Shown: positions 1 through 64,000 of the stretch, piece by piece
Layout of the letters: each line of letters starts with the position of its first letter
Position numbering within the stretch: the stretch's first letter is position 1
Assembly (NCBI GenBank): GCA_018056955.1
Contig: JAGPEQ010000001.1
Location: forward strand, 63,773 to 127,772
Reading direction: 5' to 3'
Source of the DNA: Bacteroidales bacterium
Lineage (GTDB): Bacteria > Bacteroidota > Bacteroidia > Bacteroidales > Tenuifilaceae
Length of the DNA: 64,000 bases
The notes under the pieces: generated by a model
Seen by the model: only the letters and a program-made list of their open reading frames with translations
Database searches by the model: none
What the model was told of the DNA's origin: nothing
Position numbers and translations under genes: made by a program

Positions 1-1
1 C

Positions 2-70
2 TGGAAATCGAACCCATCCAGCAACGATTACTGGTTGGCCATTACTATGTTCTTCGGTAGGCTGAAATAA
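2..70 (+). CDS. 3' end of a protein, possibly outer-membrane beta-barrel
   Basis: This is the last 22 codons of a gene that begins before the window. The visible tail reads NDYWLAITMFFGRLK and then stops. A short amphipathic strand with aromatic residues near the C-terminus is common in Bacteroidota beta-barrel proteins, so an outer-membrane protein is possible, but the fragment is too short to identify. Its stop codon directly touches the stop codon of the convergent TetR gene, with no spacer, which supports this frame being real. Confidence 0.35.
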   Translation, partial: WKSNPSSNDYWLAITMFFGRLK

Positions 71-1168
71 TTAGAGCGAGTTCAGATTATTCAAAAAGTT
101 TGTAGAATCATAATCCGGATTGAAACTCGGATTTTTAACGGTTTCACCAGTTACATAGTTAACATAACCCTTGATGTACTGGGTTGGAAGAGTGTACCTA
201 TATTCCTCAGCCTCATCGTCAAATTCCGGGGCAGTGTCGCACAATATATTTTCGATATAGGTATTAATACCCTTGCTACGAATTAGCTGTGCATACTTAT
301 CAAAAATATTTCTCGAAATCCCTATAACCACTATAAAATTCCCGTAGGGTTTATAAATGTTATGCTTATAAAGAAAGTCGAGCTTGTCATCAATAATTTG
401 TTCTGCTGAATTATGGAACGATTCAATATACTTGAAACCAGTTTTAAGAATTGAATCAACTACCTGCTTTTCACGGGTATAATGAATAAAGAAATAATAG
501 TTTTCGCCAAGGTAAGTGCCATCGAAAATAAATTTTAGCACTACTTCTTCAAATGTTTGTGTGGTACGGGTTGGTATTTCAAATCGAATTAGCTTATCGA
601 GCTGGGTATCAAATAGCGAGTAGAATTCCTTAGGGCTGTCGGGGTTGCTCCTGTTTAGGTAGAATAAAAGCATGCCCGGAATTTGGTACCGAAGAATTGT
701 TATTGCCTTCTCAGCACTACTCGACGATATGTACTCATTATTAATCAGGTAGTTCCATTGTGGTTTGCATAACCGCTCAAGAAGTGTAACAATTAGCTGC
801 GAGGTGTCCCTTTTCTTTTCAATCTTATTGATTTTTTCAAGGAAAAAAACATCGAAAATGCTGGGGTACTCCAAAAAGTATCCCACATAGCTTTTAATTA
901 TGGCTTTAAGCTTTTCAGGCCCATCGGGCAGGTTTCGGGTTTTTTCATCAACATACTCCTGACACTCCTCCGCAAAGTCGTTTATGCACTCGTTGATTAC
1001 ATCGGTAACATCCTTAAAGTAGTTATATAGGGTTGCATAGGAGTAGCCAGCCTGGTCGGCTATGTTACGAACGCTCATACTATCGATGCCCTCCCCCTTA
1101 AGGATTTCCTTAGCCGCTTCGATGAAGTAGCCACGCATCCGCTTCTCTTTAAGGAGTTTATTACGCAT
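71..1168 (-). CDS. TetR-family regulator with an extra C-terminal domain
   Basis: The first ~195 of 365 residues form a TetR-type repressor. The helix-turn-helix is near residues 26-52 (SVRNIADQAGYSYATLYNYF), followed by an all-helical ligand/dimer region. TetR proteins are usually about 200 residues, so residues ~205-365 are an added domain. That part has the motifs FFIHYTREKQVVDSILKTGF, YGNFIVVIGIS and LPTQYIKGYVNY. An HYT residue set followed by a helix ending in TGF resembles the start of ADP-ribosyltransferase-like folds, but I cannot name the family with confidence. Two palindromes just upstream probably serve as its own operators. It is divergent from the glycyl radical enzyme operon, so it may also control that operon; that is inference. 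Confidence 0.85.
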   Translation of the reverse strand: MRNKLLKEKRMRGYFIEAAKEILKGEGIDSMSVRNIADQAGYSYATLYNYFKDVTDVINECINDFAEECQEYVDEKTRNLPDGPEKLKAIIKSYVGYFLEYPSIFDVFFLEKINKIEKKRDTSQLIVTLLERLCKPQWNYLINNEYISSSSAEKAITILRYQIPGMLLFYLNRSNPDSPKEFYSLFDTQLDKLIRFEIPTRTTQTFEEVVLKFIFDGTYLGENYYFFIHYTREKQVVDSILKTGFKYIESFHNSAEQIIDDKLDFLYKHNIYKPYGNFIVVIGISRNIFDKYAQLIRSKGINTYIENILCDTAPEFDDEAEEYRYTLPTQYIKGYVNYVTGETVKNPSFNPDYDSTNFLNNLNSL

Positions 1169-1196
1169 CGATTTACTGAATTTTGTACAAATATAA

Positions 1197-1227
1197 TTAA
1201 CGCTGTTAATTTATTTAACAATGTTAA
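1197..1227. promoter_or_regulatory. Tandem palindromic operators TTAACnnnGTTAA upstream of tetR
   Basis: Two perfect 5-3-5 inverted repeats of the same form lie 18 bp apart centre to centre: TTAACGCTGTTAA (1197-1209) and TTAACAATGTTAA (1215-1227). They sit 29 and 47 bases upstream of the TetR start codon. Short palindromes at this place are what TetR-family autorepressors usually bind. Two identical half-site pairs almost two helical turns apart suggest cooperative binding of two dimers. No further copy is visible before the glycyl radical operon. Confidence 0.6.
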
Positions 1228-1313
1228 CTAAAAAAGATCAAACAAATACTATTTTTCCCTAAAAGTAAAGTTTCAGAAGCTTTCTTTTTAATTAAGTTTT
1301 GAAGAAAAATACT

Positions 1314-1550
1314 TTATGTTGATTCTCCAAAAAGCTTAAATACTTCAGCGATAAAACATTTATTGCATAAGGTAGAATCTGTAAACTGACTTTTCTCATT
1401 GCATTTCGGTGTAAAAAAACTTATTTTTGTTTGGAAATGATTAGGTAGCTCACATGAGCAGCAAACCGCTACATACGCTTTACCACAACAACGGCAAGGG
1501 TCTTTTTGCCTGCTGGATTTGCTGATTTTCCTTTTTCCAATATCTATTTT
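1314..1550 (-). CDS. Small cysteine-rich (zinc-ribbon/CWC-like) protein, no canonical start codon
   Basis: An open frame of 79 codons on the minus strand reads KSSRQKDPCRCCGKAYVAVC, then CSCELPNHF, a lysine/phenylalanine-rich stretch with another Cys, and ends with TLCNKCFIAEVFKLFGEST. The CxCCG, CCxC and CxxC groups resemble the small cysteine-rich CWC-type or zinc-ribbon proteins. The segment is more GC-rich than its flanks, as expected of coding DNA. No ATG, GTG or TTG lies in frame: the frame opens after TGA (1551-1553), and an upstream in-frame ATG (1593-1595) is cut off by TAA (1560-1562). It may start at ATT (1539-1541), or be a decayed or frameshifted gene. Confidence 0.5.
   Translation of the reverse strand, partial: KIDIGKRKISKSSRQKDPCRCCGKAYVAVCCSCELPNHFQTKISFFTPKCNEKSQFTDSTLCNKCFIAEVFKLFGEST
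1398..1429 (+). promoter_or_regulatory. Possible promoter for the hypE-hypD operon
   Basis: ATTG at 1398-1401 and TATTTTTG at 1422-1429 are 20 bp apart, matching the Bacteroidota -33/-7 arrangement. It would give a leader of about 170 nt before the activase gene. It lies antisense inside the cysteine-rich frame, so it could be coincidental. Confidence 0.3.
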
Positions 1551-1553
1551 TCA

Positions 1554-1578
1554 AAAGGATTAGAACGCTAATCCCTTT
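1554..1578. other. Hairpin upstream of hypE
   Basis: GGATTAG (1557-1563) pairs perfectly with CTAATCC (1568-1574) around a four-base AACG loop, and AAA/TTT extends the stem past one bulged C. No T-run follows, so it is not an ordinary terminator. It lies 30 bases before the activase start and just 5' of the cysteine-rich frame on the other strand. Confidence 0.35.
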
Positions 1579-1608
1579 AGTTGACATTCAATCATTTAAT
1601 TTTTTCAA

Positions 1609-2406
1609 ATGGAAAAAGGGTTAATTTTTGATATTCGACATTTTTCGGTTCACGACGGTCCTGGAATTAGAACTACTGTTTTCCTTAAGGGTTGTCCACT
1701 GCGCTGTGTTTGGTGCCACAACCCCGAAAGTCAAAAATATGAACCGGAAAAGGTTCAACGAACAACCAAACTCGATGGTAAGGAATACAACTCATCCGAA
1801 ACTATTGGTAGTTACATGACTGCCGAAGAGGTTTTTGACCAAGTAAAAACTCACATCCCAATATTCGACGAATCGGGGGGAGGGGTAACTTTCTCAGGTG
1901 GCGAACCGCTAATGCAACCAAAGTTTTTACTAAATACCCTTAAGCTTTGCCGGGCAAACGATATTCACACAGCAGTTGACACCTGTGGCTTTGCATTGCA
2001 TGAGGTCTTTAACTTGATTTTACCCTATACAAACCTTTTCCTTTTTGACTTGAAGTTGATTTCGCCCCAAAAGCATGAAAGTTACACCGGGCAACCAAAC
2101 CATGTAATATTCAAAAACCTTTTCTTACTTGAGCTTAATAACGCCCCAACAATAATAAGAATCCCTCTTATTCCAGGAATAACCGATGACCAAACCAATC
2201 TTGAGGCCATTAAATCAGTATTAAAACCATTGAGGTGTGTTAAGCGTATCGATTTACTACCCTACCACCATATGGCTAAAGATAAATACCGCCGTATGAA
2301 TTTACCCTATAAGCTAGACGATCTTAATCCATATAATGCCAATCAACTTGGCGAAATTAAATCATTCTTTAATGATATAGATATTCCTGTAACAATTGGA
2401 GGTTAA
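1609..2406 (+). CDS. hypE: Glycyl radical enzyme activating enzyme (radical SAM)
   Basis: This radical SAM enzyme installs the glycyl radical on its partner dehydratase, using S-adenosylmethionine and a [4Fe-4S] cluster. The cluster motif CPLRCVWC provides Cys29, Cys33 and Cys36; FSGGEP further on is the SAM-binding GGE motif. Unlike many activases of this group it has no inserted ferredoxin-like cysteine cluster after the first motif: the stretch that follows carries no Cys pairs, and the 265-residue length fits the short form. It lies 20 bp upstream of the glycyl radical enzyme gene, so the pairing is clear. The name hypE follows from identifying the partner as HypD. Confidence 0.85.
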   Translation: MEKGLIFDIRHFSVHDGPGIRTTVFLKGCPLRCVWCHNPESQKYEPEKVQRTTKLDGKEYNSSETIGSYMTAEEVFDQVKTHIPIFDESGGGVTFSGGEPLMQPKFLLNTLKLCRANDIHTAVDTCGFALHEVFNLILPYTNLFLFDLKLISPQKHESYTGQPNHVIFKNLFLLELNNAPTIIRIPLIPGITDDQTNLEAIKSVLKPLRCVKRIDLLPYHHMAKDKYRRMNLPYKLDDLNPYNANQLGEIKSFFNDIDIPVTIGG

Positions 2407-2426
2407 ACACAACAAAGTCTTACATT

Positions 2427-4784
2427 ATGATGACAGAACGAATTCAGCAACTCCGCAAACAAAGTCTCAATGCTGTAAACACACTTTCAGCTGAGCGTGC
2501 ATTGCTGGTAACCGAATACTACAAAAAGGCCGATAGTAATTTACCTATACCCATCCTTAGGGCAAGGGCCTTTGAGCATATCATGTTAAACAAAAAGATT
2601 TGTATCAACCCGGGCGAGCTGATTGTTGGTGAACGCGGACCAGCCCCCAAGGCTGCACCAACCTACCCTGAGGTTTGCTTGCATAGCCTCGACGATTTGG
2701 AGATTATTAACTCCCGCCCTAAGGTTTCGTTTAGGGTTGATGAAGAAACACGTGAAGTTTATCGCAATATCATTATACCCTACTGGACAGGTAAAACCTT
2801 ACGTGAAAAAATTTTTGCTTGGCTAAGCAATGAATGGCATCAGGCCTATAGCGCAGGTGTTTTTACTGAGTTTCAGGAACAAAGGGCACCCGGACATACG
2901 GTATCGGGTAGAAAGGTATTCCAAAAGGGAATGCTCGACCTGATTAATGACATCGATTCATCGCTTAAATGCATTAAACAAGAAGCAAATACAAGGGAAA
3001 AGGTTAATGAGCTGGAGGCCATGCGAATTGTAGCAAATGCCATAATTGGCTTTGCCAATCGCTATGCCGATAACCTACATCTACTGGCTGAAAAGGAAAC
3101 CGATGAAAACCGGAAGGCCGAACTGCAAAAAATGGAAGTTATTTGCCGCAGAGTGCCAACTCATGCTCCACAAAACTTTCACGAGGCGCTTCAGCATTAC
3201 TGGTTTATTCATATTGGTGTAATAACTGAACTTAATCCCTGGGATTCATTCAACCCGGGTAGGCTGGACCAGCACCTTTACCCTTTTTACCGTCGGGATA
3301 TCGAAAACGGGACCATTACCCAGGAGCAGGCCATTGAGCTTCTGCAAGCTTTCTGGGTTAAGTTTAACAATCACCCATCGCCTCCCAAAATGGGTGTTAC
3401 TGCACAGGAAAGTAACACATATACCGATTTTGCGCTTATTAATCTTGGCGGGGTTAAGGAAGACGGTTCCGATGCTGTAAATGAGCTTACATACATCATT
3501 CTCGACGTTATTGAGGAAATGCGATTGCTGCAGCCCAGCAGCATGGTTCAGGTAAGTAAGAAAAACCCTGATAGGTTTGTAAAGAGAGCCGTAAAAATAA
3601 CCAAGACAGGATTCGGACAACCCTCGTTTTTTAGCACCGATGCAATTGTTCAGCAGCTTTTGAGTCAAGGAAAATCGTTGGTTGATGCCCGAAATGGCGG
3701 CGCCAGTGGTTGTGTGGAAACTGGTGCATTTGGAACAGAGGCATACTTCCTAACTGGTTACTTTAACCTTAACAAGGTTCTTGAAATCACGCTCAATAAT
3801 GGCGTTGACCCCTTAACCGGCAAAAAAATTGGTCTGGAAACCGGCAATCCAGAAAACTTCAAATCATTTGAGGAATTCTACGAAGCCTTTGAACGCCAAC
3901 TTAACTACTTTATCGACATTAAAATTGAAGGCAACCTAGTAGTTGAAAAACTTTGGGCAATGAACATGCCTGTTCCATTCCTTTCGCTACTTATTGACGA
4001 TTGCATTGCCAACGCAACCGACTATAACGCTGGAGGTGCACGCTATAACACTAGCTATATTCAGGGGGTTGGACTAGGAAGTATCACCGATAATCTGACC
4101 GCAATTAGAAAACACGTTTACGAAGATGGTAGCATTGGAATGAAAGAGATGTTGTTCGCATTATCGTCAAACTTTGATGGTTACGATGAATTTCGCTATA
4201 AACTGATTTATGAAACCCCAAAGTGGGGAAACAACGACGAGTATGCCGACAGACATGCAGTAATGGTTTTTAATAGTTTTTACAAGGCTGTAAACGGACG
4301 CCCAACATACCGTGGTGGGGTATTTCGCATAAATATGTTACCCACCACCAGCCATGTTTACTTTGGGAGCAAAATTGGTGCTATGCCCGATGGCCGGAAG
4401 GCCTTTGAGCCGCTAAGCGAAGGGATTAGCCCAGTTCAGGGTGCTGACCGTAAAGGGCCTACAGGAGTAATCCTTTCGTGCTCCAAAATTGACCATATTA
4501 AAACAGGAGGAACGCTTCTTAACCAAAAATTCTCGCCCTTGTTTTTCAGCACCGATGAAAGCCTTGATAAACTTGTGATGCTAATACGCAGCTACTTTAA
4601 GCTCGATGGACACCACATTCAATTCAATGTGGTGAGCGCCAATACCCTACGCGATGCGCAAAAACATCCAGAAAAATACCGCGACCTGATTGTTCGCGTT
4701 GCTGGCTACTCCGACTACTTTAACGATTTGGGCGAGGCCTTGCAAAACGAAATTATTCGAAGAACTGAGCATGAATCATTGTAA
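2427..4784 (+). CDS. hypD: Glycyl radical enzyme, trans-4-hydroxy-L-proline dehydratase type
   Basis: The 785-residue protein is a full-length glycyl radical dehydratase of the pyruvate formate-lyase superfamily. The thiyl/acid pair is in SGCVETG (Cys429, Glu431) and the glycyl radical site is RVAGYSDYF (Gly760). The 331-residue spacing equals that of clostridial HypD (Cys434, Gly765, from memory). Segments such as EQRAPGHTV, QPSSMVQVSKK, CSKIDHIKTGGTLLNQ and DGHHIQFNV are very like HypD rather than glycerol or choline lyases. HypD removes water from trans-4-hydroxy-L-proline to give pyrroline-5-carboxylate, which proline synthesis or degradation enzymes then use. No P5C reductase gene is in the window. 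The enzyme is oxygen-sensitive, implying anaerobic growth. Confidence 0.82.
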   Translation: MMTERIQQLRKQSLNAVNTLSAERALLVTEYYKKADSNLPIPILRARAFEHIMLNKKICINPGELIVGERGPAPKAAPTYPEVCLHSLDDLEIINSRPKVSFRVDEETREVYRNIIIPYWTGKTLREKIFAWLSNEWHQAYSAGVFTEFQEQRAPGHTVSGRKVFQKGMLDLINDIDSSLKCIKQEANTREKVNELEAMRIVANAIIGFANRYADNLHLLAEKETDENRKAELQKMEVICRRVPTHAPQNFHEALQHYWFIHIGVITELNPWDSFNPGRLDQHLYPFYRRDIENGTITQEQAIELLQAFWVKFNNHPSPPKMGVTAQESNTYTDFALINLGGVKEDGSDAVNELTYIILDVIEEMRLLQPSSMVQVSKKNPDRFVKRAVKITKTGFGQPSFFSTDAIVQQLLSQGKSLVDARNGGASGCVETGAFGTEAYFLTGYFNLNKVLEITLNNGVDPLTGKKIGLETGNPENFKSFEEFYEAFERQLNYFIDIKIEGNLVVEKLWAMNMPVPFLSLLIDDCIANATDYNAGGARYNTSYIQGVGLGSITDNLTAIRKHVYEDGSIGMKEMLFALSSNFDGYDEFRYKLIYETPKWGNNDEYADRHAVMVFNSFYKAVNGRPTYRGGVFRINMLPTTSHVYFGSKIGAMPDGRKAFEPLSEGISPVQGADRKGPTGVILSCSKIDHIKTGGTLLNQKFSPLFFSTDESLDKLVMLIRSYFKLDGHHIQFNVVSANTLRDAQKHPEKYRDLIVRVAGYSDYFNDLGEALQNEIIRRTEHESL

Positions 4785-4797
4785 AGTATTATTTTAG

Positions 4798-6117
4798 ATG
4801 AACCTTACACAAACAGTTATGAAGCGAATTTTCTCACCCCTCTTGCTTTTGATTGTTATTTGCTTGTTCCTACTGGGTTTTCAGCGGCAAAATCCTGTTG
4901 CTGAGCAAGTTCTTAAATCAATACCTATTGTCGATAGTTTTAAGGTGATTGATAACGACCCCTTATTTCAAACAACATACGAGGTATGGTTTAGCGTTCC
5001 GCTTGACCACAATAACCCAAATAGCGAAAAATTTCCTTTAAGGGCATACTATTCGCACCGAAGCTTTACGCGTCCCATGGTGGTAGTAATTGACGGGTAT
5101 ACTATGTACACCTCTCGCCCCAATGAACTTACCCGTATTCTGGAAGCAAATCAGCTAACCATTGAACATCGGTTCTTTTCCAAAAGCCGTCCTAAGGATT
5201 CCATTCCATGGAGTTACCTTAACATACGTCAGGCTGCAGCCGACGCGCATGCTGTAATATCGGCATTTAAACCCCACTACCAGGGGAAATGGATTTCGAC
5301 TGGTATAAGCAAGAGCGGACAGGCCACCATTTTCCACCGCAGGTTTTACCCAAACGACGTTGATGTTAGCGTTCCTTACGTGGCTCCACTTAACTTTTCA
5401 AGTGAAGATAAACGTGTTTACGAATTCCTTAGCAAGGTAGGCTCTGCCGAATGCCGAAAAAAAATTAGAGAATTTCAAATTGCACTCTTTAGGAATAAGA
5501 ACACCTTACTCCCAATGTTCGAGGTCCTTGCTCAAAAAAACAACTGGCAATTTACCATGGGAATTGGTCGTGCATACGACTTAAGCGTACTTGAGTATGA
5601 GTTTGCCTTTTGGCAATGGGGGTATAGCTGCTCCGATATCCCTACAGGCAACTCACAGCCTTCGGTTCTTTTTGAGCATTGGTCTCAGATAAATCCCTTT
5701 ACCTTTTTTGAGGAAAAAGAAATAGAAAAGGTAAGGCCATTCTTCTATCAGGCAATGACCCAAATAGGAATGTATGGCTATAACATAGAGCCATTCAGGA
5801 ACTACCTCCCCGATAAAAAGAATATCACCTTTGAGTTTACCCTTCCTAAGGGTCACACGGTGAACTTCGACTCTTCAGCCATGCTCGATGTTTACAGGTG
5901 GGTAAGGGATTCGGGCAACTACATGCTCTACATTTACGGACAGAACGACGCATGGAGTTCAACCGCAGTTGACCCCGGGACAAAAACCAATGCAGTTAAA
6001 ATGGTTTGCCCGTCAGGTAGCCACTCAACCCGCATTAAGGATTTCCCAAAACCGCTGCGCGATAGTATCTATATCACCCTTGAAAGATGGCTTGAAATGC
6101 CGGTTGGTAGAAAGTAA
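4798..6117 (+). CDS. Secreted S37-family prolyl aminopeptidase (PS-10 type)
   Basis: The protein (439 residues) starts with a signal anchor/peptide (KRIFSPLLLLIVICLFLLGF); an in-frame ATG at 4819 would give a more typical signal sequence. The body looks like the PS-10/S37 serine peptidases, alpha/beta-hydrolase enzymes that release tri- or tetrapeptides ending in proline. The likely nucleophile is Ser171 in STGISKSGQ. GSHSTRI near the C-terminus is a plausible site for the catalytic His. It follows the hydroxyproline dehydratase by 13 bp and ends in a strong terminator, so the three genes form one operon. The context suggests that it cleaves collagen-like, proline-rich peptides outside the cytoplasm. 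Confidence 0.75.
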   Translation: MNLTQTVMKRIFSPLLLLIVICLFLLGFQRQNPVAEQVLKSIPIVDSFKVIDNDPLFQTTYEVWFSVPLDHNNPNSEKFPLRAYYSHRSFTRPMVVVIDGYTMYTSRPNELTRILEANQLTIEHRFFSKSRPKDSIPWSYLNIRQAAADAHAVISAFKPHYQGKWISTGISKSGQATIFHRRFYPNDVDVSVPYVAPLNFSSEDKRVYEFLSKVGSAECRKKIREFQIALFRNKNTLLPMFEVLAQKNNWQFTMGIGRAYDLSVLEYEFAFWQWGYSCSDIPTGNSQPSVLFEHWSQINPFTFFEEKEIEKVRPFFYQAMTQIGMYGYNIEPFRNYLPDKKNITFEFTLPKGHTVNFDSSAMLDVYRWVRDSGNYMLYIYGQNDAWSSTAVDPGTKTNAVKMVCPSGSHSTRIKDFPKPLRDSIYITLERWLEMPVGRK

Positions 6118-6119
6118 AA

Positions 6120-6146
6120 AAATGCAACCTTTACCGGGTTGCATTT
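6120..6146. terminator. Bidirectional terminator between peptidase and SOD genes
   Basis: AAATGCAACC (6120-6129) pairs with GGTTGCATTT (6137-6146) around a 7-base loop, followed by more Ts on the plus strand and preceded by As that form the T-tract for the minus strand. It lies between convergent genes. Confidence 0.9.
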
Positions 6147-6161
6147 TTTCTGGGGGAAAAA

Positions 6162-6863
6162 TTACTTTTTCTTAATCGCTTCATTGTATAGCTCCGATAC
6201 AATTTCCCAGTTTATAAGGCTCCAAAAGTTATTTACGTATTCAGCACGCCTATTCTGGTATTTAAGGTAGTAAGCGTGTTCCCAAACATCAATCCCTATA
6301 AGGGGGATGCCCTTAAAATCGGACACATCCATTAGCGGATTATCCTGATTGGGAGTAGAGCCAATTTTGAGCTTTCCATTGCCATCGACCACAAGCCAGG
6401 CCCAACCGCAACCAAAACGTTTTAGTGCAGCATCGTTCATTTGAGCAATAAGGTTTTCAACTGAACCAAACTCATCGGCTATTGCTTTATTTAGGGTTGG
6501 GCTCAAACCCTTTCGATTCCCAGGTTTTAGTATTTCCCAGTAAAGTACATGGTTATAGTATCCCCCTCCGTTATTCCTAATTCCAGCAGGGTACTCGGAC
6601 ACTTTTGCAAAAATTTCATTAAGCGATTTTTCGGTCAGCTTTAAGTCACTAGCCTGCTTTAAAAAATTATCGAAGTAAGCCTTGTGGTGACGGCTGTAGT
6701 GAATTTCAACGGTTAGAGCATCAATTGCTGGCTCTAAAGCTGCGTATTGGTAAGGCAATTGGTAAAAATTGAGTTCCGATACCCTTTGTGTTAAAAGAGT
6801 ATTTTGTGCCATGGAAAATACTGATATCGCAGTGGCTAAAAATGTAATAATTATCCTATTCAT
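6162..6863 (-). CDS. Exported Fe/Mn superoxide dismutase
   Basis: The enzyme converts superoxide to hydrogen peroxide and oxygen. All four metal ligands of the family are recognisable: His in TVEIHYSRHH, His in YYNHVLYWE, and Asp and His in GIDVWEHAYYLKY. Gly in GGGYYNH and Gln in NQDNPL fit Mn-type or cambialistic second-sphere geometry. I start at the second Met because AGGA lies a few bases upstream and the result is a clean signal peptide (NRIIITFLATAISVFSMAQ). A longer start 30 bases upstream is possible. Most bacterial Fe/Mn SODs are cytoplasmic, so export points to defence of the periplasm or surface. Confidence 0.92.
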   Translation of the reverse strand: MNRIIITFLATAISVFSMAQNTLLTQRVSELNFYQLPYQYAALEPAIDALTVEIHYSRHHKAYFDNFLKQASDLKLTEKSLNEIFAKVSEYPAGIRNNGGGYYNHVLYWEILKPGNRKGLSPTLNKAIADEFGSVENLIAQMNDAALKRFGCGWAWLVVDGNGKLKIGSTPNQDNPLMDVSDFKGIPLIGIDVWEHAYYLKYQNRRAEYVNNFWSLINWEIVSELYNEAIKKK

Positions 6864-6932
6864 GATTCCTGAATTTTTTTGTATAAACAACACACAGGAG
6901 TGAAAAGTTCAAGAAAATAAGTGCTATAACTT

Positions 6933-6975
6933 AAACCCAAGGGCCATGAATTAACGACTTCAGCCAGTCTAATTA
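6933..6975. repeat. Imperfect direct repeat, copy 1
   Basis: This 43-bp unit matches the copy at 7051-7093 at 33 of 43 positions without gaps. Shared cores include GCCATG, ATTAAC and CTAATTA. The copies are 118 bp apart. Confidence 0.6.
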
Positions 6976-7050
6976 TAGAGGAATGAATCGGAATATACAG
7001 AATATGATGGAGTTAGAGGAAGTTAGAGGAATAGTAAAATGTGAACGGTT

Positions 7051-7093
7051 AAACCAAACTGCCATGGATTAACAAATACAACCGGGCTAATTA
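7051..7093. repeat. Imperfect direct repeat, copy 2
   Basis: Second copy of the unit at 6933-6975, with the same orientation and length and 77 percent identity by hand alignment. Confidence 0.6.
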
Positions 7094-7363
7094 AAATGTG
7101 AATACAGAAACATTTTATTGGAAATTCGCTAATTGAAAAATTCAATTTTTCGAATTGACTAATAAAAACAAATCATTCCGCGATCTCGGAATGAAAGATT
7201 TTGAAAAGTCGGGGTTATCTCGATAAGTCAATAGAAGCAGGATGTTTAAATGTTTTTTCTATTGGCTTCTCGGTTAAATAGCAAGCACTTAAAAGACTCT
7301 CAAATAGTATTCAGAGTATATTTTTGCCGTTGTTTACAGATAAATATGCAGTAAAATAATAGT

Positions 7364-7388
7364 TCTGGGTAAAATCAATTAACCCAGA
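7364..7388 (-). terminator. Hairpin downstream of nadB
   Basis: TCTGGGT and ACCCAGA pair perfectly around an 11-base loop, just past the nadB stop codon. The following minus-strand sequence (ACTATTATTTTA) is only moderately T-rich, so termination may be weak. Confidence 0.5.
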
Positions 7389-7392
7389 CATC

Positions 7393-8973
7393 CTAAAACT
7401 CCTGCCCTTTTTGCTTTGGATAATCAATAGAGTAGTGTAGCCCTCTACTCTCGTGCATTTCCTGAGCCGATTTTATTATGAGGTAACCAACGTTAATCAT
7501 ATTCCGGAGTTCGCATAGTTTTTGTGTAAGAATTGATTTTTTGTAGAGTTCCTCGGTTTCGCGGTAAAGTATTTCCAGGCGAGTTAATGCTCGCTGTAAG
7601 CGGAGGTTTGAACGAACAATTCCCACGTAGCTACTCATAATCTGCTGCATCTCACGGTAGCTCTGGGTGATAAGTACCATCTCCTCGTTATGAATTGTTC
7701 CTTCGTAGTCCCATTCGGGTATAGAGTGGTTTATTTCATAGCTCTTATAGTGTTCCATGGAATGTTGTGCGCCACGATGCGCATAAACAATTGCCTCAAT
7801 AAGCGAATTTGAGGCTAACCTATTGGCACCATGTAAACCGGTTGATGAGCATTCACCTACTGCGTAAAGCCTTTTTATGGTTGATTGAGCATTAGTATCG
7901 ACTTTAATACCACCACACATGTAATGTGCAGCAGGAACAACCGGTATCATATCCTTTGTAATGTCAATGCCAAGCGATAAGCATTTCTGGTAGATGTTTG
8001 GGAAATGGTCAATTATCTCCTTTGGTTCCTTGAAGGTAACATCGAGGTAAACATAGTCGTCGCCCCTAACCTTCATCTCGTTATCTATGGCTCGGGCAAC
8101 AATATCGCGCGGTGCAAGCGACCCCCTAGGGTCGTACTTTTGCATGAATTCCTTACCGTCGATGGTTTTAAGCACACCACCAAACCCTCGCATTGCTTCG
8201 GTTATAAGGAACGAGGGGCGTTCGCCCGGATTGTAAAGCGATGTGGGGTGAAACTGCACAAAGGCCATATTTTCAACCTGTCCCTTTGCCCGGTAAACCA
8301 TGGCAATGCCATCGCCTGTGGCAACAGGAGGGTTTGTAGTTGTGTTGTAAATATTGCCAGTTCCGCCAGTTGCCAAAACAGTTACTCGGCTCAGGAAAGT
8401 GTGTACCTCCTGTGTTTTAAGGTTTAGTACGTATGCTCCGAAACATGTAATATCAGGATTTCCGCGTTTAACCTCCTGTCCAAGGTGGTGTTGGGTGATT
8501 ATTTCAACAGCAAAGTAATTCTCGTAAACGGTAATGTTGGGATGATTTCTTACCTTGTTGCTTAAAACCTTTTGTATTTCCGCGCCGGTATTATCCTTAT
8601 GGTGTAGTATGCGGTGCTCCGAGTGTCCCCCTTCACGAGCCAAATCGTACTGACCGTTGGGTTTTCGGTCGAACTTAACGCCCCAGCTAATAAGCTGCTT
8701 AATCTGGGAAGGGGCTTCATTAACCACTATGCGGACAACTTCCTCGTTGCAAAGCCCATCGCCACAAATGAGGGTATCGTGTATATGCTTTTCGGGCGTA
8801 TCGGGGTCGTATGTTACAGCGGCTATGCCCCCCTGTGCGTATGCTGTATTGGTTTCGTCTAATCTATCCTTAGTAACAACTATAACCTTTGCGTGGTCGG
8901 CTACTTTAAGGGCAAAACTCATCCCGCCTATGCCTGACCCAATTATTAGGAAATCGGTTTCAATCTTGCTCAT
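7393..8973 (-). CDS. nadB: L-aspartate oxidase
   Basis: NadB oxidises L-aspartate to iminoaspartate, the first step of NAD biosynthesis from aspartate. The FAD-binding motif IIGSGIGGMSFA is at the N-terminus. NTAYAQGGIAAV, EGGHSEHRILH, GDGIAMVYRAKG, VQFHPT and the HGANRLASNSLIEA motif match NadB and related succinate dehydrogenase flavoproteins. I chose the Met before SKIETDF; a start 21 bases upstream is also open. The length of 526 is normal. nadA and nadC are not in the window. In anaerobes fumarate can replace oxygen as the electron acceptor. Confidence 0.93.
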   Translation of the reverse strand: MSKIETDFLIIGSGIGGMSFALKVADHAKVIVVTKDRLDETNTAYAQGGIAAVTYDPDTPEKHIHDTLICGDGLCNEEVVRIVVNEAPSQIKQLISWGVKFDRKPNGQYDLAREGGHSEHRILHHKDNTGAEIQKVLSNKVRNHPNITVYENYFAVEIITQHHLGQEVKRGNPDITCFGAYVLNLKTQEVHTFLSRVTVLATGGTGNIYNTTTNPPVATGDGIAMVYRAKGQVENMAFVQFHPTSLYNPGERPSFLITEAMRGFGGVLKTIDGKEFMQKYDPRGSLAPRDIVARAIDNEMKVRGDDYVYLDVTFKEPKEIIDHFPNIYQKCLSLGIDITKDMIPVVPAAHYMCGGIKVDTNAQSTIKRLYAVGECSSTGLHGANRLASNSLIEAIVYAHRGAQHSMEHYKSYEINHSIPEWDYEGTIHNEEMVLITQSYREMQQIMSSYVGIVRSNLRLQRALTRLEILYRETEELYKKSILTQKLCELRNMINVGYLIIKSAQEMHESRGLHYSIDYPKQKGQEF

Positions 8974-9049
8974 CGGGTTAAAGGTATACAGCAATAAATT
9001 GCCGTGTTATGTTTGAGCAAAACTATGAATTAGTAGGCTGTTATCAAAG

Positions 9050-9823
9050 CTAAATATTAATTGGTATCCGTTTTCGTTGGCTAAAGGTAATTATTTCCTT
9101 GTATCCTAACGATTTAAGGAGGTTAACGGCCTCATCAAAGTACTGCCCAATGTTTTGCTCAACATGAGCATCGCTACCCAGGGTAATGGGTACCCGGTAG
9201 TGATGAAGGATTTCGAGAAAATCGACCGATGGGTAAAATTCGGCACAGGGTTTATTTTTTCCGCTGGTATTAAGCTCAACCACCACACCGCAATCGCTAA
9301 AAATTTGTGCACACCTTTCGTAAATTTTCTGCAGCTTAAACGTAGGGTAAACTGCAAATTTTTTTGCTAAATCGGCATGACCAATAATATCGAACATTCC
9401 GGTTTGTGCTGCCTCGCCAACAAGTTTGAAATATGTGCGGTAAAAATCATCAATATCAATGCCTTGGTAACCGTTAATATCGGTATCAAAATTCCAATCA
9501 TCAATAAAGTGAACCGAACCAATGGTATAATCCAAGGGAATAGATTGTAAAACACCTCGGGTTTCATTAACCAAATTGGGAATATAATCCACCTCGGCTC
9601 CAAACCGAATGGTTACTGAATTGGATTTGTGCTGAATACGATTTACTGTGTCAATCAGTTCAGGAACTCTTCCCAAATCCATTGCCCAGCCAATAGGTTT
9701 AAGCGATATATGATCCGTGAAACCTATTTCGTAAATCCCTGATGCCTCTGCCGCATAAACCATTTCATCGTGTGTATGATGTCCGTCAGAAAAGTTGGTA
9801 TGCATGTGGTAGTCGGGGTACAT
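9050..9823 (-). CDS. PHP-domain histidinol-phosphatase (HisJ/HisK type)
   Basis: This is a metal-dependent phosphatase of the PHP superfamily, most like the HisJ/HisK histidinol-phosphatases, which make histidinol from histidinol phosphate. PHP motifs are visible: DYHMHTNFSDG (motif I), GFTDH (motif II), FGAEVDY, GSVHFID, DIIGHADL and TLGSDAH at the end. The 257-residue length fits. No other his genes are nearby, so a different phosphoester substrate cannot be ruled out. It has its own likely promoter. Confidence 0.8.
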   Translation of the reverse strand: MYPDYHMHTNFSDGHHTHDEMVYAAEASGIYEIGFTDHISLKPIGWAMDLGRVPELIDTVNRIQHKSNSVTIRFGAEVDYIPNLVNETRGVLQSIPLDYTIGSVHFIDDWNFDTDINGYQGIDIDDFYRTYFKLVGEAAQTGMFDIIGHADLAKKFAVYPTFKLQKIYERCAQIFSDCGVVVELNTSGKNKPCAEFYPSVDFLEILHHYRVPITLGSDAHVEQNIGQYFDEAVNLLKSLGYKEIITFSQRKRIPINI

Positions 9824-9873
9824 TTTATATCGATTTTAGTTTATAAACAAATCCAAACGTTTCGTGTTCATAT

Positions 9874-9907
9874 CAAATTTATCACATTTATTGCTATTAT
9901 TGCCAAA
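9874..9907 (-). promoter_or_regulatory. Possible promoter for the PHP phosphatase
   Basis: On the minus strand TTTG (9904-9907) and TAAATTTG (9874-9881) are 22 bp apart, close to the Bacteroidota consensus spacing. The predicted transcript start is about 45 bases before the start codon. Confidence 0.4.
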
Positions 9908-9940
9908 ATTTTTGATGATTTGATTACGGTTGTAAGCATA

Positions 9941-10192
9941 ATGGCTGGGGGTATGTTGCTTGGTTTTCTTTTAAGAGCAAAGCAACGTATTGTTTCCGGT
10001 AATGAGAAGCTTATCACTTATGCCATATACCTGCTTCTTTTCATGATGGGCGTTAGCATAGGTTCAAACGAACAAATTATGAACTCGTTGAGTACGCTTG
10101 GTATTGTGGCCCTAATAGTCTCAATGGGTGCTATAATCGGGAGCATTCTAACAGGTTTTTTGGTGTTTAAATTGTTTTTTAAAAACGATTAA
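9941..10192 (+). CDS. Lysine exporter LysO, N-terminal half (separate gene)
   Basis: A small membrane protein of about 83 residues with glycine-rich hydrophobic helices (MAGGMLLGFLL, ITYAIYLLLFMMGVSIGS, a third near the end). It matches the first part of LysO/YbjE (DUF340), which in E. coli is one ~300-residue protein exporting lysine and toxic analogues. A TTG at 9920 would add seven residues (LITVVSI) and complete the first helix, so the true start may be there. The second half follows after two bases; together they cover the full family length. Splitting into two genes is known in this family. Confidence 0.7.
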   Translation: MAGGMLLGFLLRAKQRIVSGNEKLITYAIYLLLFMMGVSIGSNEQIMNSLSTLGIVALIVSMGAIIGSILTGFLVFKLFFKND

Positions 10193-10194
10193 AG

Positions 10195-10797
10195 TTGAAA
10201 GGGAGTTTAACCATACTTTCATTTTTCACGCTGGGGTTAATTGTTGGTCGATATACTCCAGTTAACGATTGGCTTAGTTCCGTTGACTACAGCTCCCTAT
10301 CGCTTTACCTGCTTATGTTTTTGGTAGGAATTAGTATAGGTTCCGATACCCGATCGTTACAAGCTCTCAAAAGCATGAATTTAAAAATCCTGCTGATACC
10401 CTTAGCAACAATTATTGGTACTGCTATTGGGGTTTGGTTCATTTCAATTTTTGTTTCACGATACTCTATTAAGGAACTTATGGCTGTTGGAGCCGGGTAT
10501 GGCTATTACAGCCTATCAAGTATAATTATCAGGAATAGCCACAGCGATGCACTTGGCGTTGTTGCTTTGCTATCGAATGTAATTCGCGAAATTATTACCC
10601 TGCTGCTGGCACCGCTTATGGCAATCTATTTTGGTAAAGTTGCACCAATCTGCTCGGGAGGAGCCACAAGCATGGATACCACATTGCCAATAATTTCAAG
10701 AGCATCGGGGAAAGAGTATGCCATTCCATCGCTTATTCATGGAATAATACTTACCATACTGGTGCCTTTCATTGTAACGTTAATTCTATCAATCTAA
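10195..10797 (+). CDS. Lysine exporter LysO, C-terminal half (separate gene)
   Basis: This 200-residue integral membrane protein carries the main LysO domain. FLVGISIGSD repeats the GISIGS motif of the first half, and GAGYGYYSLSS and SNVIREIITLL are typical LysO motifs. GGATSMDTTLPII and HGIILTILVPF follow near the end. The only available start is TTG two bases after the stop of the N-terminal gene; no in-frame ATG precedes the first conserved helices. The tight junction suggests translational coupling and a two-subunit transporter. The substrate is inferred from the family. Confidence 0.8.
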   Translation: MKGSLTILSFFTLGLIVGRYTPVNDWLSSVDYSSLSLYLLMFLVGISIGSDTRSLQALKSMNLKILLIPLATIIGTAIGVWFISIFVSRYSIKELMAVGAGYGYYSLSSIIIRNSHSDALGVVALLSNVIREIITLLLAPLMAIYFGKVAPICSGGATSMDTTLPIISRASGKEYAIPSLIHGIILTILVPFIVTLILSI

Positions 10798-10808
10798 ATA
10801 ACAAAGCC

Positions 10809-11600
10809 ATGAAAATCAAATCTTTGCTGCTGGCAGCATTTGCGTTTTTGCTGTTAATCTCCTGTAAAACAAAAACCGAAAAGGAGAATTTTAATCAGGA
10901 TCACCTGATTTACGCCACCATTTGGTACCAAAACTCCCCCGAAATGAAAGCCCTGTACTACCAAGGCTTCAATATTGCAGAGGAAAGATTGAAACAGTAC
11001 ACGAAACTAAAAACTGCAAAACCCAAAGCAGTGGTGGTTGATATTGATGAGACCATGTTAAACAATGTACCATTCCAAGCGCAGGAAATAATTGATAACA
11101 AAGAGTTCTCGAGTGAATTTTGGAACGAGTGGAGCCAACTTGCCAGGGCCGAAGCCACCCCAGGTGCCATAGAGTTCAGCAAGCTTTGCGATTCGTTGGG
11201 CATTCCGATTTTCTACATCAGCAACCGAAAGGTAAACGAGTTTGACGCTACCCTTCGCAACCTCGATTCGCTGGGTTTTGCCTTTGCAAAACCAGAGTTC
11301 ATAATTCTCAGGGACAATGAGAGTAGCAAAAAAGCCCGTCGCGAAAAGGTAATGGAAAACTATGAAATAGTTTTGCTTATTGGCGATAACCTTAACGATT
11401 TTTCTGAGGTTTTTGAAGACCGAAGCGATAGCTGGGGTACACCCACCGTGGAGAAATTCAAAAATGAATTCGGAAGCCGATTTATAGTTTTGCCTAACCC
11501 CATGTACGGCGACTGGGAAAAAAATATATATCCGAGTCGTGGCATGCTGCCTGCCCAGCAGGATAGTGCACGCCGCTCTGTGTTAAAGGGCTTTAAGTAA
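10809..11600 (+). CDS. Acid phosphatase, lipoprotein e(P4)/class C type
   Basis: An HAD-superfamily class C acid phosphatase that removes phosphate from nucleotides or other monoesters at the cell envelope. The lipobox LLLISC places the lipidated Cys at residue 19. The catalytic DxD motif is VVVDIDETML (Asp78, Asp80), with ISNR and GDNLNDF as later HAD motifs. In Haemophilus the homologue processes NMN for NAD uptake; here the substrate is unknown. It follows the lysO pair by 11 bp and ends in a strong terminator. Confidence 0.9.
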   Translation: MKIKSLLLAAFAFLLLISCKTKTEKENFNQDHLIYATIWYQNSPEMKALYYQGFNIAEERLKQYTKLKTAKPKAVVVDIDETMLNNVPFQAQEIIDNKEFSSEFWNEWSQLARAEATPGAIEFSKLCDSLGIPIFYISNRKVNEFDATLRNLDSLGFAFAKPEFIILRDNESSKKARREKVMENYEIVLLIGDNLNDFSEVFEDRSDSWGTPTVEKFKNEFGSRFIVLPNPMYGDWEKNIYPSRGMLPAQQDSARRSVLKGFK

Positions 11601-11620
11601 GAGCACCAATTCTCTCACCA

Positions 11621-11646
11621 AAAAAGGGCGATTTTTCGCCCTTTTT
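11621..11646 (+). terminator. Terminator after the acid phosphatase
   Basis: AAAAAGGGCGA pairs with TCGCCCTTTTT around a TTTT loop, continuing into a T-run. Confidence 0.92.
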
Positions 11647-11712
11647 TATTTAGAAAAAATATCAATTATGATTAATCATCCTTTTGTTTATTAACCACTT
11701 GCATTAATTTGC

Positions 11713-11720
11713 TAATTTTG
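11713..11720 (+). promoter_or_regulatory. Possible -7 box before the DUF362 gene
   Basis: TAATTTTG matches the Bacteroidota -7 consensus 47 bases before the start codon. No good -33 box lies at the usual distance. Confidence 0.4.
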
Positions 11721-11767
11721 AATGAGATTGCTTTATTAAGTATGTTTTACATCAAATATAAAATACT

Positions 11768-12868
11768 ATGAGAAGCTTAGCCCACCTGTTAATACCTGCC
11801 CTTTTCCTGTTTTCATGTTCAAAGTCAAATCATGAACCAACCGTTTACTTCACCAAGGATATTACACCGGAGGGGTTCATGAAGGTTTACAAACAGATTT
11901 CCAAAAACCTTGAAGGGAAAGTAGGCGTAAAGGTTCATTTTGGCGAAGAAGGCAATTCCTATTACGTTAAACCGGAACTATTTAAGGATATTGTTCTCGA
12001 CTGCAAGGGAACATTCATTGAAACCAATGTATTATATAAAAGTCCGCGGCAAAAAACCGAAACCCATATTGCGCTGGCCAAACAACATGGATTTACCTAT
12101 GCCCCTATCGATATTTTAGATGATAAAGGGGAGCTTGTAATTGAAAATGTACCCGGATGTAAACACTTCAATAAGTTTTACTTCGGGAAAAATATTGATG
12201 AGTATAATTCTTTCCTCATAATCTCGCACTTTAAGGGGCATGGATCGGCTGGTTTTGGGGGAGCCATTAAAAATATATCGATGGGGTTTGCAACCCCTCG
12301 AGGGAAACTGGCCATGCACAGGAACAATTACCCTGTATGCGATAGGGATCGCTGTACCAACTGCGATAGCTGCGCCCAGCAATGCCCGGCAAATGCTATT
12401 TCAACTAATCCTATTTGGATTGATGTAGATAAATGCACCGGATGTGGAAAATGCATTGATGTTTGCCCAAATAAAGCTTTACGTTACCCTAAAGGCGACG
12501 TAGATGTTCAAACTGTATTCTGTGAACGACTTGCTGAATACGCTAAGGCAATTTACGACCGTCATAAAAAGATGGTTTTCATAAATGTCTTAGTCGATAT
12601 ATCAACATCGTGCGATTGCTCCCGAAACCCCGGAAAGCCATTTGTCCCAAACATTGGTATTTTGGCGTCAACTGACATTGTGGCCATTGAAAAAGCAAGC
12701 CACGACCTAGTGGCTAAAGCCCACGGATGCGCTGATCCATTTCTGGAAGTTAACCGTGTAAGCGGTTACAGGCAAATTCAGTACGCTAAAACGTTAGGCA
12801 TGGGCAAAATGAACTATCGCCTGGTTAACCTGGACAACAACCAAGAAACTGTAGTAATTTCAAAGTAA
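11768..12868 (+). CDS. DUF362 protein with 2x[4Fe-4S] ferredoxin domain and lipoprotein signal
   Basis: The protein has a DUF362 fold split by a ferredoxin-like insert. DUF362 motifs include GKVGVKVHFGEEGN, ISHFKGHGSAGFGGA and NIGILASTDIVAIEKA. The insert has two cluster motifs: Cys196, 199, 202, 206 and Cys223, 226, 229, 233. Its biochemical role is unknown in general; electron transfer is likely. The N-terminus (LLIPALFLFSCSKS) is a good lipobox with Cys17, which would place the iron-sulfur domain outside the cytoplasm; no Tat twin-arginine motif is seen. It stands alone between a terminator and tRNA-Arg. Confidence 0.85.
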   Translation: MRSLAHLLIPALFLFSCSKSNHEPTVYFTKDITPEGFMKVYKQISKNLEGKVGVKVHFGEEGNSYYVKPELFKDIVLDCKGTFIETNVLYKSPRQKTETHIALAKQHGFTYAPIDILDDKGELVIENVPGCKHFNKFYFGKNIDEYNSFLIISHFKGHGSAGFGGAIKNISMGFATPRGKLAMHRNNYPVCDRDRCTNCDSCAQQCPANAISTNPIWIDVDKCTGCGKCIDVCPNKALRYPKGDVDVQTVFCERLAEYAKAIYDRHKKMVFINVLVDISTSCDCSRNPGKPFVPNIGILASTDIVAIEKASHDLVAKAHGCADPFLEVNRVSGYRQIQYAKTLGMGKMNYRLVNLDNNQETVVISK

Positions 12869-12895
12869 AGTTTCTAAACCAACAATCGCAAACCT

Positions 12896-12927
12896 GTTGC
12901 AAAAAAATAAATTAAGTAATATCTTTG
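12896..12927 (+). promoter_or_regulatory. Promoter of tRNA-Arg
   Basis: GTTG (12896-12899) and TATCTTTG (12920-12927) are separated by 20 bp, an almost ideal Bacteroidota promoter. The expected start is about 5 bases before the mature tRNA. Confidence 0.8.
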
Positions 12928-12938
12928 CCGAGCAATTT

Positions 12939-13010
12939 GGCCTTATAGTTCAAGGGATAGAACGGAAGTTTCCTAAACTTTAGATCCAGGTTCGAGTCCT
13001 GGTAAGGCCA
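12939..13010 (+). tRNA. tRNA-Arg (anticodon CCT)
   Basis: A 72-base cloverleaf folds by hand. The acceptor stem pairs GGCCTTA with TAAGGCC, the D stem GTTC with GAAC, the anticodon stem GAAGT with ACTTT, and the T stem CCAGG with CCTGG around TTCGAGT. The loop TTCCTAA gives anticodon CCT, which reads AGG arginine codons. The discriminator is A and CCA is not encoded. It has its own promoter and terminator. Confidence 0.95.
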
Positions 13011-13014
13011 CTAC

Positions 13015-13038
13015 AAGGGGAGTTCTTCCCCTTTTTTT
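13015..13038 (+). terminator. Terminator after tRNA-Arg
   Basis: AAGGGGA pairs with TCCCCTT around GTTCT and runs into a T-tract. Confidence 0.88.
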
Positions 13039-13151
13039 ATTTTCACTCCACCAAACATGAGGAAAAATATGTAAAAGTTTGTAACATTTCTTGTATTTTT
13101 TTTATCATTGCATTATTTTTATACCAATTTTAATTACATATTGTAACTTCT

Positions 13152-13637
13152 ATGGCTGAAACTTACAAGGTTGATGCAATTGACCAAAAAATACTATCGT
13201 ACTTGGCTAAGAATGCACGAATGCCTTTTTTGGAAATTGCTCGCGAATGTGGAATATCGGGAGCCGCTATTCACCAACGGGTTAAGAAAATGGAAGATGC
13301 CGGTATTATTGCCGGTTCGCGAATGGTTGTTAAACCCAAAGCGCTAGGATTTGATGTTTGCGCTTTTGTTGGGGTACAGCTTGTATCAACTAACCTTTAC
13401 GCAGGAGTAATTGAGGCTCTTAAAATGATGCCCGAGGTGGTGGAGTGCCATTTTATCACAGGGGAATATGCCCTTTTACTAAAAATTTTCTGCCGCGATA
13501 ACGAGCACCTGATGGACGTGTTGGTTAACACCATTCAGAATATCCCCGGTATTTCAAGAACAGAAACTTTTATTTCCCTTGACCAAGCCATTGAGCGCCC
13601 GGTTTACGTTAAGGATAAAAGTGTGATTAAAGGTTAA
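13152..13637 (+). CDS. Lrp/AsnC-family transcriptional regulator
   Basis: A 161-residue regulator with an N-terminal winged helix-turn-helix (DAIDQKILSYLAKNARMPFL, then IARECGISGAAIHQRVKKME) and a C-terminal RAM ligand-binding domain (VVECHFITGEYALLLKIFCR). Members sense amino acids or related compounds and form octamers on DNA. The effector cannot be told from the sequence. It is a single-gene unit closed by a bidirectional terminator. Confidence 0.92.
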   Translation: MAETYKVDAIDQKILSYLAKNARMPFLEIARECGISGAAIHQRVKKMEDAGIIAGSRMVVKPKALGFDVCAFVGVQLVSTNLYAGVIEALKMMPEVVECHFITGEYALLLKIFCRDNEHLMDVLVNTIQNIPGISRTETFISLDQAIERPVYVKDKSVIKG

Positions 13638-13660
13638 AACAATAATCCATACAACAAAAA

Positions 13661-13685
13661 AAGGCTGAACCCTAGGTTCAGCCTT
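13661..13685. terminator. Bidirectional terminator between Lrp and small acidic protein
   Basis: AAGGCTGAACC pairs perfectly with GGTTCAGCCTT around a 3-base loop, with A- and T-rich flanks on both sides. It separates convergent genes. Confidence 0.9.
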
Positions 13686-13701
13686 AATTTTATTTTATTT
13701 T

Positions 13702-13926
13702 TTAGTAATCTTCTTCTTCGTCATAGGCATCGTCATCATAGTAATCATCCAAAGAGTCTTTCAAATCGTAATCGTCCAGATCTTCAAACTCATCAATCTC
13801 TTCATAAAAAGAGCGCTTCAAATTCTTCTCCTTTTTAACAGGTTTCAACTTTTTGGCTCTCTTTAACTCGTCGGAATCGAAAGAATCGTTCTTTACGGGT
13901 TTCCGAAAATCTTTCTTTGACTTCAT
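13702..13926 (-). CDS. Small charged protein of unknown function
   Basis: A 74-residue protein with a lysine-rich N-terminal half (KKLKPVKKEKNLKRSF) and a very acidic C-terminal half rich in Asp, Glu and Tyr (DDYYDDDAYDEEEDY). It has no signal peptide or membrane segment and is probably disordered. The start is ATG at 13924-13926; a GTG precedes it directly. The placement between a bidirectional terminator and a divergent promoter supports a real gene. Function unknown. Confidence 0.6.
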   Translation of the reverse strand: MKSKKDFRKPVKNDSFDSDELKRAKKLKPVKKEKNLKRSFYEEIDEFEDLDDYDLKDSLDDYYDDDAYDEEEDY

Positions 13927-14155
13927 CACAAGACAAATTAAGATGTTTCCTTTGTTTTTTAACTATTTAGGGTTAAACATTAAATATATCAACCGCAATT
14001 TTAAGTATTTTTTTTTTCGTTGCAAGGTATTGGCCTACTGTATGGTGAAAATTTTTACGTTTAAAGCATATTATTTTACCAAGTTACACATCAGCTATAT
14101 AAAAGTCAATACTTTTTCATCAAACAACTATTTTTTTTACATAAACACATTTACG

Positions 14156-14163
14156 TACATTTG
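14156..14163 (+). promoter_or_regulatory. -7 box of the AEC carrier promoter
   Basis: TACATTTG matches the -7 consensus, 19 bases before the start codon of the carrier gene. A T-run lies at the -33 position, without the G. The rest of the 250-bp gap upstream is AT-rich with no gene seen. Confidence 0.5.
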
Positions 14164-14182
14164 TGAAGTTTTAAACCGCTAT

Positions 14183-15133
14183 ATGGGGTCCGAGGTAATT
14201 ATCCACCAGTTACTAATTTTTGGCGTTTTAATGGTAGTGGGCGCTTTGGGCTCCTACTTCGGAATCATTAAGGACGAAGCCAAAGACTTCCTGTCGCGCT
14301 TCATTATCGACATTACCCTTCCCTGCCTGATTTTTTCAACTTTTGCTAAAATTGATAGTAACCCCACCCTGCTTATCAACGGTTTACTAGTGTTTGGTTT
14401 TACCTTTGTTAACCTTGCAATCGCTCTTTTTGCTGGAACCGTTTCGGCACGTCTCCAGGGCTTGAACCCAGCAAACACTACGGTTCATAGCCTTCACACC
14501 ATGTTTGGGAATATTGTGTTTTTGGGCTACCCGCTCTTTGATGCTCTATTTCCAGGAGGAATTGGAATATTCTATGCAGCTGCATACCAACTTGCTTCAA
14601 ACTCGGTTACTTTCACCTACGGGATATACAGGCTAAGTGCTGGTCAAGCAAAATCGGGGTTAAAAAGTTTGCTTAACATCAACACTTTTGCCTTACTAAT
14701 TGGTTTTACAATTACTGCCTTTGGCATAAAAATTCCAGCGTTTTTAATAGATGCCCTGAGTGGATTGGGTAAGGCTACCAGCCCCCTATCAATGGTTTAC
14801 ATTGGGGCTTTGCTTATGGGGTTGGGTATTCGTAAATCCGTGAGCCATAAAAGTATTTACCTGCTTAGCCTCAATAAGTTGATTTTATTACCAGTTTTTT
14901 TGGGCTTTATTTACCTATGGATATTCCGATTTTTTAACCTGCAAATTTCGAGCGAAGCCTTTATTGTTCTTGTGATGCAAATGGCTATGCCCTGCCAAAC
15001 AATAATAGTGGTAATGAGCAGAAGGTATGGTGGAAACTACCAGCTTGCTGCGGGTAATCTGTTTGTCTCCACCATACTGAGTATAGCAACATTGCCAGCC
15101 ATTTATATTTATCTGAACTTTCTTCTGAAATGA
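14183..15133 (+). CDS. AEC-family transporter (auxin efflux carrier-like)
   Basis: An integral membrane carrier of about 316 residues with roughly ten hydrophobic helices. The N-terminal region (LGSYFGIIKDEAKDFLSRFI, ITLPCLIFSTF) and the C-terminal repeat with MAMPCQTIIVVMS are typical of AEC family members, which export organic anions such as malate or malonate. The open frame extends 330 bases upstream, but that part is AT-rich, overlaps the divergent gene and looks non-coding. The ATG before GSEVIIHQL follows a -7 box and gives the usual length. The substrate is unknown. Confidence 0.85.
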   Translation: MGSEVIIHQLLIFGVLMVVGALGSYFGIIKDEAKDFLSRFIIDITLPCLIFSTFAKIDSNPTLLINGLLVFGFTFVNLAIALFAGTVSARLQGLNPANTTVHSLHTMFGNIVFLGYPLFDALFPGGIGIFYAAAYQLASNSVTFTYGIYRLSAGQAKSGLKSLLNINTFALLIGFTITAFGIKIPAFLIDALSGLGKATSPLSMVYIGALLMGLGIRKSVSHKSIYLLSLNKLILLPVFLGFIYLWIFRFFNLQISSEAFIVLVMQMAMPCQTIIVVMSRRYGGNYQLAAGNLFVSTILSIATLPAIYIYLNFLLK

Positions 15134-15136
15134 TTT

Positions 15137-15697
15137 TTATTTCACAACCAGCTTTACTTCAATCGTAAACTCGTCGTAAATCATTTTATCGCCTAATCCC
15201 TCAAAGAATTTTCCTGATCCATAACGAATATTGTACTGGGTGCGATCAACTGTAATCGTTGATGTGTACACATTTCCCTTTTTAATTACCTCAAAGGTGA
15301 TTGGCTTTGTAATACCCTTGATAGTCAAATCGGTCGTTACTTTGGCCTTATCGCCATTAAACTTGTCCGACCTAACATTTCCAAGGAGAGCAACCCGGTA
15401 TGTTCCAACACTAAAAAAATCGTCAGATTTTAGGTGGTCAATCAACTTTTTATTCCATTCTGGGCTCTCTAAATCGTCACATGTTATCGATTCCATATCG
15501 ATAACAAAATTTCCGCCAGCAATCTGGTTATCTCTGATAACCAATTTGCCCTCTTTAAGCTTCACTTTGCCGTAATGTTCACCAGTTACTTTTTTGGCAT
15601 TCCATTTCAGGGTGGAACTACTCGCATCGGCAATAAACTCCTGTGACCAAACTGTAGTACTAATCAGGAGTGCTGTTAGTAATGTTAAAAATTTCAT
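15137..15697 (-). CDS. YceI-family periplasmic protein
   Basis: The mature protein is a lipocalin-like beta-barrel that may bind an isoprenoid or other amphiphile. The start chosen gives a clean signal peptide (MKFLTLLTALLISTTVWSQ) and a protein of 186 residues; an upstream start exists at 15736. Family features are seen in DASSSTLKWNAKKVTGEHYG, KVTTDLTIKGITKPITFEV and the terminal EVKLVVK. Its stop lies three bases from the stop of the convergent AEC carrier. Function of the family is poorly defined. Confidence 0.88.
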   Translation of the reverse strand: MKFLTLLTALLISTTVWSQEFIADASSSTLKWNAKKVTGEHYGKVKLKEGKLVIRDNQIAGGNFVIDMESITCDDLESPEWNKKLIDHLKSDDFFSVGTYRVALLGNVRSDKFNGDKAKVTTDLTIKGITKPITFEVIKKGNVYTSTITVDRTQYNIRYGSGKFFEGLGDKMIYDEFTIEVKLVVK

Positions 15698-15787
15698 GTT
15701 CTTTTTGTTTAAAGTTACACGGTAATAACAAATCAATATTCAATTTGTTTTTTAGTAACTTAGCGGGGCATATTTGTTTAGTGTCCA

Positions 15788-16243
15788 ATGAGAGTTGTAA
15801 TACAGCGTGTAAGTCAGGCTAGCGTTTCGGTTAACGGAAGCATAACCGGTTCAATTGGTAACGGTCTTCTAGTACTAGCTGGTTTTGAACATTCCGATAC
15901 TGAAGAGGATTTGGAATGGATGGTTGGTAAAATTGTCCGCCTGCGAATATTTAACGATGCCGAGGGCATCATGAACCTCAGCGTTATGGATGTGAACGGT
16001 CAAATACTGGTTGTAAGCCAGTTTACCCTTCATGCAAAAACCAAAAAAGGCAATCGGCCATCGTACGTTCAAGCTGCCCCCCCGGATATTGCCATTCCGC
16101 TATATGAAAAGTTTATAATGATGCTGGAGCACGCAACCAGTAAACGGGTTGAACGTGGTGTGTTCGGAGCAATGATGGATGTTAGCCTGGTAAATTCTGG
16201 CCCGGTAACCATTATTATCGACTCAAAAAATAAAGATTTATGA
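15788..16243 (+). CDS. dtd: D-aminoacyl-tRNA deacylase
   Basis: Dtd hydrolyses D-amino acids (and glycine) from mischarged tRNAs, keeping translation homochiral. The diagnostic motifs are present: VSQFTL (catalytic Thr) and a NSGPVT motif near the C-terminus that forms the cross-subunit Gly-Pro pocket. MRVVIQRVSQASV is the typical N-terminus and 151 residues the typical length. It overlaps the mazG-like gene by four bases (ATGA), so translation is probably coupled. Confidence 0.95.
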   Translation: MRVVIQRVSQASVSVNGSITGSIGNGLLVLAGFEHSDTEEDLEWMVGKIVRLRIFNDAEGIMNLSVMDVNGQILVVSQFTLHAKTKKGNRPSYVQAAPPDIAIPLYEKFIMMLEHATSKRVERGVFGAMMDVSLVNSGPVTIIIDSKNKDL

Positions 16244-16575
16244 CACAGCTCACACTCGACGATGCTCAGAAACTGGTTGACAATTGGATTAAAACCAAAG
16301 GGGTACGCTACTTTAATGAGCTTACCAACATGACTCTGCTGGTGGAAGAGGTGGGCGAGTTAGCCCGAATTATGGCCAGGAGATATGGCGAGCAGTCGTT
16401 CAAGGAAGGGGAAACCGATCATGATCCTGCTCCCGAAATGGCCGATATACTGTTTGTGCTGATTTGCCTTGCTAACCAAACCGGCATTAACCTTACCCAA
16501 GCCCTTCTTCAAAGTATTGAAAAGAAAACCAAACGCGATAGCGAACGGCACCAGGGTAATACCAAATTGTTGTAA
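16240..16575 (+). CDS. MazG-like nucleotide pyrophosphohydrolase
   Basis: A small all-alpha NTP pyrophosphohydrolase of 111 residues. The metal-binding helices carry EEVGELAR and EMADILF, which match the EExxE and ExxD motifs of MazG-like enzymes. Such proteins remove pyrophosphate from nucleoside triphosphates, often non-canonical ones. It sits between dtd and deoC, all on the same strand. The exact nucleotide is unknown. Confidence 0.88.
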   Translation: MTQLTLDDAQKLVDNWIKTKGVRYFNELTNMTLLVEEVGELARIMARRYGEQSFKEGETDHDPAPEMADILFVLICLANQTGINLTQALLQSIEKKTKRDSERHQGNTKLL

Positions 16576-16580
16576 CTTTG
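16573..16580 (+). promoter_or_regulatory. -7 box of the deoC promoter
   Basis: TAACTTTG overlaps the stop codon of the mazG-like gene and is 32 bases before deoC. It suggests that deoC also has its own transcript. Confidence 0.5.
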
Positions 16581-16612
16581 CCAACAAAATCACAATCTAA
16601 TAATAGAAAGCT

Positions 16613-17512
16613 ATGGACTTATCGTTCGAAGACAAGTTTAACATTGAGGTCGAAGCTGCCGAGGTTGAAAAAGCAATCAATAAGTTCAAGGATATTGCTC
16701 AGTCACGTAAAGGCGACGTAGAGATTCTAAAGCGCTGCTTTAGCATGATTGACCTTACCACACTAAATACAACCGATGGCTATGAGCGAGGCAAGCTTTT
16801 TGCCGAAAAGGTAAGCCAATTCCCTAACCAGTTTCCGGGAATGCCAAACGTTGCAGCCATTTGTGTTTACCCTTCGCTTGTGGCAGCAGTAAAAGAAAAT
16901 CTATCTGCGCCCAGCGTAAAAATTGCCTCGGTTGCAGCAGGTTTTCCAGCATCACAAACATTCCTTGAAATTAAACTTTCCGAATGCGAAATGGCCCTTG
17001 AGCAAGGTGCCGATGAGCTCGATGTGGTGATATCGGTAGGTTCTTTCCTTGAAGGTGATTACTTTACGGTTTTCAGCGAACTTCAACAAATTAAAGAGGT
17101 GGCTGAGAACGCCAAGGTTAAAGTCATTCTTGAAACTGGCGCATTACCAAGCCTTGAAGACATAAAACTCGCTTCGTTTTTAGCCATGGAGGCTGGTTCC
17201 GATTTCATTAAAACCTCAACCGGCAAGTTAGAACCCGCAGCAACCCCTGAAGCGGTTTACGTAATGTGTTTAGCCATTAAGGAGTTCCATGAAAAAACCG
17301 GACGCAAGGTAGGTATGAAGCCTGCTGGAGGAGTTTCAAACTCCTACGATGCTGCGCTTTTCTATACTATTGTTGAGCAGGTTCTAGGTCAGGAGTGGCT
17401 TTATCCTGGACTATTCCGGTTTGGAACTAGTCGCCTTGCCGATGTACTATTAAGCGATATTCTAGGTAAAGATGTCAAGTATTTCAGCACATCGTCATCA
17501 GCTAAATACTAG
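16613..17512 (+). CDS. deoC: Deoxyribose-phosphate aldolase
   Basis: DeoC splits 2-deoxyribose 5-phosphate into glyceraldehyde 3-phosphate and acetaldehyde in deoxynucleoside catabolism. The Schiff-base lysine is in DFIKTSTGK and the second essential lysine in VGMKPAGGVS; DELDVVISVG is also conserved. The 299-residue length is slightly above the short (220-260) forms, mainly from the N-terminus. A strong terminator follows. Confidence 0.94.
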   Translation: MDLSFEDKFNIEVEAAEVEKAINKFKDIAQSRKGDVEILKRCFSMIDLTTLNTTDGYERGKLFAEKVSQFPNQFPGMPNVAAICVYPSLVAAVKENLSAPSVKIASVAAGFPASQTFLEIKLSECEMALEQGADELDVVISVGSFLEGDYFTVFSELQQIKEVAENAKVKVILETGALPSLEDIKLASFLAMEAGSDFIKTSTGKLEPAATPEAVYVMCLAIKEFHEKTGRKVGMKPAGGVSNSYDAALFYTIVEQVLGQEWLYPGLFRFGTSRLADVLLSDILGKDVKYFSTSSSAKY

Positions 17513-17535
17513 ATAAATTCTAGTTATATGCAATG

Positions 17536-17567
17536 AAAAAGGGTACCCAAAATTGGTACCCTTTTTT
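17536..17567 (+). terminator. Terminator after deoC, likely shared with the symporter
   Basis: AAAAAGGGTACC pairs with GGTACCCTTTTT around a 7-base loop. The A-run and T-run on the two sides allow function on both strands. Confidence 0.9.
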
Positions 17568-17584
17568 ATTTGAATTATTAGAAA

Positions 17585-19183
17585 TTACCACCAGATAGCG
17601 TAAAGAATAATCAAAAGGGCTATAATTATTGCTGAGCCTATCTTAAATCCTTTACCCGTTGAGAAGAGTTCCTTTGAAATTGTTATAGCTTTTACATGCT
17701 GCTTATTCCCCTCAACCATAGCAAATATCCAGATAATTGCTAAACAGATTAGAAAAACAATTCCCATCCTATCCATAAAGGGCAGGTTGGGTAGAAGTAA
17801 CTTAAATAGTAGCGAGAACACGAATGTTCCAACTGCTGCTCCTAAAGCACCATTGGCTGTTGCTTTTTTGTAGAAAAATCCGGCTAGGAAAATTGCTAAT
17901 GCGCCAGGACTTACAAATCCCGTAAACTCTTGAATATACTGAAAAGCTTGATCGAGGTTTGAAAGCATGGGTGCTATGAATACTGCTATTAGCAACGCAA
18001 CGAATGCTGCTATACGACCAACTGTAACAAGTTTATGTTCCGAGGCATCCTTGTTTATATATTCTTTATAAAAATCCATAGTGAATATTGTTGAAACACT
18101 ATTCATCATCGATGCCAATGAGCTTACAATTGCCGCTACCAATGCAGCAAAAGCCAAGCCCTTTACACCAGTAGGGACAAAGTTGTGAAGTAGCCAAGGA
18201 TACGCCTCGTCTGACTTTGCAATATCGGCATGTAATGCAAAGGCAACAATCCCAGGGATAACTACAATAAGTGGAAGTAAAACCTTTAGGAATGCAGCAA
18301 ATACCAATCCGCTCTGTGCCTCCTTAATGCTTTTGGCAGCTAGGGCACGCTGAATAATATACTGGTTACAACCCCAGTAGTAGAGGTTTGCAACCCACAT
18401 ACCGCCAATTAGTACGCTAATTCCGGGTAAATCAATATAGGCATCCTTTTGTCCACCCTTCCCATCGGGTATCATCAGTTTGCCTTTTTCCAGAATCATA
18501 TCAAATTTTTCGGGAGCCTTTTGGAGTAAGGCTTTAAATCCAGCAATAAAGCCATGGCCATCGCTTAGGTAATCTAAAGCAAAGTATGTTGTTACTAAAC
18601 CACCTCCTACAAGAAAAACAACCTGCACAACATCGGTCCATGCTACAGCCTTTAAGCCACCATAAATGGAGTAGAGTGCAGCAAAAAAGGCTAAACCAAT
18701 AATAGCGTAGGTCATATTTATACCCATTATTCGCTGCATAGCCAGAGCACCAAGGTAGATTATAGAGGTAAGATTAACGAAAACAAAAACCAGCAGCCAA
18801 AAGCCAGCCATTACGGTTTTAACACGTTTATCGTAGCGGACCTCAAGAAACTGCGGCATGGTAAAAATCCTCTTCTCCAAAAATATCGGCAGAAAGAAAA
18901 CAGCCACCAGAATTAGCGTTAAAGCTGCCATCCATTCATACGATGCAATTCCTAATCCAATGGCATAGCCTGAACCTGACATCCCAATGAATTGTTCAGC
19001 AGAGATATTTGATGCTATTAGCGATGCACCAATAGCCCACCAGGGCAACGCCCTACCGGCTAAAAAGTAATCCCCTGAGTTGGTTTCCGAATCGCGCTTA
19101 CGAAACGAAACCCACAAGCCTAAACTAACTATAAGTAAAGCATAGGCTATAAACACAATGTAATCGACTGTTGCAAACGACAT
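17585..19183 (-). CDS. Sodium:sugar symporter (SSS/SGLT family)
   Basis: A sodium-coupled symporter with about 14 transmembrane helices. It resembles Vibrio SGLT: DYFLAGRALPWWAIGASLIA, SNISAEQFIGMSG, TMPQFLEVRYD and especially YYWGCNQYIIQRALAAKS are conserved in the sugar-transporting branch. I start at the Met before SFATVDYIVF, which opens the first family helix; a start 63 bases upstream would add an unlikely extra hydrophobic tail. It lies directly downstream of a nucleotidyltransferase gene, suggesting uptake and activation of the same sugar. The sugar is not determined. Confidence 0.9.
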   Translation of the reverse strand: MSFATVDYIVFIAYALLIVSLGLWVSFRKRDSETNSGDYFLAGRALPWWAIGASLIASNISAEQFIGMSGSGYAIGLGIASYEWMAALTLILVAVFFLPIFLEKRIFTMPQFLEVRYDKRVKTVMAGFWLLVFVFVNLTSIIYLGALAMQRIMGINMTYAIIGLAFFAALYSIYGGLKAVAWTDVVQVVFLVGGGLVTTYFALDYLSDGHGFIAGFKALLQKAPEKFDMILEKGKLMIPDGKGGQKDAYIDLPGISVLIGGMWVANLYYWGCNQYIIQRALAAKSIKEAQSGLVFAAFLKVLLPLIVVIPGIVAFALHADIAKSDEAYPWLLHNFVPTGVKGLAFAALVAAIVSSLASMMNSVSTIFTMDFYKEYINKDASEHKLVTVGRIAAFVALLIAVFIAPMLSNLDQAFQYIQEFTGFVSPGALAIFLAGFFYKKATANGALGAAVGTFVFSLLFKLLLPNLPFMDRMGIVFLICLAIIWIFAMVEGNKQHVKAITISKELFSTGKGFKIGSAIIIALLIILYAIWW

Positions 19184-19282
19184 ATCAGTAAGGTTTTGGT
19201 TTAAGGTTAAAAGCAAAAGTATAACTAAGAGCAAAATATCTAGCACAAATGAGCTACATCAATAGTATCACACTCCTAATTT

Positions 19283-20191
19283 TTACCTACTCCATAAAGG
19301 TGATGGATACACTCCTTTTTCCGTTAACTCTTTAAGTCGGTTAACTACCATGGGTCTATCACCGGGATATGTAACGCCAAACCACTCCGCTTTGGTTTCT
19401 AATACCTTACAGCGGGCAATACCCTCTTTAATGGCTCGGTTTACAACCGTGGGAATGTAAAATTCTGCCTTAACATTTCCAATTTGGTTGCTGAAAAAGT
19501 CGGTCATAAGCTTCTCGGTGTAGCCGAAAAAGTCAGTGGTGAAACCCCAGAAGTTCATCGATACGGGAACGCCCTCATCAACCTTTACAAAATTACCATT
19601 TTCATCTTTGTACTTTACCTCGCCTTCAACACGCTCAATGTGAGTGCGTTCAACAACATCTAATAAGTATCCATTTTTATCGGTTGAGCATACTCCGCGT
19701 GAAACAGCGCCTTGTTCCGAAAGGGTGTTTCCAAGCTTGTAACCAACCATAAAGTAGCTTCCCTTTTCCAGATTGGGTTTGGATAGTTCCTGAGCTAGTA
19801 CCCTAAAGGTGTCGAAACCATAGAAATCGTCGGCATTAATCACAGCAAACGGTTCATTAATTAAATGACGGGTTACCCATACTGCATGTGCCGTTCCCCA
19901 TGGCTTTTCGCGGCCATCAGGAACTTTAAAACCCTGCGGAAGCATATCGAGTTCCTGAAAGGCAATTTCAACTCTTACATCTGAGTCGAAACGGTTACCA
20001 AATACTTCCAAAAAATCCTTTTCAATGCTCTTGCGAATTACAAAAACAACTTTCCCAAAACCGGCACGAATAGCATCGTACACGGAGTAATCAATGATTG
20101 TTTCGCCATTGGGTCCTAATGCATCAACCTGCTTCAAACCACCATAACGGCTACCCATGCCAGCAGCCAAAATAACAAGTGTAGGTTTCAT
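19283..20191 (-). CDS. Sugar-phosphate nucleotidyltransferase
   Basis: A GT-A-fold NDP-sugar pyrophosphorylase-like enzyme of 302 residues. The nucleotide-binding loop is LAAGMGSRYGGLKQ, and AVINADDFYG carries the metal-binding Asp residues. GTAHAVWVT and EWFGVTYPGD are further family motifs. The enzyme would transfer a nucleoside monophosphate to a sugar 1-phosphate. It is the first gene of a two-gene unit with the sodium:sugar symporter. No sugar kinase is next to it. Confidence 0.85.
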   Translation of the reverse strand: MKPTLVILAAGMGSRYGGLKQVDALGPNGETIIDYSVYDAIRAGFGKVVFVIRKSIEKDFLEVFGNRFDSDVRVEIAFQELDMLPQGFKVPDGREKPWGTAHAVWVTRHLINEPFAVINADDFYGFDTFRVLAQELSKPNLEKGSYFMVGYKLGNTLSEQGAVSRGVCSTDKNGYLLDVVERTHIERVEGEVKYKDENGNFVKVDEGVPVSMNFWGFTTDFFGYTEKLMTDFFSNQIGNVKAEFYIPTVVNRAIKEGIARCKVLETKAEWFGVTYPGDRPMVVNRLKELTEKGVYPSPLWSR

Positions 20192-20309
20192 ATCTTAAGA
20201 TACTTAGTTAAAATTATTCTAAAATCAATTTTTTGCCGTATTATTAACAACTGATTGGACCAATTTCAAAACGCACTTATCTGCTTTCAGTAAATTTTTA
20301 TGTCGTTGT

Positions 20310-20326
20310 TTTGCCATTTCGGCAAA
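20310..20326. promoter_or_regulatory. Short inverted repeat upstream of the M23 peptidase gene
   Basis: TTTGCC and GGCAAA form a perfect 6-bp inverted repeat around a 5-base ATTTC spacer, 39 bases before the start. It could be an operator or a small hairpin in the leader. Confidence 0.3.
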
Positions 20327-20364
20327 GTTATTGAATGGTTATAAAAACAAAAACTTTATCGGCC

Positions 20365-21237
20365 ATGAAAAGGTTTATCTTTTTAGTTGCACTTCTTAAT
20401 GTTTTGATAATAAGCACAAATGCACAGAATAAAACCAAAAGTCAGCTGGAAGCCGATTTTGAAAAATTTAAGAAGGAGCGTGAGCAGGATTTTCAGGATT
20501 TCAAACAAAAGCGCGAAGCTGAGCTAAAAAAAATGGAACAGGAGTACCTGGACTACTACAATGAAATGACTGGACTCAAGAAGCATTATGTTGAGAAAAA
20601 GGAACCCGAAAAGGCTCAAACCGTTCAGGATATCATTGATTACGAAAACACGATTGCTAAAACATTGGGATACAAAATTCCTGAAAGGGTAAAGGAAAAA
20701 GTGGAAGCCAATACTAAGTCCGAAGTTTCAAAAAAGGAAGAAGCTAAAACAGAAGCTGAGAATGTAAATGTTGAAGATAAAAAGCCCGAAGTGTCGTCAT
20801 CAACATTTAAACCAGAGGCTGGCACTCGCGATGGAATACCAGTACTTACACCTTTACCCAAAAGACTAGCCAAAATTACATCGCCTTTCGGTGTAAGAAT
20901 TCACCCAACCCTAGGCCGGCCTATTAAACATAATGGTGTGGATTTTGGCTCGGGACGTGGGGCTGAGGTTTATGCAGCATCGAGCGGCAAAGTTGTTCTT
21001 GCCCAGTACAACAGCACCTACGGAAACTATATCATTATTGAACATAATGATGGAACAAGTTCGGTTTATGCCCATTTGGATAAAATAAAGGTTTCCAAGG
21101 GGAGCCCTATAAGAAAAGGCGATGTTATAGGTTATACTGGCAGTACTGGTCGAAGCACTGGACCACACCTTCATTATGAGGTTCGTATAAAGGGTATCCC
21201 AGTTGACCCCAAGGGATATTTGGTTGAAACCAAATAG
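20365..21237 (+). CDS. Exported M23 (LytM) peptidoglycan endopeptidase
   Basis: The protein has a signal peptide (KRFIFLVALLNVLIISTNAQ), a long charged coiled-coil (about residues 25-75, rich in Lys/Glu), a Lys/Glu linker, and a C-terminal LytM domain. The zinc ligands appear intact: HNGVDFG (His, Asp) and HLHYEV (HxH), plus YAHLD. It should therefore cut peptide crosslinks in the wall, unlike the degenerate EnvC homologue later in the window. An upstream ATG at 20335 would add ten residues before the signal sequence. Confidence 0.88.
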   Translation: MKRFIFLVALLNVLIISTNAQNKTKSQLEADFEKFKKEREQDFQDFKQKREAELKKMEQEYLDYYNEMTGLKKHYVEKKEPEKAQTVQDIIDYENTIAKTLGYKIPERVKEKVEANTKSEVSKKEEAKTEAENVNVEDKKPEVSSSTFKPEAGTRDGIPVLTPLPKRLAKITSPFGVRIHPTLGRPIKHNGVDFGSGRGAEVYAASSGKVVLAQYNSTYGNYIIIEHNDGTSSVYAHLDKIKVSKGSPIRKGDVIGYTGSTGRSTGPHLHYEVRIKGIPVDPKGYLVETK

Positions 21238-21311
21238 GGTTCAACTTTAGGAAAAAGGATTCACAATGCCCTAAACAATTTTAAATTAGGGTAAACACTA
21301 ACTAATTTTCC

Positions 21312-21319
21312 TATTTTTG
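21312..21319 (+). promoter_or_regulatory. -7 box before the U32 gene
   Basis: TATTTTTG matches the consensus 14 bases before the start codon, implying a very short leader. Confidence 0.45.
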
Positions 21320-21333
21320 CAAAAAATTTGCAA

Positions 21334-22584
21334 ATGCTAAAACGCGAGGACATTGAGGTTATGGCTCCAGCGGGCAATTTTGAATCGCTCATGGCAGCCA
21401 TACAGGGAGGAGCAAATTCGGTTTACTTTGGTGTTGGAAACCTCAACATGCGCGCTAAATCGTCAATAAATTTTACTGTGGACGATTTACCGGAAGTGGT
21501 TCGCATTTGCAAAAAGAACAAGGTAAAAACATACCTTACCGTTAACACGGTAATTTACGATAGCGACATTCCTTTCATGCACCAAATTATCGACACCGCT
21601 GCCGAAGCAGGTGTCAGCGCACTTATTATCTCCGACCAGGCTGCCATGCTTTACGCCCGCAAAAGGGGAATGGAAGTGCATATTTCAACACAGTTGAATA
21701 TTAGCAATACAGATGCACTTAAGTTCTACTCACAGTGGGCTGATGTAGTTGTTTTAGCCCGAGAGCTAAATCTTGAACAGGTAAAAACTATTTACCAAAA
21801 CATTCACTCGCAGAATATTACTGGGCCAAATGGCAATCCCATAAAAATAGAACTATTTGCTCATGGGGCGCTCTGCATGGCTATATCGGGAAAGTGTTAC
21901 CTAAGCTTACATGAGGCCAACTCGTCGGCAAACAGGGGAGCTTGCCTTCAAATTTGTCGCCGTTCATACACCGTAACCGATAATGAAACTGGTGCACAGC
22001 TGGAGATTGACAATGAGTATATAATGTCGCCCAAGGATTTGTGCACCATTAACTTCCTGGATAAAATCCTTGATGCGGGCGTTAGAGTTCTAAAAATTGA
22101 AGGCCGTGCCCGAGGCCCTGAATATGTAAAAACGGTAACACAATGCTATAACGAGGCGGTTACATCGGTTTGCAATGGAACCTATACGCCCGAAAAGGTT
22201 GAAAATTGGATGCAGCGCCTTTCTACGGTATTTAACCGCGGTTTCTGGGATGGATACTATCTTGGCCGCAGGCTTGGCGAGTGGAGCAAGGCTTATGGCA
22301 ACATTGCCACTGAACGCAAACAGTATGTAGGAAAAATAACCAACTACTTCTCTAGGCTGGGTGTAGCTGAAATAACCGTTGAGGCCTCGGAGCTTTACCT
22401 CAACGACAAAATTCTAATTATTGGCCCAACAACCGGCGTTATTGAATATGAGGTAAAGGAACTTCAGGTCGATGAAAAACCAGCAGAGTTTTCACCAAAA
22501 GGGGTAAAATGTTCTATTCCGGTTCCAGATAAAGTGCGCAGAGCCGATAAGCTTTACCGAATAGTAAAAATGAATTCCGATTAG
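21334..22584 (+). CDS. U32-family protein, TrhP-like tRNA U34 hydroxylation enzyme
   Basis: U32 'peptidases' of this type act in RNA modification: E. coli TrhP (YegQ) is needed for prephenate-dependent 5-hydroxyuridine at wobble position 34 of tRNAs. The pattern APAGNFESLMAAIQGGANSV and the cysteine-containing core SGKCYLSLHEANSSANRGAC, then LQICRRSYTV, and MSPKDLC match this group. Its 416 residues are closer to TrhP (about 450) than to RlhA (about 650). No second U32 gene is nearby. Confidence 0.82.
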   Translation: MLKREDIEVMAPAGNFESLMAAIQGGANSVYFGVGNLNMRAKSSINFTVDDLPEVVRICKKNKVKTYLTVNTVIYDSDIPFMHQIIDTAAEAGVSALIISDQAAMLYARKRGMEVHISTQLNISNTDALKFYSQWADVVVLARELNLEQVKTIYQNIHSQNITGPNGNPIKIELFAHGALCMAISGKCYLSLHEANSSANRGACLQICRRSYTVTDNETGAQLEIDNEYIMSPKDLCTINFLDKILDAGVRVLKIEGRARGPEYVKTVTQCYNEAVTSVCNGTYTPEKVENWMQRLSTVFNRGFWDGYYLGRRLGEWSKAYGNIATERKQYVGKITNYFSRLGVAEITVEASELYLNDKILIIGPTTGVIEYEVKELQVDEKPAEFSPKGVKCSIPVPDKVRRADKLYRIVKMNSD

Positions 22585-22628
22585 TAAAATATTTGTAAAT
22601 TAGATGTTTAATTAAAACTCCTATTGAT

Positions 22629-23246
22629 ATGAGCTTCAGCCAACTTTGCAACAAGATTTTTTGGGACTGCACCCTGCACTATCACACCATGGATAATGTT
22701 GATGCCCAACCTAACATTCCTTACCAGCCAGGAACCATTGAATTCTCGCTTTTTACAAAGAACTGGATTGATGCCGTTCAGTGGCACCTCGAGGATATCA
22801 TCCGCGATCCCAAAATTGATCCGGTAGAAGCGTTAAAAATTAAACGCCGTATCGATAAATCCAATCAGGACCGAACCGATTTGGTTGAAATGATTGATAG
22901 CTACTTTCTGGAAAAGTATAAGGATATCAAACCTCAATCCAACGCCACTATAAACACTGAAAGTCCGGCATGGGCCATTGACCGCCTCTCCATTCTTGCC
23001 CTAAAAATTTACCACATGGAGCAAGAGGTTAAACGAACCGATGTTTCAAAAGAGCATATTGACAGCTGCCAAAAGAAACTAAACACCCTGCTTGAGCAAC
23101 GGGTCGATTTATCAACAGCAATCGATCAGCTACTCGACGATATTGAGCACGGGCGCAAGTACATGAAGGTTTACAAGCAGATGAAAATGTACAACGACCC
23201 ATCGCTTAATCCTGTACTATATGGAGCAAAACAGCAAAAAGGTTAA
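22629..23246 (+). CDS. DUF4254 protein
   Basis: A soluble, mostly helical protein of 205 residues of unknown function, typical of Bacteroidota. Recognisable stretches are FWDCTLHYHTMDNVD, FTKNWIDAVQWHLEDIIRDP and DKSNQDRTDLVEMID. In many genomes, as here, it is encoded directly before a GT9 glycosyltransferase; the two frames overlap by 26 bases, implying coupled translation and a shared role in envelope glycan synthesis. Confidence 0.82.
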   Translation: MSFSQLCNKIFWDCTLHYHTMDNVDAQPNIPYQPGTIEFSLFTKNWIDAVQWHLEDIIRDPKIDPVEALKIKRRIDKSNQDRTDLVEMIDSYFLEKYKDIKPQSNATINTESPAWAIDRLSILALKIYHMEQEVKRTDVSKEHIDSCQKKLNTLLEQRVDLSTAIDQLLDDIEHGRKYMKVYKQMKMYNDPSLNPVLYGAKQQKG

Positions 23247-24297
23247 CGGATATCCTAAAAAGCTACTTGTGGTTAGGCTTAGCGCCATTGGCGATGTGGC
23301 CATGACCGTACCTGCAATTTGGTCATTGGTTAAAAATCACCCCGATGTGCAGGTTACCTTTGTATCGCAAGGATTTGCCCGCGATATTGTTAACCAAATT
23401 CCTGGAGTTTTATTTGTGGAGGCAAATACCAAAGGCCGACACAAGGGGTTGTTGGGAATTTGGCGATTGTTCACCGATCTCCGTAAAATAGATAGGTACG
23501 ATGCTTTAGCCGACCTTCACAATGTTATTCGTAGCCAAATTCTCCGAAACTTATTTTTACTCTCGGGGCTAAAAAAAATATCCGTTATAAATAAAGGGCG
23601 AAGCGAAAAGCGCAAACTTGTAAGGCTAAAGAATAAGCGGCTCGCTCCACTTAAAACTACCCCTGAACGCTATATGGATGCGCTCCTTAGGCTAGGGTAC
23701 ACAATCAATGATGAGTTTGATTATCTTTTCCGCGAGGCTCGATTACCCGAAAACATTACAATCCACCTTGGATACAAGGACAAGCGGTGGATTGGTATTG
23801 CGCCTTTTGCCAAACATAAGGGGAAAATTTACCCGCTCGACAAAATGGAGCGAGTTGTTGAAATCCTTTCCGCATCAAAAACCAATAAAATCATTCTAAT
23901 AGGTGGAGGTGGAAAAGAGCAAGAAATACTTGAGGGCTGGGAGAAAAAATATCCAAATACCATTTCCATTGCCCGAAAGTACAGCATTCTAAATGAACTA
24001 AAGATAATTTCGAACCTCGACGTAATGGTTTGCATGGATTCAGCAAACATGCATTTTGCATCGTTAGTAAACACCCCCGTTGTAAGCATTTGGGGTGCTA
24101 CACATCCCTATGCAGGCTTTTACGGATGGAAGCAAAACCCCACAAGTGCCGTTCAGGTTGACCTTTACTGCAGGCCATGCTCCATTTATGGGAATAAACC
24201 CTGTTTCCGAAAGGATTACGCTTGCTTAAACCTTATTGAGCCAGAGGTGGTGGTGAGTAAAATCAACACGGTAATTGACCGTTTCAACAGAATTTAA
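23221..24297 (+). CDS. Glycosyltransferase family 9 (heptosyltransferase-like)
   Basis: A GT-B-fold enzyme of 358 residues similar to ADP-heptose:LPS heptosyltransferases. The N-terminal motif LLVVRLSAIGDVAMTVPAIW and the C-terminal donor site DSANMHFASLVNTPVVSIWG are characteristic. It probably adds a heptose or related sugar to the lipooligosaccharide core. The start overlaps the DUF4254 gene. Confidence 0.9.
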   Translation: MEQNSKKVNGYPKKLLVVRLSAIGDVAMTVPAIWSLVKNHPDVQVTFVSQGFARDIVNQIPGVLFVEANTKGRHKGLLGIWRLFTDLRKIDRYDALADLHNVIRSQILRNLFLLSGLKKISVINKGRSEKRKLVRLKNKRLAPLKTTPERYMDALLRLGYTINDEFDYLFREARLPENITIHLGYKDKRWIGIAPFAKHKGKIYPLDKMERVVEILSASKTNKIILIGGGGKEQEILEGWEKKYPNTISIARKYSILNELKIISNLDVMVCMDSANMHFASLVNTPVVSIWGATHPYAGFYGWKQNPTSAVQVDLYCRPCSIYGNKPCFRKDYACLNLIEPEVVVSKINTVIDRFNRI

Positions 24298-24310
24298 AAT
24301 TAAAATAATT

Positions 24311-25222
24311 ATGACTTACGTAACCAAAGAAAAGCTATTCAGCAGGGAATGGTTTAAAGCATATGCTTTAATACTGGTTGGATCGTTCATTCTTGCAGCA
24401 GGTTTTGTTCTATTCATCGACCCACACCGAATTGCCCCTGGTGGTGTATATGGTATTGGTATTATTGTCCATTACCTCACAAAAGGAATGTTCTCTTGGG
24501 CACCCGATGGTTTTCCTATTGGTACTGTTGGTTTGCTGCTAAATATTCCACTTACCATTATTGGTATAAGGGTTTTAGGCCCAATGTTTGGAATTAAAAC
24601 GGTAGTTGGTTTTGTACTTTCATCGGTTTTTATCGATACTTTACACCTTTGGCTTGGATACGACCCCCTTGTTGACGATATGCTGCTTTCCTCAATTTTT
24701 GGCGGTGTACTCATTGGCTTTGGGTTGGGCTTAATCTTCAAGTCTAAAGCAACCTCGGGCGGTTCCGATATCATAGCAATGATAATTGCTAAGTATACCC
24801 GACTACCCCTAGGCCAGCTGATGATTTACGTTGATTCAACCATTGTACTTTTAGCCTTGGTAGCTTTTCAGGACTGGAAAATTCCTTTATACTCCTGGGT
24901 GGTAATTTACGTTACCGGTAAGGTGATTGATATGACCATTCAAGGGGTTAGCTACGATAAAGCCCTTTTCATTATTACCGATAGGCACGAAGAAGTTAAA
25001 AACAAGATTATTCACGATATTGAACGCGGCGGAACCATTATTAACGTGCAAGGTATGTACACCGGACACGATAAGAAAATGATTTTCACAAACGTATCGC
25101 GTCGCGAGGTTCATATGCTAAAGGATTACATCCAGCAAATTGACCCGAATGCTTTTATTACTGTAATTGATGCCAATGAAATTCTTGGAAATGGTTTTAA
25201 ACCGTTAAACGAGAGTATGTAG
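24311..25222 (+). CDS. YitT-family membrane protein
   Basis: An integral membrane protein of 303 residues with about five helices and a C-terminal soluble DUF2179 domain (KALFIITDRHEEVKNKI to TVIDANEILG). Motifs FVLFIDPHRIAPGGVYGIGI and FKSKATSGGSDIIAMII are typical of YitT. The function is not known. I use the ATG at 24311; an earlier in-frame start overlaps the GT9 gene and adds residues without family support. Confidence 0.88.
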   Translation: MTYVTKEKLFSREWFKAYALILVGSFILAAGFVLFIDPHRIAPGGVYGIGIIVHYLTKGMFSWAPDGFPIGTVGLLLNIPLTIIGIRVLGPMFGIKTVVGFVLSSVFIDTLHLWLGYDPLVDDMLLSSIFGGVLIGFGLGLIFKSKATSGGSDIIAMIIAKYTRLPLGQLMIYVDSTIVLLALVAFQDWKIPLYSWVVIYVTGKVIDMTIQGVSYDKALFIITDRHEEVKNKIIHDIERGGTIINVQGMYTGHDKKMIFTNVSRREVHMLKDYIQQIDPNAFITVIDANEILGNGFKPLNESM

Positions 25223-25232
25223 CTTTTTACAC

Positions 25233-26168
25233 ATGGAAAAGGGATTGGTGTTAAAGAGTACCGGAAGCCATTACAGGGTTCGATTGGATGATGGCCGCGT
25301 GGTTGAGTGTGTACCACGCGGTAAGCTTAGGCTTAACGAGATAAAAACAACCAATCCTATTACTGTTGGCGACTGGGTAAGCGTTGAGCTTAACCCCAAC
25401 GGGGTAGGTTTAATAACCGCCATCCAAGAGCGAAAAAATTATATTATTCGTAAGGCCACAAACCTATCACGCGAGGCTCACATCATTGCTGCTAATATCG
25501 ATCAGGCTTTACTGGTGGTTACAATTACTCAGCCCGAAACCCAACTGGCATTTATTGATCGTTACCTGGTTACCGCTGAAGCTTACCGCATTCCTACTGT
25601 TATTGTCTTCAATAAAATCGACTTAGTTGATTCAGCCATTCAACCCGTGCTCGATAGCTACATCTCAATATACGAACCCATTGGATATAAGTGCCTAAAA
25701 GTTTCTGCCAAAACAGGTCAAAATCTCGATTTACTTAAACAAATACTTCAAGGAAGGGTAAGCTTGCTATCCGGAAATTCAGGGGTAGGTAAATCTACGT
25801 TAATTAACCTCATTGAGCCCGGTTTGAATCTTAAAACCGCTGAAATTTCAAATGCTCACCTTAAGGGTAGGCATACTACAACCTTTAGCGAAATTTTTGA
25901 GCTAAGCTTTGGTGGATTTATTATTGATACACCGGGAATTAAGAGTTTTGGTTTGGTTGACATTGAAAAGGATGAGCTATACCATTTCTTCCCTGAGATA
26001 TTTAAGCTATCCGACAAATGTAAGTACTACAATTGCACCCATATCCATGAGCCCGGTTGTGCTGTTATTGAGGCTGTTGACAAGAGCGAAATTGCACCAT
26101 CGCGCTACCTGAGCTACTTGAGCATATACGACGATGAAAACGAAAAATATCGACCCAAATTAAAGTAA
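25233..26168 (+). CDS. rsgA: Ribosome small-subunit biogenesis GTPase
   Basis: RsgA is a circularly permuted GTPase that helps late 30S assembly. The domain order shows this: an N-terminal OB fold, then the G4 motif NKIDL, then the P-loop GNSGVGKSTLIN, then DTPG (G3). A zinc site follows (CKYYNCTHIHEPGCAV). The 311-residue length is normal. It is preceded closely by yitT. Confidence 0.96.
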   Translation: MEKGLVLKSTGSHYRVRLDDGRVVECVPRGKLRLNEIKTTNPITVGDWVSVELNPNGVGLITAIQERKNYIIRKATNLSREAHIIAANIDQALLVVTITQPETQLAFIDRYLVTAEAYRIPTVIVFNKIDLVDSAIQPVLDSYISIYEPIGYKCLKVSAKTGQNLDLLKQILQGRVSLLSGNSGVGKSTLINLIEPGLNLKTAEISNAHLKGRHTTTFSEIFELSFGGFIIDTPGIKSFGLVDIEKDELYHFFPEIFKLSDKCKYYNCTHIHEPGCAVIEAVDKSEIAPSRYLSYLSIYDDENEKYRPKLK

Positions 26169-26211
26169 TAGATCATTAGTATGTTTATTAATAACTTAAA
26201 TCCAATTGCTT

Positions 26212-26979
26212 ATGAAATCGCACGAAATTGACTATAGAATTATTGGTGAGTCCATTCAATTGGTTGAAATTGAGCTTGACCCACATGAAACTGTAATTGC
26301 GGAAGCAGGTGCAATGGTTTACATGGAAAGTGGAATTGATTTTGAAACAAAGCTTGGCGACGGCTCAAATCCCAGTTCAGGGTTTTTAGGGAAACTGCTT
26401 TCGGCTGGAGCACGTGCTATAACCGGTGAATCGATTTTTATGACTCACTTCACTAACCATGGTATTGGCAAAAGGAAAGTTGCTTTTTCCGCACCCTACC
26501 CCGGCACTGTTGTGCCAATCGATTTGTCAAAGGTGGGGGGTAATCTTATAGTCCAAAAGGATGGGTTCCTGTGTGCGGCGCTTGGTACAAGTATTTCGCT
26601 CCATTTCAACCGAAAATTGGGAGCAGGATTGGTAGGTGGCGAAGGCTTTATCCTTCAGCGCCTCAGCGGCGATGGTTTAGCCTTTGTGCATGCCGGTGGA
26701 ACCGTGATTGAAAAGCAGCTCAACAATGAGACCTTACGAATCGATACCGGTTGCATCGTTGCCTTTGAGCCAACAATTGATTTCGACGTTCAAACAAGCG
26801 GAAATCTAAAAAGCATGCTCTTTGGCGGCGAAGGTTTATTCCTTGCCACCCTTTCCGGTTCCGGTAAGGTTTGGTTACAGTCCATGCCTATCAAGAAACT
26901 GGTTCAGGCTCTTGCTCCTTACGGCAGAAATAGAGGAAAAGAAAATAGTTCAATACTTGGCAATCTTTTAGAAGATTAA
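26212..26979 (+). CDS. AIM24/TIGR00266-family protein
   Basis: A beta-rich soluble protein of 255 residues. [26 protein letters not shown]-like [14 protein letters not shown] and [15 protein letters not shown] are typical of the AIM24/TIGR00266 family, whose bacterial role is unclear. I use the ATG at 26212 rather than the TTG two codons earlier. The mnmH gene starts two bases after it. Confidence 0.85.
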
Positions 26980-26981
26980 AA

Positions 26982-28022
26982 ATGGCTTCAACCATTAGTA
27001 TCGATAAATTTATTGATCTATCAGATATTTACCCTGTTGTTGATGTGCGCTCACCTTCGGAATATGCTCGTGGGCATATTCCGGGCGCATTTAATATTCC
27101 CCTTTTTTCCGACGAGGAACGCGCTGCTGTAGGAACTAAATATGTAAGGGAAGGACGACAACAAGCCGTTAGACTGGGACTTGAACTGGTTGCTCCTAAG
27201 CTAAACTGGTTTGTTGATTCATTAAGTTCAATGGTTAACCAAAAAAACATTCTGGTTTACTGCTGGCGTGGTGGAATGCGAAGTGCCAGCATGAGCTGGC
27301 TTTTTGGCTTAGCTGGTTTTAAGCCCTTTACGTTGGAAGGTGGTTATAAGTCATTCAGGCGATACGCACAGGCTGCTTTCGACAAGAAATATAAATTTAT
27401 TGTTCTTGGCGGCATGACTGGCTGCGGTAAAACCGAACTTCTTAAAAAACTCAAGGAAAATGGTGAGCAGGTTGTTGATCTGGAAGGGCTTGCCAACCAC
27501 AAGGGTTCTGCCTTCGGCTGGATAAACCAGCCGCAACAACCCACCACTGAGCACTTTGAAAACCTACTTTTTAATGAGTTACGAAAGTTAAACCCCGCAC
27601 TACCTATCTGGATTGAGGATGAGAGCAAAAGTATTGGTTCAATTTTTATACCCCTATCTATTTATAACCAAATTATTAGTAGCCCAACCATTGTTGTTGA
27701 GACTGACCTAAAAAACAGAATCGACAGGTTGATTAACGACTACACTGCATGCGATAAACAGGACTTAATAAACTCGGTTGTGCGAATACAAAAGCGCCTG
27801 GGGTTAGAAAAGGCAAAACGCTGTATTGAGTATATCGAGTCTGGAAATCTGCGCGATGCTATTGCCATTACGCTGGAATATTACGATAAGACCTATCGTT
27901 ACGGAATTGAGCAAAAGAAAATACCACCAAAGTTTTTAACCTTTGATGGTACAAGCAACGATATGATTGTTAAGCTGACGTCGGTTGGTAAAAGCATTAC
28001 ACACCCAGCGTTCCCGGATTAA
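26982..28022 (+). CDS. mnmH: tRNA 2-selenouridine synthase
   Basis: MnmH (SelU) replaces sulfur by selenium in wobble 2-thiouridine of tRNA, via a geranylated intermediate. An N-terminal rhodanese domain carries the reactive Cys94 in YCWRGGMRS, and a P-loop follows (GGMTGCGKT, residues 143-151). The 346-residue length is typical. It implies a selenophosphate supply (selD) elsewhere. Its 3' end overlaps the convergent stress-protein gene by 26 bases. Confidence 0.93.
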   Translation: MASTISIDKFIDLSDIYPVVDVRSPSEYARGHIPGAFNIPLFSDEERAAVGTKYVREGRQQAVRLGLELVAPKLNWFVDSLSSMVNQKNILVYCWRGGMRSASMSWLFGLAGFKPFTLEGGYKSFRRYAQAAFDKKYKFIVLGGMTGCGKTELLKKLKENGEQVVDLEGLANHKGSAFGWINQPQQPTTEHFENLLFNELRKLNPALPIWIEDESKSIGSIFIPLSIYNQIISSPTIVVETDLKNRIDRLINDYTACDKQDLINSVVRIQKRLGLEKAKRCIEYIESGNLRDAIAITLEYYDKTYRYGIEQKKIPPKFLTFDGTSNDMIVKLTSVGKSITHPAFPD

Positions 28023-28836
28023 TGCAAAGTACTGGGATTTTGGCTTTATTAGCTATTACGTATTGCTCCTGGGCTCCAAAAACAAAATCGGTTAGATCGA
28101 TATTAGGGGTTGTCATCACAATAATCAATTCGGCCTCAATATCGGTTGCCAGGTTAACAATTTCCTCCTGAAAACTTTTACCCTTTGCGGCATTATGAAT
28201 TTCCCAGTCCAGACCATTGGATTCTATATGCATTTTGGCAAAAGATAGGTTATTGTTAATTTTTTTCTGAACGCCTGAATCGAAAGCATTTGGAACAATC
28301 ACATGGATCTTGGAACCAAACAGCTTAGCAAAACGAATTCCCCATTGAATTTTCTCTTTATCCTCATCCCTGAACTCAACGGGCATAACAATATGTGAAA
28401 ATCCCTTTGCCATATCGGGCTCATCCTGAACAACCAAGAAAGGCACCTCGGAGCCTGCTATAACCTTTAGCGCCCAACTTCCAGTGAGCTTTTGTACTCC
28501 TTTAATTCCATGAGTACCCATAATTACCATTTCGGCATTTATTTCACTGGCAAACTCGCTTATGGTATCAAAAATATTGCCCTCTAAAAGGTGAGTTTTA
28601 ACCTCAACACCATACTCATTTACAATTCTTTGCTGATCGTCCTTAAGTTTTTGGCTTGCATCATCTTCGCTAAATTTACTTTTATTAAACAAGCCGCCGG
28701 TTTGAATAACATGGACAAGGTTAATTTCAATGGGTTCCTTAGCAAGCTTCATCAGTTTTATTGCGTGCTTTAATGCATTTTCTGCAACAGGGGTAAAATC
28801 CCAAGGAATTAGATATTTGTTAATATTTTCTGCCAT
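27997..28836 (-). CDS. Universal stress protein (two UspA domains)
   Basis: A tandem UspA protein of 279 residues. The first domain has IPWDFTPVAENALKHAI and ends with VIMGTHGIKGVQKLTGSWAL, the G2xG9xG(S/T) type ATP-binding motif. The second domain (IVMPVEFRDEDKEKIQWGI) is less conserved and lacks a clear ATP loop. It stands alone and is convergent with mnmH. The exact stress is unknown. Confidence 0.9.
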   Translation of the reverse strand: MAENINKYLIPWDFTPVAENALKHAIKLMKLAKEPIEINLVHVIQTGGLFNKSKFSEDDASQKLKDDQQRIVNEYGVEVKTHLLEGNIFDTISEFASEINAEMVIMGTHGIKGVQKLTGSWALKVIAGSEVPFLVVQDEPDMAKGFSHIVMPVEFRDEDKEKIQWGIRFAKLFGSKIHVIVPNAFDSGVQKKINNNLSFAKMHIESNGLDWEIHNAAKGKSFQEEIVNLATDIEAELIIVMTTPNIDLTDFVFGAQEQYVIANKAKIPVLCINPGTLGV

Positions 28837-28916
28837 AGGTTTTACATTTTAGTACTAAAAATTGGGTAGTTAAATTTACAAAATTTTAATTTAAAATCAA
28901 TCCTTTAAACCAATAT

Positions 28917-29891
28917 TCAATTTTTTCGGCCAATTAACCTTGTTAATATTTGATTAAGTACATCTTTTCTGGATTCGCTTACATTAAGCTTATTTATGGC
29001 CTGCGTGGCATTGTCAAAGTATGTATCGATAATGCTTACCATTTCATGCTGAACTTCTGCTTTACTGTAATAATCCATTACCCTGCCAATCTTTAGCTGA
29101 TCAGTCAATGATTTACTGTTGTATAGTTCAATGAAATCGCTTCTTTGTGTTCCCTTTAGCTTTTCCGCAGTAATAATGGTTAACATGGTTTTTTTTGATG
29201 CAACAATGTCGCCACCAATGCGTTTACCAAAAGTACTTGAATCGCCATAACAGTCAAGCAGATCGTCCTGAAGCTGAAAAGCCAACCCCATCGACCTGCC
29301 AAACTCACCAATAAGCTCTACATCATTCCTGCCTGCGCCGCCAATTACTGCACCAATCTGCAGAGCCCCTTTAAGTAATATTGATGTTTTTAGCTCTATC
29401 ATTTTAAGGTACTCATCGCGAGAAACCATGGTGTCTGACTCAAAATCCATATCCATTTGTTGGCCCTCGCATATACCCATGGCAAAAGAGTTAAAAATGT
29501 TAATCACCTCGGGCAAAATCGACTTATCAACCTGAACGAGCAACTTGTAGGCTAGCACTGTCATGGCGTCACCTGAAAGAATTGCAATATTGGGGTTCCA
29601 CTTCTTATGAATAGTTACCAACCCTCTACGCATATCAGCATTATCCATAATATCGTCGTGGACCAAGGTAAAATTATGGAAAAGCTCAACGGCGAGAGCT
29701 GCAGGTAATGCTTGGTCAATATCATCAGAGTAAAGATTACACGCTGCAAGTACAAGGGCTGGGCGAATTCGTTTACCACCCATACTCATTATGTATGCGA
29801 TTGGCTCGTAAAGGTTTCTTGGTTCACCTGTTAAATCAAGCTGCTTAATTGCTGAGTCAACTTTCTGGTTTATTGATTCAAGTGTATACAT
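28917..29891 (-). CDS. Polyprenyl diphosphate synthase (short-chain type)
   Basis: A trans-isoprenyl diphosphate synthase of 324 residues. The two aspartate motifs are intact: HDDIMD (FARM) and QLQDDLLD (SARM); GGKRIRPALVL binds IPP. There is no two-residue insertion in the first motif and Phe lies five residues before it, which fits geranylgeranyl-type short products, but chain length is not certain. It is 12 bp downstream of an RND/MMPL exporter, suggesting a link to lipid synthesis and transport. Confidence 0.9.
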   Translation of the reverse strand: MYTLESINQKVDSAIKQLDLTGEPRNLYEPIAYIMSMGGKRIRPALVLAACNLYSDDIDQALPAALAVELFHNFTLVHDDIMDNADMRRGLVTIHKKWNPNIAILSGDAMTVLAYKLLVQVDKSILPEVINIFNSFAMGICEGQQMDMDFESDTMVSRDEYLKMIELKTSILLKGALQIGAVIGGAGRNDVELIGEFGRSMGLAFQLQDDLLDCYGDSSTFGKRIGGDIVASKKTMLTIITAEKLKGTQRSDFIELYNSKSLTDQLKIGRVMDYYSKAEVQHEMVSIIDTYFDNATQAINKLNVSESRKDVLNQILTRLIGRKN

Positions 29892-29903
29892 TCTGGTTGA
29901 TTT

Positions 29904-32255
29904 TTACTCTTCGTCGTCGAAACCGCTACTCATTTCCATTACAAGTTCTTCCTCCTCAGGTTTTAATGGCTTGGGTTTATCAAATTGACGTAAAACCGAA
30001 GGAAGTACAAATAGGTTTGTAATAACTGCATATAGCAAGGTTATGGCAACTAAAAGCCCAAGAGCTTTTGTACCACCAAACCGTGAAGCAATAAATGAAC
30101 TAAATCCGAAAAGTAATACTATTGATGTATAAATCATGCTAATGCCTGTTTCACGAATTGCATAAAATATTGACTCTTTTATATTGAACTTGGTTAAATA
30201 CAATTCCTGGCGATACTTGGTAAGAAAGTGTATTGAGTTGTCAACAGCAATACCTAAAGCAATACTAAAAACAATAACGGTACTTGGTTTTAGGTTGATA
30301 CCCAGAAAACCCATAGTGGCTGCAGTTAGTATAAGCGGAATAAGATTTATTCCAATGGCAAAAAGTACCATTCTAAACTTACGGAATAGCCAAGCTATGG
30401 CAAGGGCAATAAGTATTATTGCAAAAATTAGGCTCGATGATAAACTATGGACTAAATACTTAATTCCATAGGTAGTAATTAGGCTTGCCCCTGCAATATG
30501 AACATTTGTATGCTCATCATCAAAAACCTGCCTAATATCACTGTTTATGCTGTCAAACAAAATGCTCATTTTTTCAGAACCAATATCGGCCACATTGTAC
30601 ATTATCCTTACATACTGGCCGGTTGAGTCTGTCATTCGGGCATAAACATCACTAACACCGATGCTTCGAGGAACATACGACATTATAAAAGCTCGTTCAA
30701 AGGGTCCGGGTAGCCGGTATTGGCTCTCGTTGCCGTTATAGTAGGCTTGTCGGGCAAATTTTGCTATCTCGGCTATAGAAAAAGGTTTTGAAAGCTCTGG
30801 ATAAGAGCTAAGTTTTTCCTGTAATCTTTCTACTTTTTGGTAAACGGTATAGTTTTGGTAACCATTAGGTTTTCCAGTGTTATATACTATTTCAAGGGGC
30901 ATAATCCCCGTAAAATTTTTTTCAAAAAATTTCAAGTCGCGCTGTACTGGGTGATTTTGGGGGACATCATCAACCATGTAACCGTTAGCCTTCAATAGCG
31001 AAGCACCAATTATGCCAATAATCAAAACAATAACAGTAATGGCAAAAACCCATTTGCGCTTGTAATAGGTGGTTAATACTATACGTGAAACCGCATGTTT
31101 AAAAGTATTTCGATTAAGATGGCTTAAATGTCGAGCCTTGGGTATAGGGCTTATACTAAAGAAGAAAGGTATAACAATTAGTGAGATAACAAAAATACCT
31201 AGTACGTTTAAAAATGCAATCAAACCAAACTCGCGTAAAATTTGTGTTTTAGTGAAGACAAATGTCACAAAACCTAATGCGGTGGTTAAATTGGTTAAAA
31301 ACGTTGCACTGCCAATTCGATATATAACGCGGTAAAGGGCTTTGATTTTATTACGGTGATGGGCTATTTCATGATGGTACTTATTAATTAGGTAGATACA
31401 ATTGGGAACCCCTATCACTATTAACAAAGGGGGCACAACTGCCGTTAGCAACGTTAAATCGTATCCGAAAAGTGTAAGTGAACCTAACGACCATATTACG
31501 GCAGTACCCACTACCACCAAGGAAATAAATAGCACGCGGAATGAGCGGAAAAGCACTAAAAGAATAATTGCAGTAACCAGTGCAGCAAGGCCAACAAATA
31601 GGAACATTTCGTATTTAATCATTTCGGCCACCACTGCTCTTATGTAAGGTAAGCCAGAGTAGTGGAGTGTGTTTCCGGTTCTAGCTTCGTATTCTTGTGA
31701 TGCTTCCTTTACCTGGTTTATGATTTTAATGCGGTCTACCCTGGTCATCTTTTCTCTGTTCAGGGTTATAAGCATTAGGTAGGTGTTGGTTTCAGCATTA
31801 TAAAGCAGCCCCTTATAGAATGGTAAGTTTTTAACCTGATTACTAAGGGAATCCGGACTAATCGTATTAAGGTTATCCAGCAACTTTTTTGCTACGAACT
31901 TCCTGGTAATAGTATCTTTTTCCAGCGTTATAATATCGATAACAGAGAAAACGTTTTCTACACCATCTACTTGCTTGATTTTATTGGACAAATTCTCCCA
32001 AAGCAAAACTCTATCGCTACTAAAAAAGGCTGAATCCGTTACCCCAATAACCATTATATTCTCACCCTTCCCAAAAAGTTTTGCCAGCCTCTCATTTTGG
32101 ATATATATGCTATCGGTTTTTGGAACAAGGGGGATGGGTTTATAGGATAGCCTTACCTTGGTTGCTTTCCATCCCATGAAAAAAGTAAATACCAGTAAAA
32201 TTGATACAAGGATAAACCGTCTCTTAAGAATAAATCGGGCAAGCTTATGAAACAT
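29904..32255 (-). CDS. RND-superfamily (MMPL/HpnN-like) exporter
   Basis: A membrane exporter of about 783 residues with two repeats, each of one helix, a large periplasmic domain and five helices. It lacks the extra length of HAE-type efflux pumps and resembles the MMPL/HpnN group, which moves lipids such as hopanoids or mycolates. Motifs include GVPNCIYLINKYHHE in repeat 1 and ALGIAVDNSIHFLTKYRQE in repeat 2. The ATG at 32255 is preferred over a TTG 21 bases upstream. It pairs with a prenyl synthase gene. Confidence 0.85.
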   Translation of the reverse strand: MFHKLARFILKRRFILVSILLVFTFFMGWKATKVRLSYKPIPLVPKTDSIYIQNERLAKLFGKGENIMVIGVTDSAFFSSDRVLLWENLSNKIKQVDGVENVFSVIDIITLEKDTITRKFVAKKLLDNLNTISPDSLSNQVKNLPFYKGLLYNAETNTYLMLITLNREKMTRVDRIKIINQVKEASQEYEARTGNTLHYSGLPYIRAVVAEMIKYEMFLFVGLAALVTAIILLVLFRSFRVLFISLVVVGTAVIWSLGSLTLFGYDLTLLTAVVPPLLIVIGVPNCIYLINKYHHEIAHHRNKIKALYRVIYRIGSATFLTNLTTALGFVTFVFTKTQILREFGLIAFLNVLGIFVISLIVIPFFFSISPIPKARHLSHLNRNTFKHAVSRIVLTTYYKRKWVFAITVIVLIIGIIGASLLKANGYMVDDVPQNHPVQRDLKFFEKNFTGIMPLEIVYNTGKPNGYQNYTVYQKVERLQEKLSSYPELSKPFSIAEIAKFARQAYYNGNESQYRLPGPFERAFIMSYVPRSIGVSDVYARMTDSTGQYVRIMYNVADIGSEKMSILFDSINSDIRQVFDDEHTNVHIAGASLITTYGIKYLVHSLSSSLIFAIILIALAIAWLFRKFRMVLFAIGINLIPLILTAATMGFLGINLKPSTVIVFSIALGIAVDNSIHFLTKYRQELYLTKFNIKESIFYAIRETGISMIYTSIVLLFGFSSFIASRFGGTKALGLLVAITLLYAVITNLFVLPSVLRQFDKPKPLKPEEEELVMEMSSGFDDEE

Positions 32256-32345
32256 TGCTTTACTATTAGGATTCAATCAGCAATATTAGAAATAATATGG
32301 ATATGTTGTTGCAACTATAGCTAATCAATACATAAAATATTGATT

Positions 32346-32375
32346 TTTGATTTATACTGGTAAAAGTTACCTTTG
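32346..32375 (+). promoter_or_regulatory. Promoter of the Na/Pi symporter gene
   Basis: TTTG (32346-32349) and TACCTTTG (32368-32375) are 18 bp apart, close to consensus. The predicted start lies about 50 bases before the ATG. Confidence 0.65.
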
Positions 32376-32431
32376 CAAAAAATTGGTTGCGATTTTTAAT
32401 TATTTCTAGTTATTTAAACCAAAATATACCA

Positions 32432-34162
32432 ATGAATTACGGACTTCTTGATCTTTTGAACTTAATTGGTTCGCTGGGACTATTCCTTTACGGAATGAAA
32501 ATGATGAGCGAATCGCTCCAAAAGGTAGCAGGCGATAAGATGCGTGCCATCTTGAGTTCCATGACATCCAACAGGTTTATGGGAATCCTAACAGGCTTTC
32601 TTGTAACTGCAGTAATTCAGTCGTCATCAGCTACAACTGTAATGGTTGTTAGCTTTGTTAACGCCGGTTTGCTATCGTTGGTTCAGTCTATTGGCGTTAT
32701 AATGGGTGCAAACATTGGTACAACCATCACGGCATGGCTAATATCGCTTTTGGGTTTCAAGTTTAGCATTATTCTTATAGCAGTACCTTTAATTGGGGTG
32801 GGTTTCCCTCTCCTTTTTTTCCGTAAGCAAAACCTCAAGTTTTGGGGAGAGTTTCTTATTGGCTTCTCGTTGCTTTTTATTGGTTTGGAATTTCTTAAAA
32901 ATTCGGTTCCTCGAGTAGACCAAAACCCTGAGATGTTTGCATTCCTTTCCAATTACACCGATATGGGCCTCTTGTCGGTACTTCTCTTTTTGGGCATTGG
33001 TACGCTTTTAACCATGGTAATTCAATCATCCAGTGCAACCATGGCATTAACGCTAGTTATGTGCAACCAGGGGTGGATTTCATTTGAAATTGCAGCAGCC
33101 ATGGTGCTTGGTGAGAATATTGGAACAACTATCACAGCAAATATTGCCGCAATTATCGGTAACGTTTCAGCCAAACGTGCAGCAAGGGCTCACTTCTTTT
33201 TTAATGTAATTGGAGTAATTTGGATGTTGGCAATTTTCTATCCATTTACTCGAACCATTGCTAATGTTTTAGTTGATATTACAGGTAAATCGCCTTATAC
33301 CGATACAGTTGAAATACCCTTTGCTCTTAGCATTTTCCACTCATCGTTTAATCTGATAAACACCTTCTTACTCGTTTGGTTTACACCTTTGCTCGTTAAA
33401 CTGGTAACATGGCTAACCCCTTCGAAAAAGGAAGAGGACGAAGAGTTTAGGTTGGTTCACATCAATGCCGGGTTAATGACTACAGCCGAGCTCTCATTGG
33501 TGCAAGCGCATAAAGAGGTTATTACTTTTGCCAAGCGCACTCACCGAATGTTTGGTTTTGTTCGTCAACTTTTTAATGAAACCAACGACAAGGAGTTCGA
33601 CAGTATCTATCAGCGAATCGAAAAATACGAAGGAATAAGCGATAGGGTTGAAGTAGAAATTGCCACTTACCTTAATAAGGTTTCAACCTACGAGCTTAGC
33701 GATGAAAGTTCACGTAAACTCCAGGCTTTATTTAGAATAATTAGCGAAATTGAATCGGTTGCCGATAGCAACTTTTCTTTAGCCCGAACCCTAAAACGCA
33801 AGCGTGAACAAAAGGTTTGGTTTAACCAGGAAATGCGCGATAACCTAAACAAAATGTTTGATATGCTCGATGAGGCATATAACATCATGAAGGAGAATCT
33901 TGAAATTAGCCAGCGAAGCGTTTCCATTAACTTAGGCCCAGTTTACGAGGTTGAAAGCAAGATCAACGAGTTCCGTATTTTTCTTAAAGAGGATCATATC
34001 AGAAGCATTGAGGCCAATAAGTACAAGTATCAGGCTGGTGTTATTTATAGCGATTTATTTAACGAAGCCGAAAAAATGGGCGATTACATCATAAATGTTT
34101 CTGAGGCAATTGCTGAAATTGAAAAACCTGTAAAGCATAAATCCTACCCTATCGGCAAATAG
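32432..34162 (+). CDS. Na/Pi cotransporter family protein with PhoU-like domain
   Basis: A NptA/SLC34-type sodium:phosphate symporter of 576 residues. The duplicated signature QSSSAT is seen twice (TAVIQSSSATTVMVV and TMVIQSSSATMALTL), each with a following GANIGTT or GENIGTT. The C-terminal ~200 residues form a PhoU-like helical bundle in the cytoplasm. The start chosen follows a good promoter; an upstream ATG would add 15 residues without support. Confidence 0.93.
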   Translation: MNYGLLDLLNLIGSLGLFLYGMKMMSESLQKVAGDKMRAILSSMTSNRFMGILTGFLVTAVIQSSSATTVMVVSFVNAGLLSLVQSIGVIMGANIGTTITAWLISLLGFKFSIILIAVPLIGVGFPLLFFRKQNLKFWGEFLIGFSLLFIGLEFLKNSVPRVDQNPEMFAFLSNYTDMGLLSVLLFLGIGTLLTMVIQSSSATMALTLVMCNQGWISFEIAAAMVLGENIGTTITANIAAIIGNVSAKRAARAHFFFNVIGVIWMLAIFYPFTRTIANVLVDITGKSPYTDTVEIPFALSIFHSSFNLINTFLLVWFTPLLVKLVTWLTPSKKEEDEEFRLVHINAGLMTTAELSLVQAHKEVITFAKRTHRMFGFVRQLFNETNDKEFDSIYQRIEKYEGISDRVEVEIATYLNKVSTYELSDESSRKLQALFRIISEIESVADSNFSLARTLKRKREQKVWFNQEMRDNLNKMFDMLDEAYNIMKENLEISQRSVSINLGPVYEVESKINEFRIFLKEDHIRSIEANKYKYQAGVIYSDLFNEAEKMGDYIINVSEAIAEIEKPVKHKSYPIGK

Positions 34163-34179
34163 TTTAATTAGCTGATATA

Positions 34180-34206
34180 AAAAAGCGGGATGTAGCCCGC
34201 TTTTTT
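34180..34206. terminator. Bidirectional terminator abutting the atpG stop codon
   Basis: GCGGG (34185-34189) pairs with CCCGC (34196-34200), extended by A/T runs. On the minus strand the atpG stop codon at 34205-34207 merges with the first As of the stem, so the terminator begins with no spacer after the gene. Confidence 0.9.
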
Positions 34207-35083
34207 ACTTACTGCTCAATGCGTTTGCACCCGATACAATTTCAAGAATCTCCTTAGTAATTGCAGCCTGGCGTGCTTTATTGTATTCAAGGAGTAACTG
34301 ATTGTGTAATGCAACAGCATTTTCTGTGGCCTGATGCATGGCTGTCATACGAGCACCGTGTTCGGCTGCAACGCTTTCAAGAATTGCCGAATGGATCTTG
34401 TTCAAAAGAAAGTAAGGCAAAATACGCTCAACCAGAACTTGTGGGTTAGGTTCAATTATTGGTTTAATTTTATTTGTCTTTTTAGCTGTCCTTAAAATAT
34501 TTATTGGAAGTAACTGCTCTGCTACTTGTTGCTGCGATGCAGCACTTTTAAACATATTGTAAATTAGAAAGATTTTATCGGCTGAACCATGCTTAAACTC
34601 GTTAACCAGGGTATTAAAAATATCTTTTGTGTTTTCAATATTAGGTTTATCAAGCATTTTATGGTTTAGCTCAATTACATTATAACCCCTTCGGCTTAGT
34701 GCTTCGTGTCCCTTTTTACCTAAAGTATAGAATGTTACCCTGGCACTTGGGTGTCTAGCCGATATTGACTTATATTGCTCAATTGAGTATTTGATGATAT
34801 TTGAATTGAATGCTCCACACATGCTATTGTTGGAGGTGATAACAATCAAAACGATATTCTTTACTTGTTGCCTTTCGTTTACATAATCGCCACTTAATGA
34901 ACCAATAAATTCAATTGATGATTGTAATATATTGTTTACTTGGTCGTTAAAAGGTCTAAAACGTAACACATTAATTTGCGCCTTTTTGAATTTGGCTGCC
35001 GAAACCATTTTCATTGCACTGGTAATCTTCTTTGTGGAAGCTACCGATGCTATTCTGGTTCGTATTTCTTTCAAATTGGCCAT
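34205..35083 (-). CDS. atpG: ATP synthase F1 gamma subunit
   Basis: The central rotor shaft of F1, 292 residues. Conserved ends are visible: N-terminal MANLKEIRTRIASVASTKKI and ITSAMKMVSAAK, and C-terminal ARMTAMHQATENA plus a helix rich in conserved Arg/Gln (NKARQAAITKEILEIVSGA). It is the last gene of the atpBEFHAG run and ends in a terminator. Confidence 0.96.
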   Translation of the reverse strand: MANLKEIRTRIASVASTKKITSAMKMVSAAKFKKAQINVLRFRPFNDQVNNILQSSIEFIGSLSGDYVNERQQVKNIVLIVITSNNSMCGAFNSNIIKYSIEQYKSISARHPSARVTFYTLGKKGHEALSRRGYNVIELNHKMLDKPNIENTKDIFNTLVNEFKHGSADKIFLIYNMFKSAASQQQVAEQLLPINILRTAKKTNKIKPIIEPNPQVLVERILPYFLLNKIHSAILESVAAEHGARMTAMHQATENAVALHNQLLLEYNKARQAAITKEILEIVSGANALSSK

Positions 35084-35092
35084 CCCAGAAAT

Positions 35093-36679
35093 TTATTTAA
35101 ATTCCGTGTAATTTTTGGCAACCTCTTCGGCTAGGTTTGTTAATGCATCGGTAATTTGGTCGTTAAGATCGCCTTTTGCCATTTGTTCCAGTTCCGATTT
35201 AAGTAAAAGCTGGCAACGTTCCAGGAAATCCTTTTCAAAATTGCGAACTTTTCCTGTAGGGATATTTTTAAGCAAACCTTTTGTTCCGCAGAAAATAATT
35301 GCAACCTGGAGTTCAACCGGTAAAGGCTGGTATTGTCCCTGTTTAAGTATCTCAACGTTTTTAGCCCCTTTGTCCAAAACGGCAAGTGTGGCAGCATCTA
35401 AATCGGCGCCAAACTTGGCAAAAGCCTCAAGTTCGCGATACTGAGCCTGATCCAGCTTTAGGGTGCCGGCAACCTTACGCATCGATTTTATCTGTGCCTT
35501 TCCACCAACTCGCGAAACCGAGATGCCTACATTGATGGCAGGCCTAATACCGTTGTTGAACAGGTTCGATTCAAGGAATATTTGACCATCGGTAATAGAT
35601 ATCACGTTTGTAGGGATGTAAGCCGACACATCACCTGCCTGGGTTTCAATAATTGGCAATGCGGTTAGCGAACCTCCACCCTTAATCAAAGGTTTAAGTG
35701 GCGATGGCAAATCGTTCATCATGGAGGCTATATCATCGGATTCAATAATTTTTGCTGCACGTTCCAGTAAGCGCGAATGAAGGTAGAATACGTCGCCAGG
35801 GTAAGCCTCACGCCCTGGAGGGCGGCGTAATAGAAGCGACACCTCACGATACGAAACCGCTTGCTTTGACAAATCATCGTAAACAACGAGAGCGTGCCGA
35901 CCTGTATCCCTAAAATATTCACCTATGGTAGCTCCGGCAAATGGTGCATAAAACTGCATGGCAGCAGGATCGGATGCCGTAGCAACAACAATGGTTGTAT
36001 AATCCATTGCGCCGTAATCCTCAAGCGTTTTAGCAATGCTTGCTACCGTTGACCCTTTTTGTCCTATAGCAACATAAATGCAGTAAACAGGATCGCCCTT
36101 TAAGTAATTGTTTCTTTGGTTGATAATAGTATCAATGGCAATTGCCGTTTTCCCTGTCTGGCGGTCGCCAATAATAAGTTCTCGCTGTCCTCTTCCGATG
36201 GGAATCATTGAGTCAATTGCTTTGATACCGGTTTGAAGCGGTTCTGACACAGGTTGTCGGTAAATAACACCTGGAGCTTTGCGCTCAAGTGGCAAAACAA
36301 TGGTTTTTCCGGTTATAGGGCCTTTCCCATCAATTGGTTCACCAAGCGTATTAACAACTCGACCAAGAAGTCCATCGCCAACAGGAATTGAGGCAATCTC
36401 GCCAAGCTGTTTAACCCTGTCGCCCTCCTTTACCAGTTCGGTGGGGCCCAAAAGAACTATACCAACATTATCCTCTTCAAGGTTTAGGGCAACCCCCTTT
36501 ACACCTGATTCAAACTCAACTAGTTCGTTTGACTTTACATTGTTTAGCCCAAAAACACGAGCTATACCATCGCTAACCTGTAAAACAAATCCAGTCTCCT
36601 CAAATCTTGCTTTGGTTTCAATACCTGCAAGTTCATCCTTAATGAGTTGAGTTATTTCGGAAGGTTTTATTCCTGCCAT
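35093..36679 (-). CDS. atpA: ATP synthase F1 alpha subunit
   Basis: The non-catalytic nucleotide-binding F1 subunit, 528 residues. The P-loop [15 protein letters not shown] and the conserved [14 protein letters not shown] and [20 protein letters not shown] are intact. [14 protein letters not shown] marks the alpha/beta signature. It lies 9 bp before atpG. Confidence 0.97.
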
Positions 36680-36682
36680 AGC

Positions 36683-37237
36683 TTACCTGTTTTCAAATTT
36701 TTTCTCTAGCAAGATTTTCTTTACAGAGCCAAGTTGCCCCTTTATGCTCGAATCGAAAACCTTACCATTTACTATTAATGTATAACCTGCCATTAACTCA
36801 GGTTTGACCTTAACATCTATTTCACATTCCGAATTTAAAGTCTTTGCCACTTTTGCCTTAATCCTCTCCAGAGCTGAGGGTGATAGCTCTTCGGCCACCA
36901 ACAACTCCACGTCAAGAATATTTTTGGTATTAAGGTAGATGCGACGAAAAATCAGAAAAACATTAAATAAAATATTGGCTCTATTCTTTTTAATAATCAA
37001 ACCAATAAATTGTTTTAGTGTTTTGGGTAAAGTATTTCCGGAAACGCGTTCAATCAATCCAATTTTTTCGTCTGGAGAAAGGGTGATATCCTCTAGTACT
37101 TCGAGAAGTTTCGATTCTTTTAAAAGGATTTCAAGTAAATGGTGAATAATGGGATAAATGCTATCGAGTTCATTTTTTTCCTGACAGAACTCAAAAAGCC
37201 CTTTAGCGTAACGCGATGCTATTGATCCGGAAATCAT
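36683..37237 (-). CDS. atpH: ATP synthase F1 delta subunit
   Basis: The stalk subunit that joins F1 to the b subunits, 184 residues. The N-terminus SGSIASRYAKGLFEFCQEKN and the C-terminal region ELMAGYTLIVNGKVFDSSIK are typical. Spacing to neighbours is three bases on each side. Confidence 0.92.
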   Translation of the reverse strand: MISGSIASRYAKGLFEFCQEKNELDSIYPIIHHLLEILLKESKLLEVLEDITLSPDEKIGLIERVSGNTLPKTLKQFIGLIIKKNRANILFNVFLIFRRIYLNTKNILDVELLVAEELSPSALERIKAKVAKTLNSECEIDVKVKPELMAGYTLIVNGKVFDSSIKGQLGSVKKILLEKKFENR

Positions 37238-37240
37238 TTT

Positions 37241-37735
37241 TTAGTTTTTGGGTATTTCGTCGAGCAAACGCTCAATGTACTCCTGTTGCTTTTCTTTATC
37301 CTTAAGCTGTGTACGTAAAACTTTTTCAGTTAGGCTTATGGTTAACTCTGCAACAGTAACATAAAGTTCCTTTTTGGCAGCCTCTTTTTCCAAAAGAATT
37401 TGCTCACGGGCCCTATCCAGCATCTTTTGGGTTTCAATACGAGCCTGCTCTTTTGCTTCAGCCAGCAGTTTTTCCCGCAAAGCTTTAGTTTCGGCTATTT
37501 CGCGTTCGCGTTCTTGCCTAGCCTTTTCGGCCATGTTCTTACTTTCTTCCTGCAGCTTTTCAATTTCTGCACGGGCCTGCTCTGCAAGGCGCATTGAACG
37601 CGCTATGCTTTCCTCCCTGTTTTTAAGGGCTTGCAGTATGGGTTTCCATGCAAACTTTTTAAGAATAAAAAGCAGCACCCCAAACGATAGCAGAGCCCAA
37701 AATAACAGGCCGTAGTCGGGTGTAACAAGACCCAT
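37241..37735 (-). CDS. atpF: ATP synthase F0 b subunit
   Basis: The peripheral stalk subunit, 164 residues: an N-terminal membrane helix (LLFWALLSFGVLLFILKKF) followed by a long Glu/Lys/Arg-rich coiled coil that dimerises and binds delta. Confidence 0.94.
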   Translation of the reverse strand: MGLVTPDYGLLFWALLSFGVLLFILKKFAWKPILQALKNREESIARSMRLAEQARAEIEKLQEESKNMAEKARQEREREIAETKALREKLLAEAKEQARIETQKMLDRAREQILLEKEAAKKELYVTVAELTISLTEKVLRTQLKDKEKQQEYIERLLDEIPKN

Positions 37736-37746
37736 AGGCTAAAATT

Positions 37747-38004
37747 TTATACAAATAAAGCCACAATAAGTATAATAAGGGCAAAAAATGCAACCCCTTC
37801 AATAAGCGCAGCCGAAACAATCATGTTTGTTCGAATATCGCCTGAGGCTTCAGGCTGACGGGCTATAGACTTTAGAGCCGAAGAGCCTATGCGACCAATG
37901 CCCAGTCCTGCGGCTAAAACAATTATTGCTGCACCCAATGCAATGCCAAATTTTGCAATTGATGCGCCATCGATTGACTGAAGTAAAATTAGTAATGTAT
38001 TCAT
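37747..38004 (-). CDS. atpE: ATP synthase F0 c subunit
   Basis: The 85-residue ring subunit with two hydrophobic helices and the polar loop ARQPEASG. The ion-carrying carboxylate is Glu in ALIEGVAFFALI. The sodium-type signature (Gln in helix 1, Ser-Thr after the Glu) is missing, so protons are the likely coupling ion. Confidence 0.95.
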   Translation of the reverse strand: MNTLLILLQSIDGASIAKFGIALGAAIIVLAAGLGIGRIGSSALKSIARQPEASGDIRTNMIVSAALIEGVAFFALIILIVALFV

Positions 38005-38022
38005 AGTTTTATATTTAAGTTG

Positions 38023-39108
38023 TTAGTGATGTTCTTCTGTAGCCATTCCAATATATAGGGCTGTAAGCAAAGTAAAAACATATGCCTGGATAAGGGCAAC
38101 CAGTAATTCCAGCAACGACATGAATATAAGGAAAACCAGAGAAATGGGTGCAACGGCAAATCCTAACCAAGCTATCATTGAAGAAAAAATGAAAATCAAG
38201 CTAAGCAGAACCGTAGCTACCATGTGCCCAGCAAGAATATTGGCAAACAAACGGACCATTAAAACAAATGGCTTGATGAATACTCCAATAAACTCTACCA
38301 GGGGCATGATTGGTATGGGCAACTTCAAAAATGTTGGTATACCCGGTGGGTTAACTATATGTTTCCAGTAATCTTTGTTGGCATGCCGGTTAATTGTAAA
38401 AAAAGTAAAAAGCGCAAGAGCCATGGTTACGGATATGTTACCAGTAACATTAGCCCCCCCTGGAAACAATGGAATAAGACCCAAAAGATTTGAGAACCAT
38501 ATAAAAAAGAAAAGAGTTAACAAAAAGGGCATGAAATGGTTATAGCGTTTCTCTCCTATAGAAGGGATTGCTATTTCGTCCCGAATAAATATTATAAATG
38601 GCTCAAAAACATTTTGTAAACCTTTGGGTGGTGAATCGGGATCTTTCTTATACCTTCGGGCTATGCCAATGAAAATTAAAGCCAACAAAATTGATGTGAA
38701 TAGTATTGAAAAGGCATTTTTGGTAATGGAAAAATTATAGGGTAATGGATTGGTTTCGTCAACTTCTCCCCTATTGTTTAACTCCACAATTTTACCTTTA
38801 AGTTTTCCTTCAGTCTCAATCCTGAAACCTTTATAAACTCCATGATCATAATGGAACTTGTTGGAAAGAAATACATGCAAGCCTGTTTTTTTGCTGTAAA
38901 GTATTACTGGAAGCGGAATGCTAATATGATGGTGATTTACGGTAAGTATATGCCACTCATACGAATCGCTTACGTGGTCAAATATGAATTCGGCAGTATT
39001 AAACCCCTTAGAGTCTTTTTTGTGTACTTCGTCAGCTTGCGCGCAATTTATGCTTGCGGCAATGAGTAACAATAAAATTAAAACCGATAGGTTAATTCTT
39101 TTCTTCAC
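38023..39108 (-). CDS. atpB: ATP synthase F0 a subunit with extracytoplasmic N-terminal domain
   Basis: Subunit a forms the proton channel. The essential Arg is in VLMVRLFANILAGHM and the C-terminal helix in LLELLVALIQAYVFTLL. At 361 residues it is about 100 longer than the E. coli protein: a signal-like N-terminus (RINLSVLILLLLIAASINCA) leads into a His/Asp-rich domain of about 110 residues before the first F0 helix. Such an extension is known in Bacteroidota. The only start at this place is GTG, overlapping the preceding gene by 17 bases. Confidence 0.94.
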   Translation of the reverse strand: MKKRINLSVLILLLLIAASINCAQADEVHKKDSKGFNTAEFIFDHVSDSYEWHILTVNHHHISIPLPVILYSKKTGLHVFLSNKFHYDHGVYKGFRIETEGKLKGKIVELNNRGEVDETNPLPYNFSITKNAFSILFTSILLALIFIGIARRYKKDPDSPPKGLQNVFEPFIIFIRDEIAIPSIGEKRYNHFMPFLLTLFFFIWFSNLLGLIPLFPGGANVTGNISVTMALALFTFFTINRHANKDYWKHIVNPPGIPTFLKLPIPIMPLVEFIGVFIKPFVLMVRLFANILAGHMVATVLLSLIFIFSSMIAWLGFAVAPISLVFLIFMSLLELLVALIQAYVFTLLTALYIGMATEEHH

Positions 39109-39463
39109 TTGTATTCCTATCCTTTACAATAAAGTATGTGAAATGCAAAAGTAAAACCAGATACGATATCAAATATACGATAACCAACAGAATTTTGTGA
39201 CTAAAACCGGCTAAAAAAATTACTAAGACAGCTACGAGGTTTACTAAAACATTGATTGACTTAATGATAAAATACTTACTTACATACTTAATTCTTGGTA
39301 AAACTGATTTTGATGAGATTAATGCGAAGGCTATAAAACTCAAAGAAGCAGGAACTAAAGGTATTATCCTTACTAATGTTTCACTGGTAACGAACCATAG
39401 AACCAATAGTAAGGATAAAACTATAACTAAAAGAGTAATCGCAAATCTTTGTTTAACACTCAT
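39092..39463 (-). CDS. Small membrane protein upstream of atpB (AtpI-like position)
   Basis: A 123-residue protein with four hydrophobic segments (ITLLVIVLSLLLVLWFV, PLVPASLSFIAFALI, INVLVNLVAVLVIFLAG, ILLVIVYLISYLVLLLHF) and a charged C-terminus. Its place before atpB is where AtpI or a related c-ring assembly factor usually lies, but I see no clear sequence signature. The ATG after a poor upstream extension is used as start. It overlaps atpB by 17 bases. Confidence 0.7.
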   Translation of the reverse strand: MSVKQRFAITLLVIVLSLLLVLWFVTSETLVRIIPLVPASLSFIAFALISSKSVLPRIKYVSKYFIIKSINVLVNLVAVLVIFLAGFSHKILLVIVYLISYLVLLLHFTYFIVKDRNTSEEKN

Positions 39464-39468
39464 TTGAT

Positions 39469-39849
39469 TTACTCTTGACCTGGAATAACTTCTTTGCTTT
39501 CCATTCCTAGCATATTGCAGTAACCTGTAAACTTGCAACCGGGTTCAATAGCTAGTTTACCTACAGTAATATCGCCATTTATCCGAGCCGATGATTTGAG
39601 CGATAATAGCTCATCGACAGTGATTTTACCCTCAACAACACCTGAAATATCTGAGTTTTTGCAAACCAACTCACCTTTTATTTTACCGGTTTCACCAACA
39701 ACAACTTTGCCTTTAACATTGAGGTTACCAACCAGAATGCCATCAATACGCAAATCGCCACTACTTTTAATATCGCCATTGATTTCAGTGCCAAATCCAA
39801 CCAGGTTGATGTTGTTAGCATTAAATTCGGGTTCATTTATTTTTGCCAT
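39469..39849 (-). CDS. Bactofilin (polymer-forming cytoskeletal protein)
   Basis: A 126-residue bactofilin. The core is a right-handed beta-helix with repeated hydrophobic/glycine pattern (IKSSGDLRIDGILVGNLNVK, GKVVVGETGKIKGELVCKNS, ITVDELLSLKSSARINGDIT) and short polar ends. Bactofilins form nucleotide-free filaments that place cell-wall enzymes. It lies five bases before the AtpI-like gene, an unusual neighbour for the ATP synthase operon. Confidence 0.92.
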   Translation of the reverse strand: MAKINEPEFNANNINLVGFGTEINGDIKSSGDLRIDGILVGNLNVKGKVVVGETGKIKGELVCKNSDISGVVEGKITVDELLSLKSSARINGDITVGKLAIEPGCKFTGYCNMLGMESKEVIPGQE

Positions 39850-39876
39850 AGGTAAAAAGTTTAATGTTTAGAATTA

Positions 39877-39884
39877 CAAATATA
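39877..39884 (-). promoter_or_regulatory. Possible internal promoter before bactofilin and atp genes
   Basis: On the minus strand TATATTTG fits the -7 consensus 28 bases before the bactofilin start. No clear -33 box is seen. Confidence 0.4.
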
Positions 39885-39894
39885 AAAATTCCGT

Positions 39895-40575
39895 TTAAAG
39901 TTTTTCCTTATCGCTTTCGTCAAAAATTTCACTTTCCCAATATTCTGAAGTTTCTTCAGCATCATCAGCAGTTTCGCTCATCCAGCTCCAGGTTTGTGGA
40001 GGAGGTCCTTGCCTTCGGTAAACAAAAGCGAGTATTGCACCTGTTATTCCTCCAAATAAATGGTATTCCCACGAAATTTGAGGGAATATTGGTAGTACGC
40101 CCCAAACCAAGCCTCCATAAAGAAAAACAACCAAAAGCGATATTGCCATCAGGTTTATGTTCTTGCGAAAAACTCCACTAAAAAAGATAAACGATGCAAT
40201 AGCATATATAATACCGCTGGAACCAATATGGTAACTAGTGCGAGCAGCAATCCAAACCATCATTCCGCTTAACAACCAGCTTAGTGAAAGTATTTTATAC
40301 CATAAATCTCTGTAAAAATAAACTAAACCTGCAATTAAAATAAATATTGTTATTGTGTTATTTATTAGATGATTAAAGTCAGAGTGAATTAAAGGAGCGG
40401 TAAATATTCCTATTAAACCTGAAATACTACGGGGTCGAAGGCCTAGCCGATATAACGATGAGCCTTCAATTATCTCCACCAGCTTGACTAGCCAAATCAA
40501 AAGGGTAAACAGAAAAGCAATTTGGAGGCTTATCTTGAATCGAGTTCGTTCAATTTTTAGGATAGCATCACTCAT
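39895..40575 (-). CDS. Rhomboid-family intramembrane serine protease
   Basis: A membrane protein of 226 residues with about six helices. The catalytic Ser is in HIGSSGIIYA and the catalytic His in EYHLFGGITGA; HSDFNHLINN is the conserved L1/TM2 region with His and Asn. A C-terminal acidic tail (ETADDAEETSEYWESEIF) faces the cytoplasm or periplasm. The ATG used overlaps the preceding gene by eight bases; an upstream start is open. Substrates are unknown. Confidence 0.88.
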   Translation of the reverse strand: MSDAILKIERTRFKISLQIAFLFTLLIWLVKLVEIIEGSSLYRLGLRPRSISGLIGIFTAPLIHSDFNHLINNTITIFILIAGLVYFYRDLWYKILSLSWLLSGMMVWIAARTSYHIGSSGIIYAIASFIFFSGVFRKNINLMAISLLVVFLYGGLVWGVLPIFPQISWEYHLFGGITGAILAFVYRRQGPPPQTWSWMSETADDAEETSEYWESEIFDESDKEKL

Positions 40576-41587
40576 TTCTACAGTTATCAATAAATTCTCT
40601 TTTGACAAGCTTAGGATCCGACAGGGTATTGTAAAACATATCGATGTACTCTAAAATATCATTCTTATTCCGAACTGTTAAAAGCGAATCGGCGGTTAAG
40701 AGATTCATTATTTCAGGTTTCTTTTTTATAAAAAAATCAATGGTAAAATTCAATTCTAGCTTTTGGCGACAATTACCTCGATAGTAACGTTCTCTAACAT
40801 TGGTAATTGGAATAATCTCGGGAGGTTTTGTATAGGGGGGGGTCACAAATCCGCAAAAATCAAAATCGTAAGGAACTGGTATAACTGAGGTTAAAGAATC
40901 GTGGTATAATAATTTTATGTTGTGTAGCTTAGGAACTGACCAATCGGTATTGCCAATAAGGTACTGGAACATTGTCATTACGTCAAGAACCGGTCTATAG
41001 GTGGCATTTTGAATAATCCCTTGTGTCTCTATCTCCTTGGTTTTTGTTCGCTTTGCCAGCCATTTTACAGGTTCAATTAAAATTCCATAGGTGATGAAAT
41101 TCTTGTACTTGCCAAACCTATCAAGATATATTAACCTAACTAATCGTACCTTAAAGCTATAGTCCGAAAGTATGTTATAGATACGGTATGCGTAGTACTC
41201 CTTTATTATATGTTGCTGGGCACGTTTGGTGTTCATACAGGGATTAACAAGCTTTATCCTTTGCGATGTGTTAAATATTGGATCGTTAATTTTTTGCGGT
41301 TTAATGGCAAGGGGTGGTATTTTGCAGTTTGATTTATCGCGCCGAAAGATTCCTCGTGTCATGGCTTTGGCAGGGAGCGATACTGAGGTATCAGCATAGA
41401 GATAGTAAATAATAATGTCGTGATAACGAGCGTTTTGGGGATTAACGTCGTAGAATAGTTCTTTTAAATCGCCAATTATTTCTATTTCCAGAATTGATTG
41501 TTCTTCAAATAGATTCCCTTGTGCATATGAACTTATAGTTACGATGCACAAAATAAATATTTGTGTTATTTTCCTAATCCTACTCAT
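40568..41587 (-). CDS. Exported protein, possibly CotH-kinase-like
   Basis: A 339-residue protein with a signal peptide (ITQIFILCIVTISSYAQ). The pattern YLIGNTDWSVPKLHNIKLL followed by VPVPYDFDFCGFV resembles the NxDW...N and YDFD metal/ATP-binding motifs of CotH-type atypical kinases, and an earlier YYAYRIYNILSDYSFKVRLV fits the same group. The match is by eye and the ATP site is not verified. It overlaps the ankyrin-phosphatase gene by four bases and the rhomboid gene by eight, so it is part of the same operon. Confidence 0.65.
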   Translation of the reverse strand: MSRIRKITQIFILCIVTISSYAQGNLFEEQSILEIEIIGDLKELFYDVNPQNARYHDIIIYYLYADTSVSLPAKAMTRGIFRRDKSNCKIPPLAIKPQKINDPIFNTSQRIKLVNPCMNTKRAQQHIIKEYYAYRIYNILSDYSFKVRLVRLIYLDRFGKYKNFITYGILIEPVKWLAKRTKTKEIETQGIIQNATYRPVLDVMTMFQYLIGNTDWSVPKLHNIKLLYHDSLTSVIPVPYDFDFCGFVTPPYTKPPEIIPITNVRERYYRGNCRQKLELNFTIDFFIKKKPEIMNLLTADSLLTVRNKNDILEYIDMFYNTLSDPKLVKREFIDNCRNE

Positions 41588-43221
41588 TTAATTAAGGTGC
41601 ATTGACCATTTATTGAACAACTCCAAAACTTTCGAGTTTCATCAATGAGTAACCCTTGGGGAACAATACCCCTGCGGGCAAAAGGAACATTGATTGGAAA
41701 TAACATTCCACTATAAAGCGGAGCAATACTATCAACTTCAGTATGACCTATAACCATTTGGCTTGCCCCAAATGTTTTTAAAACATAGCTAACTTCACTC
41801 ATAGTTGCTTTAGGTATTGTGGGAGTTTGTAGCAAGTAACCCCTGTACCAAAGTAAACCATATTCAGAAAAAATGAGGTTGAGCTCATTAAGAAAAACAT
41901 CGGGGTCAATTAAAAAAGAATTGTCGGGGTTATACAATTTATCAAGTAGCTGGTTCATTCGTACCAATGGGATATTTTTTTGCGCAAGCTGATACGATAT
42001 TCCGGCATGAACAAAGAGGATGCTATCAATTACTATTCCAGCCTTAAAGTTTCGGACCATAGCACCGGGCCAAACGTTTTTGGAAAAAAGATCTGAATAG
42101 GATATTTTATTTCCGCGTGTTAATATCTGATACTTTTCGTGGATATATCGATTGTCGTTGTTCAATATAATCGTCTCATGGTTTCCCATCAATGTGTAAA
42201 CCCGCCCACCCGATTGTTCAGCTTGCTCAGTTAATCGATAAACCAACCAAAGAACGTCGGTAACGCGTTCGCCCCTATCAACCAAATCGCCAATAAAAAC
42301 TAAATGCCCATCGCCAAAAATCCAGTTTAGATTTTTATCAACTATTGAGTTGTTAACCAGCAACTTTGCTAAACTGTCATATTCACCATGAACATCGCCA
42401 ACTGCAAATATTTTAACCTTTGAATTTATTACCGTCTCATTTTCGGAATACTTACTAGGTTTATTGAAGTTAACGGTGTAATTAATTGAATCAGTAGCAT
42501 AAAAACCTTTAAAGGAAATTACACCATTGGTGGCCCTAAAGGTTTTTGATTTAACAAAAACCTTTGAATTTATACTGTCATTAACCAGGTAAAAGACTCT
42601 GGCTCGGCGTTTACTAATTCTCTCAACATGTGGCCCATCGAAACAGGATGGGTAAATTCCTTTGGAGTAAGCCACCATGTAATCACGGAGAAGGTTAGCC
42701 GCCTCGGTTTTGCCAAATGATAGGGCGTACTCAAGAGAGTTGTAGTTCTGAAAGTTTTGGAAAAAGGGATTTGCCCTAAATCGCATCAATACTTTAAGGG
42801 TGTTTACAGAGCCAACCCTTGCTGCATAAAGTAATGGAGTATTACGTTGAATGTTATAGACATCAACTATTGCTCCGTGGGTCAGCAAGTATTCAGCAAT
42901 AGTATCCTTATCGTATATTGCACACTGAATTAACGGTGACAGTGTGTTTAACACAATATTTACATTGGCGCCTCTATCGACTAAATTCTTTATAAGATTT
43001 AAATTTGAGTTAGAAATTGCGAGGGTTAAAAGTGTGTGCGAATTATTAAAATAGGTTTTATTAATACCATTTACTTTAATTAAACTATCTATCTTACTAA
43101 TGTTGTTTTCATTAATAAAACTTACAACCAAGGAATCATTACTTGTGTTGTCCTGAGCAAAACCATGAACAAATAAAAAGGGGGTAAATACAAGAAGATG
43201 TAATGCTAATTTAAATTTCAT
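41584..43221 (-). CDS. Exported ankyrin-repeat PPP-family phosphatase
   Basis: The protein (545 residues from the chosen start) begins with a signal peptide (KFKLALHLLVFTPFLFVHG). Residues about 60-185 form ankyrin-like repeats (TLLTLAISNSNLNLIKNLVD, NTPLLYAARVGSVNTLKVLM). A metallophosphatase domain follows, with GDVHGEYD (275-282), GDLVDRG (311-317), GNHE (346-349), HAG and a late GHTEV. This is the PPP Ser/Thr phosphatase or Shewanella-like phosphatase set. The start at 43221 leaves five bases after the SpoIIE gene. An exported ankyrin-PPP fusion is uncommon. Confidence 0.85.
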   Translation of the reverse strand: MKFKLALHLLVFTPFLFVHGFAQDNTSNDSLVVSFINENNISKIDSLIKVNGINKTYFNNSHTLLTLAISNSNLNLIKNLVDRGANVNIVLNTLSPLIQCAIYDKDTIAEYLLTHGAIVDVYNIQRNTPLLYAARVGSVNTLKVLMRFRANPFFQNFQNYNSLEYALSFGKTEAANLLRDYMVAYSKGIYPSCFDGPHVERISKRRARVFYLVNDSINSKVFVKSKTFRATNGVISFKGFYATDSINYTVNFNKPSKYSENETVINSKVKIFAVGDVHGEYDSLAKLLVNNSIVDKNLNWIFGDGHLVFIGDLVDRGERVTDVLWLVYRLTEQAEQSGGRVYTLMGNHETIILNNDNRYIHEKYQILTRGNKISYSDLFSKNVWPGAMVRNFKAGIVIDSILFVHAGISYQLAQKNIPLVRMNQLLDKLYNPDNSFLIDPDVFLNELNLIFSEYGLLWYRGYLLQTPTIPKATMSEVSYVLKTFGASQMVIGHTEVDSIAPLYSGMLFPINVPFARRGIVPQGLLIDETRKFWSCSINGQCTLIK

Positions 43222-43226
43222 CTTAT

Positions 43227-45446
43227 TTAAAATTTTATTCCCCAAAGCAATACATCGTCTATTTGCTCATTTCGTTTCATCCATGACAAAAAGGTCTTCT
43301 CAAAATGAGTGCATTTGGAAACACCATCCATACCCGAGGTCAATACGAGTTGTTCCTTAAACCTTGATCGCATGAACTTTTTATGGTTATCGCCACCAAG
43401 CTGATCAAAATACCCATCGGAGGTGAGGTATAACCAATCGCCAGGGGTAAGTTTAATGGATTTAACAGTAAAATTTTTGCTGCTTGCACCAGCCAATTTG
43501 GCTCCAAGTGTTACAAAATCGGGTTTAAGCTCTTGAACATCGCCATTTCGTTGCAGGAATAAAGGAATTAATGCGCTGGTATACTCAAGTAGATAGGTTT
43601 CCTTATCAAACACACATACAGCAATATCCATGCTATCTTTAAGAATCATTTCGTTTTTGGACTTACTAAGTCGTTTAATTAGTTGATCGTCAATGAATGA
43701 AAGAATATCGTCAGTTTTGTAAAGCATGTGTTGGTTTACTGCCTGATTTATTAAATCGATACCAATTATACTCATAAAAGCACCCGGAACGCCATGCCCT
43801 GTGCAATCGGCTAAGGCAAAGAATACTTTATTTCCCTTGGGAAGCATCCAGTAAAAATCGCCGCTAACAATATCTTTAGGACGGCTAAAAATAAAAGTAT
43901 CGGAAAACTGTTTTTTCACAAAACTTATAGGAGGCTGAATGGATTCCTGAATTCGCTCAGCGTATCTAATACTATCGGTAATTTTCTGAATGTAACTTTC
44001 AATAATATTATAGGCTTCTTCCAGGTTTTTGTTCTTTTGTTCAATGAAATCCTTATTTTTTTCAATTTCTTGCTTTTGTTGCTCAATCTCCTGATTTTTC
44101 TCTTCGAGCAACACATTTTTTAGCTCAATTTCCTCAAGCTGCCTTGCAAGCTTTTCGGCAGTTCTTCGCTTATCCCTCAGGGCAAAGTAAATAACCAGCA
44201 ACATGGCCCCGCTAAGCAAAAGCCCAATCAATAGGACATAGGTTTGGATTTTAGTTCTAGTAATTTCCCGTTGCTTTAACTCTTGCTGCTGAAGTAATAG
44301 CTTAATTTCATTCTCTTTCTTTTCTGTCTCGTATAGTGTTTGTATGGTAGATATGTGCCTGCTATTCTTTTCGTTTAAAACGCTATCCTTGTAGCTTGAT
44401 GATAGTTTAAAGTACTCAAGCGCTTTGCTATATTCATTTTGCTTTTGGTAGTAATCCGATAAAACCTCATACGCTTGCTGAAAATGAATTAAACTTTTTA
44501 TTTCCTTGGCAATACTGAGGCATGCAAAAACGTTTTCGTAGGCACTCCTATCATTGTTTAATCCTAACTGGGCTCGGGCTAAGTTAATGTAGCTATCGGC
44601 TATAAACTTTTTATCGTTGAGCTTTTTATCTATTACAAGCGCCTTAGTAAAATAATCTTGAGCCTTTAATGGATTTCCTAAGTAAAGTTCGATTTTACCT
44701 AAAGCATTAAAGTTGATAGATATACCTTTTTGGCTGTTGATTTGGTAATTGATATCAAGCGATTTTGAGTAGTAATCCTTTGCCTTAATAAAATCACCTT
44801 TAAATTCGTAAACCTCGCCAATATTATTAAAGTTCATAGCCTGGCCAAGCAGATTATTTGTTTGCTGGGAGAGGTAGAGGGCTCTCTGAAAGTATTCCAA
44901 GGCTTCATCGTAGCGTCCGTTTAGCGAAAAAATGTTGCCAAGGCTATTGCAGGCCACTGAAATATTGAATGTGTCCTTTATCTCTTCGGCCAACTTTAAG
45001 GCTTTTAGATGATACTCAGAGGCATAAGCGTGGTTATCGAGCCGGCGATAAACCACTCCAAGGTTATTGAGCGATTTTGCCTGTTGATGTTTATCGTCGA
45101 TTTCTCTTGCAAGATCTAACGCATCGTTATGAAACTTTAATGCATTTGCGTAGTTTGAAATGTTTCGGTATAGCACACCAAGCGAGGTATATACCTCCAT
45201 TCGGAGGTAATTGCTTTTTATTGATTCCGCCAAGCGTTTAGCCTCAAGTAGGTAATTTTCTGCTAGAACAGGGTTGTTCTCATTTACTTCATAAACCCTG
45301 GCTATTTTTTGTAGAATGAGTACGCGCAAGCTGTCGTTCGATTCTTGGTATAGTTGAAGCAGCAGTGAGTCGGCATTCTGCGGCTGTGCAACCAAATGCA
45401 TACACAGAATGGCATAAACTGGCAATAATATCTTTTTAAACATCAT
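43227..45446 (-). CDS. TPR-repeat SpoIIE-type (PP2C) phosphatase, membrane-bound
   Basis: A 739-residue sensor phosphatase. Order: signal peptide (1-21), tetratricopeptide repeats (about 30-350) in the periplasm, one helix (about 402-423), a Glu/Lys/Gln-rich coiled coil (425-490), and a cytoplasmic SpoIIE/PP2C domain (500-739). The catalytic region carries IVSGDFYW, ADCTGHGVPGAFMS and a late LTSDGYFDQ. In Bacteroidota such proteins often act on anti-anti-sigma factors or regulators in partner switching. It is first in the minus-strand run. Confidence 0.92.
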   Translation of the reverse strand: MMFKKILLPVYAILCMHLVAQPQNADSLLLQLYQESNDSLRVLILQKIARVYEVNENNPVLAENYLLEAKRLAESIKSNYLRMEVYTSLGVLYRNISNYANALKFHNDALDLAREIDDKHQQAKSLNNLGVVYRRLDNHAYASEYHLKALKLAEEIKDTFNISVACNSLGNIFSLNGRYDEALEYFQRALYLSQQTNNLLGQAMNFNNIGEVYEFKGDFIKAKDYYSKSLDINYQINSQKGISINFNALGKIELYLGNPLKAQDYFTKALVIDKKLNDKKFIADSYINLARAQLGLNNDRSAYENVFACLSIAKEIKSLIHFQQAYEVLSDYYQKQNEYSKALEYFKLSSSYKDSVLNEKNSRHISTIQTLYETEKKENEIKLLLQQQELKQREITRTKIQTYVLLIGLLLSGAMLLVIYFALRDKRRTAEKLARQLEEIELKNVLLEEKNQEIEQQKQEIEKNKDFIEQKNKNLEEAYNIIESYIQKITDSIRYAERIQESIQPPISFVKKQFSDTFIFSRPKDIVSGDFYWMLPKGNKVFFALADCTGHGVPGAFMSIIGIDLINQAVNQHMLYKTDDILSFIDDQLIKRLSKSKNEMILKDSMDIAVCVFDKETYLLEYTSALIPLFLQRNGDVQELKPDFVTLGAKLAGASSKNFTVKSIKLTPGDWLYLTSDGYFDQLGGDNHKKFMRSRFKEQLVLTSGMDGVSKCTHFEKTFLSWMKRNEQIDDVLLWGIKF

Positions 45447-45523
45447 GGCAAAAAAATTCCTTCATTTGGAAAGATAGCATAATTTCGCAACAAATAAAAT
45501 TACACCCAACTAATAACAAATAT

Positions 45524-47917
45524 ATGGCAATATTGGTAAAAATATATCGCCGAATTTTTAGAATTATTATTTTGCTCCTGCTACTGATGCTTATTCTGGT
45601 GCTCACAGGAGCAGGTATTTTGTTTTTCAAGCAAGAATACATTATTAACACCCTTAGGGAAAATCTTAACAAGTATCCCGACCTATCCTTAACCTATAGT
45701 TCTGTCTCGGTTAATACTTTTAAAACATTTCCAAGGTTTTCTTACTCATTTACCGATTTTGTATTAGTAATTAACCTAAACTCTAAATCCGACACCGTTT
45801 TAAAAACAGATGATTTTCTGATTAGCATCTCCCCATTTAAATTGCTAAGAGGTAAAATTGATATTAAAAATATAAGCCTAAGCAATGCAAGAATAAAATG
45901 GCAAACCAATTACCCTGAAGAACTTTTCGGTAGCAGTAATCGCAGTTCTGAGAGCTCTGTTGCCGTCCTAATTTCGGGAATTAGTCTTAAAAATTTCTAT
46001 TTTGAGTTGTTGGATAGCGTTGGTAAAACAGTGCTAAATTGCTCAGGGAAAAACTTAAACATCAAGTTCAAAACGGAGCATACGAAGTTACTATTATCCA
46101 TTCAAAGCGAGCTGAGTAACACTACCATAGGTGAATATTTTAAAATTACCAATCAGCTTCAGCTAAATTTTGATATTGAAAATAGTGATAATAAGTTGTA
46201 TATCTATAATTTAGAATCATCAATTAAATCATTACGTATAAACGGTTCGGGAATTTATGACTTTAATAGCCAATTAGCCGCATTCAGGTTTAAATCAAAC
46301 CGGTTTCAAGCACAAGATCTATCGTACTTGCCTTATCTTAAGAGTTTTGACCAAATAAAGGGTATAATTACAGCAGATACATACCTTAGGCTATCATCGG
46401 GTTTTGAAAAAGTTGATACCTTTCAGGTTAGCTATAATAGCAATAAATTGAAATGGATAACTAAAAACGAAGAGACAACCATAACCAATTTGGAGGGTTA
46501 TACTTTACTAACTAACAATTTTTCAAAGCACTTCAGCTATATTCCTAAAGCATCTATTGAAAGTAATAACTCAAAAATTAACTTAAACGCAAAAATAAAA
46601 GGGTTCAATAACTTGGTAATTTTAGCTAAGGGATATGTAAGCCACAATTTAAGAATACAAAAACCTGAAATTGATATTGAAACAACAGGTCAATTTAAAG
46701 CATTAATATCGTATGCCCCAAAAACGGAAAGTATTACTCCCCTACTTCTTAAATCCGATCTAGTTTTCGAAAACAAGAAAAACATTTCATTTAATCAGCC
46801 TTCGGTTAAAGGAACTATAGCGATTAATAACGATTTAAACATTGCAGGCTATTTTAAATCCGATTCAACCGATATAAACTTTAATATTAATCAAGCCAAT
46901 TTCCTGGAATCCTATACCCAAAATAGGTATTCACCAAACATATATCTTTACGGTAACCATATAGATTACAACGATATAGTTCATCTAATTACTGATAGAA
47001 CTAGCAATACATCTACCAAAGGGGTTGACCTACCAAAAATGTCATTTATGCTCAATTTTAAAAGAGCTACATACAATCGATTAAAACTTAATAGCCTAAA
47101 AGCCAACGGAATAATTAATGGCGATACAATTTCAGCAGATTACTTTACTGCCGATTGCTTTGATGGCAACGTTTCTGGTAGATTTAAATCACATAGCAAT
47201 TCAGTTCACACAAACCTTTGGGTTAGCAATGTTTCAATTGAAAATGTTTTCAAAAACTTTGATAATTGGGGTCAAAGCTACGTTACAGCCGATAATCTTT
47301 CAGGACGGTTTAAGGGCATTATGAATATACAATTCAAAAGAAATGAGAAAGGCGATGTTGAAATGGGCTCTCTTAAGCTATTCTCCGACGTTCAAGTGGT
47401 TCAAGGAAAACTCAAAGGGATGGACAGAATTAAGGAATTGTCCAAATGGCTAAACCTGGACCAGGTTAAGGTTATTGCTTTTGATACCTTGAAAAATAAG
47501 ATTACTATTGAAAATCGTAAGATTTTTATTCCTAATATGGATATAAAATCCAATGTCTTGCTAATGAATGTTTCTGGGGTTCACGATTTTGACAACAGAT
47601 ATGAGTATATTGCTAGGATTAACATAAGCAATTTGTTAAAACGAAAGTTTGTGAAATCCGATCAGATTGATTTTCATTCCACTACCGATGGATCTATAAA
47701 TTTATACTTGAAACTATTTGGCCAAAACGATAGCTATGAGGTTGAATGGATAAACAAGAAAGGTTTTGAATCCGGAATACACAATACCGTTCAAACCGAT
47801 AGCGTTTCTATACAAAATAGTCCTCAAATAAAACCTAAGGAAAAAACTGATGGTAATGTAGGTGTGGGTTACATGCTGGAGTGGGATGAGCAAATTGACA
47901 CCCTAAAGAACGAGTAA
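45524..47917 (+). CDS. AsmA-family protein
   Basis: A 797-residue envelope protein with one N-terminal membrane helix (IFRIIILLLLLMLILVLTGA) and a long beta-rich body. The early DDFLISISPFKLLRGKIDI and the C-terminal DLSGRF-like DNLSGRFKGIMNIQF and KGMDRIKELSKWLNLDQVKV are AsmA features. AsmA-like proteins probably form lipid-conducting bridges between the membranes. It starts divergent from the SpoIIE gene and is followed after one base by a histidine kinase. Confidence 0.85.
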   Translation: MAILVKIYRRIFRIIILLLLLMLILVLTGAGILFFKQEYIINTLRENLNKYPDLSLTYSSVSVNTFKTFPRFSYSFTDFVLVINLNSKSDTVLKTDDFLISISPFKLLRGKIDIKNISLSNARIKWQTNYPEELFGSSNRSSESSVAVLISGISLKNFYFELLDSVGKTVLNCSGKNLNIKFKTEHTKLLLSIQSELSNTTIGEYFKITNQLQLNFDIENSDNKLYIYNLESSIKSLRINGSGIYDFNSQLAAFRFKSNRFQAQDLSYLPYLKSFDQIKGIITADTYLRLSSGFEKVDTFQVSYNSNKLKWITKNEETTITNLEGYTLLTNNFSKHFSYIPKASIESNNSKINLNAKIKGFNNLVILAKGYVSHNLRIQKPEIDIETTGQFKALISYAPKTESITPLLLKSDLVFENKKNISFNQPSVKGTIAINNDLNIAGYFKSDSTDINFNINQANFLESYTQNRYSPNIYLYGNHIDYNDIVHLITDRTSNTSTKGVDLPKMSFMLNFKRATYNRLKLNSLKANGIINGDTISADYFTADCFDGNVSGRFKSHSNSVHTNLWVSNVSIENVFKNFDNWGQSYVTADNLSGRFKGIMNIQFKRNEKGDVEMGSLKLFSDVQVVQGKLKGMDRIKELSKWLNLDQVKVIAFDTLKNKITIENRKIFIPNMDIKSNVLLMNVSGVHDFDNRYEYIARINISNLLKRKFVKSDQIDFHSTTDGSINLYLKLFGQNDSYEVEWINKKGFESGIHNTVQTDSVSIQNSPQIKPKEKTDGNVGVGYMLEWDEQIDTLKNE

Positions 47918-47918
47918 A

Positions 47919-49067
47919 ATGAAAATTCTTAGTCCACGAAATAAATTTCTGTTAACACTAATAATCGCAGCGGTTACCGTTTCGTTTATTACAATCTACT
48001 TTACAAATCGTTTTGTATCGGAACTTAAGCAGGAGGAGCGTCAAAAAATTGACCTATGGGCAAATGCCGTTAAATACATCTCAAACGAAATGGGTTCGTG
48101 TGAGGATTTTTCACTGATTTTTGAGATAGTTCAAAACAACCGGACTGTACCAGTAATACTCACCGATGAAACTGGGAAAGTGATTGGTTTCCGCAATATT
48201 GAATTACCTGACATCCAGGATACTGTTTATGTTTCGAATCTTCTAAACAAAATGAGGGCTGAACACGATCCAATAACAATTGAACTGCCCGATGGATCGA
48301 AAAACTATGTATACTACTTTGATAGTATTACCTTAAAAAAACTTAATTACTATCCTTATATTCAACTTATTATAATTGCATTCTTTATAGGAATAGCGTT
48401 TTACTCCTATGGTCAGGCACGTAAATCGGAACAGAATTTAATCTGGCTCGGGATGGCAAAGGAAACAGCACATCAACTTGGAACTCCTACTTCATCGCTA
48501 ATGGCTTGCTCATCGCTACTTTCTGAGAAATACCCCAACGACGAAGTGGTGACTGAACTTGAAAAAGATGTAAAAAGAATTGAAACCATAACTAGCCGAT
48601 TCTCAAAGATTGGCTCATCACCAAGTCTCGATAGTATTGATATAACTAATTTGATTACCGATTCCATAAACTACCAGAGCAAAAGATGCCCAAAGACAAT
48701 TGCTTTCAACTTCAGCCCCGGCATTCCAATATATGCTAAAGCAAACCATATACTTCTAGGTTGGGTTTTGGAAAATATTCTTAAAAATGCTGTAGATGCT
48801 ATGCAAGGGAAAGGAGTTATTAGCGTAGAGGCAACTGTTGAAAAAAACAACGTTATTATTGACATACAGGACCAAGGTAAGGGGATTGAAAAGGGGAAGC
48901 AAAAAGAAATATTCCAGGCTGGCTACACCACAAAGGAACGCGGTTGGGGACTTGGGCTAAGTTTAGCAAAACGTATTGTTGAACAGTACCACTCAGGAAA
49001 AATCTTTGTGTTTCGTTCGGAGCTTGGGGTTGGTTCAACCTTTAGGATTATAATCAAAAAAGCCTAG
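47919..49067 (+). CDS. Membrane sensor histidine kinase
   Basis: A 382-residue kinase. Two membrane helices (about 8-30 and 146-165) enclose a periplasmic domain of about 115 residues. The H-box is [14 protein letters not shown] with His185, and the ATPase domain has N-box [12 protein letters not shown]1 DQGKGI and [14 protein letters not shown]. No HAMP domain is seen. No response regulator gene is next to it, so its partner lies elsewhere. Its end overlaps the convergent yidD by four bases. Confidence 0.93.
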
Positions 49068-49324
49068 GGAACAGGATCATAACCATGACCACCCCAGGGG
49101 TGGCATCGTGAAATTCTCCTAACCGACAACCATAAGCCTTTAAAAAAACCATGTTTTTTTAGCGCTTCAACACTGTAAGCGGAACAGGTAGGGGTAAACC
49201 TGCAGCTGTTAGGTAGGTATGGCGATAAAAATATTTGGTAAATCTTTATTAATAGAATAGGAATGTAGGCCAAAAGCCTAACCGCATATTTCCATAATAT
49301 TTTAAGGGTTTTAACCAAATTCAT
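49064..49324 (-). CDS. yidD: Membrane protein insertion efficiency factor
   Basis: An 86-residue YidD protein. The motif [20 protein letters not shown] and the terminal [15 protein letters not shown] are diagnostic. YidD supports insertion of membrane proteins by YidC. It follows rnpA by one base, the usual order. Confidence 0.95.
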
Positions 49325-49325
49325 T

Positions 49326-49706
49326 TTACTTAAGATCGGTTAACAGTTTAACAACTCCCGATTCCAATTGTTTAAAAGAAACAACCTCTGCTGAAACATA
49401 GATAAAAGCCAGGTAAACCGTTTTTCCTCTTTCCCTGAATTGGTCAAGTAAGTTTTGATTAATGCGAAAAGCCTCTCTAAGCCTTCGTTTTGCAAGATTT
49501 CTCATATATGCTTTTTTTAAATACCTCTTAGGAATTATAAATATTACTTTGTAGTGGGGGTTTTCCTCAATGCCACCGGGTATCCTTTCATCTACTTGGT
49601 ATATTAACTTGATTGGATAATGGAAACGTGATAACTCCGATTTTAACAGCGAGTTAACCTCGTTTTCCAAATGGATTATATACTTTTTCCTAAGTTTTTG
49701 AGGCAT
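49326..49706 (-). CDS. rnpA: Ribonuclease P protein component
   Basis: RnpA is the protein cofactor of RNase P, which trims 5' ends of tRNA precursors. The RNR-type motif appears as [18 protein letters not shown], with [14 protein letters not shown] before it. The length of 126 is normal. An unusual terminator-like hairpin lies directly before the start codon. Confidence 0.9.
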
Positions 49707-49708
49707 AC

Positions 49709-49733
49709 AAAAAAGGGGGGTAGCATTCCCCCC
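49709..49733 (-). terminator. Terminator-like hairpin between hemD and rnpA
   Basis: On the minus strand GGGGGG and CCCCCC pair around a 7-base loop and are followed by six Ts, ending three bases before the rnpA start codon. It could end hemD transcripts or attenuate rnpA. Confidence 0.75.
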
Positions 49734-49742
49734 TCTATAATT

Positions 49743-50492
49743 TTACTTTTTCTTTGATTGCTCTTTCAAAAAGTGATCTAAGGCTTGGGTCATGCTTTTA
49801 AACGCATCGGTTGGAGCTTTAACATCGAGTCTTAAACCCGCATCTTTCACTGCTTTTGCAGTTGTATCGCCAAAGGCGCCAATTGCTATATCGTTCTGCT
49901 GAAAATCGGGGAAATTATCGAATAGCGATTTAATTCCATTAGGGCTATAGAACACAATCATATCGTAAGGGAATGGCTTAAGGTCTGACAGATCGCTGCT
50001 AACAGTTTTATAGAATATCCCTTTGGTATAATTTATCTTGGCCTTTGTTAATGCCTTTGGAATTTCTGGTTTGTGTGGATCGGAAAGTGGCAATAAAAAT
50101 TTTTCGTCCTTATGCTTAAGGATTATATCCAGTAGATCTTTGAAAGTGTTATCGCCAAAAAAGATTTTACGCTTCCTGTAAACTATGTATTTCTGCAGGT
50201 AATGAGCAATTGATTCGGTTATACAGAAATACTTCATGGTTTCAGGAACTGTTATGCGAAGTTCTTCACATATCCTGAAAAAATGATCAATGCCAGTTTT
50301 ACTGGTAAAAATTACAGCAGAATGATCTAGGATATTGATTTTCTGCTGACGGAACTCCTTGGAACTTACCCCCTCAACATGTATAAAAGGGCGGAAATCA
50401 AGATGAACCCCATATTTCTCCGACAATTCATTATACGGCGATTTCTCGCTCTGGGGGTCGGGTTGCGAAATAACAATCTTTTTGATTTTCAA
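49743..50492 (-). CDS. hemD: Uroporphyrinogen-III synthase
   Basis: HemD closes and rearranges hydroxymethylbilane into uroporphyrinogen III in haem synthesis. The family is divergent; AVIFTSKTGIDHFF, DMIVFYSPNGIKSLF and IGAFGDTTAKAVKDAGL are the recognisable parts. The start appears to be TTG with AGGG just before it, since no ATG lies in the first conserved strand. The DUF4271-hemD-rnpA-yidD order is common in Bacteroidota. Confidence 0.85.
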   Translation of the reverse strand: MKIKKIVISQPDPQSEKSPYNELSEKYGVHLDFRPFIHVEGVSSKEFRQQKINILDHSAVIFTSKTGIDHFFRICEELRITVPETMKYFCITESIAHYLQKYIVYRKRKIFFGDNTFKDLLDIILKHKDEKFLLPLSDPHKPEIPKALTKAKINYTKGIFYKTVSSDLSDLKPFPYDMIVFYSPNGIKSLFDNFPDFQQNDIAIGAFGDTTAKAVKDAGLRLDVKAPTDAFKSMTQALDHFLKEQSKKK

Positions 50493-50521
50493 GGCCCTAT
50501 GTTTTTAAAACCAACAAAAAC

Positions 50522-51358
50522 TTAACTCACTCTCAGCAAATACGTTACCCCTAATATTATAGGCAATTCAAGGGCACAAAGGTACAAAATGTAATACAAT
50601 AATGAAACCCTATGCTTTATAAAGATTTTTACAAAGTAAAAATATCGATATAGTAAAGCGATTATAATCAACGCAATAGATATATAGATAAATACTATTC
50701 GTAAGGGCGGCATGGTATAGTTTGCTGCAAGCGATGTAGGTATAAGAAAGAGCATCAAAATTCTCAAATTCAAAGTATTGTGAAAATAGAGATAGTTAAC
50801 CTGGCTTGCATTATTAGTAGCCAGCAATAAAGTTTTATGTAGTAGCCAAATCCAAATTCTGTAAAGTATAAGTGCAAGGGCGGGTAAAGCTAAAAAGAGT
50901 AAGGATCCCTGCATTGATCCTAAAAATTGCTCGAGTATAATATTAACTACAAATGTTATTGATATTATTGATAGGAAATCCAGTAAACGAGAAAGCTTAA
51001 TAAAGGGCACGCTATAATCGTTAAGGGTTTTTTCAGCAATAAAATCGTAGAATAGTGATTGAATAAAAACTCTAAGATATTTTGCGTAACCTGCTATTAT
51101 TGATGAAATTATCAGCATTGTAATAACCATGCTAATAAAATAAGCATTCGGAATTAAATGATTATGGTTAAGGGGTTTAGGTTCAATGGTGATGTTTGAT
51201 TTAAATGAACTTGACTTAAAAACATTTGAACAAGAATCGGAAGTTAAAGGAAAATTATCGTGGATAGTATAAAGCTTTCCGGAATCGTACTTCTGGGTTA
51301 AATCCAAAAAGTTGTTGTATAAATTATTAGCATTCTGGCTCGATTGAAAGGCTGACAT
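50522..51358 (-). CDS. DUF4271 membrane protein
   Basis: An integral membrane protein of 278 residues with about seven helices after a soluble N-terminal part of about 75 residues. The family is found in Bacteroidota next to hemD, but its role is unknown. The ATG used lies seven codons inside the longer open frame, whose first codon is TTG. A -7-like box (TAGTTTTG, minus strand, 51377-51384) is 18 bases before this ATG. Confidence 0.8.
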   Translation of the reverse strand: MSAFQSSQNANNLYNNFLDLTQKYDSGKLYTIHDNFPLTSDSCSNVFKSSSFKSNITIEPKPLNHNHLIPNAYFISMVITMLIISSIIAGYAKYLRVFIQSLFYDFIAEKTLNDYSVPFIKLSRLLDFLSIISITFVVNIILEQFLGSMQGSLLFLALPALALILYRIWIWLLHKTLLLATNNASQVNYLYFHNTLNLRILMLFLIPTSLAANYTMPPLRIVFIYISIALIIIALLYRYFYFVKIFIKHRVSLLYYILYLCALELPIILGVTYLLRVS

Positions 51359-51376
51359 AAATACAGAATATTTTTG

Positions 51377-51384
51377 CAAAACTA
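51377..51384 (-). promoter_or_regulatory. Possible -7 box before the DUF4271 gene
   Basis: TAGTTTTG on the minus strand matches the consensus 18 bases before the preferred ATG. It lies between uvrC and DUF4271; no -33 box is clear. Confidence 0.35.
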
Positions 51385-51385
51385 C

Positions 51386-53182
51386 CTATATTTTTTTAAA
51401 GAACGACACGATATTGCTGGCTGTTTTTGCTCCAACCTCTTCCGAAAGCTCTTCAAGGGAGGCCATTTTTATATTTTCTAATGATTTAAAGCGGGTGTAA
51501 AGCTTAATAACGCTTTTCTTTCCTACACCAGGTATTGATTCCAGTATCGATGCTTCGTTCTTTTTTTCTCTTTTCTTTCTGTGAAATGTTATTCCAAACC
51601 TATGCGCTTCATCGCGAATATTCTGAATAAGCTTAAGGGACATTGAACGTTTATCGAGGTACAAGGGAGTTGTGTCGCCGGGTCGGTAAATTTCTTCAAG
51701 TCGCTTTGCTATACCAATTATGGGAATATGCTCGATATGCAAATCTTTAAGGGTTTCATAGGCAGAACTTAGCTGTCCTTTACCACCATCAATGACAATT
51801 AAATTTGGCAAATTCTTTTTCTCTTCAATCAATCTTTTATACCTACGGTAAACAACCTCGCGCATGGAAGCAAAATCGTCAGGGCCGGTAACTGTTTTTA
51901 CATTAAAATGCCTATACTCACTTTTAGCGGGTTTTCCATTCTTAAACACAACGCAGGCCGAAACCGGATTAGTACCTTGTAGGTTCGAATTATCAAAACA
52001 TTCAATAACCATTGGAAGTTCCGGTAGCTGTAAATCCTTCTTTAACTGCTCAAGGTATTTTAGGGCACGGGTTTGAGGATTTGCTCGTTCCTCACTTTTA
52101 ATTAATTCCTTTATGTAAGCATCAGCATTTCGTAGGCTAAGCTTTAAAAGCTTAAGCTTTTCACCCTGTTTTGGAATGTGATACTTTATATTGGACAGCT
52201 GGTATGCAGGGTTAATATTTACAAGAAAAGTAGTAGATTTTAGGTTAAGCCTCTCCTTAATCTCTAGAATTGCCTGTGAAAAAATATCATCAATAGGCTC
52301 ATCAACAATATTTTTGATTTGTAAATTATACGATTGAACTACCACGCCACTGTTTACCTTTAAGTAGTTAACAACAGCAAAACCTTCGCTCTCTTGAATT
52401 GTAAAAATATCAGCAGTGTTTATTCCCTTTGAAATTACAGAACTTTTGGCCTGGAAATTTTGTAACAGTCTAAGCCTTTCCTTAAGCAATGCAGCCTGTT
52501 CAAATTTTAGCTCCTGAGCGGCTTTGGTCATTTCGGCTGTTATTAGGCGGAGCACCTCGTTAAGGTCACCTTCAAGAATTTTTTTTATAGCATTAATGTT
52601 GCTTAAATAATCGTTTTCCTTTTGATTTCCGATACAAGGCGCTAAACAATTTCCAATCTGATACTCTAAGCAAGCTTTAAATTTTCCAGAGGCAATATTA
52701 CTTTGAGTTAAGTTTAGCTCACAGGCACGAATGGGAAAAAGCTGCCGAATTAAATCAAGTAATGCTTTAAGTAAACGACCCGATGTATATGGTCCATAAT
52801 ATATTGATCCATCGTTCTCGTATCGACGCGTGGTTGTTACACGGGGAAAAGGCTCGTTTTTAATTACAATCCATGGGTAGGTTTTATCGTCGCGCAAAAG
52901 AATGTTATACTTGGGCTGATGTTTTTTTATAAGTATATTCTCGAGTATGAGCGCATCGGATTCTGAGTTTACTACAATATACTTTAAATCGGCCACCCTT
53001 GAAACCAACGCCCTTACTTTTGCTGAGTCATACTGGGAACGGTTAAAATAAGACGATACTCGCTTTCGAAGATTCTTGGCCTTGCCAATATAAATTATTT
53101 TGCCTGTTGAGTCGAAAAATTGGTAAACCCCAGGCAAATCGGGTAAAGATGATAAATAGGATATGCTCGAAAGGTTTTCCAT
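51386..53182 (-). CDS. uvrC: Excinuclease ABC subunit C
   Basis: UvrC makes both incisions in nucleotide excision repair. The GIY-YIG nuclease domain is at the N-terminus (LPGVYQFFDSTGKIIYIGKA), a UVR motif is near residues 205-240, the RNase H-like domain has ECFDNSNLQGTNPV and VIDGGKGQLSSA, and helix-hairpin-helix repeats end the protein (SILESIPGVGKKSVIKL). Length 598 is normal. Adenine deaminase lies five bases upstream. Confidence 0.97.
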   Translation of the reverse strand: MENLSSISYLSSLPDLPGVYQFFDSTGKIIYIGKAKNLRKRVSSYFNRSQYDSAKVRALVSRVADLKYIVVNSESDALILENILIKKHQPKYNILLRDDKTYPWIVIKNEPFPRVTTTRRYENDGSIYYGPYTSGRLLKALLDLIRQLFPIRACELNLTQSNIASGKFKACLEYQIGNCLAPCIGNQKENDYLSNINAIKKILEGDLNEVLRLITAEMTKAAQELKFEQAALLKERLRLLQNFQAKSSVISKGINTADIFTIQESEGFAVVNYLKVNSGVVVQSYNLQIKNIVDEPIDDIFSQAILEIKERLNLKSTTFLVNINPAYQLSNIKYHIPKQGEKLKLLKLSLRNADAYIKELIKSEERANPQTRALKYLEQLKKDLQLPELPMVIECFDNSNLQGTNPVSACVVFKNGKPAKSEYRHFNVKTVTGPDDFASMREVVYRRYKRLIEEKKNLPNLIVIDGGKGQLSSAYETLKDLHIEHIPIIGIAKRLEEIYRPGDTTPLYLDKRSMSLKLIQNIRDEAHRFGITFHRKKREKKNEASILESIPGVGKKSVIKLYTRFKSLENIKMASLEELSEEVGAKTASNIVSFFKKI

Positions 53183-53187
53183 TTACA

Positions 53188-54807
53188 TCATTCCGCAAAA
53201 ATGGAGGTTAAGCTAAACCTATCAACATCAAACAGTCCAGCTGGAGTTAACTTTAAATGTGGTATTACCGATAGCGACATAAATGCCATTGTCATAAATG
53301 GCGCATGGAGCTTACATCCATCGGCCTTAAGTTTTTTGTTAATCAGTGAGTACTCCTTAGCAGCATCGCTCACATCAACATTTGTCATTAAACCAAAAAA
53401 CGGCAAGGCCAAACCCATAGTCTCATTTCCATCATAGTAGCACATTCCACCCCTATTTTTAATTATATAGTCTATAGCTCGCACTATGCTGTCGTCGTTT
53501 GCGCCTATGGCGACAATATGATGACTATCGTGGGCAATACTTGCTGCAATGGCACCTTTCCTCATTCCAAAACCATTGATAAGCCCAACCCCTATATTGT
53601 TTGGGTTGTATCGACTTAGCACAACAATTTTTAGAATATCTTTATCAAAATCGTAGCCAGAACCGGGTACAGATGTTTTTAAGGTTTCGGTGATCAACTC
53701 GCCTTCAATCACCTTAATAACCTTTACCGGTTTGCCAGAAGGAAAATCTAGCTTGATTTTTTGATGATCAAAGTGATTTGGAAAGCTAAACAACGGGGGT
53801 TTAACGGCATAATCTTCCTCAAAATTGGTTACATTAACACCTTTAATATAGGTAGATAATACATTAAAGTCATTTAGGTTGTCAACAACTATAAAATCGG
53901 CCGGTTGGCCCACCTGCAACAATCCAACATTTAACCTATAGTGGTTAACGGGGTTAACCGAAGCAACCTGCAGCACATCAAAAATATCATATCCTAGCGC
54001 AATAGCTTTGCGTACATGCTTATTTATATGCCCGCCCATTAACTCATCGGGGTGACAATCGTCAGTGCAGAACATAGCCATACTTGGGTTTTGCCCAATT
54101 ATTGGATGTAGGGCATCAAAATTTTTAGCGGCGCTACCCTCTCGAATCAGAACCTTCATCCCAAGTTCAATTTTTTTCTTAGCCTCTTCAAGGGTAAAAC
54201 ATTCGTGATCGGTAGTAATACCGGCTGAAACATATTTGGTAAGATTTTCACCGCTCAATCCCGGAGCATGACCGTCAATGGGTTTATTCCTTGCTTTGGC
54301 TTCGCTTAGTATTGAATGAACTTCAGTATTACCATTAATAACTCCGGGAAAATTCATCATTTCGGCAAGGTGGGTAACCTCAGGTAAGTCTAGAAGTTTT
54401 GCAACCTCTCTAGAAGTAAAGGGTTCAAAACACTCATCCACGGGCGATGCAGGCACACACGATGGCGCTCCAAAAAAGAATTTTAGTTTGGATTGTCTTG
54501 CATTCTCTATCATAAAGCGTACTCCTTCAATCCCTGCTACATTTGCCACTTCGTGAGGATCGGCAACCACTGCCACAGTTCCATTTTTAATTGCAGCCTG
54601 TGCAAACCTAGTAGGCACAAGCAATGAACTTTCAATATGCACATGCGAATCGACAAATCCAGGAATTATATAAACATTTTCAGCGTCCAAGGATTCATCA
54701 ATTTGGGTAATTACACCATCCTGAAAGTATATTTTAGCGTTTACAGTTCTACGACCGATAGGGTCAACCAATTTTCCCGAGATTGAATTCGAATTCTTCA
54801 TAAACAT
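53188..54807 (-). CDS. ade: Adenine deaminase
   Basis: An amidohydrolase-fold enzyme that deaminates adenine to hypoxanthine. Metal and substrate motifs are clear: PGFVDSHVHIESS, ADPHEVANV, DGHAPGLSG, FCTDDCHPDEL and a late IAHDSHHIVAIGAND. The 539-residue length fits AdeC from Bacillus. It may share a promoter with the parS-bearing gap upstream. Confidence 0.94.
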   Translation of the reverse strand: MFMKNSNSISGKLVDPIGRRTVNAKIYFQDGVITQIDESLDAENVYIIPGFVDSHVHIESSLLVPTRFAQAAIKNGTVAVVADPHEVANVAGIEGVRFMIENARQSKLKFFFGAPSCVPASPVDECFEPFTSREVAKLLDLPEVTHLAEMMNFPGVINGNTEVHSILSEAKARNKPIDGHAPGLSGENLTKYVSAGITTDHECFTLEEAKKKIELGMKVLIREGSAAKNFDALHPIIGQNPSMAMFCTDDCHPDELMGGHINKHVRKAIALGYDIFDVLQVASVNPVNHYRLNVGLLQVGQPADFIVVDNLNDFNVLSTYIKGVNVTNFEEDYAVKPPLFSFPNHFDHQKIKLDFPSGKPVKVIKVIEGELITETLKTSVPGSGYDFDKDILKIVVLSRYNPNNIGVGLINGFGMRKGAIAASIAHDSHHIVAIGANDDSIVRAIDYIIKNRGGMCYYDGNETMGLALPFFGLMTNVDVSDAAKEYSLINKKLKADGCKLHAPFMTMAFMSLSVIPHLKLTPAGLFDVDRFSLTSIFAE

Positions 54808-54841
54808 CCAATTAATGTTTTACTTAAACTTTTTGTTAAAT

Positions 54842-54857
54842 TGTTCCACGTGGAACA
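54842..54857. other. parS-type centromere site 1
   Basis: TGTTCCACGTGGAACA is a perfect 16-bp palindrome matching the chromosomal parS consensus bound by ParB. It lies between ade and mnmG. Confidence 0.88.
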
Positions 54858-54932
54858 CTTTAATGAAATATCTTAATACACTAATAATTATATACTTATG
54901 GTTTTTGAAATGTTTATGTTAAAACAAAAAAT

Positions 54933-54948
54933 TGTTCCACGTGGAACA
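54933..54948. other. parS-type centromere site 2
   Basis: A second identical TGTTCCACGTGGAACA, 91 bp from the first. Its last base directly touches the stop codon of mnmG. The 75 bp between the sites are very AT-rich. Confidence 0.88.
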
Positions 54949-56805
54949 TCACCTTCCAAAGTATACCAATAATACATTAATATCGCTAGGAGAAATTCCG
55001 GGTATTCGTTTTGCCTGAGCGATAGTTTTGGGTTTTATGCTTGTTAACTTTATCCTGGCTTCGGTGCTTAATGAGTTAAGCTGATTAAAATCAAAATCGT
55101 CGGGTATTTTAATATGTTCCAATCGATTTATTTTTTCTGCAATTATTTTTTCTTTTTCAATGTAGCCACTATACTTAATTTTTATTTCTGCGCCGTTTAT
55201 GGCTTCATAATCGTATGAGTCGATATTTATTTTGAGGTGCTCAAGTGTTGGTTTAAGCGATATTTCGGGACGTAAAACAATATCGTAGAGCTTTCTTTTT
55301 TGTGTAATTTTTGCTGAATTATTTGAGGTAAGGTATTCGTTTATATCGCTAGGCGATACAGAATATTCTTTAACGAGTTGATTCAGCTCCTCAATGCTTT
55401 TAATCTTGTTTTCGAGCCGTTTTACATCGTTTTCGTCAACCATATTATACTTTGCTGCAATTGGCGTTAACCTTTCATCGGCATTGTCTTGGCGAATTAG
55501 TATGCGGTATTCGGCTCGGCTGGTAAACATTCTGTAGGGTTCATCAACACCTTTTGTTACCAAATCATCAATCAACACTCCGATGTAAGCTTCGTCTCGG
55601 CTGAGCTGAAAGTTTTCTTGGATATCATTTGCCCTTAAGTGTGCATTTGCTCCTGCAATTAAACCCTGACCTGCTGCTTCCTCGTATCCTGTTGTACCAT
55701 TAATTTGTCCAGCGAAAAACAAGTTCTGAACTATTTTAGTTTCTAAAGTATGTTTTAGCTGTGTTGGATCAAAATAATCGTATTCAATTGCATAGCCAGG
55801 TCGAAGAATATGAACATTCTCAAAACCGGGAATTGATTTTAAAGCTTTGTACTGAATATCTACTGGCAGCGATGACGAAAAACCATTTAAGTACATCTCA
55901 TAGGTAAAAACACCTTCGGGCTCCAAAAATAGTTGGTGTGATGTTTTTTCGGCAAAGGTGTGCACTTTGTCCTCAATGCTTGGACAGTAACGAGGTCCTA
56001 TGCCCTTTATTTTACCAGTAAACAGGGGCGATTGATCAAACCCCTCTCGTAAAATATTATGTACAACCTGATTTGTGTTAACGATGTAGCAATGCTTACG
56101 TGGTAGTTTTGAAAAATAATCGGGGTTGAATGAAAATTTAGATAATTCTTGCGATTCTTGTATAGTCAGTTTACTATAATTAACGGTTCTACCATCAATT
56201 CTTACAGGTGTACCTGTTTTCATTCTCCCGGTTGTGAAACCAAGTTTTACTAGACGCTCAGTTAAGCCTTGTGAGTTTAGTTCACCTATACGTCCACCGG
56301 TAAAATTGACGTTTCCAACGTGTATCTTACCGTTTAAAAAGGTTCCATTTGTTAAAACAACAGTCTTACACTTAACTGTTTGATTTGTCTTAGTAATTAT
56401 ACCCTCTACTCGGTTTTCGTTTACAATTAAATCAATTACTTCATCCTGCCATAAATACAGATTAGGTATCGATTCAAGATATTTTCGCCATTCAATTGAA
56501 AAGAGCATTCTGTCAGCTTGAGCGCGTGGACTCCACATGGCTGGTCCTTTGCTCTGATTAAGCATTCTGAAATGTAGGGTTGTAAGGTCAGTCACTTTTG
56601 CTGTATATCCACCAAGTGCATCAATTTCTCTAACAATCTGACCTTTTGCAATTCCACCAATAGCAGGATTACAGCTCATTTGGGCTAACTTAGTAAGATC
56701 CATTGAAACTAAAAGTGTCCGGGAGCCCATTTTTGCAGCAATAGCAGCTGCTTCACATCCTGCATGCCCACCTCCAACAACAACAACATCAAAGGCTAAT
56801 TCCAT
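54949..56805 (-). CDS. mnmG: tRNA uridine-5-carboxymethylaminomethyl synthesis enzyme
   Basis: MnmG (GidA), with MnmE, modifies U34 of several tRNAs using FAD and a folate. The FAD motif is [58 protein letters not shown] and [20 protein letters not shown] are conserved. The length of 618 is normal. It overlaps ybeY by ten bases. gidA is often near the replication origin, which fits the parS sites. Confidence 0.97.
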
Positions 56806-57233
56806 TTTGAGTAGAAAATTTTTAAAGCCCAGTTCTCCTTTTCTCTAATTTCCTTCTTTTGCTCCTCTGTAGAATCGTCAAATCCTAGCAAATGTAATAT
56901 TCCGTGAACAATTACCCTGTGTAATTCATTTTCGAAGGTAACATTGTAGTCCTTTGCATTAGTCTTTACGGTATCGACTGAAATAACAATATCACCAGAA
57001 ATTGAATTTTCTGTACAGTAGTTGAAAGTAATTATATCAGTATAATAGTTATGAGCTAAATACTTTTTATTGATTTCAAGTATTTCAGTATCGTCAGTAA
57101 AATAGAAGTTAATATCACCAACTGATTTCTTAAACTCTTTTTCAATAATATAAATTATCCACTTTTTTATTTTGTTTTTATTGGATATCCTATTTGAGAT
57201 GGATGGTGTTTTATATGAAAAAAAAATAGCCAT
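56796..57233 (-). CDS. ybeY: Endoribonuclease YbeY
   Basis: YbeY is a zinc RNase needed for 16S rRNA maturation and ribosome quality control. The zinc motif [15 protein letters not shown] (HxxxHxxGxDH type) is near the C-terminus; [11 protein letters not shown] is diagnostic. The length of 145 is typical. It overlaps mnmG by ten bases and the upstream gene by one. Confidence 0.93.
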
Positions 57234-57628
57234 TAAATATTAAAAGTCATTTTTACTGTTGTTCCGTTGTTCTCAAAAGCAATTTCATCAGACAACTTTT
57301 TCATAAGAAACACACCTCGGCCCGAAATGTTTTCAATGTTTTCCGGAATAGTTGGATCCGGAATTGTATTTGGATCGAAACCTTTTCCCTGGTCAGAAAT
57401 TGTTATGCATACTTTAGTATCGCATATTTTTATATTTACCTTAACAACTTTTTTCTCGTCAAGTTTATTGCCATGAACAATAGCATTATTTACACCCTCG
57501 ATAGCAGCAATTAATATTTTTCCATACACATCGGGTGTTAAAGTAAGTTTTTCTGTTATTTCATCAATAGTTTTTTCGATTAAACTAATTTGCTCTAGCT
57601 TGCTTGGAATTGTAATTGTTCGTTCCAT
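57233..57628 (-). CDS. Anti-sigma-type ATP-binding protein (HATPase, RsbW-like)
   Basis: A single-domain GHKL ATPase of 131 residues like RsbW/SpoIIAB kinases. The N-box is AIEGVNNAIVHGNK, G1 is DQGKGFDP and the lid region is GRGVFLMKKL. Such proteins phosphorylate an anti-sigma antagonist and are opposed by SpoIIE-type phosphatases, one of which is encoded at 43-45 kb. A direct link is speculative. A -7-like box lies upstream. Confidence 0.88.
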   Translation of the reverse strand: MERTITIPSKLEQISLIEKTIDEITEKLTLTPDVYGKILIAAIEGVNNAIVHGNKLDEKKVVKVNIKICDTKVCITISDQGKGFDPNTIPDPTIPENIENISGRGVFLMKKLSDEIAFENNGTTVKMTFNI

Positions 57629-57678
57629 GGCTTTTAGGTTGTTATTTTTTTATACTTTATTTTTTAGTAAAGGTTACG

Positions 57679-57686
57679 CAAAATTA
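57679..57686 (-). promoter_or_regulatory. Possible -7 box before the anti-sigma-type kinase
   Basis: TAATTTTG on the minus strand, about 50 bases before the start codon, matches the consensus; a T-run lies near -33. Confidence 0.4.
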
Positions 57687-57703
57687 TGAAAAAAATGATT
57701 TTA

Positions 57704-58888
57704 CTAAAATTTCAACCAGTCTAACGGATTTTCAGGTTCCTTCTCATTCCATATCTCAAAGTGTAAAACAAGTGTATTATCGGTTTGTTTCATTACACTT
57801 CCCAAATTATCGCCAGCATTTACAAGCTGTCCTACTTTTACACTTACTTCACTAAGATTAGAGTAAACGCTTAAATATTCACCATGCCTAATAATAATAG
57901 CCCTTCCCCCATATGGAACATTAAATATTTTTTTAACCTCTCCTCTGTGAATTGCTTGAACCGTTGAAGAATTGTTAAGTATTAAATCGATTCCGTTATT
58001 CTTTACTTTTACATTTTTAAGTATTGGGTGATTGCTCTCTCCAAAGTAGTTTAAAACGTTGCTATTTAATGCAGGTGGTGGTAATTTTCCTTTGTTCTCC
58101 TTGAAAATATTACTTAATTCATTATATCTCTTAGCATTTTCTTTATTCATAGATTTTAGAGCTCTTGCATTCTCTTCAATTATTCTTTTAATTTCATTAT
58201 CAATTAATGCTAATGCTTTTTTCTTATTGGAAATTTCTTTAGTTAACTCAATTTTCTTTTTCTCTAAATCCTTTTTAGTTGCTTCTAATTCATTTTTTTC
58301 CTTATTTAGAGTAGTTATCGTTTTTTGGTATTCATTCTCCTTAAGTTTTAGTTCTTTTAAAAAAAGCACATAGTTTGACCTCTTCTGTTCTAATTCAATC
58401 TTATTTTCATTAAGTAATGATATTTGTTGATTGAAATAATTAACAAGATTTTTATACATTTTAAGGCGGGTATAAGCTTGATTTATACTACTTGATGAAA
58501 GTAGAAGTATTAATAAATCATTTTTCCTCTTTAACTTTTTAAAGTATGATTTATAAATTCTAATTAATTCATTTCTTCGAGTATCAATAAGAGTAGATAA
58601 ACTATCAACTTGTGAGGTAGTCTCAGTTAGGTTTTTCGAAATTTCTGTTATTTGATTTTTTATATTTATAAGTAACCTGTTTTGTAACTCAATAGATTTT
58701 AATTTTAAGGTTAACTCGTTAATTGTAGCTTTTTTTGATTTATTAATTATATCGATCTGTTTATTGTTATCGTCTATTTGTTTTAGTATTTCCTTTTTTT
58801 GATTATTCAAAATATCTATTTTATTCTGTGAAAAGGTAAAATTCACAGAAAAAAGAAAAACTAAAACTAAATTTATTATAACTTTCAT
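57704..58888 (-). CDS. EnvC-like murein hydrolase activator (degenerate M23)
   Basis: A 394-residue exported protein: signal peptide (KVIINLVLVFLFSVNFTFS), a long coiled coil (about 25-260), and a C-terminal LytM-like domain. The zinc ligands are mostly lost: NNGID replaces HxxxD, VYSNLS replaces the YAHL motif, and LHFEIW keeps only one His of HxH. This is the usual state of EnvC, which activates amidases rather than cutting the wall. The gene ends the dut-flippase run. Confidence 0.9.
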   Translation of the reverse strand: MKVIINLVLVFLFSVNFTFSQNKIDILNNQKKEILKQIDDNNKQIDIINKSKKATINELTLKLKSIELQNRLLINIKNQITEISKNLTETTSQVDSLSTLIDTRRNELIRIYKSYFKKLKRKNDLLILLLSSSSINQAYTRLKMYKNLVNYFNQQISLLNENKIELEQKRSNYVLFLKELKLKENEYQKTITTLNKEKNELEATKKDLEKKKIELTKEISNKKKALALIDNEIKRIIEENARALKSMNKENAKRYNELSNIFKENKGKLPPPALNSNVLNYFGESNHPILKNVKVKNNGIDLILNNSSTVQAIHRGEVKKIFNVPYGGRAIIIRHGEYLSVYSNLSEVSVKVGQLVNAGDNLGSVMKQTDNTLVLHFEIWNEKEPENPLDWLKF

Positions 58889-59325
58889 TATTTATGACCA
58901 GTTGATCCAAAACCGCCTGCACCCCTGTCGGTTTCAGAAATTTTGTTTACGTTTTCAAAAGATACTTTTTCATACCTTGTAAAAACCATCTGACAAATCC
59001 TTTCGCCTGGTTCAATGGTAACAATATCATTGCTTAAATTTACAACAATAACTCCAATTTCACCACGGTAATCGGAATCGATAGTGCCAGGAGTGTTTAG
59101 TATAGATAAACCTTTTTTTAAAGCCATACCGCTCCTAGGGCGGATCTGGGCTTCAATACCAACAGGTAATTCAATAAAAAGTCCTGTAGGTATTAATTTT
59201 CTTTCTAATGGCTTTAAATTTATTGGCTCCTCGATAAATGCTTTTAAATCGACACCGCTGGAATGCTCAGTAGCATATGTAGGGTTATCGAACGTTGATT
59301 TGTTAAGAATTTTAACTATCTCCAT
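58888..59325 (-). CDS. dut: dUTP diphosphatase
   Basis: The trimeric dUTPase hydrolyses dUTP to dUMP and keeps uracil out of DNA. Motifs: GVDLKA (1), [11 protein letters not shown] (2), [17 protein letters not shown] (3), RICQMVF (4) and [10 protein letters not shown] (5). The length of 145 is typical. It overlaps the flippase gene by ten bases and envC by one. Confidence 0.96.
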
Positions 59326-60767
59326 AAAGTAATTTTTATGTTTTCTTTCTTAATGAATTTGTAAATAAATAAACCAATTAAAATATTAGCTGCTATTAGT
59401 GAAAAATAGGGTTTTAAGAATACCAATAATAAAGTTCCAGATAAAGTAATGAATAATATAAAAATAATATAAAATTTTATGTTTTTAGTTTCGAACGAAA
59501 CAAATCCAGATGTTCTACCATCGCTATAACTCATAATAGTCATAGTTACATATGTGATTAAACGGCTAAGAGCAGCACCATAAATGCCAATTATTGGAAT
59601 AAGTATTATATTAGAAAATATAGTTATAATTGATCCAATAACAGTGTACTTTAAACCATAAATAGTTTTATCAGCAAGCTTATACCAAAAGGAAAGGTTA
59701 AAGAATAGACCATAAAAAATATTTGCTAAAAGTAATATAGGTACTATATAAAGCGATTCACGATAATTTTTGCCAATAAAAAACTTTAGTATTGGTAAAT
59801 TAAAGGTTATTAGGAGGGATATAACAATTGAAAAGATTAGAAAATACTTAAATGACTTTCCAAAAAGCTTATTGTGGTCCTGACTTCCTGAAGATTTAAA
59901 GAAAAAAGGCTCAGCAGCAAAACGATACATTTGTACGAAAAGTACTAAAAGTACAGCTAGTTTAACACAAGCACCATATATCCCTAATTGGTAAAGCGAG
60001 TCGACACTTTTAGGTAATAAGTACTTGATAAAAAGTCTATCGAAAGCCTCGTTGGTAGTACCGGATAATCCGGCTAATAAAATAGGGAAAGAATACCAAA
60101 TAAGTTCTTTCATCAAACTTTTATCGATTCTAATTTTTGGGAAACCAGTAAAATAGGTAACCAATACAAAAACAACAATGTTCTGTATAAAGTTAGATAG
60201 GAATACATAAAACAAAAGGTCGATATGTGGGAATAAATTTTTTAAGTATGAGGGTTTAAGAACCAGGTAAAAAATAATATTTAACAATACATTTATGGCA
60301 ACACCGGTAATTTTAATAAACGAAAATACAAGGGGTCTATTCTGGTTTCTAAGTTTGGCAAAAGGTAAAGCGGTGATGGAATCGAGCGATACGATTGCTG
60401 CAGTAGTGATAATGTAAATGGGTAAATACCCAGATCCTAATAAACTTGAAATTGAATCTGAAAAAAGGTAAGCAGCAATGAAAAAAATGGATGAAAGTGT
60501 TAGAACAAAAGTAAATGCATTAGAATAAACCCGCTCATCATTTTTATACTTATTTACAAAACGGAAATAGCCAGTTTCCAAACCAAAGGTCAAGAATATT
60601 AGTAAAAAACTAATGTAAGCGTAAAACTCAGTAATTACACCGTACTGCCTAGGGTCTGTTAAAACGTTAGTGTGTATAGGAACAAGCAAGTAGTTTAGTA
60701 AACGAGGGACAATGGTACTTAATCCATATATAATTGACTGTGAATAAAGTTGTTTTACGGATGACAT
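59316..60767 (-). CDS. Polysaccharide/lipid flippase (Wzx/MATE-like)
   Basis: An integral membrane protein of 483 residues with about 14 helices of the MVF/PST superfamily. The start [29 protein letters not shown] and [11 protein letters not shown] are typical of Bacteroidota lipopolysaccharide-type flippases. Only this general role is supported; the cargo may be an O-unit or lipid II. The codon use is AT-rich. Confidence 0.85.
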
Positions 60768-60803
60768 TTTTCCAAGTATGAATGTCAAAAGTATAATTTT
60801 TGG

Positions 60804-60811
60804 TATTTTTG
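60804..60811 (+). promoter_or_regulatory. -7 box before the cyclophilin gene
   Basis: TATTTTTG matches the consensus 33 bases before the start codon of the lipoprotein. Confidence 0.5.
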
Positions 60812-60844
60812 CACAAGTAACTATGAAAGATAAAAGTTAAAGCA

Positions 60845-61642
60845 ATGAAAATTAGAACTTTAGTTTTACTCGGTCTGGTATCAATGCTATCGTGCACTAC
60901 GAATTACAACGATAACAATAGATATGTTAAAATTTCAACTGATGTAGGAGATATAGTTATTAAACTATATAATGAAACGCCTAAGCATACAGAAAATTTT
61001 ATCAAATTGACCGAAGAGAATTTTTTCGATGGTCTTATTTTCCACAGAGTAATAAAAGACTTTGTTGTTCAAGGCGGTGATCCTGAAACTAAGAATGCTG
61101 AGCCAGGAAAACTATATGGCGAAAAGGATGCCGGTTATTTAATTGATGCAGAAATTGTTGATACAATTTACCATAAGCGTGGAGTAATAGCGATGGCAAG
61201 GGAAGGCGATGATGTGAACCCAGAAAAAAAATCTTCATCATCACAGTTCTACCTTGTTGTTGGAAAGGTATTTACTGAAGAAGAACTTAATAAGCTTGAA
61301 GACAAGCTAAACAAAAAATTAAGGGAGAAAACAGAAAAGAAGCTTTACGATAGTCTGTTAGGTAGCCAAAGCAACTTAAACCCAAAATTTCTTAATGAAG
61401 TAACACAAAAGGTTTCTATCTTAGCTGACTCGATTATGAAGGTTAAACATATCAAGTTTAATGAAAATCAGCGTAAAATTTATACTACTGTAGGAGGCAT
61501 ACCACACCTAGATGGGAACTATACTGTTTTTGGAGAAATTGTGGAAGGATACGATGTGGTTGAAAAAATTTCGCAGGTTCAAACCGATTCCAACGATAGA
61601 CCTTTAAAAGATATTAAGTTCAAAGTTCGCATTGTAAAATAG
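60845..61642 (+). CDS. Cyclophilin-type peptidyl-prolyl isomerase lipoprotein
   Basis: A 265-residue PPIase with a lipobox (GLVSMLSC, Cys17). The cyclophilin core is clear: NFIKLTEENFFDGLIFHRVI, QGGDPE and SSSSQFYLV, then YTVFGEIVEGYDVVEKI. A charged helical insert of about 65 residues (near 145-210) separates the QFYLV strand from the last part, longer than in minimal cyclophilins. It probably helps folding of envelope proteins. pheS follows after eight bases. Confidence 0.93.
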   Translation: MKIRTLVLLGLVSMLSCTTNYNDNNRYVKISTDVGDIVIKLYNETPKHTENFIKLTEENFFDGLIFHRVIKDFVVQGGDPETKNAEPGKLYGEKDAGYLIDAEIVDTIYHKRGVIAMAREGDDVNPEKKSSSSQFYLVVGKVFTEEELNKLEDKLNKKLREKTEKKLYDSLLGSQSNLNPKFLNEVTQKVSILADSIMKVKHIKFNENQRKIYTTVGGIPHLDGNYTVFGEIVEGYDVVEKISQVQTDSNDRPLKDIKFKVRIVK

Positions 61643-61650
61643 TTGGTAAA

Positions 61651-62670
61651 ATGGAGGAAAGAATTAAACAGATAAGGGAAACGTTTTCGACATTAGATCC
61701 TAAAGACCTACAAAGTGTTGAAAAAATAAGAGTTGAGTATCTTGGAAGGAATGGTTATCTGACAAAACTATTTGATGACTTTAAAAATATTCCAAACGAA
61801 AAGAAGAAGGAAGTTGGTAAAATACTAAACCAGCTCAAATCTGAAATATCCGATAAGGTTGAAACCTGGAAAAAAACATTTTCCGAATCTACAAAATCAA
61901 AAGGAACTAATTTAGATCTTTCGCTAGAGGAGTATCCATTTGAATTTGGAACCCGACATCCAATTTCACTAGTTAAGAATGAACTAGTTGAAATTTTTAA
62001 ATATTTGGGTTTTACTGTTTATGAGGGTCCTGAAATTGAGGATGATTGGCACGTATTTTCGGCCTTAAACTTTCCCGAGGAACATCCTGCCAGGGACATG
62101 CAGGATACTTTCTTTATTGAAAAAAAGCCAGATATCCTTCTGCGAACACATACATCATCGGTTCAGGTTAGAAGCATGGAAAATGAGAAGTTACCAATCA
62201 GGGTAATTTGTCCAGGCAGAGTATTCAGAAATGAAGCAATTTCAGCAAGAGCTCACTGTATTTTTCATCAAATTGAAGGACTTTACATTGATAAAGATGT
62301 TTCATTTGCTGATTTGAAGCAAACACTTCTTTACTTTGCAAAAGAGATGTTTGGTTCGGAAACAAAAATCAGGCTTAGACCTTCATACTTTCCTTTTACA
62401 GAACCTTCGGCTGAAATGGATGTTAGCTGTAAGCTTTGTGGTGGAAAAGGTTGTTCGGTTTGTAAATATACTGGCTGGTTAGAGGTTTTAGGATGTGGCA
62501 TGGTTGACCCAAATGTACTAGAACTTAACGGTATTGATAGTAAAATTTATTCAGGTTTCGCATTTGGTATGGGGCTTGAACGTATAGCAATGCTTAAATA
62601 TCAGGTTCGCGATTTGCGTCTTTACTTTGAGAATGATGTTCGTTTTCTAAAACAGTTCAAGAATTACTGA
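61651..62670 (+). CDS. pheS: Phenylalanyl-tRNA synthetase alpha subunit
   Basis: PheS is the catalytic alpha subunit of PheRS. Class II motif 2 is seen in RVICPGRVFRNEAISARAHC and motif 3 in GFAFGMGLERIAMLKY. CKLCGGKGCSVCKYTGW is the zinc-like insertion seen in some PheS. The length of 339 is normal. pheT is not adjacent. Confidence 0.97.
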   Translation: MEERIKQIRETFSTLDPKDLQSVEKIRVEYLGRNGYLTKLFDDFKNIPNEKKKEVGKILNQLKSEISDKVETWKKTFSESTKSKGTNLDLSLEEYPFEFGTRHPISLVKNELVEIFKYLGFTVYEGPEIEDDWHVFSALNFPEEHPARDMQDTFFIEKKPDILLRTHTSSVQVRSMENEKLPIRVICPGRVFRNEAISARAHCIFHQIEGLYIDKDVSFADLKQTLLYFAKEMFGSETKIRLRPSYFPFTEPSAEMDVSCKLCGGKGCSVCKYTGWLEVLGCGMVDPNVLELNGIDSKIYSGFAFGMGLERIAMLKYQVRDLRLYFENDVRFLKQFKNY

Positions 62671-62672
62671 AA

Positions 62673-63371
62673 ATGCTGAAAGACGGAAATTCAAATACTT
62701 GTATAAGTTCAAGTTTTCCAATTTTTAAATCGCTTAATAGCGAGGAACTTGAACTATTGAATGCAAACTTAAAATGTAACACCTACCGAAAAGGTGAAAT
62801 AATTTATAGAGAGGGAAGCAGGATCACGGGCATTTACTGCGTTAAAAAAGGTATTTTAAAAATTTACAAAACAGGAATTGATTCTAAGCCACAAATTGTT
62901 GCATTTGCAATAAAGGGGGATATAACAGGTTACAGATCGGTTTTGAGCAACGAAATGGCTTGTACAACAGCTGAAATTATTGAAGAAGCAGAAATTTGCT
63001 TTATTCCATCGGAAATTATCTTTAACTTAATTAAAAAAAATAGCGATTTTGCTCTTTCATTAATACAGCTAACATGTAGGGAATTGGATCAGGCAAATAT
63101 ATTTATAAAAGATATAGCTCAAAAAACTGTTAAACAGCGCCTTGCCGAAATCTTACTAATGCTGGAAAATACTTTCAAACTAGACGCAGAGGGCTATATA
63201 GCAGTAAATCTAACTAGAGAAGATTTATCGAGTATTGTTGGTACAGCAACCGAATCGGTAATTCGTATCCTGGGCGAATTTAAGAACGAGGGTTTGATAG
63301 CAATCAAAGGAAAAAAAATTAAGATAAACGATAAGAAAAAGATGAATCTGATATCGGATTCCATTTTTTAG
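62673..63371 (+). CDS. Crp/Fnr-family transcriptional regulator
   Basis: A 232-residue regulator with an N-terminal cyclic-nucleotide-binding-like beta barrel ([20 protein letters not shown]), a dimer helix and a C-terminal winged helix ([20 protein letters not shown]). No N-terminal FNR cysteine cluster pattern is clear: the early Cys residues are too few. The Arg-Ser pair for cAMP is also missing, so the signal is unknown. It starts two bases after pheS and overlaps ruvB by four bases at the convergent end. Confidence 0.92.
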
Positions 63372-64000
63372 AAGAGCCTACCTTGCTCAGGAAATTTTAT
63401 TTTATTTAAATGTTTATAGGCTAAATCGGTTACTTCGCGGCCACGTGGGGTTCTTTTTAAAAATCCTTCCTGTATCAGGAATGGTTCATAAACCTCTTCA
63501 ATGGTACCAGCATCTTCACCAACTGCAGTTGCAATGGTATTTAATCCAACCGGTCCGCCCTTAAACTTTTCAATAATTGTTAGTAATATTTTATTGTCCA
63601 TCTCATCGAGCCCTCTGGAATCGATTTTTAAAGCATTTAAAGCTTCCTTTGCTATATCAATATCTATATAACCATTACCAATTACCTGAGCAAAATCTCG
63701 AACTCTGCGCAATAGTGCATTTGCAATTCTTGGTGTTCCCCTACTCCGCATTGCTATTTCAACGGCTGCATCATCTCTTATATCAATTTTTAGAATAGAG
63801 GCTGATCGTTTTACTATCCCTGCTAAAATATCAACAGTATAGTACTCAAGAAGAAATTTTATTCCAAAGCGAGCCCTAAGAGGACTTGTTAGTAATCCAC
63901 TGCGGGTTGTTGCTCCGATTAAAGTAAATGGATTTAATTCTATTTGAATTGACCTTGCGCTTGGTCCTTTATCTATAATAATATCAATCTTGTAATCTTC
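63368..64000 (-). CDS. ruvB: Holliday junction helicase RuvB, C-terminal part
   Basis: The last ~210 codons of RuvB, cut by the window end. [19 protein letters not shown] (sensor 1 region), [20 protein letters not shown] (sensor 2) and the winged-helix end [25 protein letters not shown] are diagnostic. RuvB drives branch migration with RuvA. Confidence 0.96.

Follow-up and report, generated by a model that had tools for sequence, protein, structure and literature searches.

We propose that two neighbouring genes of the window (the whole stretch of 64,000 nucleotides that was analysed) encode an antagonistic exported pair, a CotH-superfamily kinase and a PPP phosphatase, which would reversibly phosphorylate envelope or secreted targets. 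We put the probability of this reading at roughly 55%. It builds on the computed fold of the CotH-like protein, its conserved catalytic residues, the export signals of both proteins and the recurrent pairing of their genes. This pairing, which reaches across distantly related Bacteroidota, suggests an undescribed on/off phosphorylation switch outside the cytoplasm. We infer kinase activity for the CotH-like enzyme, directed at an exported molecule that is most likely a protein, and phosphatase activity for its partner, which would take the phosphate off the same molecule. The ankyrin arm of the phosphatase may hold either the substrate or the kinase.

Both genes are located on the minus strand. 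The phosphatase gene (545 aa, 41584..43221, ATG at 43221, stop ending at 41584) and the CotH-like gene (339 aa, 40568..41587, ATG at 41587) share the sequence ATGA (41584..41587, minus strand), which contains the stop of the former and the start of the latter. The four-base overlap reported by the first-pass annotation was thereby found exactly where it had been placed. Upstream, a gene for a TPR protein with a SpoIIE-type PP2C phosphatase (43227..45446, minus strand) ends five bases before the phosphatase ATG. Downstream lies a rhomboid gene (39895..40575, minus strand; PF01694, E = 1e-12), whose possible start ATG at 40575 gives an 8-base overlap with the 3' end of the CotH-like ORF. Because the four genes are packed so tightly, we regard them as one operon, to which the two outer genes probably belong. 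The same gene order is retained in a same-species and a same-genus genome (L034 and L036) and, with one extra gene and the TPR-type gene included, in a genome from a different family (L053). The rhomboid gene adjoins the CotH-like gene in these three and in L055. Additionally, a short, putative bactofilin-like ORF (39469-39849; judged by its repeats to be of the polymer-forming cytoskeletal type) is positioned between the rhomboid gene on one side and the ATP synthase operon on the other.

The phosphatase consists of a signal peptide (about residues 1-22), ankyrin repeats (about residues 60-182; PF12796, E = 1.6e-14) and a Shelph-type PPP domain (about residues 268-511; Metallophos PF00149, E = 1.5e-13). 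The PPP motif set GDxHG, GDxxDRG, GNHE, HxG and GH is complete, in the form of GDVHG (275), GDLVDRG (311), GNHE (346), HAG (405) and GHT (492), which bears out the initial description of a phosphatase that combines ankyrin repeats with all PPP motifs. The metal ligands D276, H278, D312, N347, H405 and H493 were identical in all 36 paired homologues. The ankyrin arm occurs in some two thirds of these homologues, the remainder having a short N-terminus.

The closest solved relatives are PPP phosphatases from Shewanella (E = 1.9e-46 over the 244 residues 268-511). Three Shewanella-type entries headed the ranking of solved structures (E = 1e-46), and no PPP domain of another type was present among the best 60 matches listed. 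Shewanella-type PPPs make up the Shelph group, and bacterial-like PPPs possess a C-terminal motif, (I/L/V)D(S/T)G (PMC535813). This motif is absent from the window phosphatase, which reads PINVPF there; in most homologues the sequence is (I/V/M)D(V/I)P, and in the Shewanella enzyme AVD. Because the C-terminal motif is altered, we prefer the safer name Shelph-like to strict membership of the Shelph group.

The CotH-like protein of the window yielded no meaningful match in Pfam, in NCBIfam or among PDB sequences (phmmer). Its relatives form a family of at least 577 confirmed stretches; within the same order the gene was detected in 44 of 295 genomes, and named Bacteroidota, Gemmatimonadota and Balneolota genomes supplied further relatives. 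When 83 sequences were aligned, 15 matched PF08757 (E < 0.001; best 1.6e-8) and none matched a Pfam family other than CotH. A profile of the family searched against the sequences of solved structures returned zero matches, CotH included, and therefore the fold could not be settled by sequence alone. Direct comparison with classical CotH by hhalign gave a sensible register at low probability (12.7, E = 0.0023). A second CotH-like paralogue is encoded in the same genome (L033:5746-6771, contig C129), with no phosphatase neighbour; ABC-2 transporter genes lie upstream of it and a gene for a 579-aa protein without a Pfam match downstream, and this set recurs in a genome of the same genus (L037).

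Structure prediction from the single sequence reached a pLDDT of only 30, and we used instead an AlphaFold2 model based on the 83-sequence alignment (pLDDT 91.7, pTM 0.89), in which the kinase fold spans about residues 30-334, following a signal peptide at about residues 1-22. CotH leads the solved structures: the best match was Bacillus cereus CotH (5jda; VIA-align Z = 19.3 over 267 residues at 3.4 Å; Foldseek E-values to this CotH of 2e-9 to 4e-9), and the next families, HipT and CtkA, reached Z = 12.6 in a ranking made among Foldseek's own candidates. Thus the resemblance to CotH kinases that was originally suspected is invisible to Pfam, NCBIfam and phmmer for the window protein, yet is upheld by its relatives and by the predicted structure. 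The refuting outcome that the first-pass annotation had named, a predicted fold other than CotH, did not arise.

The catalytic stretch of the CotH-like protein (40859..40945, minus strand) comprises D215, N223 and D241-F-D243, and D215, N223, D241 and D243 are invariant in the 83 sequences, as are R78, G79, R82, C88, K112, C117, E130, Y134, E172, R180, Y252, R267 and F318. In the alignment, D215, N223 and D241 fall on the catalytic stretch of CotH, with D215 in the register of D228 and D241-F-D243 in that of D251. The CotH mutants D228Q and D251A are inactive (PMC7821199), and equivalents of PKA D166, N171 and D184 are kept in CotH (PMC12189002), which the invariant residues of the family match. 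The nucleotide-binding residues of the N-lobe are a different matter and count against our reading: the KKSF stretch of CotH aligns to a part of the family without a conserved lysine, and K112, although invariant in the family, stands opposite an Asn of CotH. Since a CotH-like fold is predicted and the catalytic residues are kept, sequences and model together indicate that the protein is a divergent member of the CotH superfamily with an intact catalytic core and not an obvious pseudokinase.

The fold neighbourhood also includes the lipid kinases PI4K and PI3K (Z of about 11 to 12). The kinase-like enzyme might accordingly act on an exported non-protein substrate (a glycan, a lipid or a small molecule), with the phosphatase trimming the same group, and the position of classical CotH genes beside exopolysaccharide (pel) operons (PMC7112168) points in the same direction. 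We consider this unlikely, as the protein kinase CotH is clearly the best match (Z = 19.3) and the Shewanella enzymes nearest to the partner are named protein-tyrosine phosphatases.

Both window proteins begin with a typical Sec signal peptide, read from the sequence as MSRIRKITQIFILCIVTISSYA/Q and MKFKLALHLLVFTPFLFVHGFA/Q, and the signal peptide that the first-pass annotation had assigned to the phosphatase is confirmed as a Sec signal ending A/Q. Applying a simple rule, we predicted signal peptides for 117 of 126 CotH-like proteins and for 32 of 35 phosphatase homologues. Both proteins would act outside the cytoplasm, most likely in the periplasm or at the outer membrane, although the signals would fit the medium as well. 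ATP is not expected outside the cytoplasm, and an exported kinase would therefore have no ready phosphate donor, which counts against the reversible phosphorylation that we favour.

To this the genomic context adds evidence for a link between the two genes. Besides the CotH-like gene in 44 of the sampled genomes of the order, the phosphatase was found in 38 (at a threshold of E 1e-30) and both were found in 31, a co-occurrence with a Fisher P-value of about 5e-25 (across the genomes of the order, uncorrected for kinship). A hand count from the gene places showed the pair side by side in 23 of these 31 genomes, representing 12 families. Neighbourhood clustering identified the phosphatase as the commonest neighbour of the CotH-like gene (37 of 118 loci), followed by DUF4956 (20 loci). 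No third recurrent exported gene, which could have been a candidate substrate, emerged from clustering the CotH-like neighbourhoods. Many relatives lack an adjoining phosphatase gene, a point that we count against an antagonistic pair; 78 of 120 CotH-like loci have no PPP, DUF4956 or VTC gene beside them.

Two genes can also become neighbours through chance or inherited linkage, without any common target. The 35 distinct adjacent pairs occur with the CotH-like gene first (18), with the phosphatase first (14) or convergently (3), and in a tree of 125 CotH-like proteins pairing required at least 14 changes of state; pairing is therefore spread over the CotH-like family and not limited to a single clade. 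Adjacency has thus been kept in 12 families despite changed order and strand. As passive linkage would not outlast such rearrangement, we regard mere linkage as very improbable, even though the distances of the two families agree weakly for distant pairs (mirror-tree correlation of 0.21, against 0.86 overall). Because of this weak correlation for distant pairs, the mirror-tree was not used as evidence. In two loci (L056 and L062), one phosphatase gene is flanked by two CotH-like genes, with DUF4956 adjoining, and these paired CotH-like copies sit in different branches of the tree.

The CotH-like gene also has other partners. DUF4956 (PF16316) and VTC (PF09359) adjoin it in some loci, six of which also have the phosphatase (L046, L047, L061, L063, L095 and L121). 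In the window genome, overlapping VTC and DUF4956 genes are located away from the pair (L214:4571-6011, contig C44), and, within the same order, classical CotH genes are close to DUF4956 in several genomes. In another branch, comprising some ten loci, often from Chitinophagaceae (L106:2732-5461, L122, L131, L132, L133, L138, L139, L140, L146 and L151), the CotH-like gene lies directly downstream of a gene from one further cluster, whose tested member (from L106) is the exported alkaline phosphatase PafA (E = 1.5e-174 to 5tj3). In another locus (L078), an alkaline phosphatase of PF00245 is the neighbour. Seven loci (L038, L050, L052, L074, L087, L098 and L112) share a different arrangement: the CotH-like gene is flanked by a TauE/SafE permease and, on its other side, by a single-domain response regulator plus a protein that matches no Pfam family and is about 270 aa long.

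These neighbours would also suit a cluster for the handling of phosphate or polyphosphate, with the phosphatase releasing phosphate from exported phospho-compounds, the CotH-like protein moving it within that pathway, and no reversible signalling: the VTC polyphosphate polymerase and DUF4956 adjoin some members, and PafA and the PF00245 enzyme adjoin others. We find this rather improbable, since VTC and DUF4956 are absent beside most pairs (22 of 37 phosphatase loci) and the ankyrin binding arm on a PPP enzyme points to a protein as its target. For the antagonistic pair that we prefer, the partnership of the CotH-like family with two unrelated phosphatases, PPP and PafA, fits the undoing of kinase work, and the VTC/DUF4956 neighbours of some relatives hint at a phosphate donor linked to polyphosphate. 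A wider and decidedly speculative version would be a widespread reversible switch in the envelope of Bacteroidota and related phyla, in which an exported CotH-type kinase is opposed by a dedicated exported phosphatase (a Shelph-like PPP or, in other lineages, PafA) and exported polyphosphate, the product of VTC with DUF4956, replaces ATP.

Reversible phosphorylation of exported proteins in bacteria is, to our knowledge, hardly known. The conserved pair offers a direct route to the questions of whether phosphate serves bacteria as a switch for exported proteins and what donor stands in for ATP outside the cytoplasm. At the same time, it provides a large family (the 577 or more stretches counted above), most members of which are missed by Pfam and NCBIfam, with a fold and a probable function. 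The idea of a new extracytoplasmic phosphorylation system gained partial support from the CotH fold of the model, the recurrence of the pair across families and the signal peptides common in both protein families; it would not amount to new chemistry, as known kinds of protein are newly combined. We conclude that the observation is real and, because the pair is conserved, stronger than a reading of the sequence alone could tell. Within the searchable literature, we found a description neither of such a paired exported module nor of a Shelph phosphatase gene accompanied by a CotH-like one.

Among known systems, Bacillus CotH (PF08757; 5jd9, 5jda) resembles the window protein in fold, as judged by structure comparison, and in its catalytic residues (D, N, D), and VTC and DUF4956 are companions that classical CotH genes share with the window family. 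Sequence identity between the two proteins is very low (13%), and the window protein stays below Pfam detection, possesses a signal peptide as well as two invariant cysteines, and has its gene paired with a phosphatase gene; for CotH, an opposing phosphatase is not known (PMC7821199). A group of CotH, polyphosphate polymerase and DUF4956 genes beside Gram-positive pel operons is described in PMC7112168, and its CotH-type gene next to VTC and DUF4956 resembles several relatives reported here. The available portion of that paper mentions no phosphatase partner. The VTC and DUF4956 genes of the window genome lie outside the operon, on another contig. The protein-tyrosine phosphatase of Shewanella (2z72/1v73; Shelph) has the same PPP domain with all motifs, but the N-terminal ankyrin arm and the linkage to a kinase-fold gene distinguish the enzymes described here. 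For exported ankyrin repeats, the periplasmic ankyrin protein Bd3460 of Bdellovibrio (PMC4686830) provides a precedent, although it is an endopeptidase inhibitor without a phosphatase domain, unlike the window phosphatase. Finally, cytoplasmic STK-STP operons (PMC12189002) encode a kinase and its opposing phosphatase together, as proposed here; they use other protein families and act in the cytoplasm, whereas both members of the window pair carry export signals.
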